Part shown: piece by piece, positions 1 through 40,045 of the stretch
Layout of the letters: the number at the start of each line of letters is the position of its first letter
How positions within the stretch are numbered: the stretch's first letter is position 1
DNA from: a virus
Direction: 5' to 3' (one strand)
Virus record (IMG/VR): IMGVR_UViG_3300029309_000098
Span: 1 to 40,045 of that record
Length of the DNA: 40,045 nucleotides
The notes under the pieces: generated by a model
What the model saw: the letters and a program-made list of their open reading frames with translations, nothing else
Databases searched by the model: none
What the model was told of the DNA's origin: nothing
Position numbers and translations under genes: made by a program

Positions 1-1
1 A

Positions 2-931
2 TCAAGGTCGTCTCCAAGAGTAGGTATAGAAGGTCAAACAATGCAATCATTAACTGGTGCTAATACTAATATGGTTGCTATAAATTCAGAAGCACACAGT
101 TTACACACTAACAGGGGTGTGGGTCAGCGTGTGATACTACACGGAGGTATGCAGTCAGGTTCTCAAACTTTAGGTCACTATGACTTAACCACTCTATCTT
201 TTGCTGCTCAACCTCATGGTGGTGTAATGAGGTTTAGCCATACCTCTAATTTTAAACCAATGGGCGGCACTTATGTCTTAGAAAGCCGTAGTTTCGCAAG
301 TCCATTTGATGATACAGGATGGGGTAGACCTGATTTAACTAATGCTGTAGGCTATAAAACAAGCAATCCGTATCAAATAACTAATTCGATTTCAACACAA
401 ACAAACAAGACTGATGACTCGATTAAGTTCTTAGTGCGACCAATAAGACTACTTGATAATCAACATATAGCAGTGTTTAGACCACAACTTGCCCTACACA
501 GTGGTAGCAAACAAGTAGGTAGCACCGCTTACACAGCCACTGCTGGTGGTAAATATGGTATGTTTACTTATGAAACATCGAATGGTAGAGCGAGCAGTGG
601 ATTCTACATGCGTGCTACTAACCCTGATACAAATGCTCCTTACCAACCTGTATACTTAGTAGAAGATTCTAGTGATACTGTGCCTACTTCAAAAGGGCCG
701 AAGTTACTAGGAACTGAAGTTGCCGGGTATGATAAAACAAGTTTAAAATCAAATGTAACTAGATTAATTATCAGCGAAAATAGCCTACAGCATTTTAGAA
801 GTGATGCACCAAGAAGAGACGGTGTGGATAAAGACTATACTGTAAAGGCTAGATTTAGTCAAGCATTACACGGTAAAGGACACAAAGGTGATGTTGATTA
901 TAGTAAAAGAACGCATGGGGGAAATAGTTGA
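2..931 (+). CDS. Structural/tail protein, 5'-partial
   Basis: The frame is open from base 2 to the TGA at 929-931, and the first ATG (41) has no convincing ribosome binding site, so the gene probably starts left of the window and at least 309 residues are visible. The protein is rich in Ser, Thr, Asn and Gly with many short beta-prone stretches and no enzymatic motif, signal peptide or membrane segment. It is followed without a gap by further structural-looking genes on the same strand, which suggests a virion or tail component of a tailed virus. I do not recognise the family; the role is inferred from composition and position. Confidence 0.55.
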   Translation, partial: SRSSPRVGIEGQTMQSLTGANTNMVAINSEAHSLHTNRGVGQRVILHGGMQSGSQTLGHYDLTTLSFAAQPHGGVMRFSHTSNFKPMGGTYVLESRSFASPFDDTGWGRPDLTNAVGYKTSNPYQITNSISTQTNKTDDSIKFLVRPIRLLDNQHIAVFRPQLALHSGSKQVGSTAYTATAGGKYGMFTYETSNGRASSGFYMRATNPDTNAPYQPVYLVEDSSDTVPTSKGPKLLGTEVAGYDKTSLKSNVTRLIISENSLQHFRSDAPRRDGVDKDYTVKARFSQALHGKGHKGDVDYSKRTHGGNS

Positions 932-2355
932 TGCCATTATTACCTAACTATAGAACAGGAACTGTAAACAATCTAACGATTATGAAGTCTGTTCGTAAAC
1001 CTACTTTTGTAGATAATGCATTACATCTAGGCGAATACACAAGCGATGCTAATTTACAAAACAAGGTCACTGTGAAGCAAAAGAAAACTGCCACATACGG
1101 AGTAGCAACTGGGCGTGCTTATGACATAACCGAACTAGAAAATTCTATGATTATCAAACACCCTCAAACTCATGGTAGTAAATATCAAGGCTCAATCTTC
1201 TACATGGACTCTACTATAACAGATGACAATGCTGATAACAAACCTGTTTTGTTCTACGCAAAAGAACTTACTCACCAAAGATTAAGGCCGTCTAATGTAA
1301 TGAATAGTGGCACAGGCACAACTTTTGCTGTTAAGAATACAAAGTCTAAGTCGTTTATTGATTTAGGTTTTGAGTCTACTCAAGCGCACATAGCACAACC
1401 AATTGATGCTGGTTTAAGAACTACAGATTTAGCAATTCGTATTAGTAGAGATATAGCAGACACTTTGACATCAGTGAGTATATCTTTACCGTTAAGTGCT
1501 GCTAATTCTAAAATTGACAGGCGGAGACATAGTAATGTTTTCTTAGGCACTGATTTCCACGGTATAACATTGATAGATGCTCTACGCTTTATTAGTAGGC
1601 ACGATGGTAGGGTAGTGCATTTCGATAGGTTTGGTAACTTATTGTATGTTCCATTCCAATTTGAAGAAGGTAGTAGAGTAGTTAATGCTGCTGCTAGAAT
1701 TGGTGATAAAATAAACAACCCAATAGAAAACATTTCCAATCGTGTAATAGTAGAAGGTTTACCTACAGCAGTAAACGACACAGCCTTTGCAGAAGTTAAT
1801 GACTCCGAGAAACAATCAGGCTCTAACGGTGAAATATTAGAAGAGCCACAAGTTGTGGGTGATTTCACAGTTCGTAGTAATGAGCAAGCAAGAGAAGTAG
1901 GCCGTAACATATTGAAAGCCAATTCAGTAATGAAAGGTAATTTGACTAGCAACGGACATCCTAACTCTTGGGATTTAAGGCCGGGTATGATAATAGAGTA
2001 TGAAGGTAGAAGAAAAATACTGGTAGAGGTTAGACACAATTTAGCAAACAATACTGCTGATTTAGTATTCTTGAGTGTAGAGACTGGTGTAGAAGGAGTG
2101 TTACAAGGTATTCTCGATGGCACTAAAAATACAGGTAAACAACAGGATACTATACAACAAGTTATTGAAAAGAATCTAGCGTTCTTTGGTGATATAGAAA
2201 TAGTATCCATTATCACTACAGAAAAGATAATTCATGGTTTACCCGGGGATGGATTCATTATAGGTAGAGGCATGGGTAGAGGCGTGGTCGGAGTCACTAA
2301 TGCTGAAACAATAGGTGGTAGTAAATCTACTAGAATAATAGAGAGGGGTGAATAG
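931..2355 (+). CDS. Putative tail/baseplate-hub-like structural protein
   Basis: The protein has 474 residues. The ATG at 931 overlaps the previous stop (TGATG) and is preceded by a GGGGGA ribosome site; the in-frame TTG at 928 is less likely. The middle region (about 205-260) carries a pattern of aromatic and Gly residues around DALRFISRHDGR and FDRFGNLLYVP. A C-terminal part (about 340-400) has a DLRPGMIIEYEG segment, reminiscent of beta-barrel domains in phage tail-hub (gpD/gp27-like) proteins. That comparison is by eye only. Its place just before a small structural gene and a long fibre-like gene supports a role in the tail tip or baseplate. It could instead be a minor capsid or neck protein. 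Confidence 0.5.
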   Translation: MPLLPNYRTGTVNNLTIMKSVRKPTFVDNALHLGEYTSDANLQNKVTVKQKKTATYGVATGRAYDITELENSMIIKHPQTHGSKYQGSIFYMDSTITDDNADNKPVLFYAKELTHQRLRPSNVMNSGTGTTFAVKNTKSKSFIDLGFESTQAHIAQPIDAGLRTTDLAIRISRDIADTLTSVSISLPLSAANSKIDRRRHSNVFLGTDFHGITLIDALRFISRHDGRVVHFDRFGNLLYVPFQFEEGSRVVNAAARIGDKINNPIENISNRVIVEGLPTAVNDTAFAEVNDSEKQSGSNGEILEEPQVVGDFTVRSNEQAREVGRNILKANSVMKGNLTSNGHPNSWDLRPGMIIEYEGRRKILVEVRHNLANNTADLVFLSVETGVEGVLQGILDGTKNTGKQQDTIQQVIEKNLAFFGDIEIVSIITTEKIIHGLPGDGFIIGRGMGRGVVGVTNAETIGGSKSTRIIERGE

Positions 2356-2700
2356 ATGCCTATATCGAATCATGTAAGACGGCTTTTGATAGATACTATT
2401 GCTAACAATATCAATGAAATGGTAATTGGTTTTGATGGTAGTCCGGCGACTAAAAGTGACGGGTCAGCAGGTAGACCTGCTAAAGTCATCAATCCTACTG
2501 TTCGCATAATCAGCGATTCATCATTGTTAGTAGAAGGTTTCTTACCCGCAACTGATAGTTTTGATGAAGATTTACAAGAAGTATTCGTGCAGTTTAGGGG
2601 TGCTCTTAGTAGCATACCTATCGCTAGACATACTATAGCATCATTTAAGAAAACAACGGCTAACGAAGTTAGAATTCAGATATTAATAGAGGTGAGATAA
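2356..2700 (+). CDS. Small structural protein of unknown role
   Basis: The protein has 114 residues. The ATG follows the previous TAG directly, and a GAGGGGTGA ribosome site lies inside the end of the upstream gene. The protein is soluble, with alternating hydrophobic strands (RPAKVINPTVRII, SLLVEGFLPA, DLQEVFVQFRG) that suggest a compact beta-rich fold and an N-terminal helix. No family is recognised. Sitting between the hub-like protein and the fibre-like protein, it may be a tail adaptor; this is inference from position only. Confidence 0.5.
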   Translation: MPISNHVRRLLIDTIANNINEMVIGFDGSPATKSDGSAGRPAKVINPTVRIISDSSLLVEGFLPATDSFDEDLQEVFVQFRGALSSIPIARHTIASFKKTTANEVRIQILIEVR

Positions 2701-2701
2701 G

Positions 2702-5056
2702 ATGGCACAAAACCCATTATCAGGACATACAGCAGGAACTAATGACGGATTAAGAGACGGCGACCACATACTATCTCCATCCCTGACCAACATATACGAA
2801 GGGTTACACGGTAACGGTATACTAAACCCACACGATACTGCTTTTGGTAGCACAGATAGAAACAATGTCGCCAACTTACCCGGTGCTGTAACTAACTCTA
2901 GTGACCATATACTCACTATCAAATCATTCCGATGTGTTCTTGATGGTGTATTATACAACATGGATGACGGTTCAGGTGGTGCTACATTCAGTGTAACACT
3001 GGCTGCTGGTGCTGATATGTTATCGGGCACTTCTATTGCTAACCTAGGCAGTGGCGAAGAGTGCTTGTTCGCCATAGTTGCTGTTGGTGGCTTAGGTGAC
3101 GGTAGTGTTAAGTTTGTTCAAGGCGCAAAGAGCACTATAGGTGCTGGTAATTATCCATCCCTATCGGGTAGTAACGCAGATGCTTACTTGAAAATGAGTG
3201 TGGCTGGCACTGCTCAAAATAAACAAAGTATGGTGATTGCTACTGTAAGGGCGGTTCACAATAACTCTCCGGGCGCTGGTAACACTGCTAACCTCACTAT
3301 AACAGAAGTAAACGATAAGCGTGTGTTTATCCGACCTTCACCTTTCTATCTATCTCCTGTCACTACAGGTTCTCCGGGTGATTCAGACCATCTAAATTCA
3401 CATACTGCTTTAGCACAGATACACGGTGCAGATGAACACGGTGACTTTGGTAACAACGGTGTATTATGGATGTCGTATAACGAAGATGATAATGCACCAA
3501 ATCTTTACTTTAGTAGCGCTGACTCGAATGGTGCAAACCGACACACACATCTACTCGGCCCTAGTCGTATCAAAGCCTTAACAGCGAGTCGTAACTTTGA
3601 GTTTGATGATGCACAAGTGTTTACCTTTACAGGTGCTGGAACTAAAAATCTCACACCTACTGGAACATTCCCTCCCGGTCACGCTATTATAGTAACAGTG
3701 CTGAGTGGGGGTGCTGTAACATTCGACCCAAGTGGGATAAACACTACATTGACTGCTAGTGATGCTGTGATGTTTGTGTATAACGGCACTGCTTTTGTAA
3801 AAGTCATTCACAGTGGGATTACATCTCAATCGTCAAGTGGTGCTACTGGTCTAGTTCAACTATCGGATGGTAGCGGTGGGTATACAAGTGATGCTAAGTT
3901 ATTTTGGACTACAGCATCTTCTACCTTTACTGTTAATGGTAAACTTACAGTTACAGGGTTAATAGACCCTACTGGACTTGAGTTTACCCCAGTTGGTAGT
4001 AACCCCGGTGGAACTGCTGCTAACACTCTATGGTTAGACAGTGGTGCTTCAAACGCACTTAAGCATGGGGCTAACACAGTTCTTAATTCAGCATCGAGTG
4101 TTGCTGACTTGAGCGATGTCACAAACGCTGGTTCAGGTGCTATAATAACTTCAGGTGAGCGCACTAAACTGACTAATATAGAGACTAATGCTGATGTTAC
4201 GGATGCAACTAATGTTAACGCTGCTATCGCTGGTCACAGTTACACAGCAGCAACAGTGGCTGCTAACGATAAAGTGCTAATACAAGACACAGATGGTAGT
4301 AATGTAGTCAAGACTGTTACTGCTTCTTCTATAGCAGCACTAGGCGGCGGCGGTGGTGGTGGTGGTAGCGTTATAGTGGATGCTGATAACGACACTAAGA
4401 TAGATGTTGAAACCACATCAGACGACGATAAAATAATTATGACTAGCGCCGGAACTGAAGTAGTTGAAATACACGATGCTGGTTTATTACTTGGTAAAAG
4501 AATGGCACTTCTAAATGCTACCAAACTTAGTTTACACAATGGTAATGCTGCTTCAAATGCTGTAACTATAGAGGTAACTAACGCTCATGTTACTGGTAGC
4601 AGTAAAGCCCTTACATTCAATGCTGACTTAGGTGCTAGCGATAAAATTCTAACAAGTGCTGGTGTGGCTGCTGCTGCTGGTAGCGGAACTTTTAGTCTAG
4701 GTTTAGCAGGACAAATTGCTAGTGGTGTTACAGAATTAGTAACACTACATGCACAGAAATTACAAAGCACAATAGTATCTTCGGGTAACAGAAATGGTGT
4801 TGTCAACGATTTAGGTCAATACATTATAATGACGGGTTCGGGTCAAACTTACAATTTACCTAGTGGTGTATTGATAACTGCTGGCTCTCAAGTTACTATT
4901 CTAGCAGGGTCGTCAAACGCTGTTACTGTTACAGCCACTGGTGGTGCTACTATCAACGGTGGCGCTGCTAACGGTAGCATAACAGTAGCGGGGTATAATG
5001 GTGTTACTTGTATATGTATAGACAGTAGTAACAACTGGTTAGCGCTAGGTGTGTGA
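2702..5056 (+). CDS. Tail-fibre-like protein with poly-glycine hinge
   Basis: The 784-residue protein starts at an ATG with a GAGGTGAG ribosome site overlapping the previous gene. It is extremely rich in Gly, Ala, Ser, Thr, Asn and Asp and made of short beta-strand repeats, as in trimeric marine-phage tail fibres: for example a segment near 380-420 reading LVQLSDGSGGYTSDAK followed by FTVNGKLTVTG. Eight consecutive Gly codons (4343-4366) form a flexible hinge before the distal third. The C-terminus (about 710-784) has the beta-solenoid-like pattern TVTATGGATINGG and ends with a strand around NNWLALGV, typical of fibre shaft ends. The probable role is host recognition. No catalytic motif was seen. 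Confidence 0.7.
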   Translation: MAQNPLSGHTAGTNDGLRDGDHILSPSLTNIYEGLHGNGILNPHDTAFGSTDRNNVANLPGAVTNSSDHILTIKSFRCVLDGVLYNMDDGSGGATFSVTLAAGADMLSGTSIANLGSGEECLFAIVAVGGLGDGSVKFVQGAKSTIGAGNYPSLSGSNADAYLKMSVAGTAQNKQSMVIATVRAVHNNSPGAGNTANLTITEVNDKRVFIRPSPFYLSPVTTGSPGDSDHLNSHTALAQIHGADEHGDFGNNGVLWMSYNEDDNAPNLYFSSADSNGANRHTHLLGPSRIKALTASRNFEFDDAQVFTFTGAGTKNLTPTGTFPPGHAIIVTVLSGGAVTFDPSGINTTLTASDAVMFVYNGTAFVKVIHSGITSQSSSGATGLVQLSDGSGGYTSDAKLFWTTASSTFTVNGKLTVTGLIDPTGLEFTPVGSNPGGTAANTLWLDSGASNALKHGANTVLNSASSVADLSDVTNAGSGAIITSGERTKLTNIETNADVTDATNVNAAIAGHSYTAATVAANDKVLIQDTDGSNVVKTVTASSIAALGGGGGGGGSVIVDADNDTKIDVETTSDDDKIIMTSAGTEVVEIHDAGLLLGKRMALLNATKLSLHNGNAASNAVTIEVTNAHVTGSSKALTFNADLGASDKILTSAGVAAAAGSGTFSLGLAGQIASGVTELVTLHAQKLQSTIVSSGNRNGVVNDLGQYIIMTGSGQTYNLPSGVLITAGSQVTILAGSSNAVTVTATGGATINGGAANGSITVAGYNGVTCICIDSSNNWLALGV
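4343..4366 (+). repeat. Poly-Gly codon tract (3 GGC + 5 GGT)
   Basis: Eight consecutive glycine codons, three GGC then five GGT, lie inside the fibre-like gene. Such trinucleotide runs can change length by slippage and would change the length of a hinge in the fibre. Confidence 0.9.
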
Positions 5057-5877
5057 TTATATTGTATAACGCCATAGCGGGTGCTTGTGCTGAAGATAAG
5101 GCTAATGCGGGTGGTGGAGGAACACCTCCTGCGGGAATAACACCACCTAGTCAAATATATGCTGCGGAGTCTAGCGGAGGTTCAGTAGGAATAATCGTAA
5201 ATGTATATGGAATTAATTTTTTAGAAATTTTTATTAATAGTGCTGTTCCAATTCAAATACCTGCCCTTAGTGGAACTGCCACAAATAGTGCGAGTATAAC
5301 AGCAACAAATCAAACTTTAGTTGGTCAGCCTTTTAATATTAAAGTAGAAACCACAATACCTGCAACTTCATTTAATTCTATCATGAATAGTGGATTTACC
5401 GGAGGAAATAAATGCGATTTCTTATTTCCGGCTATAGGTTTCTTTTTAGAGAGTCCAAACGGAACTGCGAGTAGTTTAGATTATAGAATAGGGGCTGTTC
5501 AATCTAATATAACTAATACAATTGCTGATTGGCCGGGCGACCCTAGTTTTGCTCCTTTCAATCGGACTTATATAGGTAATAATTGGCCTTTACAAGACTC
5601 AACCAATTTTACCAACGGACATCTTCTTGCCATGCAACCACTTTCAAATGGGGTTGTCGGTGGATTAGGGGTGCATGGAACTTTAACAAGTGGTTCGATG
5701 AATTCAACATCGCAGGGAACACTTAGCGGAATTCTTCTACGAAATATAGCAGGTAGAGGTGGCGGAAGTGTTAGTGCAAATGCGGGAGAATTTATAAGAA
5801 TTTTTTATGAACTTGAAGCACAAGTTGGTGGTAGCACAGAAACGACAATTGTAGAATATAAATTAACTTTAAGTTAG
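5053..5877 (+). CDS. Distal fibre/virion protein with Pro-Gly linker
   Basis: The protein has 274 residues and begins at a GTG that overlaps the stop of the fibre-like gene (GTGA), indicating translational coupling. The N-terminus is a short hydrophobic stretch followed by a Gly/Pro linker (about residues 20-35, GGGGTPPAGITPP). The rest is a beta-rich, Asn/Ser/Gly-rich domain without Cys pairs, ending in a regular strand region. A flexible linker plus a globular domain directly after a long fibre gene fits a receptor-binding tip, fibre chaperone or decoration protein. No family is recognised, and base composition is a little more AT-rich than in the preceding gene. Confidence 0.55.
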   Translation: MIILYNAIAGACAEDKANAGGGGTPPAGITPPSQIYAAESSGGSVGIIVNVYGINFLEIFINSAVPIQIPALSGTATNSASITATNQTLVGQPFNIKVETTIPATSFNSIMNSGFTGGNKCDFLFPAIGFFLESPNGTASSLDYRIGAVQSNITNTIADWPGDPSFAPFNRTYIGNNWPLQDSTNFTNGHLLAMQPLSNGVVGGLGVHGTLTSGSMNSTSQGTLSGILLRNIAGRGGGSVSANAGEFIRIFYELEAQVGGSTETTIVEYKLTLS

Positions 5878-6399
5878 GTGATTAAGTTGTTAGGAATAAA
5901 CATACCCGAAAATCAAATTGGAAATTGGAAAATAGAAATGGATAATGGTGAATGTTCATTAGTTAAATTGAGCCTCGGTGGTTCTATTATGAAAGATTCT
6001 GCGACAGAATATTATCAACATCAATGGCTTTGGGATAACGCTACCGGAGATATATTAGTAGCAGGTTTAGGAATAGGTTTTCTAAATAAAGAATTAATAG
6101 ATAATCATACTTTTAATTCAGTTACAATTATAGAAAACTCACAAGATGTAATAGATTTGGTTTGGCCTTATTGTGTTAAGGATAGTAGATTTACTCTAAT
6201 AGAAGCCGATATAGAAACTTGGACTCCTCCTGCTAATTCTCATTGGGATATTGGTTGGTTCGATTCTTGGATAAGTGATAATCCATTATCTTACAATGGA
6301 TATATGTTTGCTATGAAAAATAAATATAGTTCATACTGCGATAAAATAGGGGCTTGGTGTATTTCACATGACATATCTAATTCTCTTGTTTCTCCTTAG
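5878..6399 (+). CDS. SAM-dependent methyltransferase / spermidine-synthase-like Rossmann protein
   Basis: The 173-residue protein starts with GTG immediately after the previous TAG. Residues about 57-115 read as a class I methyltransferase core: DILVAGLGIGFLNKEL (glycine-rich loop around G63), then an acidic strand end VTIIEN (E86) that would bind the ribose of SAM, then FTLIEADIETW. The order and the preceding QHQWLWDN segment recall spermidine-synthase-type folds more than DNA methyltransferases; no DPPY or NPPF motif is present. It is short for the family, so it may be a minimal domain. The substrate is unknown; closing a tail operon it could modify a virion protein, which is speculative. 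Confidence 0.6.
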   Translation: MIKLLGINIPENQIGNWKIEMDNGECSLVKLSLGGSIMKDSATEYYQHQWLWDNATGDILVAGLGIGFLNKELIDNHTFNSVTIIENSQDVIDLVWPYCVKDSRFTLIEADIETWTPPANSHWDIGWFDSWISDNPLSYNGYMFAMKNKYSSYCDKIGAWCISHDISNSLVSP

Positions 6400-6475
6400 C
6401 GCTATTGTTGGTTTTTTAGTAACATGGTTTTTACTAAAAGAAGATGATGTGTCATTTATTTTGCTCGACGAGTAA
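6368..6475 (+). CDS. 35-aa single-span membrane microprotein
   Basis: The ORF of 35 residues begins with an ATG inside the 3' end of the methyltransferase-like gene in another frame, with a GGTG box 9 bases upstream. Residues 3-23 (starting YLILLFLLSAIVG) form one strongly hydrophobic helix, followed by an acidic tail (KEDDVSF). It is the last ORF of the structural strand, and its stop overlaps by 20 bp the 3' end of the opposite-strand zinc-ribbon ORF. A single-span microprotein at the end of a late operon could be a holin-like or membrane-targeting factor, but there is no direct support for lysis. It could also be a chance ORF. Confidence 0.4.
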   Translation: MTYLILLFLLSAIVGFLVTWFLLKEDDVSFILLDE

Positions 6476-6632
6476 ACGCACTATCTTGCCAAAGGTGACC
6501 ACACTCTTTGCACTGCCACAGGTTTATTCGCTCACGCTTACCATCAAGGTAGCGTGCTTGCAGCCTTCTTGGTATATGTTCGTGTAAGCAAGCCCTACAC
6601 TTTACTTTGAGTTTATCTAACAGTCTACCCAC
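6456..6632 (-). CDS. 58-aa zinc-ribbon protein
   Basis: This short ORF has a GTG start and 58 residues. Two CxxC knuckles (CRAC near 12-15 and CKEC near 41-44) are separated by a basic segment rich in Arg, and a His follows the second knuckle (CGHLWQD). This is a classic zinc-ribbon layout. The GAGTG of the preceding gene's end lies just upstream as a possible ribosome site. It is the last - strand gene before the convergent structural operon. Zinc ribbons of this size bind nucleic acid or protein; the partner is unknown. Confidence 0.6.
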   Translation of the reverse strand: MGRLLDKLKVKCRACLHEHIPRRLQARYLDGKRERINLWQCKECGHLWQDSAFTRRAK

Positions 6633-6638
6633 AATGAA

Positions 6639-6785
6639 TCACTCTTTATCAACAAATATAGTGTTACAGGAAGGACACCTATTACCTATACCTGTAAACT
6701 TGTTATCTATCTTCTCGTAAACTCTTTTCATTTTGATTTTACATCTATAGCAGACGGCGGCTTTCACCTTTCCTTTACTCTTCAT
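6639..6785 (-). CDS. 48-aa zinc-ribbon protein
   Basis: The protein has 48 residues from an ATG at 6785 that lies just after the thermosome stop. The open frame extends upstream into the thermosome gene, but that part is a shadow and the ATG after the stop is the sensible start. Two CxxC pairs (CYRC at 12-15 and CPSC at 37-40) flank a Lys-rich spacer, giving a minimal zinc ribbon. It resembles small viral zinc proteins that may touch DNA, RNA or the transcription apparatus. With the next gene it forms a pair of consecutive zinc-ribbon microproteins at the 3' end of the replication operon. Confidence 0.6.
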   Translation of the reverse strand: MKSKGKVKAAVCYRCKIKMKRVYEKIDNKFTGIGNRCPSCNTIFVDKE

Positions 6786-6786
6786 C

Positions 6787-8262
6787 TTACTCAGCCCCTC
6801 TACGCCCGATGACATCATCAATGCGTAGGATAGCGCTAGTGACTTCAGTAGCCCCACTGATAGCGCTACGAATAAGTGATGTTGGTTCATATACTCCCTG
6901 CATGTCAACAATACCTCCTTCATGCACATCAGGGCCATAGAACTTAGGCACTTCATGACGCATAGCGAGTATGGTATCTAGTGGGTCATACCCTGCGTTT
7001 TCTGCAATAGTAGCAGGTATTACCTCAAGAGCATCAGCGAATGCTTCTATCGCCATTTGAGCACGCCCTCCTATAGCAGTAGCATTAGCACGCAGATGCA
7101 TGGCTATGGCTAAGTAAGTAGAACCCCCACCAAAACGCATAGAGTCGCCATTCTTGATAAGTGACACGACACCAAGAGCATCATCGAACCCACGCTGTAT
7201 CTCATCAAGTGTGGATTGAGTAGCACCAAACAGTATTAGCGTAGCCTCTTTTTCTTGTGAATGCATGAATAGATAGGATACATCGTTGTAAGTTTCTCTC
7301 TTGATGAGCACCTTACCTGTAGTAGAGGTAGCATCAGGGAACATGTGTATCGGCGCACCTACTTCATTAGAGAGCCTTCTCATCGTGCTCTCAGGAACTC
7401 TTTGCACTAGAGATATACCTTGCTTGCGTAGATAGGCTATGGCTGTATCATGAACGCCGTCACGACACACTACAACATTAGCACCACTACTGACTACAGC
7501 CTTTGCTGACGCTAACAACTTGTCTCTACTCATTGATTGAACTTGACTGTATGAGTTAGCATCAGTCACTTGCACTGATACATTATTTGCTTCCTTTCCT
7601 TCTGTTAGCCCACCGTTGAGTAGTAGAACTTCTACACCGTCATCACTAGCCCAGTTGTTGAACTCATCCCCTCCACCAATGAAGTCCTTGTTTAGAACTA
7701 CACCACGGAACAGGTATGAATCAGATAAAGCGCCACCCGGTGCAGCGAGTGTTTTGACTTCACGAGCATCACCAACGGCTTCTATGGTTTCTACACACAA
7801 CTCAGCAACCTTATCCTCGGATGCTTCTAACGATTTACCAGTAATGGCTGTCCTTGCTATCGCTAGTAAATCCCCACCTGCGTCATCCATACCTTCTAGG
7901 CACTCAATAGCCATATTTCTTGCTACAGAATATCCTTTGTTGATAACATTAGGATGTAAGCCCTTAGCAAATAAATTCTCGCTGTTGGCTAACAATTGAC
8001 TAGCAAGCACTACTGTGCTTGTAGTTCCATCGTAAGCATTAGATTCTTGCATCTTAGATACTTCTACTACCATTTTAGCAGCAGGGTGCGCTGTATCCAC
8101 CTCTCGCAAGATAGTAGCGCCGTCATTGGTAACGATAACATTACCACCACCGTCTACCATCATCTTATCCATACCTAATGGCCCAAGGGTTGTTCTTACA
8201 GTTTCAGCGATTCGCTTCACTGCTTCTATATTCAGTCTTTGTGTTGTATTACTTTCAGTCAT
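6787..8262 (-). CDS. Group II chaperonin (thermosome) subunit
   Basis: The 491-residue protein is clearly a thermosome/CCT-family ATPase. It has TLGPLGMDKMM (25-35), NDGATIL with D47, and a DGTTS motif with D78 that binds Mg-ATP; a FDDAL segment holds the third catalytic Asp. It also has GGGSTYLA, AIEAFADALEVIP and the usual LRIDDVI near the end. The apical domain with the built-in-lid helical protrusion appears present. It is about 50 residues shorter than cellular thermosomes, with some 15 residues missing at the N-terminus, which in cellular proteins forms inter-subunit contacts. It overlaps the exonuclease gene by 8 bp. A chaperonin in the virus is a known magrovirus trait; it may fold virion or replication proteins, alone or mixed with host subunits. 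Confidence 0.95.
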   Translation of the reverse strand: MTESNTTQRLNIEAVKRIAETVRTTLGPLGMDKMMVDGGGNVIVTNDGATILREVDTAHPAAKMVVEVSKMQESNAYDGTTSTVVLASQLLANSENLFAKGLHPNVINKGYSVARNMAIECLEGMDDAGGDLLAIARTAITGKSLEASEDKVAELCVETIEAVGDAREVKTLAAPGGALSDSYLFRGVVLNKDFIGGGDEFNNWASDDGVEVLLLNGGLTEGKEANNVSVQVTDANSYSQVQSMSRDKLLASAKAVVSSGANVVVCRDGVHDTAIAYLRKQGISLVQRVPESTMRRLSNEVGAPIHMFPDATSTTGKVLIKRETYNDVSYLFMHSQEKEATLILFGATQSTLDEIQRGFDDALGVVSLIKNGDSMRFGGGSTYLAIAMHLRANATAIGGRAQMAIEAFADALEVIPATIAENAGYDPLDTILAMRHEVPKFYGPDVHEGGIVDMQGVYEPTSLIRSAISGATEVTSAILRIDDVIGRRGAE

Positions 8263-8869
8263 TCCAATCTACCTCAATTTCAACTATAGAGCCATCCTCC
8301 ATATTTCGGCTCTTTACAATGCCGTTGTCTACGCCATACCTGTATAAGTCGTAGGTCAACTGACAATCTTTGAGGCAGTAGTCGGCTACCTCAAGATACT
8401 TACCTTCCCGCCATGCTGCGGGTGCATCACTGCTTTGCATACTCTTTGATAGGTCGAGTGTGCTACGAGTGAGTGTGTCTAGTGTGGTGTGAACTTTACC
8501 AACAGCCAATGCTGCTTTATCAATGAGTATCTTGGTATCAATGATACTGTCACTCTTACCAATCAATTCACCAGCAGTCCAACAATCTAGTGCTGCGTTT
8601 AGAACAGGTAAGTCGAACTTACGAATGTTGTGGCCGAGTATCTTACCACCACTGTCTAAATGTTTCTGTAAGTGGTCACCAAGTGTGCGTGGGTGCAGGG
8701 GATGAACGGTAGCATTGACCATTTCTATATCCTCTTTAGCAAATACATGACCATCGTTACCATCCCATGTGGCTACTACAGTAGGTTCAAACAAAGAGTG
8801 TTTATCCCAACCACCTATCTCCCAAGAATAGTTACCAGTCTCTATGTCTAGCGCCATTATCCCACTCAT
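8255..8869 (-). CDS. DEDD-family 3'-5' exonuclease (DnaQ/RNase H-like)
   Basis: The protein has 204 residues from the ATG at 8869, chosen because a GGGGTGG ribosome site precedes it; an upstream ATG at 8887 lacks one. The three exonuclease motifs are visible: ALDIETG (ExoI, D8 and E10), GHNIRKFDLP (ExoII, with the N-x3-FD pattern) and YCLKDCQLTYDLY (ExoIII). It should remove nucleotides from DNA or RNA 3' ends with two metal ions. It lies between the MCM-like helicase and the thermosome. The window therefore holds two proofreading-type domains, this one and that of PolB. It may aid proofreading, recombination or nucleic-acid decay. Confidence 0.8.
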   Translation of the reverse strand: MSGIMALDIETGNYSWEIGGWDKHSLFEPTVVATWDGNDGHVFAKEDIEMVNATVHPLHPRTLGDHLQKHLDSGGKILGHNIRKFDLPVLNAALDCWTAGELIGKSDSIIDTKILIDKAALAVGKVHTTLDTLTRSTLDLSKSMQSSDAPAAWREGKYLEVADYCLKDCQLTYDLYRYGVDNGIVKSRNMEDGSIVEIEVDWND

Positions 8870-8902
8870 GTTACAACCACCCCACATCTAGTTTTTGAAA
8901 CT

Positions 8903-10309
8903 TCACACATCAGCCTCTTTCAAACGAATATATACTACTGACGCATCCTTAGCCGCATCGAACAAATGTGCACCCCATTTAGTAAAGCGATTAAATGCTG
9001 TGCCTCTAGTAATTTGTTCAGCGAGACAATACTGTTTGATAACAACAGCCTTCTTTCGCCACCCTTCACCTTTCTTATCTAACTCGACAGGCGAGACTGA
9101 GTTGTAAGCAGCCTTCCAATTCTTAGCATGATTAGCCTTCTCAGTTTGTTTAGCACCTACTTCTACCTCGCCCTCAAGCCATAGTATTAGATTCTTGAAT
9201 AAGTCGTAAATGATTTCTTTAGCCATGTCTAAATGGTCACCAGTGACCACCCACTTCTCATCCATCATGGCTATGTGAGTAGCAAGAATAACAGAATAGT
9301 TCTCCATAGCAGGAACGAATGATGATACCACATTCGCTATGGCGAAATTCAAATCGTCTAATAACGAATACAAATCCTCAACCAAATCGTAGGTGGCTGC
9401 ATAGAAAGAATCATCAGCAGTAAACACTTCATGCATTACTGACTGAACTAAATCTTCTTGCTCCTCACGAGTCATACCATCCCACTCAGCGAATCCAACT
9501 TCGGTTAAGTCTAGTATGCGGTCACGCAACCGCTTTTGTAGCCCTTCAAAATATTCAATGATTTCTTCGTATGACAACTTCTGTTTAGGAGTCTTAGTGA
9601 ATGCTCTTTCCATACGCTTCATACTCACACCCATACGCCTATCCATATCCCAGTCAGACCAAAACAACAGAACACGCTGAAAGATACCCTTTGTCAAGAC
9701 ATACTCTTTGACACCCGCAGGTGGATAGGTAGTAATCCATAGTGAGACAAGTGATTCAGTTTCAATACGGCGACCACTCAAGTGTTTCACGAGTATGTTT
9801 GAGTTACTACCGATGGGGTTACAAGCCGACTGTAGATACAGAACAGTCTCTTGCGAGTGTTTACCCGGATTGAGAATGATACTACCCTCATCGAAGTTTA
9901 GTGCTTTTTGACCGGCTAACATACCTTTTGTTTGAACGGCTACCTCTTCTTTCTTACCGTTCTCATCAACGATGACCTCTTTGGTAACACCTCCGATAAG
10001 ACCCGCATCCGAACCCGAGGTATACATGTCCTGTTCTAACCCACAATCTTTCAACACATCCCCTATGAATTCCCACGCTACAGATTTACCAGTTCTTGAA
10101 GGTTGAATCCAAAACACATGCACACGGGGGTCAAGATGGCTAGCATCCCATGGGATACGAATGAAAGGCGCTGCTATTTGTCCTTGGATATAGAAGAAAG
10201 ATAACATAGCAGGTATCTCATTGTCTATACTTGTTCTACTAAATCTATCTACATAGCCCTCGAAGAAGGGATATTTCTTTACCGCAAGGTAGTCTGTAAC
10301 TTCTCTCAT
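8903..10309 (-). CDS. Divergent MCM-like AAA+ ATPase, candidate replicative helicase
   Basis: The 468-residue protein has a P-loop near 69-76 (QPSRTGKS), a Walker B at 137-142 (LNFDEGS), a polar sensor-1-like stretch (SLWITTYPP, near 190-197) and a downstream GIFQRVLLFWSD. Between them, SGSDAGLIGGVTKE recalls the MCM segment around AGLTAAV, and the QR sits where MCMs have the SRFD arginine finger. The N-terminal OB/zinc region of cellular MCMs is missing and the C-terminal half is helical. The alternative is a DUF3987-type viral helicase. It is the first gene of its unit, behind two TATA boxes and a GAGGT site. No other replicative helicase is seen in the window, so it is the best candidate. 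Confidence 0.6.
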   Translation of the reverse strand: MREVTDYLAVKKYPFFEGYVDRFSRTSIDNEIPAMLSFFYIQGQIAAPFIRIPWDASHLDPRVHVFWIQPSRTGKSVAWEFIGDVLKDCGLEQDMYTSGSDAGLIGGVTKEVIVDENGKKEEVAVQTKGMLAGQKALNFDEGSIILNPGKHSQETVLYLQSACNPIGSNSNILVKHLSGRRIETESLVSLWITTYPPAGVKEYVLTKGIFQRVLLFWSDWDMDRRMGVSMKRMERAFTKTPKQKLSYEEIIEYFEGLQKRLRDRILDLTEVGFAEWDGMTREEQEDLVQSVMHEVFTADDSFYAATYDLVEDLYSLLDDLNFAIANVVSSFVPAMENYSVILATHIAMMDEKWVVTGDHLDMAKEIIYDLFKNLILWLEGEVEVGAKQTEKANHAKNWKAAYNSVSPVELDKKGEGWRKKAVVIKQYCLAEQITRGTAFNRFTKWGAHLFDAAKDASVVYIRLKEADV

Positions 10310-10324
10310 AACTCTACCTCTTTT

Positions 10325-10341
10325 ACTACTTTATATACTAA
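10325..10341 (-). promoter_or_regulatory. TATA promoter of MCM-like gene
   Basis: Reads TTAGTATATAAAGTAGT on the - strand. The TATA centre lies about 24 bp before the ATG at 10309, which predicts transcription starting at or next to the start codon. Confidence 0.75.
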
Positions 10342-10363
10342 CCCTGAATATTTGATTTACGAT

Positions 10364-10377
10364 GCTGCTTTATATAC
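10364..10377 (-). promoter_or_regulatory. Second upstream TATA-like box
   Basis: Reads GTATATAAAGCAGC on the - strand, 39 bp upstream of the first box; its TATA overlaps the stop codon of the ERCC4 nuclease gene. The downstream half matches the family consensus while the upstream TTA is replaced by GGG. It may be a tandem or alternative promoter. Confidence 0.5.
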
Positions 10378-11080
10378 CCCGTCTACGCCTAACATTTCTT
10401 TCAATATGAACAGGTGATTCGCTTGTTAAAGTCTCTACAATCAGTTGTCTTTTCTTATCACCTAAGCCCTTTACTTGTTTAAGTGACTCAGGAAAACACA
10501 TCTCCTCTAGGCTACCGCATTTAGTAAGTAACCTTTCTGCTAATTCAGCACCTACACCCGGTATAGTGAGTAACATATCCACCCTTACATCGTTAGTAGA
10601 CACTCTCCTGATAGCATGAGCGCCATGTTTACTAGCGGGCTTGTGTAACTTGTTGTGTAATTTTGTGATGAACATAGCAGCCTCACTGATGTTGGCAGTG
10701 AAGAAAACTTGGCACTCGAAGTCAGCCATGATTCTAGCGATAGTGCCAGTCAATTCATTCTGCACTCTACTATGTGTTAGATGTCTACCTTGCTTCTTAG
10801 CGAATGCAACATACTTAGCGATAGAGCCATGGATGACTAGAAAGAAGCGCTCATAATTAGCATCCATGTTGTCGAGTTGCCTCCACAAATGACCACTATG
10901 ACTTGACTGAAATAAATCGGTAACACTTTTTGCTTCTACACACGCAGCACCTAATAGATAATCACCTACTACCAAAGGTTGTCTTACTACATTAAGCCCT
11001 TCCTTCTTGGCCCTTCGTTCTATAGATTCGCAAAGAGCACCACGCTCATTAGAGTCAATAATTAAGTCAGGCTTCGCCAT
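10370..11080 (-). CDS. XPF/ERCC4-type nuclease with helix-hairpin-helix domain
   Basis: The protein has 236 residues from the ATG at 11080, which follows an AAGGTG site; the longer open frame overlaps the previous gene and is less likely. The ERCC4 nuclease core includes IIDSNERG (7-14), GDYLLG (39-44) and VEAKSVTDLF (48-57), where XPF proteins usually have ERKxxxD. A C-terminal tandem HhH region (about 165-220) shows IPGVGAELAERLL and VKGLGDKK. This is the archaeal XPF-short or Mus81-like layout, cutting branched or flap DNA 3' junctions in repair or fork restart. The Arg of ERK is Ala here, while Glu, Lys and Asp remain, so activity is still plausible. Confidence 0.88.
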   Translation of the reverse strand: MAKPDLIIDSNERGALCESIERRAKKEGLNVVRQPLVVGDYLLGAACVEAKSVTDLFQSSHSGHLWRQLDNMDANYERFFLVIHGSIAKYVAFAKKQGRHLTHSRVQNELTGTIARIMADFECQVFFTANISEAAMFITKLHNKLHKPASKHGAHAIRRVSTNDVRVDMLLTIPGVGAELAERLLTKCGSLEEMCFPESLKQVKGLGDKKRQLIVETLTSESPVHIERNVRRRRGI

Positions 11081-11300
11081 TCTTTTCACCTTGATTTTTA
11101 TGATGATTACAATATCCATCTAACGCTATCGCTCTACATCTTTTGCCCGAACTTTTAGAGATACCTTTACAAAAGTATTCTTCCGGTAAATTATCTCTAT
11201 CGCTCAAACATGATAAACAAACAGTGGTGGATTTTTTGACACGGCAACCCAAACCTTTTCCACAGATAGCGCATTGTCGTGCGTGTATTGTATGTTTCAT
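11067..11300 (-). CDS. 77-aa double zinc-binding protein
   Basis: The 77-residue protein has two Cys-rich units. The N-terminal one has CAIC and CLSC knuckles (10-13, 28-31). The second (about 44-67) follows the pattern FCKG-x-SKSSGKRC-x-DGYCNHH, which recurs in small proteins of large viruses and phages. It overlaps the ERCC4 nuclease gene by 14 bp and starts right after the primase stop, so it is translated between two replication enzymes. The function is unknown; a DNA-binding or scaffold role is reasonable. Confidence 0.65.
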   Translation of the reverse strand: MKHTIHARQCAICGKGLGCRVKKSTTVCLSCLSDRDNLPEEYFCKGISKSSGKRCRAIALDGYCNHHKNQGEKNGEA

Positions 11301-12404
11301 TTAATCACCTATACTACCGTCAAAATAACGGCACTTACCAAGACATAACCCATCATATTCAAGTGTAGCGCATGACGCTGCTGAGTATCCGTTATTACCA
11401 GCCCCACCGTAAACTATGTTTTCTACTTGTTCACGAGTGATTCTAGGGTTGTAGTCTACCCACCCTTGCTCTTCTATGATACGGATAATTCTCTCCACAT
11501 GACTTGCCTTTATCTCATTAGCAATAGCATCAGGAGGGAAGAACCAACGAAACCTAGCCGCTAAAAATGAGGCTAAATGAAACCTCGCTTTGTGTGTAGG
11601 GTTACCTTCACCTAATGCTGACTGAGCCAAGCATGGTAATACTATGATATCACCGAGTGTGATGTCGGGTAAACCATCAACCTTCTCTACATGTTTCTTG
11701 AAAGGACTTTTACGCTGAGCCACAGTGATTTGTATGTCCGTCTGACCATGCTCTATGTATCCACTGATAGGCTCTTGTGCTTTTTCTATCAGTCCGTCAT
11801 GAGTTAGGTTTAGTATTGAGTCACTATCTAGTGGTATGCTCCAGCAACCTCTCTTGCTATTGTAAGAGTTAGGAATGCGAATCATACCCGATGTATCGAA
11901 TGCTACAGTAGGGTCGTTACAGGATAGGTTCAGTTTCTTGTGCCATGATGATATTAGTTTTCTACCACCCTCTTTGACTCTAGCAACACTATATCCATCT
12001 GAGGGAGTGTGAATGTTCCTTAACGGAATCCAGAAATGAAAGCCACCACCACTAAACCAAACATAGTGCCTAACATCTTCGTGTAACAAAAAACGATGTA
12101 GCCTTTTAACCTGTTCGTGCATGAACGCAAAGTCCACATCAGCACCACGCTGTTTGAAATCTTTACAATCAAAATCCATAACGAAGTGACGGATGATAGG
12201 TGTATCGTAATCTACTCTATGGTTTCTAGGTGGCTTGGTTGCTCGATATCCGTAGGCTGTGAAGTAAACATTACCACTACCATTCTTACCTTTCCAGTAT
12301 CGCTCTAACTCTTGCCAGTTTCTAACACAGTAACGCCCCCCTTGCTTTCCATTGGAGGCTATCTCTAATACCTCACGAGGGAAGTCAAGTGGAATAAAAG
12401 ACAT
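11301..12404 (-). CDS. Archaeo-eukaryotic primase, PriS fused to PriL-CTD-like Fe-S domain
   Basis: The protein has 367 residues. The N-terminal PriS-type catalytic core has VMDFDCKDF (D77, D79), the SGGGFHFW motif (118-125) and an AFDTSGMIRIPNS segment (168-180) with the third acid D170. The C-terminal third (about 250-367) matches the large-subunit C-terminal domain: LPCLAQ (C258), a HKARFHLASFL helix, ITREQVENIVYG, then C345, C354 and C358, four cysteines that could hold the 4Fe-4S cluster used for initiation. The protein thus seems to combine both subunits in one chain, without the rest of PriL. It makes primers for PolB; its genes lie in the same block. Confidence 0.85.
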   Translation of the reverse strand: MSFIPLDFPREVLEIASNGKQGGRYCVRNWQELERYWKGKNGSGNVYFTAYGYRATKPPRNHRVDYDTPIIRHFVMDFDCKDFKQRGADVDFAFMHEQVKRLHRFLLHEDVRHYVWFSGGGFHFWIPLRNIHTPSDGYSVARVKEGGRKLISSWHKKLNLSCNDPTVAFDTSGMIRIPNSYNSKRGCWSIPLDSDSILNLTHDGLIEKAQEPISGYIEHGQTDIQITVAQRKSPFKKHVEKVDGLPDITLGDIIVLPCLAQSALGEGNPTHKARFHLASFLAARFRWFFPPDAIANEIKASHVERIIRIIEEQGWVDYNPRITREQVENIVYGGAGNNGYSAASCATLEYDGLCLGKCRYFDGSIGD

Positions 12405-12405
12405 G

Positions 12406-12684
12406 TCAATCCCTACTCTCCAAGATGTAGGCCAGTTTCATCACTATACTGACAATCGAATCGAATGTGCTTGTTATCTTAGATGAGGTTAACATTGATG
12501 GATGAATGGTTATGTAGATACACGATAGAGTTTCTTCGTTGCTAGGTTTGTTTCCCATGACAACATTGATTCTCTTATGTTTACCAACTCTCGCTAGGCG
12601 AACATTGAACTCAAGATTAGGCCACTTGACAGAAAGACCCATCCTAATAGTTTCACAAGCAACTTCCAAACCCTCTTTATCCAT
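12406..12684 (-). CDS. Unknown 92-aa protein beside primase
   Basis: The protein has 92 residues, with an ATG preceded by GAGGTGA. It has an N-terminal helix, a central beta stretch (FNVRLARVGKHKRINVVMG) and a helical C-terminus, suggesting a small alpha/beta fold. No motif is recognised. It sits one base upstream of the primase and four bases downstream of the PD-(D/E)XK nuclease, so a replication accessory role is likely by context only. Confidence 0.55.
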   Translation of the reverse strand: MDKEGLEVACETIRMGLSVKWPNLEFNVRLARVGKHKRINVVMGNKPSNEETLSCIYITIHPSMLTSSKITSTFDSIVSIVMKLAYILESRD

Positions 12685-12688
12685 AACA

Positions 12689-13660
12689 TCACCTCATATC
12701 CTCCGGGTCAATTGCTAAGTCTCCCATCCAAGCAGGGCACATTTCCATGAAGTCACAATACTCACACTTTCTTTCGTGGGCTTCAGCAGGGAAGTCATCA
12801 TTCAAGTGTGCATCTACTACACGCCTGAGTCTATTCTCTACAGTCTTTGGAGCGTAACGACCACCCGGGCCTTTGACACTTTCATAATCCCACATTGGCC
12901 CGTCTCCTCCATTAATACCACCACCGGGGAACTGCCAACCCCAACCAACTACAGGTAGGTATTCTATGTGTGGGCTATGTTCTAACATCATACGGTAGAA
13001 CTGCATTTCAGCACGCATAGAAGAGCGCTTACGACCACCTTTCTCTACCCACTTACCTGTCTTTAACTCCATCAGAATGATGCCTGTGTGGTCTGCATCA
13101 ATGAATATACGGTCAATAAAACCCTTCATGTGTATAGCAACTTCAGTTCCATCACTAGCAACCACCACTCTAGTAGCGTGAACCTCTACCTCATTACCGA
13201 TAGGTAGCCAGTCTCTTGCATTCTGACGCATGTGCATGAGTCTTTCAAATTGCCAGTCGCTGTATTGATTCATCTGCGCTTTTTCACCATAGATGTAAGG
13301 TGAAGGTGGAACAGGCATAGCCTTTCGTAATTCTTTCTTTGCTAATTCAGTATTACCATCAGTGATAAAATTCTCAACTTCAGGCATTATCTCAGGCGCT
13401 TGTTTCCAAAACCACTCAACAGCATCGTGAACATTACTACCACGAACATGGTAGTCTCTTTCTTCACCACGCAAGCCCAGTATGTTTTGAAAGTAATACT
13501 GCTTAGGACAGAAATCGAATGTGCCTACTGATGACTTAGTAATACGAAGAATCTTGTCATCCATGTCAGGCGACCAGTTGTAGCAAGACTTATCGTAAGA
13601 CTCTAACAACTCAGGATACTGATACTCAATATCATTCTTTTGATTCGGATTGAACCTCAT
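12689..13660 (-). CDS. PD-(D/E)XK nuclease, Cas4/RecB-like with Cys cluster
   Basis: The 323-residue protein starts at the ATG at 13660, which has a GGAGGT site; an in-frame ATG at 13675 lies on that site. The RecB-family nuclease motifs are in order: FDFCPKQYYF (C51), GSNVHDAV (H78), FIDRIFID, LMELKTGK and AEMQFYRMML (QxxxY type). A C-terminal CEYC-x5-C cluster with C51 provides the four cysteines for the 4Fe-4S cluster of Cas4/AddB-type nucleases. It probably resects DNA ends for recombination-dependent replication, together with the RadA-like ATPase. It is not associated with CRISPR genes here. Confidence 0.85.
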   Translation of the reverse strand: MRFNPNQKNDIEYQYPELLESYDKSCYNWSPDMDDKILRITKSSVGTFDFCPKQYYFQNILGLRGEERDYHVRGSNVHDAVEWFWKQAPEIMPEVENFITDGNTELAKKELRKAMPVPPSPYIYGEKAQMNQYSDWQFERLMHMRQNARDWLPIGNEVEVHATRVVVASDGTEVAIHMKGFIDRIFIDADHTGIILMELKTGKWVEKGGRKRSSMRAEMQFYRMMLEHSPHIEYLPVVGWGWQFPGGGINGGDGPMWDYESVKGPGGRYAPKTVENRLRRVVDAHLNDDFPAEAHERKCEYCDFMEMCPAWMGDLAIDPEDMR

Positions 13661-13985
13661 TCTTCTTACCTCCAAACTTGTTTGTTTTTATCTTCACAAC
13701 AGGGGCTTCTTGAGGTTCATCTTCCATAGTTAAGCGGAGTAGTATAAAGTATCCAATCAAATCTTCTATGACATCTTTATCAGTTTCGATACTGTCATTT
13801 CCACGCATCAGTCTACTTAGTTTGTCATCTATTCGCACTCTTAAACCAGCATCAGGCCCGAGGTGGCTAAAGAATCGTATAGGGTCGAATGCACTATCTC
13901 CATACTGTTTGTTCTTCTCACCTAGTAAGTTTAGAACTCTAGCAGCAATCTTAGCACACTTTAATTTAAACGATTCCTCAGTCAT
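13632..13985 (-). CDS. DUF1599 / Nmad1-like helical protein
   Basis: The 117-residue all-helical protein has KNKQYGDSAFDPIRFFS (about 24-40), VRIDDKLSRLMRG (50-62) and DLIGYFILLRL (74-84). That order is typical of a very common phage family (DUF1599, also named nucleotide modification associated domain 1), related in look to MazG-type NTP pyrophosphohydrolases. The Lys-rich tail overlaps the next gene. It may sanitise or modify nucleotides; the biochemical activity is not established from sequence. It lies between the tandem-PIP microprotein (4-bp overlap) and the nuclease. Confidence 0.65.
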   Translation of the reverse strand: MTEESFKLKCAKIAARVLNLLGEKNKQYGDSAFDPIRFFSHLGPDAGLRVRIDDKLSRLMRGNDSIETDKDVIEDLIGYFILLRLTMEDEPQEAPVVKIKTNKFGGKKNEVQSESKE

Positions 13986-14128
13986 TCTTCCTCACCTTTA
14001 TTTGCTTTGTTACCTTTTATACTAACTTTCTCTACAGTCATGCCCCACTCAGTGAGTTTAGTCTGTCTAGTTCCATCAGTATGTAAGCCCCATTCATTCA
14101 ATGTTGTTTGTCTTGTTTTATCTTTCAT
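13982..14128 (-). CDS. 48-aa microprotein with two PIP-box-like motifs
   Basis: This short ORF has 48 residues. Its ATG follows a near-perfect AAGGAGGAAT ribosome site that overlaps the PolB stop codon, and its TGA overlaps the next ATG. It contains two copies of an 11-residue unit 15 residues apart, TRQTTLNEWGL (5-15) and TRQTKLTEWGM (20-30). Each fits the PCNA-interacting pattern Q-x-x-L-x-x-aromatic and resembles archaeal PIP boxes such as the QSTLESWF type, except that the second aromatic is Gly. The tail is Lys-rich then acidic. Directly between PolB and other fork enzymes, and two genes from PCNA, it is a good candidate for a bivalent clamp-binding peptide. Confidence 0.75.
   Translation of the reverse strand: MKDKTRQTTLNEWGLHTDGTRQTKLTEWGMTVEKVSIKGNKANKGEEE
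14011..14026 (-). promoter_or_regulatory. Possible TATA box of the DUF1599-nuclease-primase unit
   Basis: The - strand reads GTTAGTATAAAAGGTA, sharing TTAGTATA with the family consensus but lacking the GCAGC end. It lies about 33 bp before the ATG at 13985, inside the tandem-PIP gene. Confidence 0.35.
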
Positions 14129-14141
14129 AATTTATTCCTCC

Positions 14142-16550
14142 TTAGATGTATGACTTAGGCACGATGCTACCGGAAGCAACATCTAAATCCCAGTCGAGAC
14201 TCTCATATATTCGCATCAATTTAGACTTCACCATCACGCTCAAAACCTTATCCCAGTCTATCGCATAGTTATCTAACTCTTCTTTGTTGCGGAATGCAAC
14301 GAAGTCTACTTTCTTACGCTCACCTTTGTATGTGTAGTAGTCGGGAACATCATCATCGAACCCTTTGACATACAGCCACGATACACTGTCACCCTTACCC
14401 CACTTGTCATCAGGTAACTCGGCAACATGCTCATTGTAATATAAAGCAGCCTTGGCTACCGCAGGTAGTGACTTGTAATCTTTGAAGTCCATTGTCAATC
14501 TAGTAGAACAGGCTACATCTTCAATCGGTATATTCCCATCTATGACATCCAAACTAACTCTTCTAAGCACATCAGTGACACTTGTTTCATCTTTACCCTC
14601 ACCTATCATCTGCATGGCTGTTCTTTGTATCTGCTTGGTCAAGCGAGAAGAACTAGATGCTTTAATTTCATATCCGGCAATCTTCATTTCACCCTTACTT
14701 TTTTCAGGCCACACCTTGATACCAAAGTATCGGTTCTTTACAGGCGCAGTAATCCAGTAGTCAAAGTATGCTTCAAGTTCAACTTCCATAGTATTGAGTT
14801 GTAGATTCTCTTGTGCTGTCTTAGTCAAGTGGTCTGCTAACGATGCTGCTTTATTAAAGGGCACTTGGATGAACGCCGAATCTGTGTGACCATAGAGTGA
14901 CTTGTAGCCCTGAGCCTCACTTTCCTGTAGTAAGTGGTGAATTGCCTCACGCCCTCGATGTGTAATAGCAGCAGCGATATCATTGTCAATCCACATACCT
15001 TGTAGGGCTTTCATCCCAGTCATGCCGTATAGAGCATTGACTAGAACCTTAGCAGCAGTCTGCATCATGTCGTATCCTAGTTTCTCATCAGGGTCAGTAG
15101 ACTCACGCATGAGTTTCTTATACTCAGCACGCAGTGCTAACATCTCTTCTACTACAGAAGGTAACAGCCCCTTTTCTTTTTGACACCAGTGAGAACCATC
15201 ACCAAGTGTTTTGATGCCCTCTCCGGGTGCATCACGCTTGGTTTCATAGGATAGATTATCACTGATTATAATGTTAGGATACAGTGAAGCGTAGTCCACA
15301 ATGGCTACACCTTCGTGACGACCCGGTATAGGGTCAGGAATGTGAGCAGCAGTGAGTTTTTCACGGCTGACATTTACCGCACTCTTCGCTTTCTTCTCGG
15401 TTCTCCTACCGATAAGCCCTCTAAAGTAACGAGTAACTTTGTGTAGGCTCGCCCACGATACACCACACAATTGTTGAGTTGCTATGAAGAAATCAAGAGC
15501 GTTTAGTTTCTTATCTATGTCACGCAGTAATGTGGTATCAAGTAGACAGTAATCTACGAAGTCATCCCAGTGTTCATACCAACCATTGTGAACAGTCATG
15601 CCTTCAATCTCTTCTGTAAGTTTACTACCCAAATCTAAAGACTCCGCTACAGTATTCAACCTACGGTTAGGTAGTTGTCCTCTTCCTGACTTCTGCCATA
15701 TAGTCTCGAACCCACTACCTGATTTCCATGGTGCTGCTGAATCCCAACACAATCTACCTTTGATTGGTTGTTGAGTGTCCTTGTAGTGGTCGGCCTTGAA
15801 CGGTCTAATAACTTGGTCTAGTGGTGAGAGTTGGTCAGGGTCTTTGAGTCTACGCATAAGGTGTGGTAAGTCAGCCCACATGATAGCGTGGGCTACAAGA
15901 ATATCAGGGTCACGCTCATGTAGGAAGTCAATGAAGTTTCTATGCATAGATGCTTCGCTAAAAGAAAGATGAAGTTCATATTCTTCATCACGAACCTTTC
16001 TTTCGTGTATTTCACAGTGCCTACCAGTCTCAGGGTAGGAGCAGTTTGTTCTATCATCAGTCCATGCGAATACAACAGGTGTATCGAGGTCACTATCCAC
16101 TACAGCCATAACTGTAGTGAAGTCATCTTTAGTATCCCACTCTAAATCGAAATACCACACACGAGGTTTGAACTCAGGTAGTTTGTCGGGATACATCTGT
16201 AGAAGAAGTTGGTCTAAGTAATTCAAGTCTGCTTCATAAGTAACCATTTCATCTTTGATATCCCACAGGTCTGTAGGTCTGTCTACTTCTACCTTCATCA
16301 ATTGCTTACCATCTATACCAGTAGCACGAACATCCTGATGTAGAATAACACTAGGATGCCGATTGAGCATCCTTGTTAACTTCCAGTTGTCTGTATCAGT
16401 AGGTATCCAGCAGTGTGGTTTGATGTATTCATCATCATGAGGCTCTATGTGCTTCTCATGTAACACCCCGTCTTTACCACGGGTGCGTATGTATAGATTC
16501 GGTTGTCCGAAGTCATCTGTATCAGGTGGGAAATACCAGTCAATAATCAA
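14142..16550 (-). CDS. polB: Family B DNA polymerase
   Basis: The protein has 802 residues with a TTG start, since no nearer ATG exists and AAGGG precedes it. The exonuclease domain shows YFDLEW (ExoI, D135, E137), HAIMWADL (ExoII region, D227, with His where Asn is usual) and YCLLD (ExoIII, D338). The polymerase domain has VDYASLYPNII (motif A, D419), KVLVNALYG (motif B, 501-509), YGHTDS (motif C, 553-558) and KNRYFGIK. In motif C the first Asp of the common YGDTDS is His555, while the metal-binding D557 stays. No C-terminal PIP box is seen, so clamp binding may be internal or through the microprotein encoded next. It is the main viral replicase, just downstream of PCNA. Confidence 0.95.
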   Translation of the reverse strand: MIIDWYFPPDTDDFGQPNLYIRTRGKDGVLHEKHIEPHDDEYIKPHCWIPTDTDNWKLTRMLNRHPSVILHQDVRATGIDGKQLMKVEVDRPTDLWDIKDEMVTYEADLNYLDQLLLQMYPDKLPEFKPRVWYFDLEWDTKDDFTTVMAVVDSDLDTPVVFAWTDDRTNCSYPETGRHCEIHERKVRDEEYELHLSFSEASMHRNFIDFLHERDPDILVAHAIMWADLPHLMRRLKDPDQLSPLDQVIRPFKADHYKDTQQPIKGRLCWDSAAPWKSGSGFETIWQKSGRGQLPNRRLNTVAESLDLGSKLTEEIEGMTVHNGWYEHWDDFVDYCLLDTTLLRDIDKKLNALDFFIATQQLCGVSWASLHKVTRYFRGLIGRRTEKKAKSAVNVSREKLTAAHIPDPIPGRHEGVAIVDYASLYPNIIISDNLSYETKRDAPGEGIKTLGDGSHWCQKEKGLLPSVVEEMLALRAEYKKLMRESTDPDEKLGYDMMQTAAKVLVNALYGMTGMKALQGMWIDNDIAAAITHRGREAIHHLLQESEAQGYKSLYGHTDSAFIQVPFNKAASLADHLTKTAQENLQLNTMEVELEAYFDYWITAPVKNRYFGIKVWPEKSKGEMKIAGYEIKASSSSRLTKQIQRTAMQMIGEGKDETSVTDVLRRVSLDVIDGNIPIEDVACSTRLTMDFKDYKSLPAVAKAALYYNEHVAELPDDKWGKGDSVSWLYVKGFDDDVPDYYTYKGERKKVDFVAFRNKEELDNYAIDWDKVLSVMVKSKLMRIYESLDWDLDVASGSIVPKSYI

Positions 16551-16554
16551 GTAA

Positions 16555-17322
16555 TCACGCCCTTTGGTCTACGATAACCAAGACATCATCATCTTTCTCT
16601 AGCGCTAGTATGGTAGACTCACCCATGTATACAGTAGCCTCACCACTGCCTAACAGCGCTATGTTATCCATCAACCATGGCCCGAATGTAGATGCTACAC
16701 TACCCTGCACAGGGCCGGTAGAATCACGCAACTCAAGAGTAGTAAACAGTTTAGTTTCATGTCGCTTACCTGCTGATATCAAAAACTCATTCTCACCAGC
16801 ATGAGCAGTCACTTTAAACACAGGGCTACTATTGAGAATGCCTCTCATTTTTGAGACTGTAGTAAGGTCGTCTAATGTAATAGTGCCCGAGGTATTCAAT
16901 TCACAATCGTGAAACTTAGTCCACTTAGATTCAATGGCAGCATCTACCAGTTTCTGAAACAACACTGCCTTTGTGTGGCTGACAATAGTTGATGATGTAG
17001 GCATGGTAATCTTAGATGACCCACAGGTGAGGTTCAATGTTTTGGCTGAACCTAACTGAACTATACTTACATCATCACCCTTGGCTGCCTTAAGAAACTG
17101 TCTTACCTTCACCAGTTCACTAATAGATAGTGTTCCTGCTTCCTTAACAACACCCTTCACTTGGCGCTTCTTCCTCAAGTAATGTGAAATGAAGGCTATG
17201 CTAGTCTCCATCCAACCTACACCATCGGTAAGTGAGAACTTAATCTGTAAGTCCTCAGTATTCTTACCAAAGGCTGATAGATACTCTATGAATTGCTTTC
17301 TGTCAATTTGAACTTTAGTCAT
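16555..17322 (-). CDS. PCNA-like sliding clamp
   Basis: The 255-residue protein has the right length and two-domain beta/alpha pattern for PCNA, with a divergent sequence. Supporting segments are the TLSISELVKVRQFLKAA helix-strand unit, the interdomain stretch around 118-135, and the C-terminal strands EATVYMGESTILALEKDDDVLVIVDQRA, read piecewise as typical PCNA end strands. It is first in its unit, behind a TATA-like box, with a GAGGTAT site, and is followed by PolB after 4 bp. It should form a trimeric ring holding PolB and other PIP-bearing proteins. The call rests on pattern and context as much as on motif. Confidence 0.7.
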   Translation of the reverse strand: MTKVQIDRKQFIEYLSAFGKNTEDLQIKFSLTDGVGWMETSIAFISHYLRKKRQVKGVVKEAGTLSISELVKVRQFLKAAKGDDVSIVQLGSAKTLNLTCGSSKITMPTSSTIVSHTKAVLFQKLVDAAIESKWTKFHDCELNTSGTITLDDLTTVSKMRGILNSSPVFKVTAHAGENEFLISAGKRHETKLFTTLELRDSTGPVQGSVASTFGPWLMDNIALLGSGEATVYMGESTILALEKDDDVLVIVDQRA

Positions 17323-17337
17323 GATAATACCTCTATT

Positions 17338-17353
17338 GCTGCATTAAATACTA
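17338..17353 (-). promoter_or_regulatory. TATA-like promoter of PCNA-PolB unit
   Basis: The - strand reads TAGTATTTAATGCAGC, a variant of the family consensus. The AT core lies about 23 bp before the PCNA ATG, predicting a leaderless or nearly leaderless transcript. Confidence 0.55.
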
Positions 17354-17376
17354 GGTGGGGGAAATCACACGAAGTG

Positions 17377-17389
17377 AAAAAGAAAAAAA
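17377..17389 (-). terminator. T-tract terminator after RadA-like gene
   Basis: On the - strand a run of seven T, one C and five T lies about 90 bp after the RadA-like stop and just before the PCNA promoter. Archaeal transcription often ends at such T-runs. No strong hairpin is needed or seen. The rest of the 152-bp intergenic stretch (17323-17474) shows nothing else I can name. Confidence 0.5.
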
Positions 17390-17474
17390 CTCCGCTTAGG
17401 AACAACATCAGGGATAGGAAACTGATGTGATGTGATATACTTGTGACTTTTTAACTCCCAAACCCCCATGAGTA

Positions 17475-18476
17475 TCATAGTGTTCCGTCATATAGTTCAG
17501 GTAGACCGAACCATTGAGGTTCTTTACCTGCTTCTGTGACGAGTGTAGTCCTCTTCTGTCCTTGTAGTTTAGCGTTAGTCTTACTCTTCTCAAAGGTGAT
17601 TGTGTATTCTGACTTGATAACATCACCAGTATCCTCATCTAATGTGTCCTGTCTCTCACACATCAATATTTGATAGACGAAGTTGTTACTAGCCTTCTCC
17701 CAGTCAGGTCGCCATTTAGGAGCGATATCTTCTGCTTTGCCCCAAGAGTAGTTAGTGAGTCGTAGGTGAGTCTCCCAAAAGACTCGAATACCTAGTTTTA
17801 CAAGTGCTCTACACAAACCAGTGAGTTGATGGAAACGAGTCTTACGAATAGCCCAATCCCATTGATGACCTACCTTCTTGTTCCAATCAGCAGCCTCTAT
17901 ACCGTTCTTAGCGATATTCAAATCAGTGATTCTCATACAGTTGACACACACGCTATCCCAAAGGTCTACTCCGGTAACATGCACGCCCCACAATCTAGGC
18001 CCATCATAATCAGACTCTCGCTGCTTCTGTGCTGTGTCTACAGCAAACTGAAGTAGAGACATCACTCTATTGTGTGTCTCAGGATAATTGTAAGCAGTGC
18101 TGTCTCCCTTCATCATAACCCAAGGCTCGAAACATTTGATATTTTTATTGTCACGATGGAAGGCTGACTTGTTAGCAGCACCACCACCTTCAAAGTCAAT
18201 AATCCATAGTTGCTGTCGCCTCTCTTCGTCTGTGCGTATATCGTTACTAATCCACTTAGAGAATGCGTCGGTAACTATTGCTGTCTTTCCAGTGTTGTCG
18301 TGACCTGCTATACCCATGAAGATGTGGGTCTGTGGTGTGTTGTTCATGATTTCTAGTTCCCTGCGTAGAGCAGCGAAAGGGTCGCTATCTGTGCGCTTTA
18401 TAGCAGGAGTTTCCTCAAGTTCTTGAGTTGCTTCTGCTTCTATTTTTGCTTCTTTAGTCTTTCCAAATCCTGCCAT
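17475..18476 (-). CDS. RadA/RecA-superfamily ATPase (Sak4-like)
   Basis: The 333-residue protein has a Walker A near 58-65 (GHDNTGKT), a Walker B-like strand near 89-95 (LWIIDFEGGG) and a GVHVTGVDLWDSV segment as in RecA-like cores. It lacks the N-terminal HhH domain of cellular RadA; instead a charged, Glu-rich leader of about 30 residues precedes the core. This fits single-domain phage recombinases of the Sak4 type or the RadA-like ATPase of magroviruses. It would pair homologous DNA together with the probable ssDNA-binding protein encoded just upstream. It starts at an ATG with GAGGTGA. Confidence 0.75.
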   Translation of the reverse strand: MAGFGKTKEAKIEAEATQELEETPAIKRTDSDPFAALRRELEIMNNTPQTHIFMGIAGHDNTGKTAIVTDAFSKWISNDIRTDEERRQQLWIIDFEGGGAANKSAFHRDNKNIKCFEPWVMMKGDSTAYNYPETHNRVMSLLQFAVDTAQKQRESDYDGPRLWGVHVTGVDLWDSVCVNCMRITDLNIAKNGIEAADWNKKVGHQWDWAIRKTRFHQLTGLCRALVKLGIRVFWETHLRLTNYSWGKAEDIAPKWRPDWEKASNNFVYQILMCERQDTLDEDTGDVIKSEYTITFEKSKTNAKLQGQKRTTLVTEAGKEPQWFGLPELYDGTL

Positions 18477-18485
18477 TTAATCACC

Positions 18486-19829
18486 TCAGTTAAACTGTGC
18501 CTCTCCTGTATCTCCACCAGTCTGTCGCCTACGGATACGCCTTGCATCAGCAAAGACACCCATGACTTTGATACTAGGTATATCAACACCATCTTTACGC
18601 TTGATACCTACTCTACCACAAACCAATACGGTAGAGCGCTCAGCGTAAGGAATAATAGCATCATCAGTCTTTGCTGCAAAAGGAGCAGTCAAGTCATTAC
18701 AAGCACTACCAATCCAACACATAACATCTGCTGAATCTTTAGTGCCGTATGCACTTTGTAGTGCGGTAGATGTAAGCGTTATAGAGTAACTTCTGTTATC
18801 TTCATCCCATTGACTCTCACGAGGTTCAGTAGACATACGATTAACTGTTCCTTTGGTAAGGATAATCGGCCCACTGCGACCTTGCTCTCCGTTGATTGTG
18901 AATGTTCTACTACCTGACTCAAAGACTTCTGCTAAATCTTCTAATGATGCATAATGTGAATGTAACTCATGGTCAGTCCAAAACTTGAATGGTTGTAACA
19001 ACTTTCTTTGACCTTCATTGACAAACTCATCTGTGTATTCGATAGTCTTTGATGCTCCTAGACCTGTGCTCAAGACATCTTTGAAACCTTCAGCAGCATT
19101 TTCACTCGGAGGTCTTGCCATGATACGACAAGGCTCGCCTATGAGAATCTCAGCATCGGCATCTTCACCTTGCATGTCTAAGCGCCATAGTTGAATAGCA
19201 CCATCATTAGTAAAGTCTGATTCAGCAGCGCCTAAGAAATGGTAGTTTCTACCGTTCATTGACATGGCCTTTGCCCTACCGCTTTTAGCCAACAAGCAAA
19301 TGCGCTCATTGTCTGCTACGAAAGAATGAGGTGGAACTTCACCAACTAGCGTTTCAGTTTTAGTAGTGCCGTTGTTAGTGGTCAGTGACCATACACCATC
19401 TGTCTTTGTGTAGTGACCTACTTGGCCGCTTGTTATAGCAGCGAGTGGGTCAAGAGTGAAGTCACGCTTAGCACGAGTGACTAAGTTGCTTCTTCTATCT
19501 CTTCTCTTCTCATCTACACCAACAAAGCAGCCGACGAATGGCACTGAACCTGCCATTACACTTCCGCCACTACTGACATTTCTTGTTTCAATGAACATCT
19601 GTTCAGCCCAGTCAATGAGTAAATCCTCATCTTCATCAGCAGGGTTACCGCATTCATGTTCCTTAGCAATCTGTTCAAGATAGTCATTGACTACTTTCTT
19701 CAATTCTTGCTTGGTGCGGGTAGCGTATTGGCTAAGTCTCTCCAATACTCCTGCCGGTAATGTGACATTACCAGTATCCATTTCTTCTTCTACTTGCTCA
19801 TCATTTGTTTCTTCGTATTCTTCAGTCAT
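18486..19829 (-). CDS. Probable RPA-like ssDNA-binding protein
   Basis: The protein has 447 residues. An acidic N-terminus and coiled segment (1-65) precede several beta-rich parts with OB-fold character: VPFVGCFVGVDEKRRDR near 95-112, an IILTKGTVNRMS-type strand pair near 325-335 and a last barrel VLVCGRVGIKRKDGVDI near 402-420. The C-terminus is basic. It is encoded between RFC (4-bp overlap) and the RadA-like ATPase, the usual company of a single-strand binding protein in archaeal viruses. No zinc finger is seen. The assignment is by pattern and context; it could also be an unrelated recombination mediator. Confidence 0.5.
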   Translation of the reverse strand: MTEEYEETNDEQVEEEMDTGNVTLPAGVLERLSQYATRTKQELKKVVNDYLEQIAKEHECGNPADEDEDLLIDWAEQMFIETRNVSSGGSVMAGSVPFVGCFVGVDEKRRDRRSNLVTRAKRDFTLDPLAAITSGQVGHYTKTDGVWSLTTNNGTTKTETLVGEVPPHSFVADNERICLLAKSGRAKAMSMNGRNYHFLGAAESDFTNDGAIQLWRLDMQGEDADAEILIGEPCRIMARPPSENAAEGFKDVLSTGLGASKTIEYTDEFVNEGQRKLLQPFKFWTDHELHSHYASLEDLAEVFESGSRTFTINGEQGRSGPIILTKGTVNRMSTEPRESQWDEDNRSYSITLTSTALQSAYGTKDSADVMCWIGSACNDLTAPFAAKTDDAIIPYAERSTVLVCGRVGIKRKDGVDIPSIKVMGVFADARRIRRRQTGGDTGEAQFN

Positions 19830-20755
19830 ACTTTTACCTCCTTTCTAAGTCGTGCCACTAGGCAATCAACAAAGGAATGTGAACCGATAGGCCACTCATA
19901 CATGTGGGGAATCATCTCTCCCAACACACCCATGACAAGCCATGTAGTATCTTCATCCATCTCAAAGAACTCGGTTAGGTTCTCATGGAATGTTCGCATG
20001 ATGAAGGTCAGTGACAACCCTCGGTCAAGCATGGAATAAAATTGTTTCCGCATCTCACCATACTCGCCGCCAATAGCAGCAAGAGCAGCCTGTGATGGGT
20101 TACCCCCATCCTCCAAGGCTTTCTCTAATGACAAAGGACTATCATGGTTTCGTGCGATGGATATGGCACTGCGAAGGTCACCACCAGTGAAGTGAACGAG
20201 TTTCATGTATACGCTACTGAAGTCATGAGGTTCTGTTCTACCATCACAAAAGATACTCAGTAGTCTAGCACCACCATCTATAGGGTTAATAGGCTTGAAC
20301 TCATACACGAGACATCTGCTTTTGATAGCAGGTTTAATCTTGCTAACATCATTACATGTAAAGATGTAAATGACATTTTCAGCATACTCTTCCATGATAC
20401 CTCTCAGTGCATCCTGAGCAGCAGGAGTAAGACCATCAGCCTCATCTACAATTATACCTCTCCTGTCAGTGCCTACAGCCTTGACTGCACTCATCTGTTT
20501 GAATTGGTTGCGAATATAATCTAAGCCTCTATCATCTGAGGCATTGATAATAATGTAATTCATAGGGTCAAAGTATTCACCCATCTTCTCACGGAGCATA
20601 ACCTTAGCAGCAGTGGACTTACCTGTTCCCGGCCTACCGTATAGGAGAACAGCGCTGGGCCAGTTGTCACCATCACGCCAGCCCTTTGCGTCTGAAACGA
20701 ATGCACTTTGACCTGCAATCTCCTCTAAAACAATTGGCTCAACACTATTCTCCAT
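19826..20755 (-). CDS. Clamp loader, RFC small-subunit-like
   Basis: The 309-residue protein is an AAA+ ATPase with YGRPGTGKST (Walker A, 39-48), IIVDEADGL (Walker B, 101-109), FTCND (sensor 1, 132-136), KSRC (145-148, arginine finger) and GGDLRSAIS (sensor 2). This is the RFC/DnaX clade, and the length equals archaeal RFC-S. No large-subunit gene occurs in the window, so the virus may use a homopentamer or host RFC-L. It opens and loads the PCNA-like ring. It is the first gene after a consensus promoter. Confidence 0.93.
   Translation of the reverse strand: MENSVEPIVLEEIAGQSAFVSDAKGWRDGDNWPSAVLLYGRPGTGKSTAAKVMLREKMGEYFDPMNYIIINASDDRGLDYIRNQFKQMSAVKAVGTDRRGIIVDEADGLTPAAQDALRGIMEEYAENVIYIFTCNDVSKIKPAIKSRCLVYEFKPINPIDGGARLLSIFCDGRTEPHDFSSVYMKLVHFTGGDLRSAISIARNHDSPLSLEKALEDGGNPSQAALAAIGGEYGEMRKQFYSMLDRGLSLTFIMRTFHENLTEFFEMDEDTTWLVMGVLGEMIPHMYEWPIGSHSFVDCLVARLRKEVKV
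20137..20158 (+). repeat. Dispersed ~22-bp repeat, copy 1 (in RFC gene)
   Basis: The 15-bp core GACTATCATGGTTTC is followed two bases later by GCGA. It is identical in the core to copies at 28842 and 35379. Here it lies within the clamp-loader gene, read in a different frame from copy 3, so protein similarity does not explain it. Confidence 0.8.
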
Positions 20756-20770
20756 GACTATACCTTCTTT

Positions 20771-20787
20771 ACTGCTTTATATACTAA
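20771..20787 (-). promoter_or_regulatory. TATA promoter of RFC-SSB-RadA unit
   Basis: The - strand reads TTAGTATATAAAGCAGT. The centre is about 24 bp before the RFC ATG. It abuts the stop codon of the preceding gene. Confidence 0.75.
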
Positions 20788-21219
20788 TTAAGATTCTTCT
20801 ATTGAAACACTCTCATGTTCGAGGTCGTAAGATTCAGCCCATGCTATGAAGTCCTCATAGACAGTAGGCACAGGATTATCGTAAGTCCACTTCCACATGT
20901 GGTAACCAACAGCATCAGCAAACGCATTCACTATAGGATACTCTTTGTCGAGAGTTTGTATTAGGTGATAGATTCGTAGTTGTGAATCTTTATCTAACCA
21001 TATAGACTGATAGGTAAGTCCTCCGATGTCTAATACTTGTTGGATACAAGAGAGTATGTGTAGAGAAGGCTCTTTGTTTCTCCACTCTACACTACGCCTT
21101 ACACGATAACCTATCCTAGCAGTAGATGTCATGCTTGTGTAGACATTGAACTTCAATTGACCCAGTATGTATCCTATACCGATACCCAGTTCTGCTTTAT
21201 CATCCATCCTCATGCTCAT
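20788..21219 (-). CDS. Unknown 143-aa protein, faint LAGLIDADG resemblance
   Basis: The 143-residue protein starts at an ATG with a GAGGGG site, overlapping the previous gene by 4 bp. The stretch GIGIGYILGQLKFNV (about 12-26) followed by LHILSCIQQVLDIGGL and LRIYHLIQTLDKEYP has the spacing of one LAGLIDADG homing-endonuclease repeat, but the catalytic acid position is not acidic. It may be a domesticated, inactive DNA-binding version or simply unrelated. It lies between the ligase-like gene and RFC. Confidence 0.4.
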   Translation of the reverse strand: MSMRMDDKAELGIGIGYILGQLKFNVYTSMTSTARIGYRVRRSVEWRNKEPSLHILSCIQQVLDIGGLTYQSIWLDKDSQLRIYHLIQTLDKEYPIVNAFADAVGYHMWKWTYDNPVPTVYEDFIAWAESYDLEHESVSIEES

Positions 21220-22490
21220 GACATTCCCCTCTCTACCAGTTCCGTAAACTGAGTGACATCACCTATACCCAAGTCTCTTCTGACACCGACTACTGTGAAA
21301 TCAAGAAGTTGTCCTTTAGCACTTACTCGAACTGCTGCTACTTCTACAACATAGCAGTCTTGTTTATACATACTCATAGTTGTCTTTACATTTTCATCAT
21401 GAGTTTCGCCTACAGCAACATACTCACTTACACCATCCAAAGCACACAATACAATTGTATCACGATAATCATTAGCCATTAGGAATACTTTGGTTCTATC
21501 AGCATGCATAACATACCCACCAATACCATCAGGTTCAAACTCTTGATGCTGCTTTATAAGCCGAACACATCTAACATCGGGTCTTGTTAATGCATTGATT
21601 ATGTCTCTCCAGTTGTTATCAGTATCACCAAGTAGATGACTAAACCCTTCATAGTTCTGCATACGCTTACTGAATATTTCTTTTGGTTTCTTAGCGATTA
21701 CTCGGTCAATAATTGTATAGTCAGAACTGTTGTGCTGTAAAGAATCAGCATTATCCACCATCTCAAAATAAGTATCAAGGTTGTAGAAATGACCGTCATA
21801 CTTAGCCAAGGGCACTCCGGCCCTGTTGCGAATTTTTCCTTTGTAAGCATAATAGATTTCTCCCTCGGGAATCATTACTGCTAAGTGATTCTCTTTAGGA
21901 GGTGCAAGAGTAGTGTATGCTTTCCAACGCATGGGTGCAGGTGTTGTATCATACTCCCACCATCTTTCAAGACCAAGTATGGACTCAGGGGAGTTGAAAA
22001 CTTGGTCTATTGTTTTGATATTCCTGTTCGCTTGTAATACATTAGAGGGTAGTGAATGTATCTTAGAAAGGATATTGAAGAACGCTCTTTTTGAAATCAC
22101 AGGTGCACAGTGTAAAGCCCATCTCCAAAGCAAGCGTGCCTCTTTTTCATTGAATAGTTTAGCAACCTCGCTGAAAGATTTTTTTGTTTTGAGTAATGCT
22201 GCTACATAATCGCAGTTGAAATTTCTTGAGCCATTGTTAGCGCTTTCTGATGCTAACACCATCCACTCATTCTCATCAGGCAACTTATTTCTTACAACCT
22301 CATAATATGATGATGCTTCATCAGCAAGCATTCGTATCGGGTCATTACTTATGTGATTAGGGAAGGTGAAGAAGTAGAAATCAATAGCCTCTTCAGCAGT
22401 TGTCAATCGTGCGACTTGTTTTAGTTTTTCATCTCGGTCACCCAAGCGAATACGCTCATGTATGTCAGCGATAAAAGAAAACTTCGTCAT
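21216..22490 (-). CDS. ATP-dependent DNA-ligase-like protein with altered catalytic motifs
   Basis: The protein has 424 residues from the ATG at 22490, which has a GAGGG site. The helical N-terminal part (about 5-150) looks like the T4/T7-type ligase DNA-binding domain. The middle (200-270) carries strands resembling motif I-III spacing: an NRAG segment at 222-225 like the RxG motif, then a YTIIDRVIA strand where ligases have the DGE of motif III. The C-terminus (335-410) ends in a pattern like the ligase OB-fold, CYVVEVAAVRVSAKG then VVGVRRD. The expected Lys of KxDG is absent at the aligned place (MIPEG, 206-210); a KYDG occurs at 230-233 but out of register. It may be a degenerate, structural ligase or an uncommon active form. 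Confidence 0.45.
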   Translation of the reverse strand: MTKFSFIADIHERIRLGDRDEKLKQVARLTTAEEAIDFYFFTFPNHISNDPIRMLADEASSYYEVVRNKLPDENEWMVLASESANNGSRNFNCDYVAALLKTKKSFSEVAKLFNEKEARLLWRWALHCAPVISKRAFFNILSKIHSLPSNVLQANRNIKTIDQVFNSPESILGLERWWEYDTTPAPMRWKAYTTLAPPKENHLAVMIPEGEIYYAYKGKIRNRAGVPLAKYDGHFYNLDTYFEMVDNADSLQHNSSDYTIIDRVIAKKPKEIFSKRMQNYEGFSHLLGDTDNNWRDIINALTRPDVRCVRLIKQHQEFEPDGIGGYVMHADRTKVFLMANDYRDTIVLCALDGVSEYVAVGETHDENVKTTMSMYKQDCYVVEVAAVRVSAKGQLLDFTVVGVRRDLGIGDVTQFTELVERGMS

Positions 22491-22825
22491 AACCATCCCT
22501 CAATTAAATCAGCAAATTCTTTCTGCCAACTGTTAGGTCTAGGTTGCGTGCTGACACCAAACACTTTGTTAGTCAGTTCTCTTATCTTGACAGCGCTTGT
22601 CTTGATACCGTTCCGCTTAGCGGATAGATACAAACAGTCCACCATCAATCCATGTGGACTACGCTGATTGTTCCAACGCCCGTCACCTGATACTTTGATA
22701 GCCAACGCTTTCGCAGCAGTATACTGACTACCTGATAATCCTAATGCTAGTGCCAGTTCTATACCACGGTCTACACCTGCGTGTGCCGCCACTGACTTAG
22801 CCAATATTTCTGCTTTCTCACTCAT
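22487..22825 (-). CDS. TFB-like single cyclin-repeat protein
   Basis: The 112-residue protein resembles the second cyclin repeat of archaeal TFB: a helix at 31-45 (SGSQYTAAKALAIKV), then RSPHGLMVDCLYLSAKRNG (55-73), where TFB proteins have a GKSPAGLAAAALY-type segment, then KIRELTNKVFGVS. The zinc ribbon, B-finger and first cyclin repeat are absent. It could bind TATA-box/TBP complexes or replace part of host TFB to steer transcription to viral promoters, or act as an inhibitor. The ATG has AAGGTG upstream, and it overlaps the ligase-like gene. Confidence 0.6.
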   Translation of the reverse strand: MSEKAEILAKSVAAHAGVDRGIELALALGLSGSQYTAAKALAIKVSGDGRWNNQRSPHGLMVDCLYLSAKRNGIKTSAVKIRELTNKVFGVSTQPRPNSWQKEFADLIEGWL

Positions 22826-23072
22826 CTCCTAACACCTTCTTTCTTGACATCTTCAAATCACCGAGCACCCAACGAAGTCCTCTAATGACACCCTCCAAGC
22901 CCTTGAATTTTCTCATGTGATACATCTTCTCCTTCTTGTCAGTGCCCTTTCGATTGATAGCCATTAAATGCATATTCTGTTTTCTTTCAGCCTCACTTAG
23001 CATTTTTTCTATTTCTACCCAACTACGGTTGTAAGCGAAATTCTCGCTGTCTTGGTGGTCACTCATTGGCAT
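22818..23072 (-). CDS. Small charged helical protein
   Basis: The protein has 84 residues from the ATG at 23072, placed 7 bases after GAGGTG; ATGs at 23078 and 23066 are alternatives. It is almost entirely helical with a high Lys/Glu/Met content (VEIEKMLSEAERKQNMHLM), likely a coiled coil, with a basic C-terminal half. No family is recognised. It sits between the unknown 191-aa protein and the TFB-like protein with overlaps on both sides, so it may partner one of them. Confidence 0.55.
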   Translation of the reverse strand: MPMSDHQDSENFAYNRSWVEIEKMLSEAERKQNMHLMAINRKGTDKKEKMYHMRKFKGLEGVIRGLRWVLGDLKMSRKKVLGDE

Positions 23073-23634
23073 TAGCATTCACCTCTTGCTTATTCCTCAC
23101 GATAGCCGATGTATCCATCATAGCAGTTTCAACCGGAGTGATTGTAACATTGATGAGCGTGTCTCCTGCACGAGTGGATAGAGTCATATCCATCAACTCA
23201 CTAATCGCTTTGTTCAAAGCAGGAGCGTGCTTCTCATCTTCTACATTCCACTTAGAATCATCAGTGAGTGCTGCTGCTATGTCTTTGATAGCGCTCTCTA
23301 CAACTACACTGTAGTGGCTAGGGTCTGTATCCTTGGGAACAAAGTTACGAATAGCCATACTCAGTAGGCGACCCATCACTTTCTTCTGAGGGAACTTAGC
23401 AGGTATACGCTGCTGCACTTGAGCACATCTACGATAACCTCTACCCTTTGTCTTTCCATCTTCGTTCTCACGGTTAGGCTCAATCAGCACTGCTGCACCT
23501 GAATCCATATCCATGACAAACAAACGAGGGTCTGCGAAGTAATCTTCTGCGCCCTCATGTCTGTTCTTTTCTTCTTTGCTTAGTTGCGCTCCAAACTTCT
23601 GTAGCGCTTTTCCTGTTCCATCATTCCATTCCAT
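23059..23634 (-). CDS. Unknown 191-aa protein, first of its unit
   Basis: The 191-residue protein is the first gene after a perfect consensus promoter. The N-terminal 60 residues are charged. A strand FVMDMDSGAAVLIEP (39-53) is followed by GRGYRRCAQVQQRIP and a helical C-terminal part. No enzymatic motif is recognised. It is transcribed ahead of the TFB-like, ligase-like and probably following genes, so an early role is plausible. Confidence 0.6.
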   Translation of the reverse strand: MEWNDGTGKALQKFGAQLSKEEKNRHEGAEDYFADPRLFVMDMDSGAAVLIEPNRENEDGKTKGRGYRRCAQVQQRIPAKFPQKKVMGRLLSMAIRNFVPKDTDPSHYSVVVESAIKDIAAALTDDSKWNVEDEKHAPALNKAISELMDMTLSTRAGDTLINVTITPVETAMMDTSAIVRNKQEVNANANE

Positions 23635-23638
23635 ATTA

Positions 23639-23836
23639 TCACTTTTTTATTGCTGCTTTATATACTAAATTTGTTAACTCCGAACATCTCTCACACAGTG
23701 GGAGTGTCTTGGCAAACTTGTCAGTGAGACATCTATTGTGCCAACTAGACCCGTCTTTCTTTATCCCACATAGGTATTCGTCAGGCTTGTCACCTGATAT
23801 GTGTATCACTTTCGGTAGGTATGTTTTCACTCTCAT
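23639..23836 (-). CDS. 65-aa Cys-containing microprotein
   Basis: The protein has 65 residues. Four Cys (YLCG, NRCL and a CERC pair) and a His could bind one zinc ion. The ATG overlaps the stop of the winged-helix gene, and its 3' end contains the consensus TATA box of the next unit. No family is recognised. Confidence 0.55.
   Translation of the reverse strand: MRVKTYLPKVIHISGDKPDEYLCGIKKDGSSWHNRCLTDKFAKTLPLCERCSELTNLVYKAAIKK
23652..23668 (-). promoter_or_regulatory. TATA promoter (perfect consensus)
   Basis: The - strand reads TTAGTATATAAAGCAGC. The centre is about 25 bp before the ATG at 23634. It lies inside the 3' end of the upstream gene. Confidence 0.8.
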
Positions 23837-24117
23837 GCTTTCACTTTCCTAAAATACGGTGTGGGGTATGTTCTGTCTGAGACTGATAACGACAACGGAT
23901 GCCTTTCAAAACGCATCTCTTTTGAATAGTTCTTGGTCAAGAATTTACTCAATTCTTGTCTAGTCGGCATGTGTCTATTTCTTTTTCCGCCCTCATATAG
24001 TGCATCAAGTATTTGTGATACATTACGAGGCTTACCGTCATTCATGACAATCTCTATACGCTTCTTCATACGATTACTCATCTTCTTTTGGGAACTTCTG
24101 CGCTCTAATTTTCTCAC
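23833..24117 (-). CDS. Winged-helix-like DNA-binding protein
   Basis: The 94-residue protein has a GTG start overlapping the upstream TGA and preceded by GGAGGTGA. The basic N-terminus is followed by a helix-turn-helix-like run (about 20-60): IEIVMNDGKPRNVSQILDAL, a turn, then TRQELSKFLTKNY, then a strand pair that could form the wing. This is typical of small archaeal transcription regulators. The target is unknown; it is encoded close to the TFB-like and PC4-like genes. Confidence 0.55.
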   Translation of the reverse strand: MRKLERRSSQKKMSNRMKKRIEIVMNDGKPRNVSQILDALYEGGKRNRHMPTRQELSKFLTKNYSKEMRFERHPLSLSVSDRTYPTPYFRKVKA

Positions 24118-24671
24118 GCCGTCACCTCCAACTCAGGCGCTACCCACCAGTGTGGTGTAGGTGACCTATCCCATCGTGGTGGCCCGTTAGCGAATCGTTT
24201 AGTGTGGTAGTAAAGACGGTATGCTTCTACTGCTGTATACTTAGTTTCATCATACCACTCATCGTGGTCAGGGTTTGTTTTGTCAAACGCTCTAGCAAAT
24301 GGAGTAAGTTCGCCATTAGGGATTAGGTGACCCATCTTAGCCAAGTGGCGTATACCTATTTCACAAAAGTGAGTCTTACCAAATCTACGAGTGTATTCCT
24401 CACACAATTCTATCGCATGAAAAGCAGCCCATACAAAGTTGGCTCTTGAATCACCACACCATATAGTGCATGGGTGATGAGGGTAACCGCCTTTGAGTGG
24501 CGTTCCTTTCTTAGTTAGTGGCATCATGTCAGGTGTAGCACCATGGCGAATCACTGCACTGCCAAGTTGTTGTAATAATTCTACTACCATTTTAGGCGAA
24601 TGTTTGTCACAGTAATGTCTTGCTGCTATCACAGGATTATCATGTAAAATAAATATATTCATGTCACTCAC
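24114..24671 (-). CDS. Conserved phage-type protein of unknown function
   Basis: The protein has 185 residues and a GTG start. The N-terminus MSDMNIFILHDNP, then CDKHSPKMVVELLQ and the middle HHPCTIWCGDSRANFVW and CEEYTRRFGKTH, matches a family I know from many marine phages and cyanophages. Its members are usually left hypothetical and sometimes annotated as pyrimidine-dimer glycosylase-like. Conserved His, Cys, Trp and Arg suggest an active or metal site. I do not assign an activity. Confidence 0.6.
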   Translation of the reverse strand: MSDMNIFILHDNPVIAARHYCDKHSPKMVVELLQQLGSAVIRHGATPDMMPLTKKGTPLKGGYPHHPCTIWCGDSRANFVWAAFHAIELCEEYTRRFGKTHFCEIGIRHLAKMGHLIPNGELTPFARAFDKTNPDHDEWYDETKYTAVEAYRLYYHTKRFANGPPRWDRSPTPHWWVAPELEVTA

Positions 24672-24744
24672 CTATAAACTCGCCAATGTATGGCATGCTA
24701 GTGTGTTCGTCTACTATCGTTATAATGTATATCTCAAATTCCAT
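24664..24744 (-). CDS. 26-aa acidic leader ORF
   Basis: A short ORF of 26 residues (MEFEIYIITIVDEHTSMPY then an acidic end). Its ATG lies about 24 bp after the centre of a perfect consensus TATA box, exactly where a leaderless mRNA would begin, and its stop overlaps the next gene's GTG by 8 bp. It may be a true microprotein or a leader peptide coupling translation of the following gene. Confidence 0.5.
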   Translation of the reverse strand: MEFEIYIITIVDEHTSMPYIGEFIGE

Positions 24745-24760
24745 GATAGCAATATTTATT

Positions 24761-24777
24761 GCTGCTTTATATACTAA
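24761..24777 (-). promoter_or_regulatory. TATA promoter (perfect consensus)
   Basis: The - strand reads TTAGTATATAAAGCAGC. It overlaps the stop codon of the PC4-like gene and precedes the 26-aa ORF and the following genes. Confidence 0.8.
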
Positions 24778-25025
24778 CTTCTATCGTTTTGCTCTTCTTC
24801 CGATTGTGCTTTCTCGATAGCCTCTACGAGTCTAGGTAGCATCTCCCTTGCCTGTTCTATAGACAAGCGCACACCATGTCTTGTGTGTTGTTTACCATCA
24901 CGAAGTATACGAAGGTCAATCCATTTCTTACCATAGAAGTCTACAGATGCAAGACGGACATCTCCACGCCCATCCTTCCACTTTGCTTCTAAACTACTTG
25001 ACTGCCATACTACTTCTTCTGTCAT
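24774..25025 (-). CDS. PC4/Sub1-like ssDNA-binding transcription coactivator
   Basis: The 83-residue protein matches the PC4 core: a strand LASVDFYGKKWIDLRIL (25-41), a short loop, then HGVRLSIEQAREMLPRL (50-66), equivalent to the PC4 GI-x-L-x-x-EQ segment and its following helix. PC4 folds form dimers that bind single-stranded or melted DNA and are known in cells and some viruses. It could help promoter opening or protect replicating DNA. Its ATG has a GGAGGAG site given by the Glu codons of the previous gene. Confidence 0.65.
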   Translation of the reverse strand: MTEEVVWQSSSLEAKWKDGRGDVRLASVDFYGKKWIDLRILRDGKQHTRHGVRLSIEQAREMLPRLVEAIEKAQSEEEQNDRS

Positions 25026-25027
25026 GT

Positions 25028-25231
25028 CTACTCCTCCTCATCTAATGGGAAGTCGTCTCGCACCCAATGTCTGTATAAGTCACGAGCACTCCAGTTTTGA
25101 TTCTCAACTTTCATGTCAAGATACTTTAATTCGTAGACACCAAATGAAGGCTCAAGGACTACCACTGCATGTTTCTTAGTGTATTTGTTAGTCCACTTAG
25201 TGCCTATTAGGGGGTTAGGGGCGAGCCTCAC
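25028..25231 (-). CDS. Unknown 67-aa protein
   Basis: The 67-residue protein has a GTG start overlapping the previous stop. Basic, aromatic and beta-rich (GTKWTNKYTKKHAVVVLE, FGVYELKYLD), it looks like a small SH3-type barrel, with an acidic end DEEE whose codons form the next gene's ribosome site. No family is recognised. Confidence 0.5.
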   Translation of the reverse strand: MRLAPNPLIGTKWTNKYTKKHAVVVLEPSFGVYELKYLDMKVENQNWSARDLYRHWVRDDFPLDEEE

Positions 25232-25959
25232 TCTTCCTCACCTTCTACTGACTTTAAGAAATAGTGCTCAGCCTTAACTCTCTTACAGTATGTGCCCCAC
25301 ATCCAAGGTGGAACTTTAACGCCAGTATCAGGACATTCACTACCCACAAGAACACCTAACTCATCGGTCTTGGTCATATTGAACATCTCTTGTCTAGTCA
25401 TGGCAACTAGGTATGTATCTTCATCCGACTTGTATCTCATGAACAAAGCATCACCTGCTAGTAAGTTATAGTCATCAGGATTCATTACAACAAACCCATC
25501 ACCACAACCAACAGAAGGAACGGATACACCCCAGTCCTCCACTGTAGCAGTCTCTCCATCATCTAGTAGGACTTCTCTATCACCTAAGTATACGGGTTCT
25601 GCCAACTCAAGCGGTAGTGATGCAAGCGGCTCTCCACACTCATTAGTCCATGATGCCGCTATCGCTTGTCGCTCTTGCATCTCCTGTCTAAATGCTTCTT
25701 CTGCTGATAAAGCAGCACTTGTTATCATAGGGTTATCATCTATCATACTAATGTTGACCGACGCAAACAGTTGAGTTATTCTCTCATGTTGTAGTTCAGC
25801 ATCAGGATGGTCTTGTCGCTGTTCAAGTGTTAGCGTTTGCTCATCCGTCTTTCTGTATCTACAACCTGTGCCTTCGGGTCGCCACACGGCTTGTATAGCC
25901 ATTTGGTTAAAGTGTTCTAAAGCCCATACTTTCAGTTCCGGTTCAAATTCTTCTGTCAT
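25228..25959 (-). CDS. Unknown 243-aa protein
   Basis: The 243-residue protein starts at an ATG directly after the upstream TAG. It is acidic, with a helical first half and a beta-rich middle (VYLGDREVLLDDGETATVEDWGV). A later part includes YNLLAGDALFMRYKSDE and a conserved-looking Trp/Cys end (PPWMWGTYCKRV). It ends in EGEEE. No motif is recognised; it may be a multi-domain accessory protein. Confidence 0.55.
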   Translation of the reverse strand: MTEEFEPELKVWALEHFNQMAIQAVWRPEGTGCRYRKTDEQTLTLEQRQDHPDAELQHERITQLFASVNISMIDDNPMITSAALSAEEAFRQEMQERQAIAASWTNECGEPLASLPLELAEPVYLGDREVLLDDGETATVEDWGVSVPSVGCGDGFVVMNPDDYNLLAGDALFMRYKSDEDTYLVAMTRQEMFNMTKTDELGVLVGSECPDTGVKVPPWMWGTYCKRVKAEHYFLKSVEGEEE

Positions 25960-26277
25960 CTATCTCATCTTCCTTACATTCAATTTTTGGTTTTCATACA
26001 ATAGTAGTTTGTCACAACATCGAGCAACTAGGTAATGGTAATTCTCCATAATCAATATCATTGAATCATCCATCTTCTTCCTACACTCAGGGCAAACATC
26101 GTAGACACCTTCTGCTGATAGTGCTACTCCGACAACCCACTCCTTACCCCTCCCATCGGGAAGTTCTAATTGAACATGCCGGAGGTCACAGGTGTGACCA
26201 TCCGGTAGCATCCAATACCCATCAGGAGTGATGGCCGAGGGTTTTAGTGACTCATTGAGAAACTTATCATCAACCAT
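25960..26277 (-). CDS. 105-aa protein with CPEC zinc motif
   Basis: The protein has 105 residues from the ATG at 26277, which overlaps the previous stop and has a GAGGGAG site; the longer open frame upstream is a shadow of the preceding gene. It has CDLRH (about 31-35), a CPEC pair (62-65) and later CC, giving a possible zinc site. The function is not recognised. Confidence 0.55.
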   Translation of the reverse strand: MVDDKFLNESLKPSAITPDGYWMLPDGHTCDLRHVQLELPDGRGKEWVVGVALSAEGVYDVCPECRKKMDDSMILIMENYHYLVARCCDKLLLYENQKLNVRKMR

Positions 26278-27862
26278 TCGTCGCTCCCTCGGTAGTGGTA
26301 GGTGGGGCTTGTGTGACAGTGTATTGAGGGTGTCTCTCGAAGTTGGCTTTGTGCTCAGCGAGAACGGCAGGAGCAGCGTGTCGCCACATAGTGACAACTT
26401 CTTGAGGAGATAAGTAATCATCAGGGTCAATACGACCATGCATAGTCATAGTGATTTCAATAGAGCGTATACTCCACTTACCCTTTTCATTCTTCTCAAG
26501 ACCATCATGCTCACGATTTGCATAATGACCACCTGCATCAATGTGTGCTGCTGATAATGCTTCCATGAATTGCTTACACGATTCCTTAGTAGGGAAGCGC
26601 AGGTTCTGCATGATACCTGATGTGTAGTAGTCAGAAGGCTCTTGCCTACCTACAACAAAGTCTTTGATAGTATCTTTTGGTTTCCATACGAAGTCAGCAA
26701 TTTCGTGACCAAAGGATTTACGAGCACGAACTTTGGTATACACCCAACCATTCTCGACATCACCTGCTTTACGGTTCTTGCTGCTTGTGTTCTTGACATA
26801 AGCACTCATTTCAGCGAGCCAACCCCAGTCTGACCATTTGTGAATAGAATTCTTACCACGACCAGTCTTTGATACGATGTTGTCATTACGCTTGAGCATA
26901 CGAGTCAACGACTCACGGATGTATCCAATGACTTTATCTTCAGGGATAGCCTGAGCCATACCACGACGCATAGTATCCCATGCAACCACATTCTTTGGCG
27001 CTATGGTAACATTAGTGAAGTTCCATTGATTGTAGTTGTCTCCGCTACCACATGGAGTTCTATACCACGCACTGTGGTAACCGGACATACCTGCTTCTTT
27101 ACCGTCTTTTCTAATCATAGACCAAATGCGGGATGTAGGTCTGTCGTGGTGCAAGCAAACTTTGTCACTACCCTTCCACTTACATTCACCGTAGGTCTTG
27201 CTTCTTGACCTTATCATGTTGGTTGTTGCTGAAATGAGTAGAGGTGTCAACTCTTTAGGAGTATCAAACTCATCATCACCACGATTGAAAGCATCAACAA
27301 GCAAGGCGAGTAATTCGGAGAACCACTCATCTGTAACTAACAGTCTAGCAGGTAAGTCCATGTTCTTATTCATCCTGATACCTGTATACTTCTTCTTGAT
27401 AGCATCGAGGTCATGTGCTTCATAGTGAAGTGGGTCAAGGTCATCCAACCATTGACCGAGTGTTCTGTAACCATACGATGACGCTAGGTATAAAGCACCT
27501 GCACTTGATATCTTTGGCTCACCAAGTTCAACAGTGTAACCCTCTACCTCATCATGACCACAAGAAGGTGTATCAGGAGTAGGCACTACACCAAACCCAA
27601 CCTTACCTGTCATCATGACAGCAGCAGCACGAGTGTATGTGTTAACCATGTCACTCCATGTAAGAGCAGCATCAGGCCCACCTTTCATCAATGTGTATGC
27701 TACAGCAGCATCCATAGGCCAACATTTGCCAATAGCATCTTTTGTCCTACCTACTGCGTGGTCTACGATAATCGCTTCTTCGCTGAAATCTACAGCGTTC
27801 TCCACTATACCTGCTTCTTTGTATCTGTTCCAACTTTGCCAACCTTGCCATTCTCCACTCAT
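26270..27862 (-). CDS. Large unknown protein, 530 aa
   Basis: The 530-residue soluble protein is rich in Trp, Asp, Met and Lys, with many helices and no transmembrane segment. Cys and His occur in a central part (GECKWKGSDKVCLHHDRP, about 222-239), which could bind a metal, and the C-terminus is Pro/Thr-rich. No P-loop, nuclease or protease motif was found. It is co-transcribed with a 201-aa unknown after a consensus promoter. Its size and position among accessory genes suggest a host-interaction enzyme or a structural scaffold, but neither is supported directly. Confidence 0.55.
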   Translation of the reverse strand: MSGEWQGWQSWNRYKEAGIVENAVDFSEEAIIVDHAVGRTKDAIGKCWPMDAAVAYTLMKGGPDAALTWSDMVNTYTRAAAVMMTGKVGFGVVPTPDTPSCGHDEVEGYTVELGEPKISSAGALYLASSYGYRTLGQWLDDLDPLHYEAHDLDAIKKKYTGIRMNKNMDLPARLLVTDEWFSELLALLVDAFNRGDDEFDTPKELTPLLISATTNMIRSRSKTYGECKWKGSDKVCLHHDRPTSRIWSMIRKDGKEAGMSGYHSAWYRTPCGSGDNYNQWNFTNVTIAPKNVVAWDTMRRGMAQAIPEDKVIGYIRESLTRMLKRNDNIVSKTGRGKNSIHKWSDWGWLAEMSAYVKNTSSKNRKAGDVENGWVYTKVRARKSFGHEIADFVWKPKDTIKDFVVGRQEPSDYYTSGIMQNLRFPTKESCKQFMEALSAAHIDAGGHYANREHDGLEKNEKGKWSIRSIEITMTMHGRIDPDDYLSPQEVVTMWRHAAPAVLAEHKANFERHPQYTVTQAPPTTTEGATNG

Positions 27863-28464
27863 ATTATCATCTCCTTCATTTTGTTTTCTTTTTCTATCTG
27901 TTTTGTTTTCTCACTTTCGTATTTGTATATACCGTCTTTCGGCATATTCTTGAATCCAACTTGTAGTATGTCGCCTACATCAAAGAAATAACTTAGGTCT
28001 TGCTTGATGAAGTAACCATTACCGTCATACAAGTATAGGCTTTTGTAACTATCCAAATGTTGGTCTTTGAAGTGCATAGACACTACATTCCAATTCATGC
28101 GGTCACTATCCATCGAATCCATGAGCGCAAGCATTTTGGTAAGATACTTATGTTGGTCAAGTTCTTCATTTACGGGTAACGCTTTCCATGCACCTGATAC
28201 CACCAAGTTACCATTAGAGTATAGTCGCTCTTTGATAGGGTTAGCATCACGACTAGCCTTGAAGCCCAAAAGCACACCTGATGGTGTGTGATGGAAGCCA
28301 AGGAAGTATCTAGGCTTTCTACTACTATACAAGTTGTAGTAGTTGCTTTGACTACGCCAAGTATAGTGTGACCCATACGACTGCATCTTCAATATTTCTT
28401 GTTCATTCTTTTTTGTTGGTATAGCAATCTTGCTACGACCAATGTATTCTATTTCTTTTTTCAT
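27859..28464 (-). CDS. Unknown 201-aa protein, first of its unit
   Basis: The protein has 201 residues, with an ATG after a GGAGAG site that lies in a leader of about 18 bases. It is Tyr- and Lys-rich, with beta-prone segments (RYFLGFHHTPSGVLLGFKAS, YLYDGNGYFIK) and a charged helical tail. It resembles no family I know. It overlaps the 530-aa gene by 4 bp. Confidence 0.55.
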   Translation of the reverse strand: MKKEIEYIGRSKIAIPTKKNEQEILKMQSYGSHYTWRSQSNYYNLYSSRKPRYFLGFHHTPSGVLLGFKASRDANPIKERLYSNGNLVVSGAWKALPVNEELDQHKYLTKMLALMDSMDSDRMNWNVVSMHFKDQHLDSYKSLYLYDGNGYFIKQDLSYFFDVGDILQVGFKNMPKDGIYKYESEKTKQIEKENKMKEMII

Positions 28465-28498
28465 TTCGGTTCTCTCCTTTCATTCTTTATTTGTTATT

Positions 28499-28515
28499 GC
28501 TGCTTTATATACTAA
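28499..28515 (-). promoter_or_regulatory. TATA promoter (perfect consensus)
   Basis: The - strand reads TTAGTATATAAAGCAGC. The centre is about 43 bp before the ATG at 28464, leaving room for a short leader with a ribosome site. Confidence 0.8.
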
Positions 28516-28516
28516 A

Positions 28517-28783
28517 CTATCGGCTTTGGTTGTATTCTCTCATGAGGTCATCTATGTCATGCATAGATTCCATACAACCGTTACACCACCCGTCTCCGTT
28601 AGGAGCAGTGTATAACTGCTCGACTGTTTCACCACACCCGTCGCAGCGAGGACAGACAACGCATCCATCCCCGTCATGTGGTAACAAACACACATCACAT
28701 ATCTTGAATTCATATTCATCCAACACATGTTTCAGTTGTGTTTGGTAGTGTTTGAGTAGTTTTTCAATATCTTCTTTCATCAT
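28517..28783 (-). CDS. 88-aa DnaJ-like zinc-finger protein
   Basis: The protein has 88 residues. The ATG at 28783 is chosen because the promoter box lies inside the longer open frame and GAGGT precedes the ATG. After a coiled N-terminal helix come CDVC, CVVC and CDGC, then CNGC, four CxxC knuckles like the DnaJ central zinc domain. It probably binds a partner protein or nucleic acid. The TATA centre is about 25 bp from the ATG, predicting a leaderless mRNA. Confidence 0.65.
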   Translation of the reverse strand: MMKEDIEKLLKHYQTQLKHVLDEYEFKICDVCLLPHDGDGCVVCPRCDGCGETVEQLYTAPNGDGWCNGCMESMHDIDDLMREYNQSR

Positions 28784-28799
28784 AATTACCTCTATCAAT

Positions 28800-28816
28800 G
28801 CTGCTTTATATACTAA
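28800..28816 (-). promoter_or_regulatory. TATA promoter (perfect consensus)
   Basis: The - strand reads TTAGTATATAAAGCAGC, centre about 25 bp before the ATG at 28783, directly downstream (on the - strand) of a hairpin. Confidence 0.8.
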
Positions 28817-28817
28817 A

Positions 28818-28837
28818 GATTCAGGCACTCCTGAATC
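28818..28837 (-). terminator. Hairpin, possible terminator or operator
   Basis: A perfect 8-bp inverted repeat, GATTCAGG and CCTGAATC, around a 4-base loop. On the - strand it is followed by TTTAG, which is part of the next promoter. It may end the preceding transcript or serve as an operator for the TATA box. Confidence 0.5.
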
Positions 28838-28841
28838 AAGA

Positions 28842-28863
28842 GACTATCATGGTTTCATGCGAG
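28842..28863 (+). repeat. Dispersed ~22-bp repeat, copy 2 (intergenic)
   Basis: The same GACTATCATGGTTTC core with GCGA two bases later. It spans the stop codon of the 28855 gene and the space before the hairpin. It differs from copy 3 at one of 22 positions. Confidence 0.8.
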
Positions 28864-29496
28864 TGATACATCATCTCCCGTAGGCTGATTTGCTACATCA
28901 AAGAAAGACATAGTATCACCACCAAACACATGCTTAATCATGTCATCAAACGCAGACACCTCTTCAAACGATAGCGCCAACGCAGGTGGGTATAGTTCTG
29001 TTAAATCCCAGTCATACGCTTCTGCGTATCTGTTGGCATACGCTACAAACTCAGGTGTAGTTTTCTCATCTATGTGCATTGGTTTGACTCCTGCTACACG
29101 AACATACGGCTTAGCAGGGTCACCTGATATAGCCATTTGTAGACAATTGATTTCTTCTATCGAGGTAGCGTATGTTGATGCTAGTTTATTATACAACATT
29201 TCCCATGCGATGACATCTACTAACTCGGTTTGTTTCATCATATCCATGTGGTAATGCACCCATGTAAGATGTAAACCTAGAGTATCCTCAGCCCTGCACG
29301 AAGCAGTAGACAAGGCATCCCTTCGTATACTAATGTAGTTGTTAACTCTCGTAGGTAACGGTAAGTGAAAACTATCCCCTATGATTTGACCATTCATAGA
29401 CTCTATAGAACCTAATTTCATTTTTGCTATCAGGTTTTCTACTCTCGCATTCATCTTTGGATATATCTTCAACTCGTCTGCTATCATAGTAATCAC
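28855..29496 (-). CDS. Unknown 213-aa protein
   Basis: The 213-residue protein has a GTG start overlapping the previous stop; an ATG three codons later is possible. It is mixed alpha/beta with an acidic C-terminal half (FEEVSAFDDMIKHVFGG) and a central YVRVAGVKPMHID strand. No motif is recognised. Its stop codon lies inside a copy of the dispersed repeat. Confidence 0.55.
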   Translation of the reverse strand: MITMIADELKIYPKMNARVENLIAKMKLGSIESMNGQIIGDSFHLPLPTRVNNYISIRRDALSTASCRAEDTLGLHLTWVHYHMDMMKQTELVDVIAWEMLYNKLASTYATSIEEINCLQMAISGDPAKPYVRVAGVKPMHIDEKTTPEFVAYANRYAEAYDWDLTELYPPALALSFEEVSAFDDMIKHVFGGDTMSFFDVANQPTGDDVSLA

Positions 29497-29906
29497 TCTT
29501 CCTCTTCCTTAGTAGAATAGACTTCACCGCTTTGTATAGTCAAACCTGATGCTGTGGTTTTAACAAAGTCAATCAGTGTCTTGACAGCAAGTGAATCGTC
29601 TTTGACATCTAACATAGCACCTTTCGGATGATTAAGTTCACTACCCTCAATCAGTAGTTGCATAACCTCATCATGTTCTACATAGTTAATCACAGACAAA
29701 GGTGCATAGAGGATAGACCCACTTGCCGGACTTGCCAGTGTAGGTTCTTGTTCACTCAACCATTCAGTCAAAGCAGGTGGTGCTCTAAGTTCTAAAGCAA
29801 CACCATACTTGCGATTGACATTAGGCTGACCCACACCCTGTATGTGTATTCTGTTTGTATCAAACTGCGTTCTTACTTGTAATCTTGGTTTACCAAATTC
29901 TTCCAT
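29493..29906 (-). CDS. Unknown 137-aa protein, first of its unit
   Basis: The protein has 137 residues. The ATG at 29906 is preferred over a GTG at 29915 because an AAGGAG site overlaps that GTG. It is beta-rich at the start (PRLQVRTQFDTNRIHIQGVG), with a Pro/Ser middle and an EEEE tail whose codons overlap the next start. No family is recognised. Confidence 0.55.
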   Translation of the reverse strand: MEEFGKPRLQVRTQFDTNRIHIQGVGQPNVNRKYGVALELRAPPALTEWLSEQEPTLASPASGSILYAPLSVINYVEHDEVMQLLIEGSELNHPKGAMLDVKDDSLAVKTLIDFVKTTASGLTIQSGEVYSTKEEEE

Positions 29907-29930
29907 ATTTCTCACTCCTTTTTTTATTTG

Positions 29931-29947
29931 TTTCTTAATATACTAAA
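29931..29947 (-). promoter_or_regulatory. Variant TATA promoter
   Basis: The - strand reads TTTAGTATATTAAGAAA: the upstream half equals the family consensus and the downstream GCAGC is lost. It lies about 32 bp before the ATG at 29906. Confidence 0.6.
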
Positions 29948-29948
29948 C

Positions 29949-31133
29949 TCATCTCCATTCATCTAGTATAGACTGTATATCATCTGCTTGTCTTTGCATG
30001 ATGTTTCGCTTGCTCTTACCCTTACCTTTCTTCTTCTTCGCAGGGTAGTTTTTGGATTTGTCCTTACCTTTCTTCTTTCTCTCCTCCGCTTTGATGCGTG
30101 TCTTACGAATGCAATCATAGCAGTGATACATCTGTGTATCCATGTCAATGAACTCAGGAAGCACGAACTTCTTACACTTACGACATTGAATCTTATCATC
30201 TTGAACTTTGGCTTTCCTATTATCTTCTGTGTAGCAACACAGACATACACCGTCTTTCATCTCAGCAAAGGTGGATATGGTATCGTCACACTTAGGACAT
30301 ATATCTGTCATGTTGAATAGTCCATCTGTGGCTAACATCATGTCAGGGCAACCACACTTGTCGCAGTGAAAGTCCTTCTTCAACTTAGCATCATCAGCAT
30401 GAATCCACTCATGACTACCACACTCAGGGCAAGAATATATATCCCAACTGTCAGGAAAGCCTTGCTCATCATCCCAGTCATCCTCCTCCAAGTAAATCTT
30501 AGGTTTGTTCTTAGGCTTGGGGTTGTCCTCTACAAAGTTGAATTTGTTACCCCCACCGAATGATTGGAATAGTGATTTACCCATAGGTATACCAAGAATG
30601 TCAGCAACATACTGTTGTTGTGACTTGCCCTCGACAGCATGGTGACAGTAGATGCTACGAACATACTCGATGAGAGAAGCAGCATCAGGTTGCTTGAGAC
30701 ACTCAGCATCACCCATGAGATAACCGAGGATACACAACTGAACGCCTGTCCTACCATGACCACCAACACACTGTGTGGATACAGTCTTGATACCGAGTCG
30801 CTTGATGTCATCAACAAGAGCAACCCAAAACTCACGACCAACATCTTGTGGGATGCTGAAGTCAGGCCAGTCAATACTGATGATGTGGCTCGATGCTCCG
30901 TCAACATGGTCACCACAGGTAAAACCATCAGGTGCAACTGTGCGACTAGAACTTCTATCCATCACTTGAGCAGGGCCGATAGCAAGGTCAGGCGCAGGTG
31001 ACATAACATGGTAACCACCGTTACGAGTGTGACCACCTGCATGTATTGCTACTCCGTCTATTGTAAACACAACAGGGTTGCCTGTGTGACAATTTGCTTT
31101 ACTTCCAAATCCATTCATCCAATTATTGTTCAT
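29949..31133 (-). CDS. Protein tyrosine phosphatase-like domain fused to three zinc ribbons
   Basis: The protein has 394 residues from the ATG at 31133, with GGAG upstream; an in-frame ATG at 31142 is possible. Residues 89-91 are a WPD loop (DWPDFSIP) and residues 122-128 hold the CX5R phosphate-binding loop (QCVGGHGRTG, C122 and R128). That is the PTP signature with the general acid and the nucleophile both present. Three zinc ribbons follow: CPEC/CDKC (235-260), CPKC/CLCC (279-300) and CRKC/CYDC (317-341), then a Lys-rich tail. It should remove phosphate from protein or RNA 5' ends; the zinc and basic parts suggest nucleic-acid or RNA-polymerase targeting. It overlaps the ATP-grasp protein gene. 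Confidence 0.72.
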   Translation of the reverse strand: MNNNWMNGFGSKANCHTGNPVVFTIDGVAIHAGGHTRNGGYHVMSPAPDLAIGPAQVMDRSSSRTVAPDGFTCGDHVDGASSHIISIDWPDFSIPQDVGREFWVALVDDIKRLGIKTVSTQCVGGHGRTGVQLCILGYLMGDAECLKQPDAASLIEYVRSIYCHHAVEGKSQQQYVADILGIPMGKSLFQSFGGGNKFNFVEDNPKPKNKPKIYLEEDDWDDEQGFPDSWDIYSCPECGSHEWIHADDAKLKKDFHCDKCGCPDMMLATDGLFNMTDICPKCDDTISTFAEMKDGVCLCCYTEDNRKAKVQDDKIQCRKCKKFVLPEFIDMDTQMYHCYDCIRKTRIKAEERKKKGKDKSKNYPAKKKKGKGKSKRNIMQRQADDIQSILDEWR

Positions 31134-33486
31134 CTTTTTCATCTCCTTTTATCTGTTTGAGGTAGTCCTCAATGTTGTCTTGCTTAGCAAGATACTTGCT
31201 CAACACCGCAGTCATCTCAGGAGTATCAGGGTCTGATGGGTCAATAGCCTCATACAGTTGTATGAACTCCTGTGCTGTCGGGAAGAACTCTTTTGCTTTG
31301 ATAAGAGCAATCTGTTCCTTGACACTCGCTCTTGTCTCTTGTTGCGAACCTACCAACCATACATCAACAGGTGGTGGTGCAATCATTAAGTTTGCATTGT
31401 AGTCATCAAACAACGACTTCATCTTAATGAGTTGTGATTGTGTTAGTGCTGTTGGATTATCAGTAGCCCACTCAATGTGCTTAGCACATACTGAACAAGA
31501 GGCTACACCACACATGATGAAGTCTTTGTTTGAATAAGAGTTGTGTGAGCCTCGGTCACCGTGTCGCCAACCAACAGGTAGAATCTCCATGACTTTTCTT
31601 AGCGACTCATGAACCTTAGTGCTTGTAGCGATAGGGTTCTTGCGCCAATACGAAGGCTTCTTAGTCAGCACGAAGTCAAGTATATCACTCCAATTGTTTT
31701 CAGGCGAAGTGGCTGCTTCCATTGTATCTCTTGAGTCGTTATCTAAGAACTCACGAGCCATTTGGAATACTGATGACATACTGTTCATGTCTCTACGAGG
31801 ATTGAAACCTTCTGTCCCTACATCGAAAGCATGCTTGCTCAACCACTTGTTGAACAAGTGACCACCGTTGTGCACAGCATTCTCGGCCACATTGACAACC
31901 TTGACAAGATTGGCTAGTGTATCTTCATTAGCACTGTCAGTGAACGCTTGTAGTGCATCACACACCTCAGCGCCCTTCTCCATGGAGTCACCCCACTTAG
32001 CGCCACCGTATGATGACGACCAACCTGCTGCGAAATGTTTTGCTAAGAAACGAAGTAACTTTGCTGTGTCGCCCCAGTCAACCTTGATGTGTGAGATAGC
32101 AGCATAGTAGTGACTACGGGTAGAGTCTAAGTATGAAGTTTTGTTGATTTTCTTCCACACATCACTACCAACACAAGCAGTCATAGTAGCGAATAGTTCA
32201 GCGTTAGCATTTTGCTTGAGACTGCGAGCGTGTCTCATCTCACCAAGACCAAGCGCAAGCATAGCCTTGGGTAACCAAGCACAGAACATACCTGCTAGGT
32301 ATGCAACATCTTGTGGTTTGCTCATCGGTAGACTGACCCACTGATGGAAGAAGGTAGAGAACCATCCCTGTTGTTTACGCCAGTATGTATTACCATCATC
32401 AAGACCACGCCTGAAGTCATCAAGGTAGGCATAAGGAGCATACGGCTTAGGCTCAAACTTGTTATCATTATCCATGACAACCCATCCGGCTGAAGCCTCA
32501 ACCCAACGGTCACCTACAGTAACAGAAGGAGTGATGGCATAAGCAACGCCTACACCACGACAGTGAGCATAGATGTGTGAGAGTCGAGAGCCACTCGGCT
32601 CGACTACCATGAAACCATCAGGACACTTCTCGGGAGTAATGTTCTCTTCAAGCCATGCAACTTCTTCAAGACCACTCATCACAACGAAGTCTTTGATAAT
32701 CAACTCACCCTGTGGTATCATACCGATAGTATCCACACCTTCAGGTGGTGGGTTGACAGGAGTATGTGAAGGAGCACCACGAATCTGTGTGAGTCTGTGG
32801 TTCATCTTTGGTAAATCCAAAACACCACGGTCACGATGTTCTTGTAGTTGTGTGAAAACAAACTCAAGTTCGTGGTGAGTAGGTGCATAAGATAGTGAAT
32901 TCATAATCATGTTGTCTTTACTGTGTTCATTTACACGAAGAGGGAATGCAAGATTGAAACCATGTCCGGCTGTAATACCATCATGACCTACGCCCATGAT
33001 ATTGTAACCTTGGAACATCTTTGGTTTATCCATACCTGTCTCCTCATCGGGTATCATCACAGTCAACCCATCTGCATCCACTTCAGGATGTGAGAGCGCC
33101 ATAACACAAGACGCTGCTGCATCAATGAATGGCATAAGAATCATACACCCATCAGGGTCATGCTCTTTCATAACACCACTCAAGTATTCAAACTTCGATA
33201 TCAAATCTTCTTCATCATCACACTTGATAGACTCAATCACACCGTGGCGTGGAGTCTCAGGGCAAGCCCGTAAGAAACATGGATAACCCATGTGCTTACC
33301 TGCTGATGCTAACTGTAACACATTGTCATCAATGTTAACCAACGCCATCTGTAATGGATTCCAGTCTTTGGGTATAGCATACATCTCATGTGCTGAACGA
33401 TGTGTAAACAACGCCCTTGCCTTCTGCGATTTGATGCCCTTTATCCTATCTGAACTATTCAATTCTGCTAATTCCATATATTCCAT
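31123..33486 (-). CDS. ATP-grasp plus phosphohistidine-swivel protein (PEP-synthase/rifampin-phosphotransferase-like)
   Basis: The protein has 787 residues. The N-terminal part (about 65-240) has ATP-grasp-like strands: MGYPCFLRACPETPRHG (66-82), MILMPFID (115-122) and LTQIRGAP (232-239). Residues 258-340 look like the swivelling phosphohistidine domain of PPDK, PEP synthase and rifampin phosphotransferase: GFMVVEPSGSRLSH with H304, then CRGVGVAYAI, VGDRW and ASAGWVV. A helical region of about 440 residues follows, including CGVASCSVC (zinc). Its role would be phosphoryl transfer from ATP through His to an unknown acceptor. The first ATP-contact Lys seems to be Arg, so activity is uncertain. 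It is first in its unit, with the phosphatase-zinc-ribbon gene overlapping its 3' end. Confidence 0.55.
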   Translation of the reverse strand: MEYMELAELNSSDRIKGIKSQKARALFTHRSAHEMYAIPKDWNPLQMALVNIDDNVLQLASAGKHMGYPCFLRACPETPRHGVIESIKCDDEEDLISKFEYLSGVMKEHDPDGCMILMPFIDAAASCVMALSHPEVDADGLTVMIPDEETGMDKPKMFQGYNIMGVGHDGITAGHGFNLAFPLRVNEHSKDNMIMNSLSYAPTHHELEFVFTQLQEHRDRGVLDLPKMNHRLTQIRGAPSHTPVNPPPEGVDTIGMIPQGELIIKDFVVMSGLEEVAWLEENITPEKCPDGFMVVEPSGSRLSHIYAHCRGVGVAYAITPSVTVGDRWVEASAGWVVMDNDNKFEPKPYAPYAYLDDFRRGLDDGNTYWRKQQGWFSTFFHQWVSLPMSKPQDVAYLAGMFCAWLPKAMLALGLGEMRHARSLKQNANAELFATMTACVGSDVWKKINKTSYLDSTRSHYYAAISHIKVDWGDTAKLLRFLAKHFAAGWSSSYGGAKWGDSMEKGAEVCDALQAFTDSANEDTLANLVKVVNVAENAVHNGGHLFNKWLSKHAFDVGTEGFNPRRDMNSMSSVFQMAREFLDNDSRDTMEAATSPENNWSDILDFVLTKKPSYWRKNPIATSTKVHESLRKVMEILPVGWRHGDRGSHNSYSNKDFIMCGVASCSVCAKHIEWATDNPTALTQSQLIKMKSLFDDYNANLMIAPPPVDVWLVGSQQETRASVKEQIALIKAKEFFPTAQEFIQLYEAIDPSDPDTPEMTAVLSKYLAKQDNIEDYLKQIKGDEKDEQ

Positions 33487-33519
33487 ATTATCACTTCTCC
33501 TTCATTCTTTCTTTTTATT

Positions 33520-33536
33520 GCTGCTTTATATACTAA
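33520..33536 (-). promoter_or_regulatory. TATA promoter (perfect consensus)
   Basis: The - strand reads TTAGTATATAAAGCAGC, centre about 41 bp before the ATG at 33486, with a GAAGGAG site in the predicted leader. Confidence 0.8.
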
Positions 33537-33543
33537 CTTCATT

Positions 33544-33732
33544 CTATCTTCTACTAAATGGATTCTTAGTTGTGGAGCGCCAACACTCATCACACACTTT
33601 GTGAACGGGATGTATGTCTACCATGTCTGCTGTGTTGTTACACCTAATACACTTAATCTTCATTATCTCAGCATGTGCTTCCTTCGGACTAAGATGTGGG
33701 AACAATCGCTTCCACAACGCATTAAGACTCAC
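33544..33732 (-). CDS. 62-aa zinc-ribbon protein
   Basis: The protein has 62 residues, with a GTG start overlapping the previous stop (GTGA). An N-terminal amphipathic helix (LNALWKRLFPHLSPKEA) precedes CIRC and CDEC knuckles (28-31, 47-50), a small zinc ribbon related in form to HNH-type zinc knuckles but without an HNH motif. No function is assigned. Confidence 0.6.
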   Translation of the reverse strand: MSLNALWKRLFPHLSPKEAHAEIMKIKCIRCNNTADMVDIHPVHKVCDECWRSTTKNPFSRR

Positions 33733-33968
33733 TCTTCCTCACTCCATACTGTTGAATGCGATGGTATCCTATATCGTGGTCGTGTAGCATCTATGTCTGA
33801 GAACGCTACCAACCCTACCTTAGTTTGCTCTAGTAGGTCACCTACCTTCACTTCATTACACCTGAATGATGCTATCACTTGATATAAATTACCTCTACCT
33901 CTAGGCTTACCTATGTATTCTACCTTCAAGTATTTGTTCTGTCCTATTGTTACTATGTGTGTTCTCAT
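33729..33968 (-). CDS. Unknown 79-aa protein
   Basis: The 79-residue protein is beta-rich (THIVTIGQNKYLKVEYIGK, YQVIASFRC) with an acidic tail whose GAG-GAA-GAG codons overlap the next gene's start. It resembles small viral SH3-like or OB-like proteins. No motif is recognised. Confidence 0.5.
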   Translation of the reverse strand: MRTHIVTIGQNKYLKVEYIGKPRGRGNLYQVIASFRCNEVKVGDLLEQTKVGLVAFSDIDATRPRYRIPSHSTVWSEEE

Positions 33969-34069
33969 TGGTTAATCAACTCCAATACGATTTCTAGTGT
34001 TCCGTCTCTATGTTCTATCCTACAGAAAGGCACTGCTTCTCCATGTCTTGTTTGTATCACTTTGTTCAT
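33965..34069 (-). CDS. 34-aa microprotein
   Basis: A short ORF of 34 residues. Its ATG overlaps the previous stop (ATGA), an AAGGAG site lies 9 bases upstream, and its stop overlaps the next ATG. That arrangement matches the real genes around it. It is mixed charged and hydrophobic with one Cys; the function is unknown. Confidence 0.5.
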   Translation of the reverse strand: MNKVIQTRHGEAVPFCRIEHRDGTLEIVLELINQ

Positions 34070-34278
34070 ATCATCCACTCCTTCATTTCTTCCGTGTAAT
34101 CTTCTTTGCTGAAAGTCCTTGCGTTACTGATTATCCAACAAAACAAATGCTCGTTCTCGACAACACCAACGCTGTCCGAGATGACCATGATGGATTTCAG
34201 TAACCCTGCCTCTCTTTTCTTCATTCTTGCTATTTCTTTCCTTGCTTTCGCTAACTGTATTGCTAATCCTTTACTCAT
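34066..34278 (-). CDS. 70-aa protein, N-terminal coiled coil
   Basis: The 70-residue protein has a basic coiled-coil N-terminus (IQLAKARKEIARMKKREAG) followed by a hydrophobic strand region. It is the first gene after a consensus promoter, with a GGTGATAG stretch before its ATG. No family is recognised. Confidence 0.5.
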   Translation of the reverse strand: MSKGLAIQLAKARKEIARMKKREAGLLKSIMVISDSVGVVENEHLFCWIISNARTFSKEDYTEEMKEWMI

Positions 34279-34299
34279 TCTATCACCATCTAATAAATT

Positions 34300-34316
34300 G
34301 CTGCTTTATATACTAA
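34300..34316 (-). promoter_or_regulatory. TATA promoter (near-perfect consensus)
   Basis: The - strand reads TTAGTATATAAAGCAGC, centre about 30 bp before the ATG at 34278. It is followed upstream by the end of the 34325 gene. Confidence 0.8.
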
Positions 34317-34324
34317 GTCTAAAG

Positions 34325-34651
34325 TCATTTCCATAATTGGGCTTTGTATGTGTTGGTTTCTCTATCATAATGCATTAACTGAATGGTTTGAAAGTCATCC
34401 CAATTTAATCTAAACATTTTCAACACGCTTGTCAAAGCCATAGTTAAACCTGTAACATAAATGTAAACTGTATCAAATTCAGCATGTGCTATCGCTACTA
34501 TCTTATCCCATGCTGCTTTTTCTATCTGTAGATAATCGTGAGGGTTCTCTATCTTCTCAAAGAAGAATTCGGTTACCTCTTTATTATCGTTAGTCACGAT
34601 GTTATGTCTTGCTTTGCATAGTCCTATGTGTAATACTTCTCGTTTAATCAT
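34325..34651 (-). CDS. Unknown 108-aa alpha/beta protein
   Basis: The 108-residue protein has strands FDTVYIYVTGLTMALTSVL (59-77) and a last TIQLMHYDRETNTYKAQLW, suggesting a compact Rossmann-like layer with a conserved-looking TGLT turn and HYDR end. I do not recognise the family with confidence. It overlaps the previous gene by 4 bp. Confidence 0.5.
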   Translation of the reverse strand: MIKREVLHIGLCKARHNIVTNDNKEVTEFFFEKIENPHDYLQIEKAAWDKIVAIAHAEFDTVYIYVTGLTMALTSVLKMFRLNWDDFQTIQLMHYDRETNTYKAQLWK

Positions 34652-34899
34652 TCAATCATCTCCTTCAATGCTTTCACTATGGGTTTTCTATATCCTGTAG
34701 ACATACCTTCAACCTTCACAATCAATTGCTTGATATCTTCACGCAACCGCTTGAATTCTTCTACATACCAGTCGTATGACTCAAGGACATCCTGTAAGAT
34801 GCTTGCATATTCTTTTTCGACATGGCCTATTGATTGTGTTCCGTCATCAGTAGACATGAATATAGTTCCTTCACCGTCTAAGTTGTCTATGTGTATCAT
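34648..34899 (-). CDS. Unknown 83-aa coiled-coil protein
   Basis: The 83-residue acidic protein has a short N-terminal beta part (TIFMSTDDGTQSIG) and a long helix (about 30-80) with heptad-like Leu/Ile/Val spacing. It overlaps the ArdC-like gene by 4 bp. No motif is recognised. Confidence 0.5.
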   Translation of the reverse strand: MIHIDNLDGEGTIFMSTDDGTQSIGHVEKEYASILQDVLESYDWYVEEFKRLREDIKQLIVKVEGMSTGYRKPIVKALKEMIE

Positions 34900-35846
34900 G
34901 CAATCACCTCTTCAAGTATGGAACAGTTAGCAAGAACGAAGTCTGCTGCTGCCTGTGCTTGACTGAATGCTCTATCAAGTGCGCTGTCTTGCTCATCACA
35001 AGCCTTCAACCAATGTTTCAGGTATGCTTGGGAGTTAGCGTGCTCTTCCTGTAACTCATGAGGATTGAACTCACCGCCTAGTGATAGGGTGAGGATAAGT
35101 GAACCTAATTCGGCAACCAATTCCTCGAAGGCATACTCAGCACTACCAAACTTATTGGCTAAGTTGCGCTCACACCTCTTTGGATGACCTGTGCTGTGGA
35201 TAGCCTCATGCATAGATGTAGCAACTTCAGCCAAAGGAGTCTCAAAGTCCTCGGTCTTTGGTAGTTGAATCAGGTCGCCACTTAATCTATAGAACGCTTG
35301 ATTGCCCTGCCTTTTTAGGTCAATACCTTGAGTCTCTACGAATGCGTTAAAGTGTTTCATCATATCCGATTGGGAAGTGACTATCATGGTTTCAGGCGAG
35401 GTCTTAGGTGCTTCATAGTCCTCGCATTGTTCCACGCAAAAGACCTCCCACCAGTTGGTGATGTAGCCTGTGCGTGTAACTTCTTCGTCGGTCTTTTTGT
35501 CCTTAGTGGTGTAGGTGGATTGTTTGAAGAACTTAATCAGGCAGCCCTCACCATTCTTCAATCCCTTGATACTCATACCTAACTTCTTCAGTTGGTTGCG
35601 TGTGCCGAATCTCATATCAGTGTAACCATTACCCATAGCCCAAAACCATAGTGATACTATGTTACCACCTTTGTAATGTTTCTTACTCACGACATTCATA
35701 GGCATGACTGAACCACCTTTCCACTGCTTGCGCCATGGAACATTGTTTGATTCCATGCCCGCCTTTAGGTTCTCATACCACGCTACCTTGTTGGCAGCCT
35801 TCTTCTGTTTCATGTATTCCTTCTTTTCTGTTTTACTCCAAGTCAT
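34896..35846 (-). CDS. ardC: ArdC-like antirestriction protein (ssDNA-binding plus zincin)
   Basis: The 316-residue protein has an ArdC N-terminal domain (1-145: WYENLKAGMESNNVPWRKQW, then YKGGNIVSLWFWA and the FGTRNQLKKLG strand) and a C-terminal zincin metalloprotease domain. The zincin part has MHEAIHSTGHPKR (H213, E214, H217) and a YAFEELVAELGS (239-250) glutamate helix. ArdC proteins bind single-stranded DNA and protect incoming plasmids or viruses from restriction. It probably acts soon after entry against host restriction enzymes. It is flanked by overlapping microprotein genes. Confidence 0.88.
   Translation of the reverse strand: MTWSKTEKKEYMKQKKAANKVAWYENLKAGMESNNVPWRKQWKGGSVMPMNVVSKKHYKGGNIVSLWFWAMGNGYTDMRFGTRNQLKKLGMSIKGLKNGEGCLIKFFKQSTYTTKDKKTDEEVTRTGYITNWWEVFCVEQCEDYEAPKTSPETMIVTSQSDMMKHFNAFVETQGIDLKRQGNQAFYRLSGDLIQLPKTEDFETPLAEVATSMHEAIHSTGHPKRCERNLANKFGSAEYAFEELVAELGSLILTLSLGGEFNPHELQEEHANSQAYLKHWLKACDEQDSALDRAFSQAQAAADFVLANCSILEEVIA
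35379..35400 (+). repeat. Dispersed ~22-bp repeat, copy 3 (in ArdC-like gene)
   Basis: The core GACTATCATGGTTTC is followed two bases later by GCGA, inside the ArdC-like gene. The gene reads it as PETMIV, whereas copy 1 is read as RNHDS in RFC. Confidence 0.8.
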
Positions 35847-35983
35847 TCTTCTCCACCTTCCTCTATCAATACTAAATCATCCATGCTTATGTCACAAAGC
35901 CATGAGTGGTCATAGTCCGACCTAGTGGTGTAGAGTTTACCATCTATCTCGTAGGTTATACTGTATAGTATTATCTCACTCAC
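35843..35983 (-). CDS. 46-aa acidic microprotein
   Basis: A short ORF with a GTG start overlapping the previous stop and a TGA overlapping the ArdC-like ATG, with an AAGGTG site. It is beta-prone (ILYSITYEIDGKLYTT) with an acidic end LIEEGGEE that copies the end of the upstream gene, suggesting a local duplication of the coupling segment. The function is unknown. Confidence 0.55.
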   Translation of the reverse strand: MSEIILYSITYEIDGKLYTTRSDYDHSWLCDISMDDLVLIEEGGEE

Positions 35984-36315
35984 TCTTCTTCACCTTCCTC
36001 TATCAATTCAAATCCAATGTTCGCTACTCGATACACTTGTGCGAATCCACTCTCATGTATCATAGTAATAGTATCCCCAACAGATGTAGAGCGTAAGCCT
36101 AGTCTACCTGTGAGGTCTACTAAACAAGTAACTCTTTCATGTCCGTCATGCTCCATGTTCCTAGACCAACTATCGTGTATGTTCTGAGTCCACCTGTATG
36201 CAAAGGCTAGGTTCTCCTTGATGGATGCTGTATCATCTACCGTGATACTCGCAGCATCATATTGTTCATTCTCTCTTTCAAACGCTATGTGTCTAACAAT
36301 TATTTTCGATTCCAT
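35980..36315 (-). CDS. Conserved phage-type protein with RSTSVGD motif
   Basis: The 111-residue protein's C-terminal part holds GLRSTSVGDTI then YRVANIGFELIEEGEEE, a pattern seen in many small phage proteins of unknown function (RS-x-SVGD then GF). The first half is helical with a Tyr/Trp-rich segment. It is first in its unit after a consensus promoter, with a GGAGTG site. Confidence 0.6.
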   Translation of the reverse strand: MESKIIVRHIAFERENEQYDAASITVDDTASIKENLAFAYRWTQNIHDSWSRNMEHDGHERVTCLVDLTGRLGLRSTSVGDTITMIHESGFAQVYRVANIGFELIEEGEEE

Positions 36316-36339
36316 TTTTCTTCACTCCATATTTCTAAT

Positions 36340-36356
36340 TCTGCTTTATATACTAA
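36340..36356 (-). promoter_or_regulatory. TATA promoter (near-perfect consensus)
   Basis: The - strand reads TTAGTATATAAAGCAGA, centre about 33 bp before the ATG at 36315, directly after the SNF2-like helicase stop. Confidence 0.8.
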
Positions 36357-36359
36357 ACC

Positions 36360-38951
36360 TCAAAGTCCTAAGTCTCTCACTACAGTCTCAGGTATGTCAC
36401 CTGCTGCTACCATGGCTTTCAGTAATGCATTAGCCATACCCTTTCGCTCATTGATGTCTCCACCATCAAGCACAGACTGTATGACCTCACGCTTCTCTTC
36501 GACTACCGAATTGAACTTCTCATCAATAGTGCCCTTGACAGATAGATACACAGCGTGAACAGTCTCCGCATCTTGACCGATACGATTGACTCTATCTTCT
36601 GCTTGCTCTTCCCACGCAGGTGACCACTCTCTTTCAATGAACACAACTGTGTCTGCTTTGGTAAGTGTGAGTCCTTCTTTGGCTGCTACTGTAGAACAAA
36701 TCATAACATCAATGTCACCACGCTGAAACGCATCTACTCTTTCTTGTCTCTTGTCTGCTGATACACTACCTGTAATCAATCCAATGTTACACTCATCTTT
36801 CAGTTCATCAACAAGTCCTTCGACTACATCTTTGTGATGAGCAAAGACAATGGTTGGTTTGCCTGTGACATTTCTGTATTCACGAACCCAATCAGCAGTG
36901 GCTGATATCTTTAGGATACCACAGTGGTGGCGTAACTCAGTAAGCATGTTCAAGACAAAGCCCGCAGGAATACTACCATACTCTTTGTGCATAGCATATT
37001 GATTCAACCATGTAGCCTGAGCGTTCTTGTATTCTTTCATCTCCTTTGGTGTAGGTATGACATCTACAATTTGTCTAATCTTGTCAGGCAATTCTTCCAT
37101 GACTTCTTTCTTGAGCCTACGAATAGTGAAGGCTCTTGTTCTCTCATGTAACTCACCTTCATTGGATGAGCCATTGAAATCCCAACCCCAACCATTGTGT
37201 GAAGCATTACAGTATTGCTTAGCATAGGCAAAGAAGTTACCAAACTCAGTTGGCCTGAGTAGGTTGAGTGTGGTAAAGAATTCAATAGGTCTGTTGGTAA
37301 TAGCAGTGCCGGACAAACAGATGATGTCCTTGCTTGTGTTAGCCACAGATAGTGACGCTTGTGTGCGCTGAGCCTTACTATTCTTAAGATAGTGTGACTC
37401 ATCAAAGATGACTATGTTGAAGCCACGCTCTTCAAGTGCAAGTTGTTGTTTCTTCATGAGGTCATAGTTGATGACTACTACATCAGTCTGTGGTATCTCG
37501 GACTTGCCATTCTTGACAGCCTCAACTGTGAGGTTGGGTAACCATGTGGTGAACTCCTTGACCCAATTGTATTTGACATTGGCAGGGGCAACTACTAGGA
37601 CAGGATGATTCTCAGGATGTAGTGCTGCATACGACAGGGCTTGGATAGTCTTACCCACACCCATGTCATCTCCAATCAAAGCACGACCACCGGCTAACTC
37701 ACAGAAGCGAACACCGACATACTGGAAGGGATACAACTCTCTACCCTCGGGGAACTGTTCGGATAGTCTTGCTTTCATTTCATCTATTTTCGCTTGGTCA
37801 GTCAAAGCAGCAGCAGAAGATAGTGCAATACGCTCAGCCTGTGACTCTACCACTGCACCCATTCCATCTATAGAAGCGATAGCGTCGGACAATGGTTGAT
37901 AGATTCCATCTAGTCTGCGAGTAAGGAATGCTGCTTGAGACACAGGAACTTTCCACGCCTTGCGAGAAGCATCCCACTTACGACCCATGACTCCTTTGAC
38001 AATGCTCATAACCTTCTGTCGTAGGTCAGCGTCTTTGAGCCACGGCCACTTGAGGACTAGAACATCAGCCTCGATAGTAGCAGACACAGCAGGGTCAGTG
38101 ACTGCCTTGGATGTATCAGGCTTTGGTGCTTTGGTTGCCAATGTAAGTAGTTGCTCACTAAAGAATCCATGCTTCTCAAAGATAGTAGCAGCGTCGGTTA
38201 GTGTCTCAGGTGTGTAAGTGAGTGACCAAAACTCTCCGTTCCATTTGATAGCAGGGAAGCCAAGCGAGGACTTCAACTCATCCTTGACAGCATCATGCCT
38301 AGGGAAACGAAGCGATACTCTTCGTGACTTCTTAGGCCACCGCCTTGCTGAATCATTCTTACCATACCATACATCCTCATAGACTTCAGCCTTGACTGTC
38401 ATAACCTCACGCAAAGATGCTTGTGTTTTTATGTATGAAGCAAGTGTTTCTTGATACAATACATTCAACTCATCCGGCTGTGAGATGGTATCTCCTGAGC
38501 AGTGCTCTTGCATATACTCAAGGCACATCTTCATGACTTCTTCATCAAAGGTCATAGCATCCATAGCCGTGGCTGCTTTCTTACCATCCTTGAACAAAGA
38601 CTTGAACGCACTTCTTAGTTTGTTCTGTGCTGCTGCCTTGGCTTTAGCCTTGACACCGATAGCAGTCATGTCCTTGAGGAATGAATCAACATCTACATGA
38701 GAAGGTATACCACACCACTCCATTAGTTGTGGTATCTGTGTCTTTCTGTATTTGTAGAATCTTTCAGCAGCCTCTACATACAAAGTTTCAGGGATATCTT
38801 CACGCTTGTATAGACCTTCAAAGAATGGTGCATCACCCGCATTCGGGCCGATGTGGTCACGCACTCTATCTACATGAACCTCACAAAACTTGTCAATCAA
38901 TTTACGCATTACTTCTTTGGTTACTAATTTCTTACTCTTCATATCAATCAC
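36360..38951 (-). CDS. SNF2/SMARCAL1-like DNA helicase-translocase
   Basis: The protein has 863 residues. The SF2/SNF2 motor occupies about 405-850: GDDMGVGKTIQ (427-437, motif I), IFDESHYLKN (515-524, motif II), SGTAITNRP (motif III), a motif V region around STVAAKEGLTL and the EDRVNRIGQ of motif VI. The N-terminal 400 residues are helical with a domain near 205-350 (SLRFPRHDAVKDEL, AIKWNGEFWSLTY) that recalls the HARP-type regions of annealing helicases. It would remodel or reanneal stalled forks. The GTG at 38951 overlaps the upstream stop; an ATG at 38942 is an alternative. It is first in its unit behind a TATA box. Confidence 0.88.
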   Translation of the reverse strand: MIDMKSKKLVTKEVMRKLIDKFCEVHVDRVRDHIGPNAGDAPFFEGLYKREDIPETLYVEAAERFYKYRKTQIPQLMEWCGIPSHVDVDSFLKDMTAIGVKAKAKAAAQNKLRSAFKSLFKDGKKAATAMDAMTFDEEVMKMCLEYMQEHCSGDTISQPDELNVLYQETLASYIKTQASLREVMTVKAEVYEDVWYGKNDSARRWPKKSRRVSLRFPRHDAVKDELKSSLGFPAIKWNGEFWSLTYTPETLTDAATIFEKHGFFSEQLLTLATKAPKPDTSKAVTDPAVSATIEADVLVLKWPWLKDADLRQKVMSIVKGVMGRKWDASRKAWKVPVSQAAFLTRRLDGIYQPLSDAIASIDGMGAVVESQAERIALSSAAALTDQAKIDEMKARLSEQFPEGRELYPFQYVGVRFCELAGGRALIGDDMGVGKTIQALSYAALHPENHPVLVVAPANVKYNWVKEFTTWLPNLTVEAVKNGKSEIPQTDVVVINYDLMKKQQLALEERGFNIVIFDESHYLKNSKAQRTQASLSVANTSKDIICLSGTAITNRPIEFFTTLNLLRPTEFGNFFAYAKQYCNASHNGWGWDFNGSSNEGELHERTRAFTIRRLKKEVMEELPDKIRQIVDVIPTPKEMKEYKNAQATWLNQYAMHKEYGSIPAGFVLNMLTELRHHCGILKISATADWVREYRNVTGKPTIVFAHHKDVVEGLVDELKDECNIGLITGSVSADKRQERVDAFQRGDIDVMICSTVAAKEGLTLTKADTVVFIEREWSPAWEEQAEDRVNRIGQDAETVHAVYLSVKGTIDEKFNSVVEEKREVIQSVLDGGDINERKGMANALLKAMVAAGDIPETVVRDLGL

Positions 38952-39220
38952 TCTCCTATATTCTGTTGCTTTATATACTCAGCATCTTGCTCTATGAGTT
39001 TCCATAATGGATAACACAAGACTTCAGTGCTGTGGGGTGCATGGACTAGGGTTTCGTATACACCCATGTCCTGCAAAGCATACCCCTCTTCTTTCATCTC
39101 ATCACGCCACTCATCAAAATCTCTCGACTTGATGTAGGTAACTGTAGGTTTGTCTAACAACTCACCCGTTATTGAATGTTCAACGATGACTCTATGCCAT
39201 GGTGGGAAATGCTTACTCAC
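38948..39220 (-). CDS. Unknown 90-aa protein
   Basis: The 90-residue protein has a GTG start overlapping the previous stop. It is mixed alpha/beta (HRVIVEHSITGELLDK, YIKSRDFDEWRDEMKEEG), with no motif recognised. Its 3' end carries the promoter of the SNF2-like gene. Confidence 0.5.
   Translation of the reverse strand: MSKHFPPWHRVIVEHSITGELLDKPTVTYIKSRDFDEWRDEMKEEGYALQDMGVYETLVHAPHSTEVLCYPLWKLIEQDAEYIKQQNIGE
38964..38980 (-). promoter_or_regulatory. TATA promoter of SNF2-like helicase
   Basis: The - strand reads GAGTATATAAAGCAACA, one or two bases off consensus, about 22 bp before the GTG at 38951 and inside the 3' end of the 38948 gene. Confidence 0.65.
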
Positions 39221-39579
39221 TGTATCTCCTCCTTTGATTCATCAGTCTTTGGTATACGACCCCACTGCTTACCAGTTGGGTTAGGGTTGTATACAATATC
39301 CCAATCACCATCCCACTCTTCACCGTTAAGAAACCAATCCCAGTTTCGCTGTTGTATATGCACATGAGGCAGTGCGTTTAGTCTGTCTTTGGTTGTCACT
39401 GTAGACCAACCGCAGTTGGTAATCTTGAGTGTGCCATCAACCTCATGGCAAGCGATAGTGTTACCATGAAGTTTCAGGTAAGCAGCACCGTCGCTGTCTA
39501 CTTCTACTCTTGTGTTCCCTCGCTTAAACTTCTCATGGTTCATTAATGCCTTGCTTGCTAGTCTGCTTATCTCTCTCAT
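39217..39579 (-). CDS. Conserved phage-type protein, GW-TTK-RLN family
   Basis: The protein has 120 residues from the ATG at 39579, which has GGAG 8 bases upstream; a GTG at 39588 is possible. The order LHGNTIACHEVDG, ITNCGWSTVTTKDRLNALP and a Trp-rich IQQRNWDWFLNG matches a hypothetical protein family common in phages and marine viruses. Its function is not established. Confidence 0.6.
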   Translation of the reverse strand: MREISRLASKALMNHEKFKRGNTRVEVDSDGAAYLKLHGNTIACHEVDGTLKITNCGWSTVTTKDRLNALPHVHIQQRNWDWFLNGEEWDGDWDIVYNPNPTGKQWGRIPKTDESKEEIQ

Positions 39580-39584
39580 CTCAA

Positions 39585-39884
39585 TCACTCCATGTCAGCA
39601 AAACCATTCAACTTCAAGCACGCACCGCAGCACTGTAGTCCATCGGGGTGGCACTCTTCATGTAGCACTCGGTAAGTAGTAGTTTCATCTGCACTAACAA
39701 CAGTCACTGCTGAGTCTATGCTCAGTGGTGTGTCTGTGTATGCATGCTCGGGAATAATTTGTTCGTTGTATTCCGGTTCGTAGCACCCGCACTCATAATA
39801 ACTTTCATGAGTGTCTAAGTTGTATACCTCGACAGTTTGGTGGTCACAAGTTTGGCAATTGATTTCAATGGTTTCGGTTTCCAT
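39585..39884 (-). CDS. 99-aa Cys-rich zinc-binding protein
   Basis: The 99-residue protein has CQTC (10-13), a CGC cluster near 32-34, then HEECHPDGLQCCGAC (75-89), enough ligands for one or two zinc ions. It is acidic overall. It is first in its unit after a TATA box about 25 bp upstream, so a leaderless mRNA is predicted. The function is unknown. Confidence 0.6.
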   Translation of the reverse strand: METETIEINCQTCDHQTVEVYNLDTHESYYECGCYEPEYNEQIIPEHAYTDTPLSIDSAVTVVSADETTTYRVLHEECHPDGLQCCGACLKLNGFADME

Positions 39885-39900
39885 GATGATAGAAGAAGAT

Positions 39901-39917
39901 GTTGCTTTATATCCTAA
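39901..39917 (-). promoter_or_regulatory. Variant TATA promoter
   Basis: The - strand reads TTAGGATATAAAGCAAC, two or three bases off consensus, centre about 25 bp before the ATG at 39884. Confidence 0.65.
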
Positions 39918-39969
39918 ACATTTCAGTCTATCGTTTTTCAGGCTTTCAGTATTGCATGTAGATACTTAC

Positions 39970-40045
39970 TCACTCAAGGTTACAGAATTTGCATCCACTA
40001 ATTGATGATTCGTAAGTGACTACAGGTGAGTCTTGTATGTCGGGC
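39970..40045 (-). CDS. C-terminus of a gene running off the right edge
   Basis: The - strand frame is open from the right edge to a TGA at 39970-39972, giving the last 24 residues of a protein ending GCKFCNLE, with a CxxC pair. Only this tail is visible, so no family can be named. The gap to the next gene (39918-39969) shows no other clear element. Confidence 0.4.
   Translation of the reverse strand, partial: PDIQDSPVVTYESSISGCKFCNLE

Follow-up and report, generated by a model that had tools for sequence, protein, structure and literature searches.

Directly behind the family B DNA polymerase gene (polB) of a virus whose hosts are probably marine archaea lies a gene for a 48-aa microprotein with two tandem motifs resembling PIP boxes. 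Sequence comparison strongly supports it as a real viral gene with PIP-box-like motifs, and the motif is well supported as a PIP-box variant with one aromatic residue and a predicted ligand of the sliding clamp. The reading we lean towards is that clamp binding has been shifted to this free-standing, double-headed ligand, which would act in trans in the replisome. The account is built on the gene itself, its conservation and the selection on it, its likeness to host PIP boxes, the predicted fold of a neighbouring protein, the decay of the motif in a loop protein (C) and the loss of a terminal tryptophan from PolB.

The window (the whole stretch of DNA that was analysed) is 40,045 nt long and corresponds to positions 1 to 40,045 of IMG/VR record IMGVR_UViG_3300029309_000098, from a group which we take to be the magroviruses. 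Related loci came from overlapping scans of viral contigs: 26 from a polB scan, 7 from a PCNA scan, 16 from a microprotein-profile scan and at least 79 from a polB-profile scan. Among the matches listed, these amounted to 90 distinct records, the window counted in and L026, with its polB cut off, omitted. The polB tree was made by a quick method from 73 distinct PolB rows, each of 400 aa or more. Three kinds of motif carrier were labelled: A, a short motif ORF without a zinc ribbon, such as the microprotein; B, a zinc-ribbon-like protein; and C, a loop protein of about 100 aa. The set of annotated phages included no near relative (all 731 polB matches were below 60% identity) and gave one match to the microprotein, at chance level, and a PolB profile search of genome contigs confirmed no relative.

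A small gene behind polB

The first-pass annotation had placed an ORF with two motifs 15 residues apart at this site. Translation confirmed it and assigned it to the minus strand, where 48 codons are open from an ATG start (the plus-strand frame tried has a stop). The motifs, TRQTTLNEWGL and TRQTKLTEWGM, follow the patterns Q7xxLxxW and Q22xxLxxW, and both have TR before and G after. The sequence AAGGAGG is found 8 nt upstream of the ATG, and most relatives compared have GAGGTGA, GGAGG or something similar there. The ORF had been described as overlapping its neighbours, which holds for the downstream gene (4 nt, ATGA) and not for polB, from which 13 nt separate it. Its supposed place between the PolB and nuclease genes was right on the PolB side; on the other, a 117-aa gene intervenes before the PD-(D/E)XK nuclease. 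The acidic GEEE end of the microprotein is probably the Shine-Dalgarno sequence of this next gene read as protein. We discarded the idea that PolB is read through into the ORF, as the frame relation varies between relatives.

Table 1. Coordinates of the features discussed, in nucleotides of the window.
Feature	Position	Strand	Basis
92-aa homolog of loop protein C, motif deleted, between nuclease and primase	12406..12684	-	
NKPSNEET, replacing the motif-bearing loop of relatives (RQTTLDEF and the like)	12529..12552	-	
PD-(D/E)XK (Cas4-like) nuclease	12689..13675	-	
117-aa downstream gene, PHROG 1485 (unknown function), 4-nt overlap with microprotein gene	13632..13985	-	
48-aa tandem-motif microprotein gene (carrier A)	13982..14128	-	ORF, relatives, pN/pS
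Motif 2, QTKLTEW, residues 22-28	14045..14065	-	translation
Motif 1, QTTLNEW, residues 7-13	14090..14110	-	translation
Shine-Dalgarno-like AAGGAGG of microprotein gene, two bases in common with the polB stop codon	14137..14143	-	
Family B DNA polymerase, tail ...IVPKSYI (C-terminus 14145-14160), without the terminal Trp of relatives	14142..16550	-	
Sliding clamp, predicted PCNA fold	16555..17322	-	AlphaFold2 model, Foldseek, structural alignment
397-aa gene, phosphatase-like with Cys pairs	29949-31142	-	sequence reading
QSILDEWR, C-terminal PIP-like tail of the 397-aa gene	29952-29975	-	

When the window was shuffled 300 times by dinucleotides, a strict tandem turned up twice by chance, loose tandems equalling the window's two arose in about 2% of shuffles, and strict single motifs equalling the window's in 6%. 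The motifs kept in relatives are stronger evidence than these shuffle statistics. Carrier A was found in 22 of the 90 records, as 16 distinct proteins with the motifs kept, and in 19 of the 22 (the window and 18 relatives) it follows polB; the sequence of L114 lacks the end of polB. Three more distant records with a split polB (L125, L126 and L128) have a tandem-motif ORF of 29-36 aa near position 4000, about 9 kb before polB, and no PCNA was detected in them by either of two profiles. In L128, a ligase-like gene lies near this ORF. L032 and L048 have a carrier A with a single motif.

Absence of the ORF from relatives, or loss of its Q, L and W positions, had been named as grounds for giving up the idea. 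The idea came through this check: in carrier A the Q at position 1 and the L at position 4 are kept, and position 7 alternates between W, Y and F, with Y or F replacing W in many. The pooled pN/pS was about 0.38 (28 pairs from eight window-clade sequences), and 0.71 for the three closest sequences alone, a value for which the three pairs together gave 2 synonymous and 6 nonsynonymous differences. Judged by these substitutions, carrier A is under purifying selection as a protein.

The proposal that the ORF was kept so that translation of the next gene is coupled to that of polB, with no function as a protein, would explain the ATGA overlap and the GEEE end encoding the apparent Shine-Dalgarno sequence, and is nevertheless very improbable given the purifying selection, the same motif in unrelated carriers and the aromatic class kept even though a change from W to Y or F takes two base changes.

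The 117-aa gene behind the microprotein gene is of a ..YGDSA type, a pattern present in 17 of the 19 records where carrier A follows polB and seen nowhere else in the survey. Of the 71 records outside these 19, 56 have a KYGVTME-type protein, MazG-like by sequence reading, and so do L033 and L034.

The motif and its presumptive clamp

Both copies in the window have the PIP-box core of Q at position 1, an aliphatic residue at position 4 and an aromatic at position 7, and this core is kept in relatives (W/Y/F). Position 8 is Gly in both copies, and the second aromatic of the full PIP consensus is absent. For comparison, host tails were taken from genomes of the order to which a Candidatus Poseidoniaceae archaeon (L129) belongs, covering 23 FEN1 loci (20 of the 50 matches in one list and 3 from another) and 10 of 20 PolD genes. 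The FEN1 tails end in a PIP box at 22 of the 23 loci (21 with Q and one with K; L210 is cut short), and the commonest tail, QTSLFSF, is at the end or two residues from it in 14 loci. The PolD large subunit ends in Q[LM]SL[SA]DFL (e.g. QLSLSDFL) in 8 of 9 complete genes, with L279 lacking the Q; L271 is incomplete. Since these FEN1 and PolD tails also do without a second aromatic, the Gly at position 8 weighs little against clamp binding. PCNA itself was present in 17 of the 20 genomes of the Poseidoniales sample. None of 96 host genomes matched the microprotein profile, in a search of limited power run without a positive control.

The archaeal PIP consensus and cases with a single aromatic are documented in the accessible text of three papers (PMC4929162, PMC3504372, PMC6881253); according to the last, 43% of the binders in a curated collection miss one aromatic. 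Compared with an archaeal PIP box, such as the Archaeoglobus fulgidus peptide KTTQSTLDSFFK in the accessible text of PMC4929162, the microprotein is alike in Q1, T/S/K at position 3, L4 and the aromatic at position 7. It differs in carrying two copies, in being a free-standing protein of 48 aa, in its motifs not being C-terminal and in the Gly at position 8.

The first-pass annotation had put the ORF two genes from PCNA, and this was borne out by structure prediction, which gave a PCNA fold to the protein encoded two genes upstream. The gene before polB clearly encodes a predicted PCNA-fold clamp, seen by its modelled fold and not by its sequence. The AlphaFold2 model (43 sequences) had a pLDDT of 93.2 and a pTM of 0.89; its top Foldseek match was Pyrococcus furiosus PCNA (E 8e-12), and it aligned with Haloferax PCNA over 222 residues with a Z of 19.2 and an rmsd of 2.9. 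By sequence, the protein had no match in Pfam, by phmmer against PDB or by hmmsearch with its profile against PDB, and a profile-level comparison to host PCNA gave nothing significant.

Given this divergence, the motif could instead have its binding site elsewhere in the viral replisome (clamp loader, PolB or primase) and not in a clamp pocket. The non-aromatic position 8 of carrier A and a viral PCNA too divergent for every sequence method used would agree with that. However, the motif agrees, position for position, with the tails of host FEN1 and PolD, and single-aromatic PIP motifs are common among curated binders (PMC6881253, accessible text), so we consider binding elsewhere unlikely.

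Where else the motif occurs and is lost

Carrier B, which we read from its sequence as zinc-ribbon-like, is a protein of 67-87 aa with an RxYRG-type end, found in 21 of the 90 records. It lies just before PCNA in 6 records and within about 210 nt after the end of polB in 15, and in several B proteins a further Q.[RK]L follows 14 residues later. Carriers A and B were never found in the same record of the survey. At none of the six loci where a B gene immediately precedes PCNA could a motif gene and PCNA be read in one frame as a single chain.

Carrier C was recognised in 78 of the 90 records (61 without A and 17 with A), and every one of these has the motif in A or in C. The 12 records with no recognisable C are L024, L048, L075, L098-L103, L125, L126 and L128, some of which are contigs that end early; in seven (L075 and L098-L103) there was no A, B or recognisable C within the available sequence. 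With identical C sequences collapsed before counting, the loop motif Q..[LIM]..[WFY] was intact in all 52 distinct C proteins from records without A and in 5 of 14 from records with A. Among the latter, three closely related proteins keep it as QLILDDY, QLVLDDY and QLIIEDY, and nine have lost it variously, by deletion, by a change of Q to R, K or E, or by a change of the aromatic to His. A Fisher p for the association ignores kinship and is not to be taken as a test. If regain is disallowed, the tree, read by eye, gives four losses, all in A carriers: the window with L035, L036-L038, L040, and L033 with L034. On this reading of the sequences, the pattern rests on few independent events, with the window clade and L033/L034 belonging to one part of the tree. 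Carrier A does not force the loss: in L032 and L044 the motif is present in C as well as in A, and its core survives in the C proteins of L042, L043 and L045.

The model of C (pLDDT 85.5) is arranged as helix, two strands, loop, strand and helix, and the motif falls in its central part, which is predicted with lower confidence (block pLDDT 60-74). Its best Foldseek match to known structures had an E of 0.56, and Pfam and PHROGs gave no consistent family. VIA-align listed selecase (4qhh: Z 7.8, rmsd 2.6, 70 aligned), other zincin-like chains and, with a Z of 4.4, 6mdx ('protease dependent DPC repair'); by the tool's own scale, every one of these matches may reflect no more than a shared arrangement. 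HExxH was found in none of 66 distinct C proteins, and no family is claimed. In L110 (2521-2856; the contig of L023), C has QLTLDEWF followed by KVTLDNWF, a second motif-like stretch, so that a near-doubling is seen in C too.

The earlier statement that PolB shows no C-terminal PIP box also stood: no Q-type motif was found in the last 40 residues of any of 85 PolBs, though the PolBs of relatives end in Trp. When K, R, E or S is allowed at position 1, 11 of the 85 tails match the PIP pattern (e.g. KRVLKQYW), the window's not among them. The terminal Trp is present in 68 of 68 records without carrier A and in 1 of 18 with it; the exception, L024, has carrier A and a PolB that still ends in WW. 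The Trp-less ends in A records are PKSYF, PKSYI, PKSYFEVD or PKSYFEEEIK. The loss is only suggestive, because it fits a single branch of the polB tree.

Three haloarchaeal virus PolBs from two genera (HF2, HJTV-3 and HRTV-27), examined out of the 731 matching records, end in PIP-like QTGLAAFC or QRGLADYV, therefore a motif in cis on a related viral polymerase does exist. By analogy, the PolB tail of the present viruses may be a degenerate PIP-like version. The two systems are alike in having a related polymerase with a PIP-like motif, and unlike in that it is in cis there and in a separate gene behind polB here.

The idea that the window has no PIP-like protein besides the microprotein was dropped in view of two other genes: the 397-aa gene, which ends in QSILDEWR, and a 787-aa gene with QDNIEDY within its last 20 residues. 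In two relatives, the homologs of the 397-aa gene end in MNLDDWA and TTLENFMRGDYD, keeping the L and the aromatic and not the Q. A scan of the records of two relatives gave few strict motifs, but known A and C genes were likewise lost at its ORF-filtering step, and it was kept out of the evidence.

What the microprotein may do at the clamp

In the reading that we favour, each QxxLxx[W/Y/F] copy would sit in a PCNA's hydrophobic pocket, with the viral PCNA encoded two genes upstream as the likeliest partner. Relatives would hold clamp binding in cis, in the loop of C and perhaps in the Trp-ended PolB tail, while the microprotein, translated right after PolB, would act in trans as a clamp adaptor. 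The suggestion that it could tether two partners to the clamp was not upheld, as a pair of PIP motifs would engage a pair of clamp pockets and not a pair of partners. A point against the adaptor reading is that the microprotein has no evident partner-binding part beyond its motifs. The pockets of one clamp ring are about 50 A apart. The linker between the two motifs of carrier A is 6-8 residues long (12 in L033/L034), probably too short to reach from one pocket to another within a ring, therefore rebinding or the joining of two rings remain.

As the main rival reading, and a less likely one, the microprotein could fill PCNA pockets as p21 or TIP does, keeping host FEN1, PolD or RFC off host PCNA or regulating the viral clamp. 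The eukaryotic cell-cycle inhibitor p21 Cip1 is disordered and occupies PCNA with a single QxxMxxF-type PIP box. The likeness would be in a Q-type motif carried by a clamp-occupying protein, and the differences are that p21 is eukaryotic and has one PIP box. The microprotein consists of little but motifs, which resemble the host's own PIP boxes in FEN1 and PolD, and both features would suit an occupier. A further parallel is TIP, described in the accessible text of PMC4929162 and PMC6204406 as a 64-aa disruptor of the PCNA ring whose PIP motif is putative or non-canonical. It has in common with the microprotein its very small size, its archaeal setting and a PIP-like motif, and it differs from the microprotein in its 64 aa, in having one non-canonical motif followed by an amphipathic helix, and in being cellular and restricted to Thermococcales (same sources).

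A Leu/Ile/Met-rich, helix-like segment does follow the carrier A motif in L032, L040, L044 and L048, as would be expected of an occupier of the TIP kind. However, its hydrophobic moment is not significant, being matched by shuffles in 9-23% of trials (three proteins); in L048 the segment with the strongest moment is elsewhere in the protein, and the same check showed no stand-out amphipathic segment after the motif in the window's microprotein. A phmmer search of every PDB chain at E values of up to 10 matched no solved chain and brought out no sequence relation to TIP, the 48-aa query being short and of little power. The same motif in a folded protein of about 100 aa and in a zinc-ribbon-like protein would also be odd for decoys, and a motif that recurs among the block's small proteins suits a role in the replisome somewhat better than one as an inhibitor.

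A wider version of the replisome role, which we put forward tentatively, is that clamp binding is a movable part in these viruses. The motif would pass among three unrelated small carriers, and in the window clade the polymerase tail and the loop protein would have given it up to the double-headed microprotein, whose two heads may join two clamps (e.g. those of two daughter strands).

Among the titles and abstracts listed from the open-licence literature, none dealt with such a viral PIP microprotein, and a term search of the main text of a magrovirus survey (PMC10160649) returned no PCNA, clamp or microprotein. The accessible text of the Aoguangviridae profile (PMC10768690) does include a viral sliding clamp and a split PolB.

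Clamp-binding peptides are normally part of the enzymes they tether. If our reading is true, a separate gene for a doubled peptide, together with the losses elsewhere in the block, would be a natural experiment in the wiring of a replication machine. The microprotein gene would also illustrate how gene callers with a length limit can miss a functional replication gene, and a single gene of 48 aa would give a handle on how the clamp is used in viruses of an abundant marine archaeal group.
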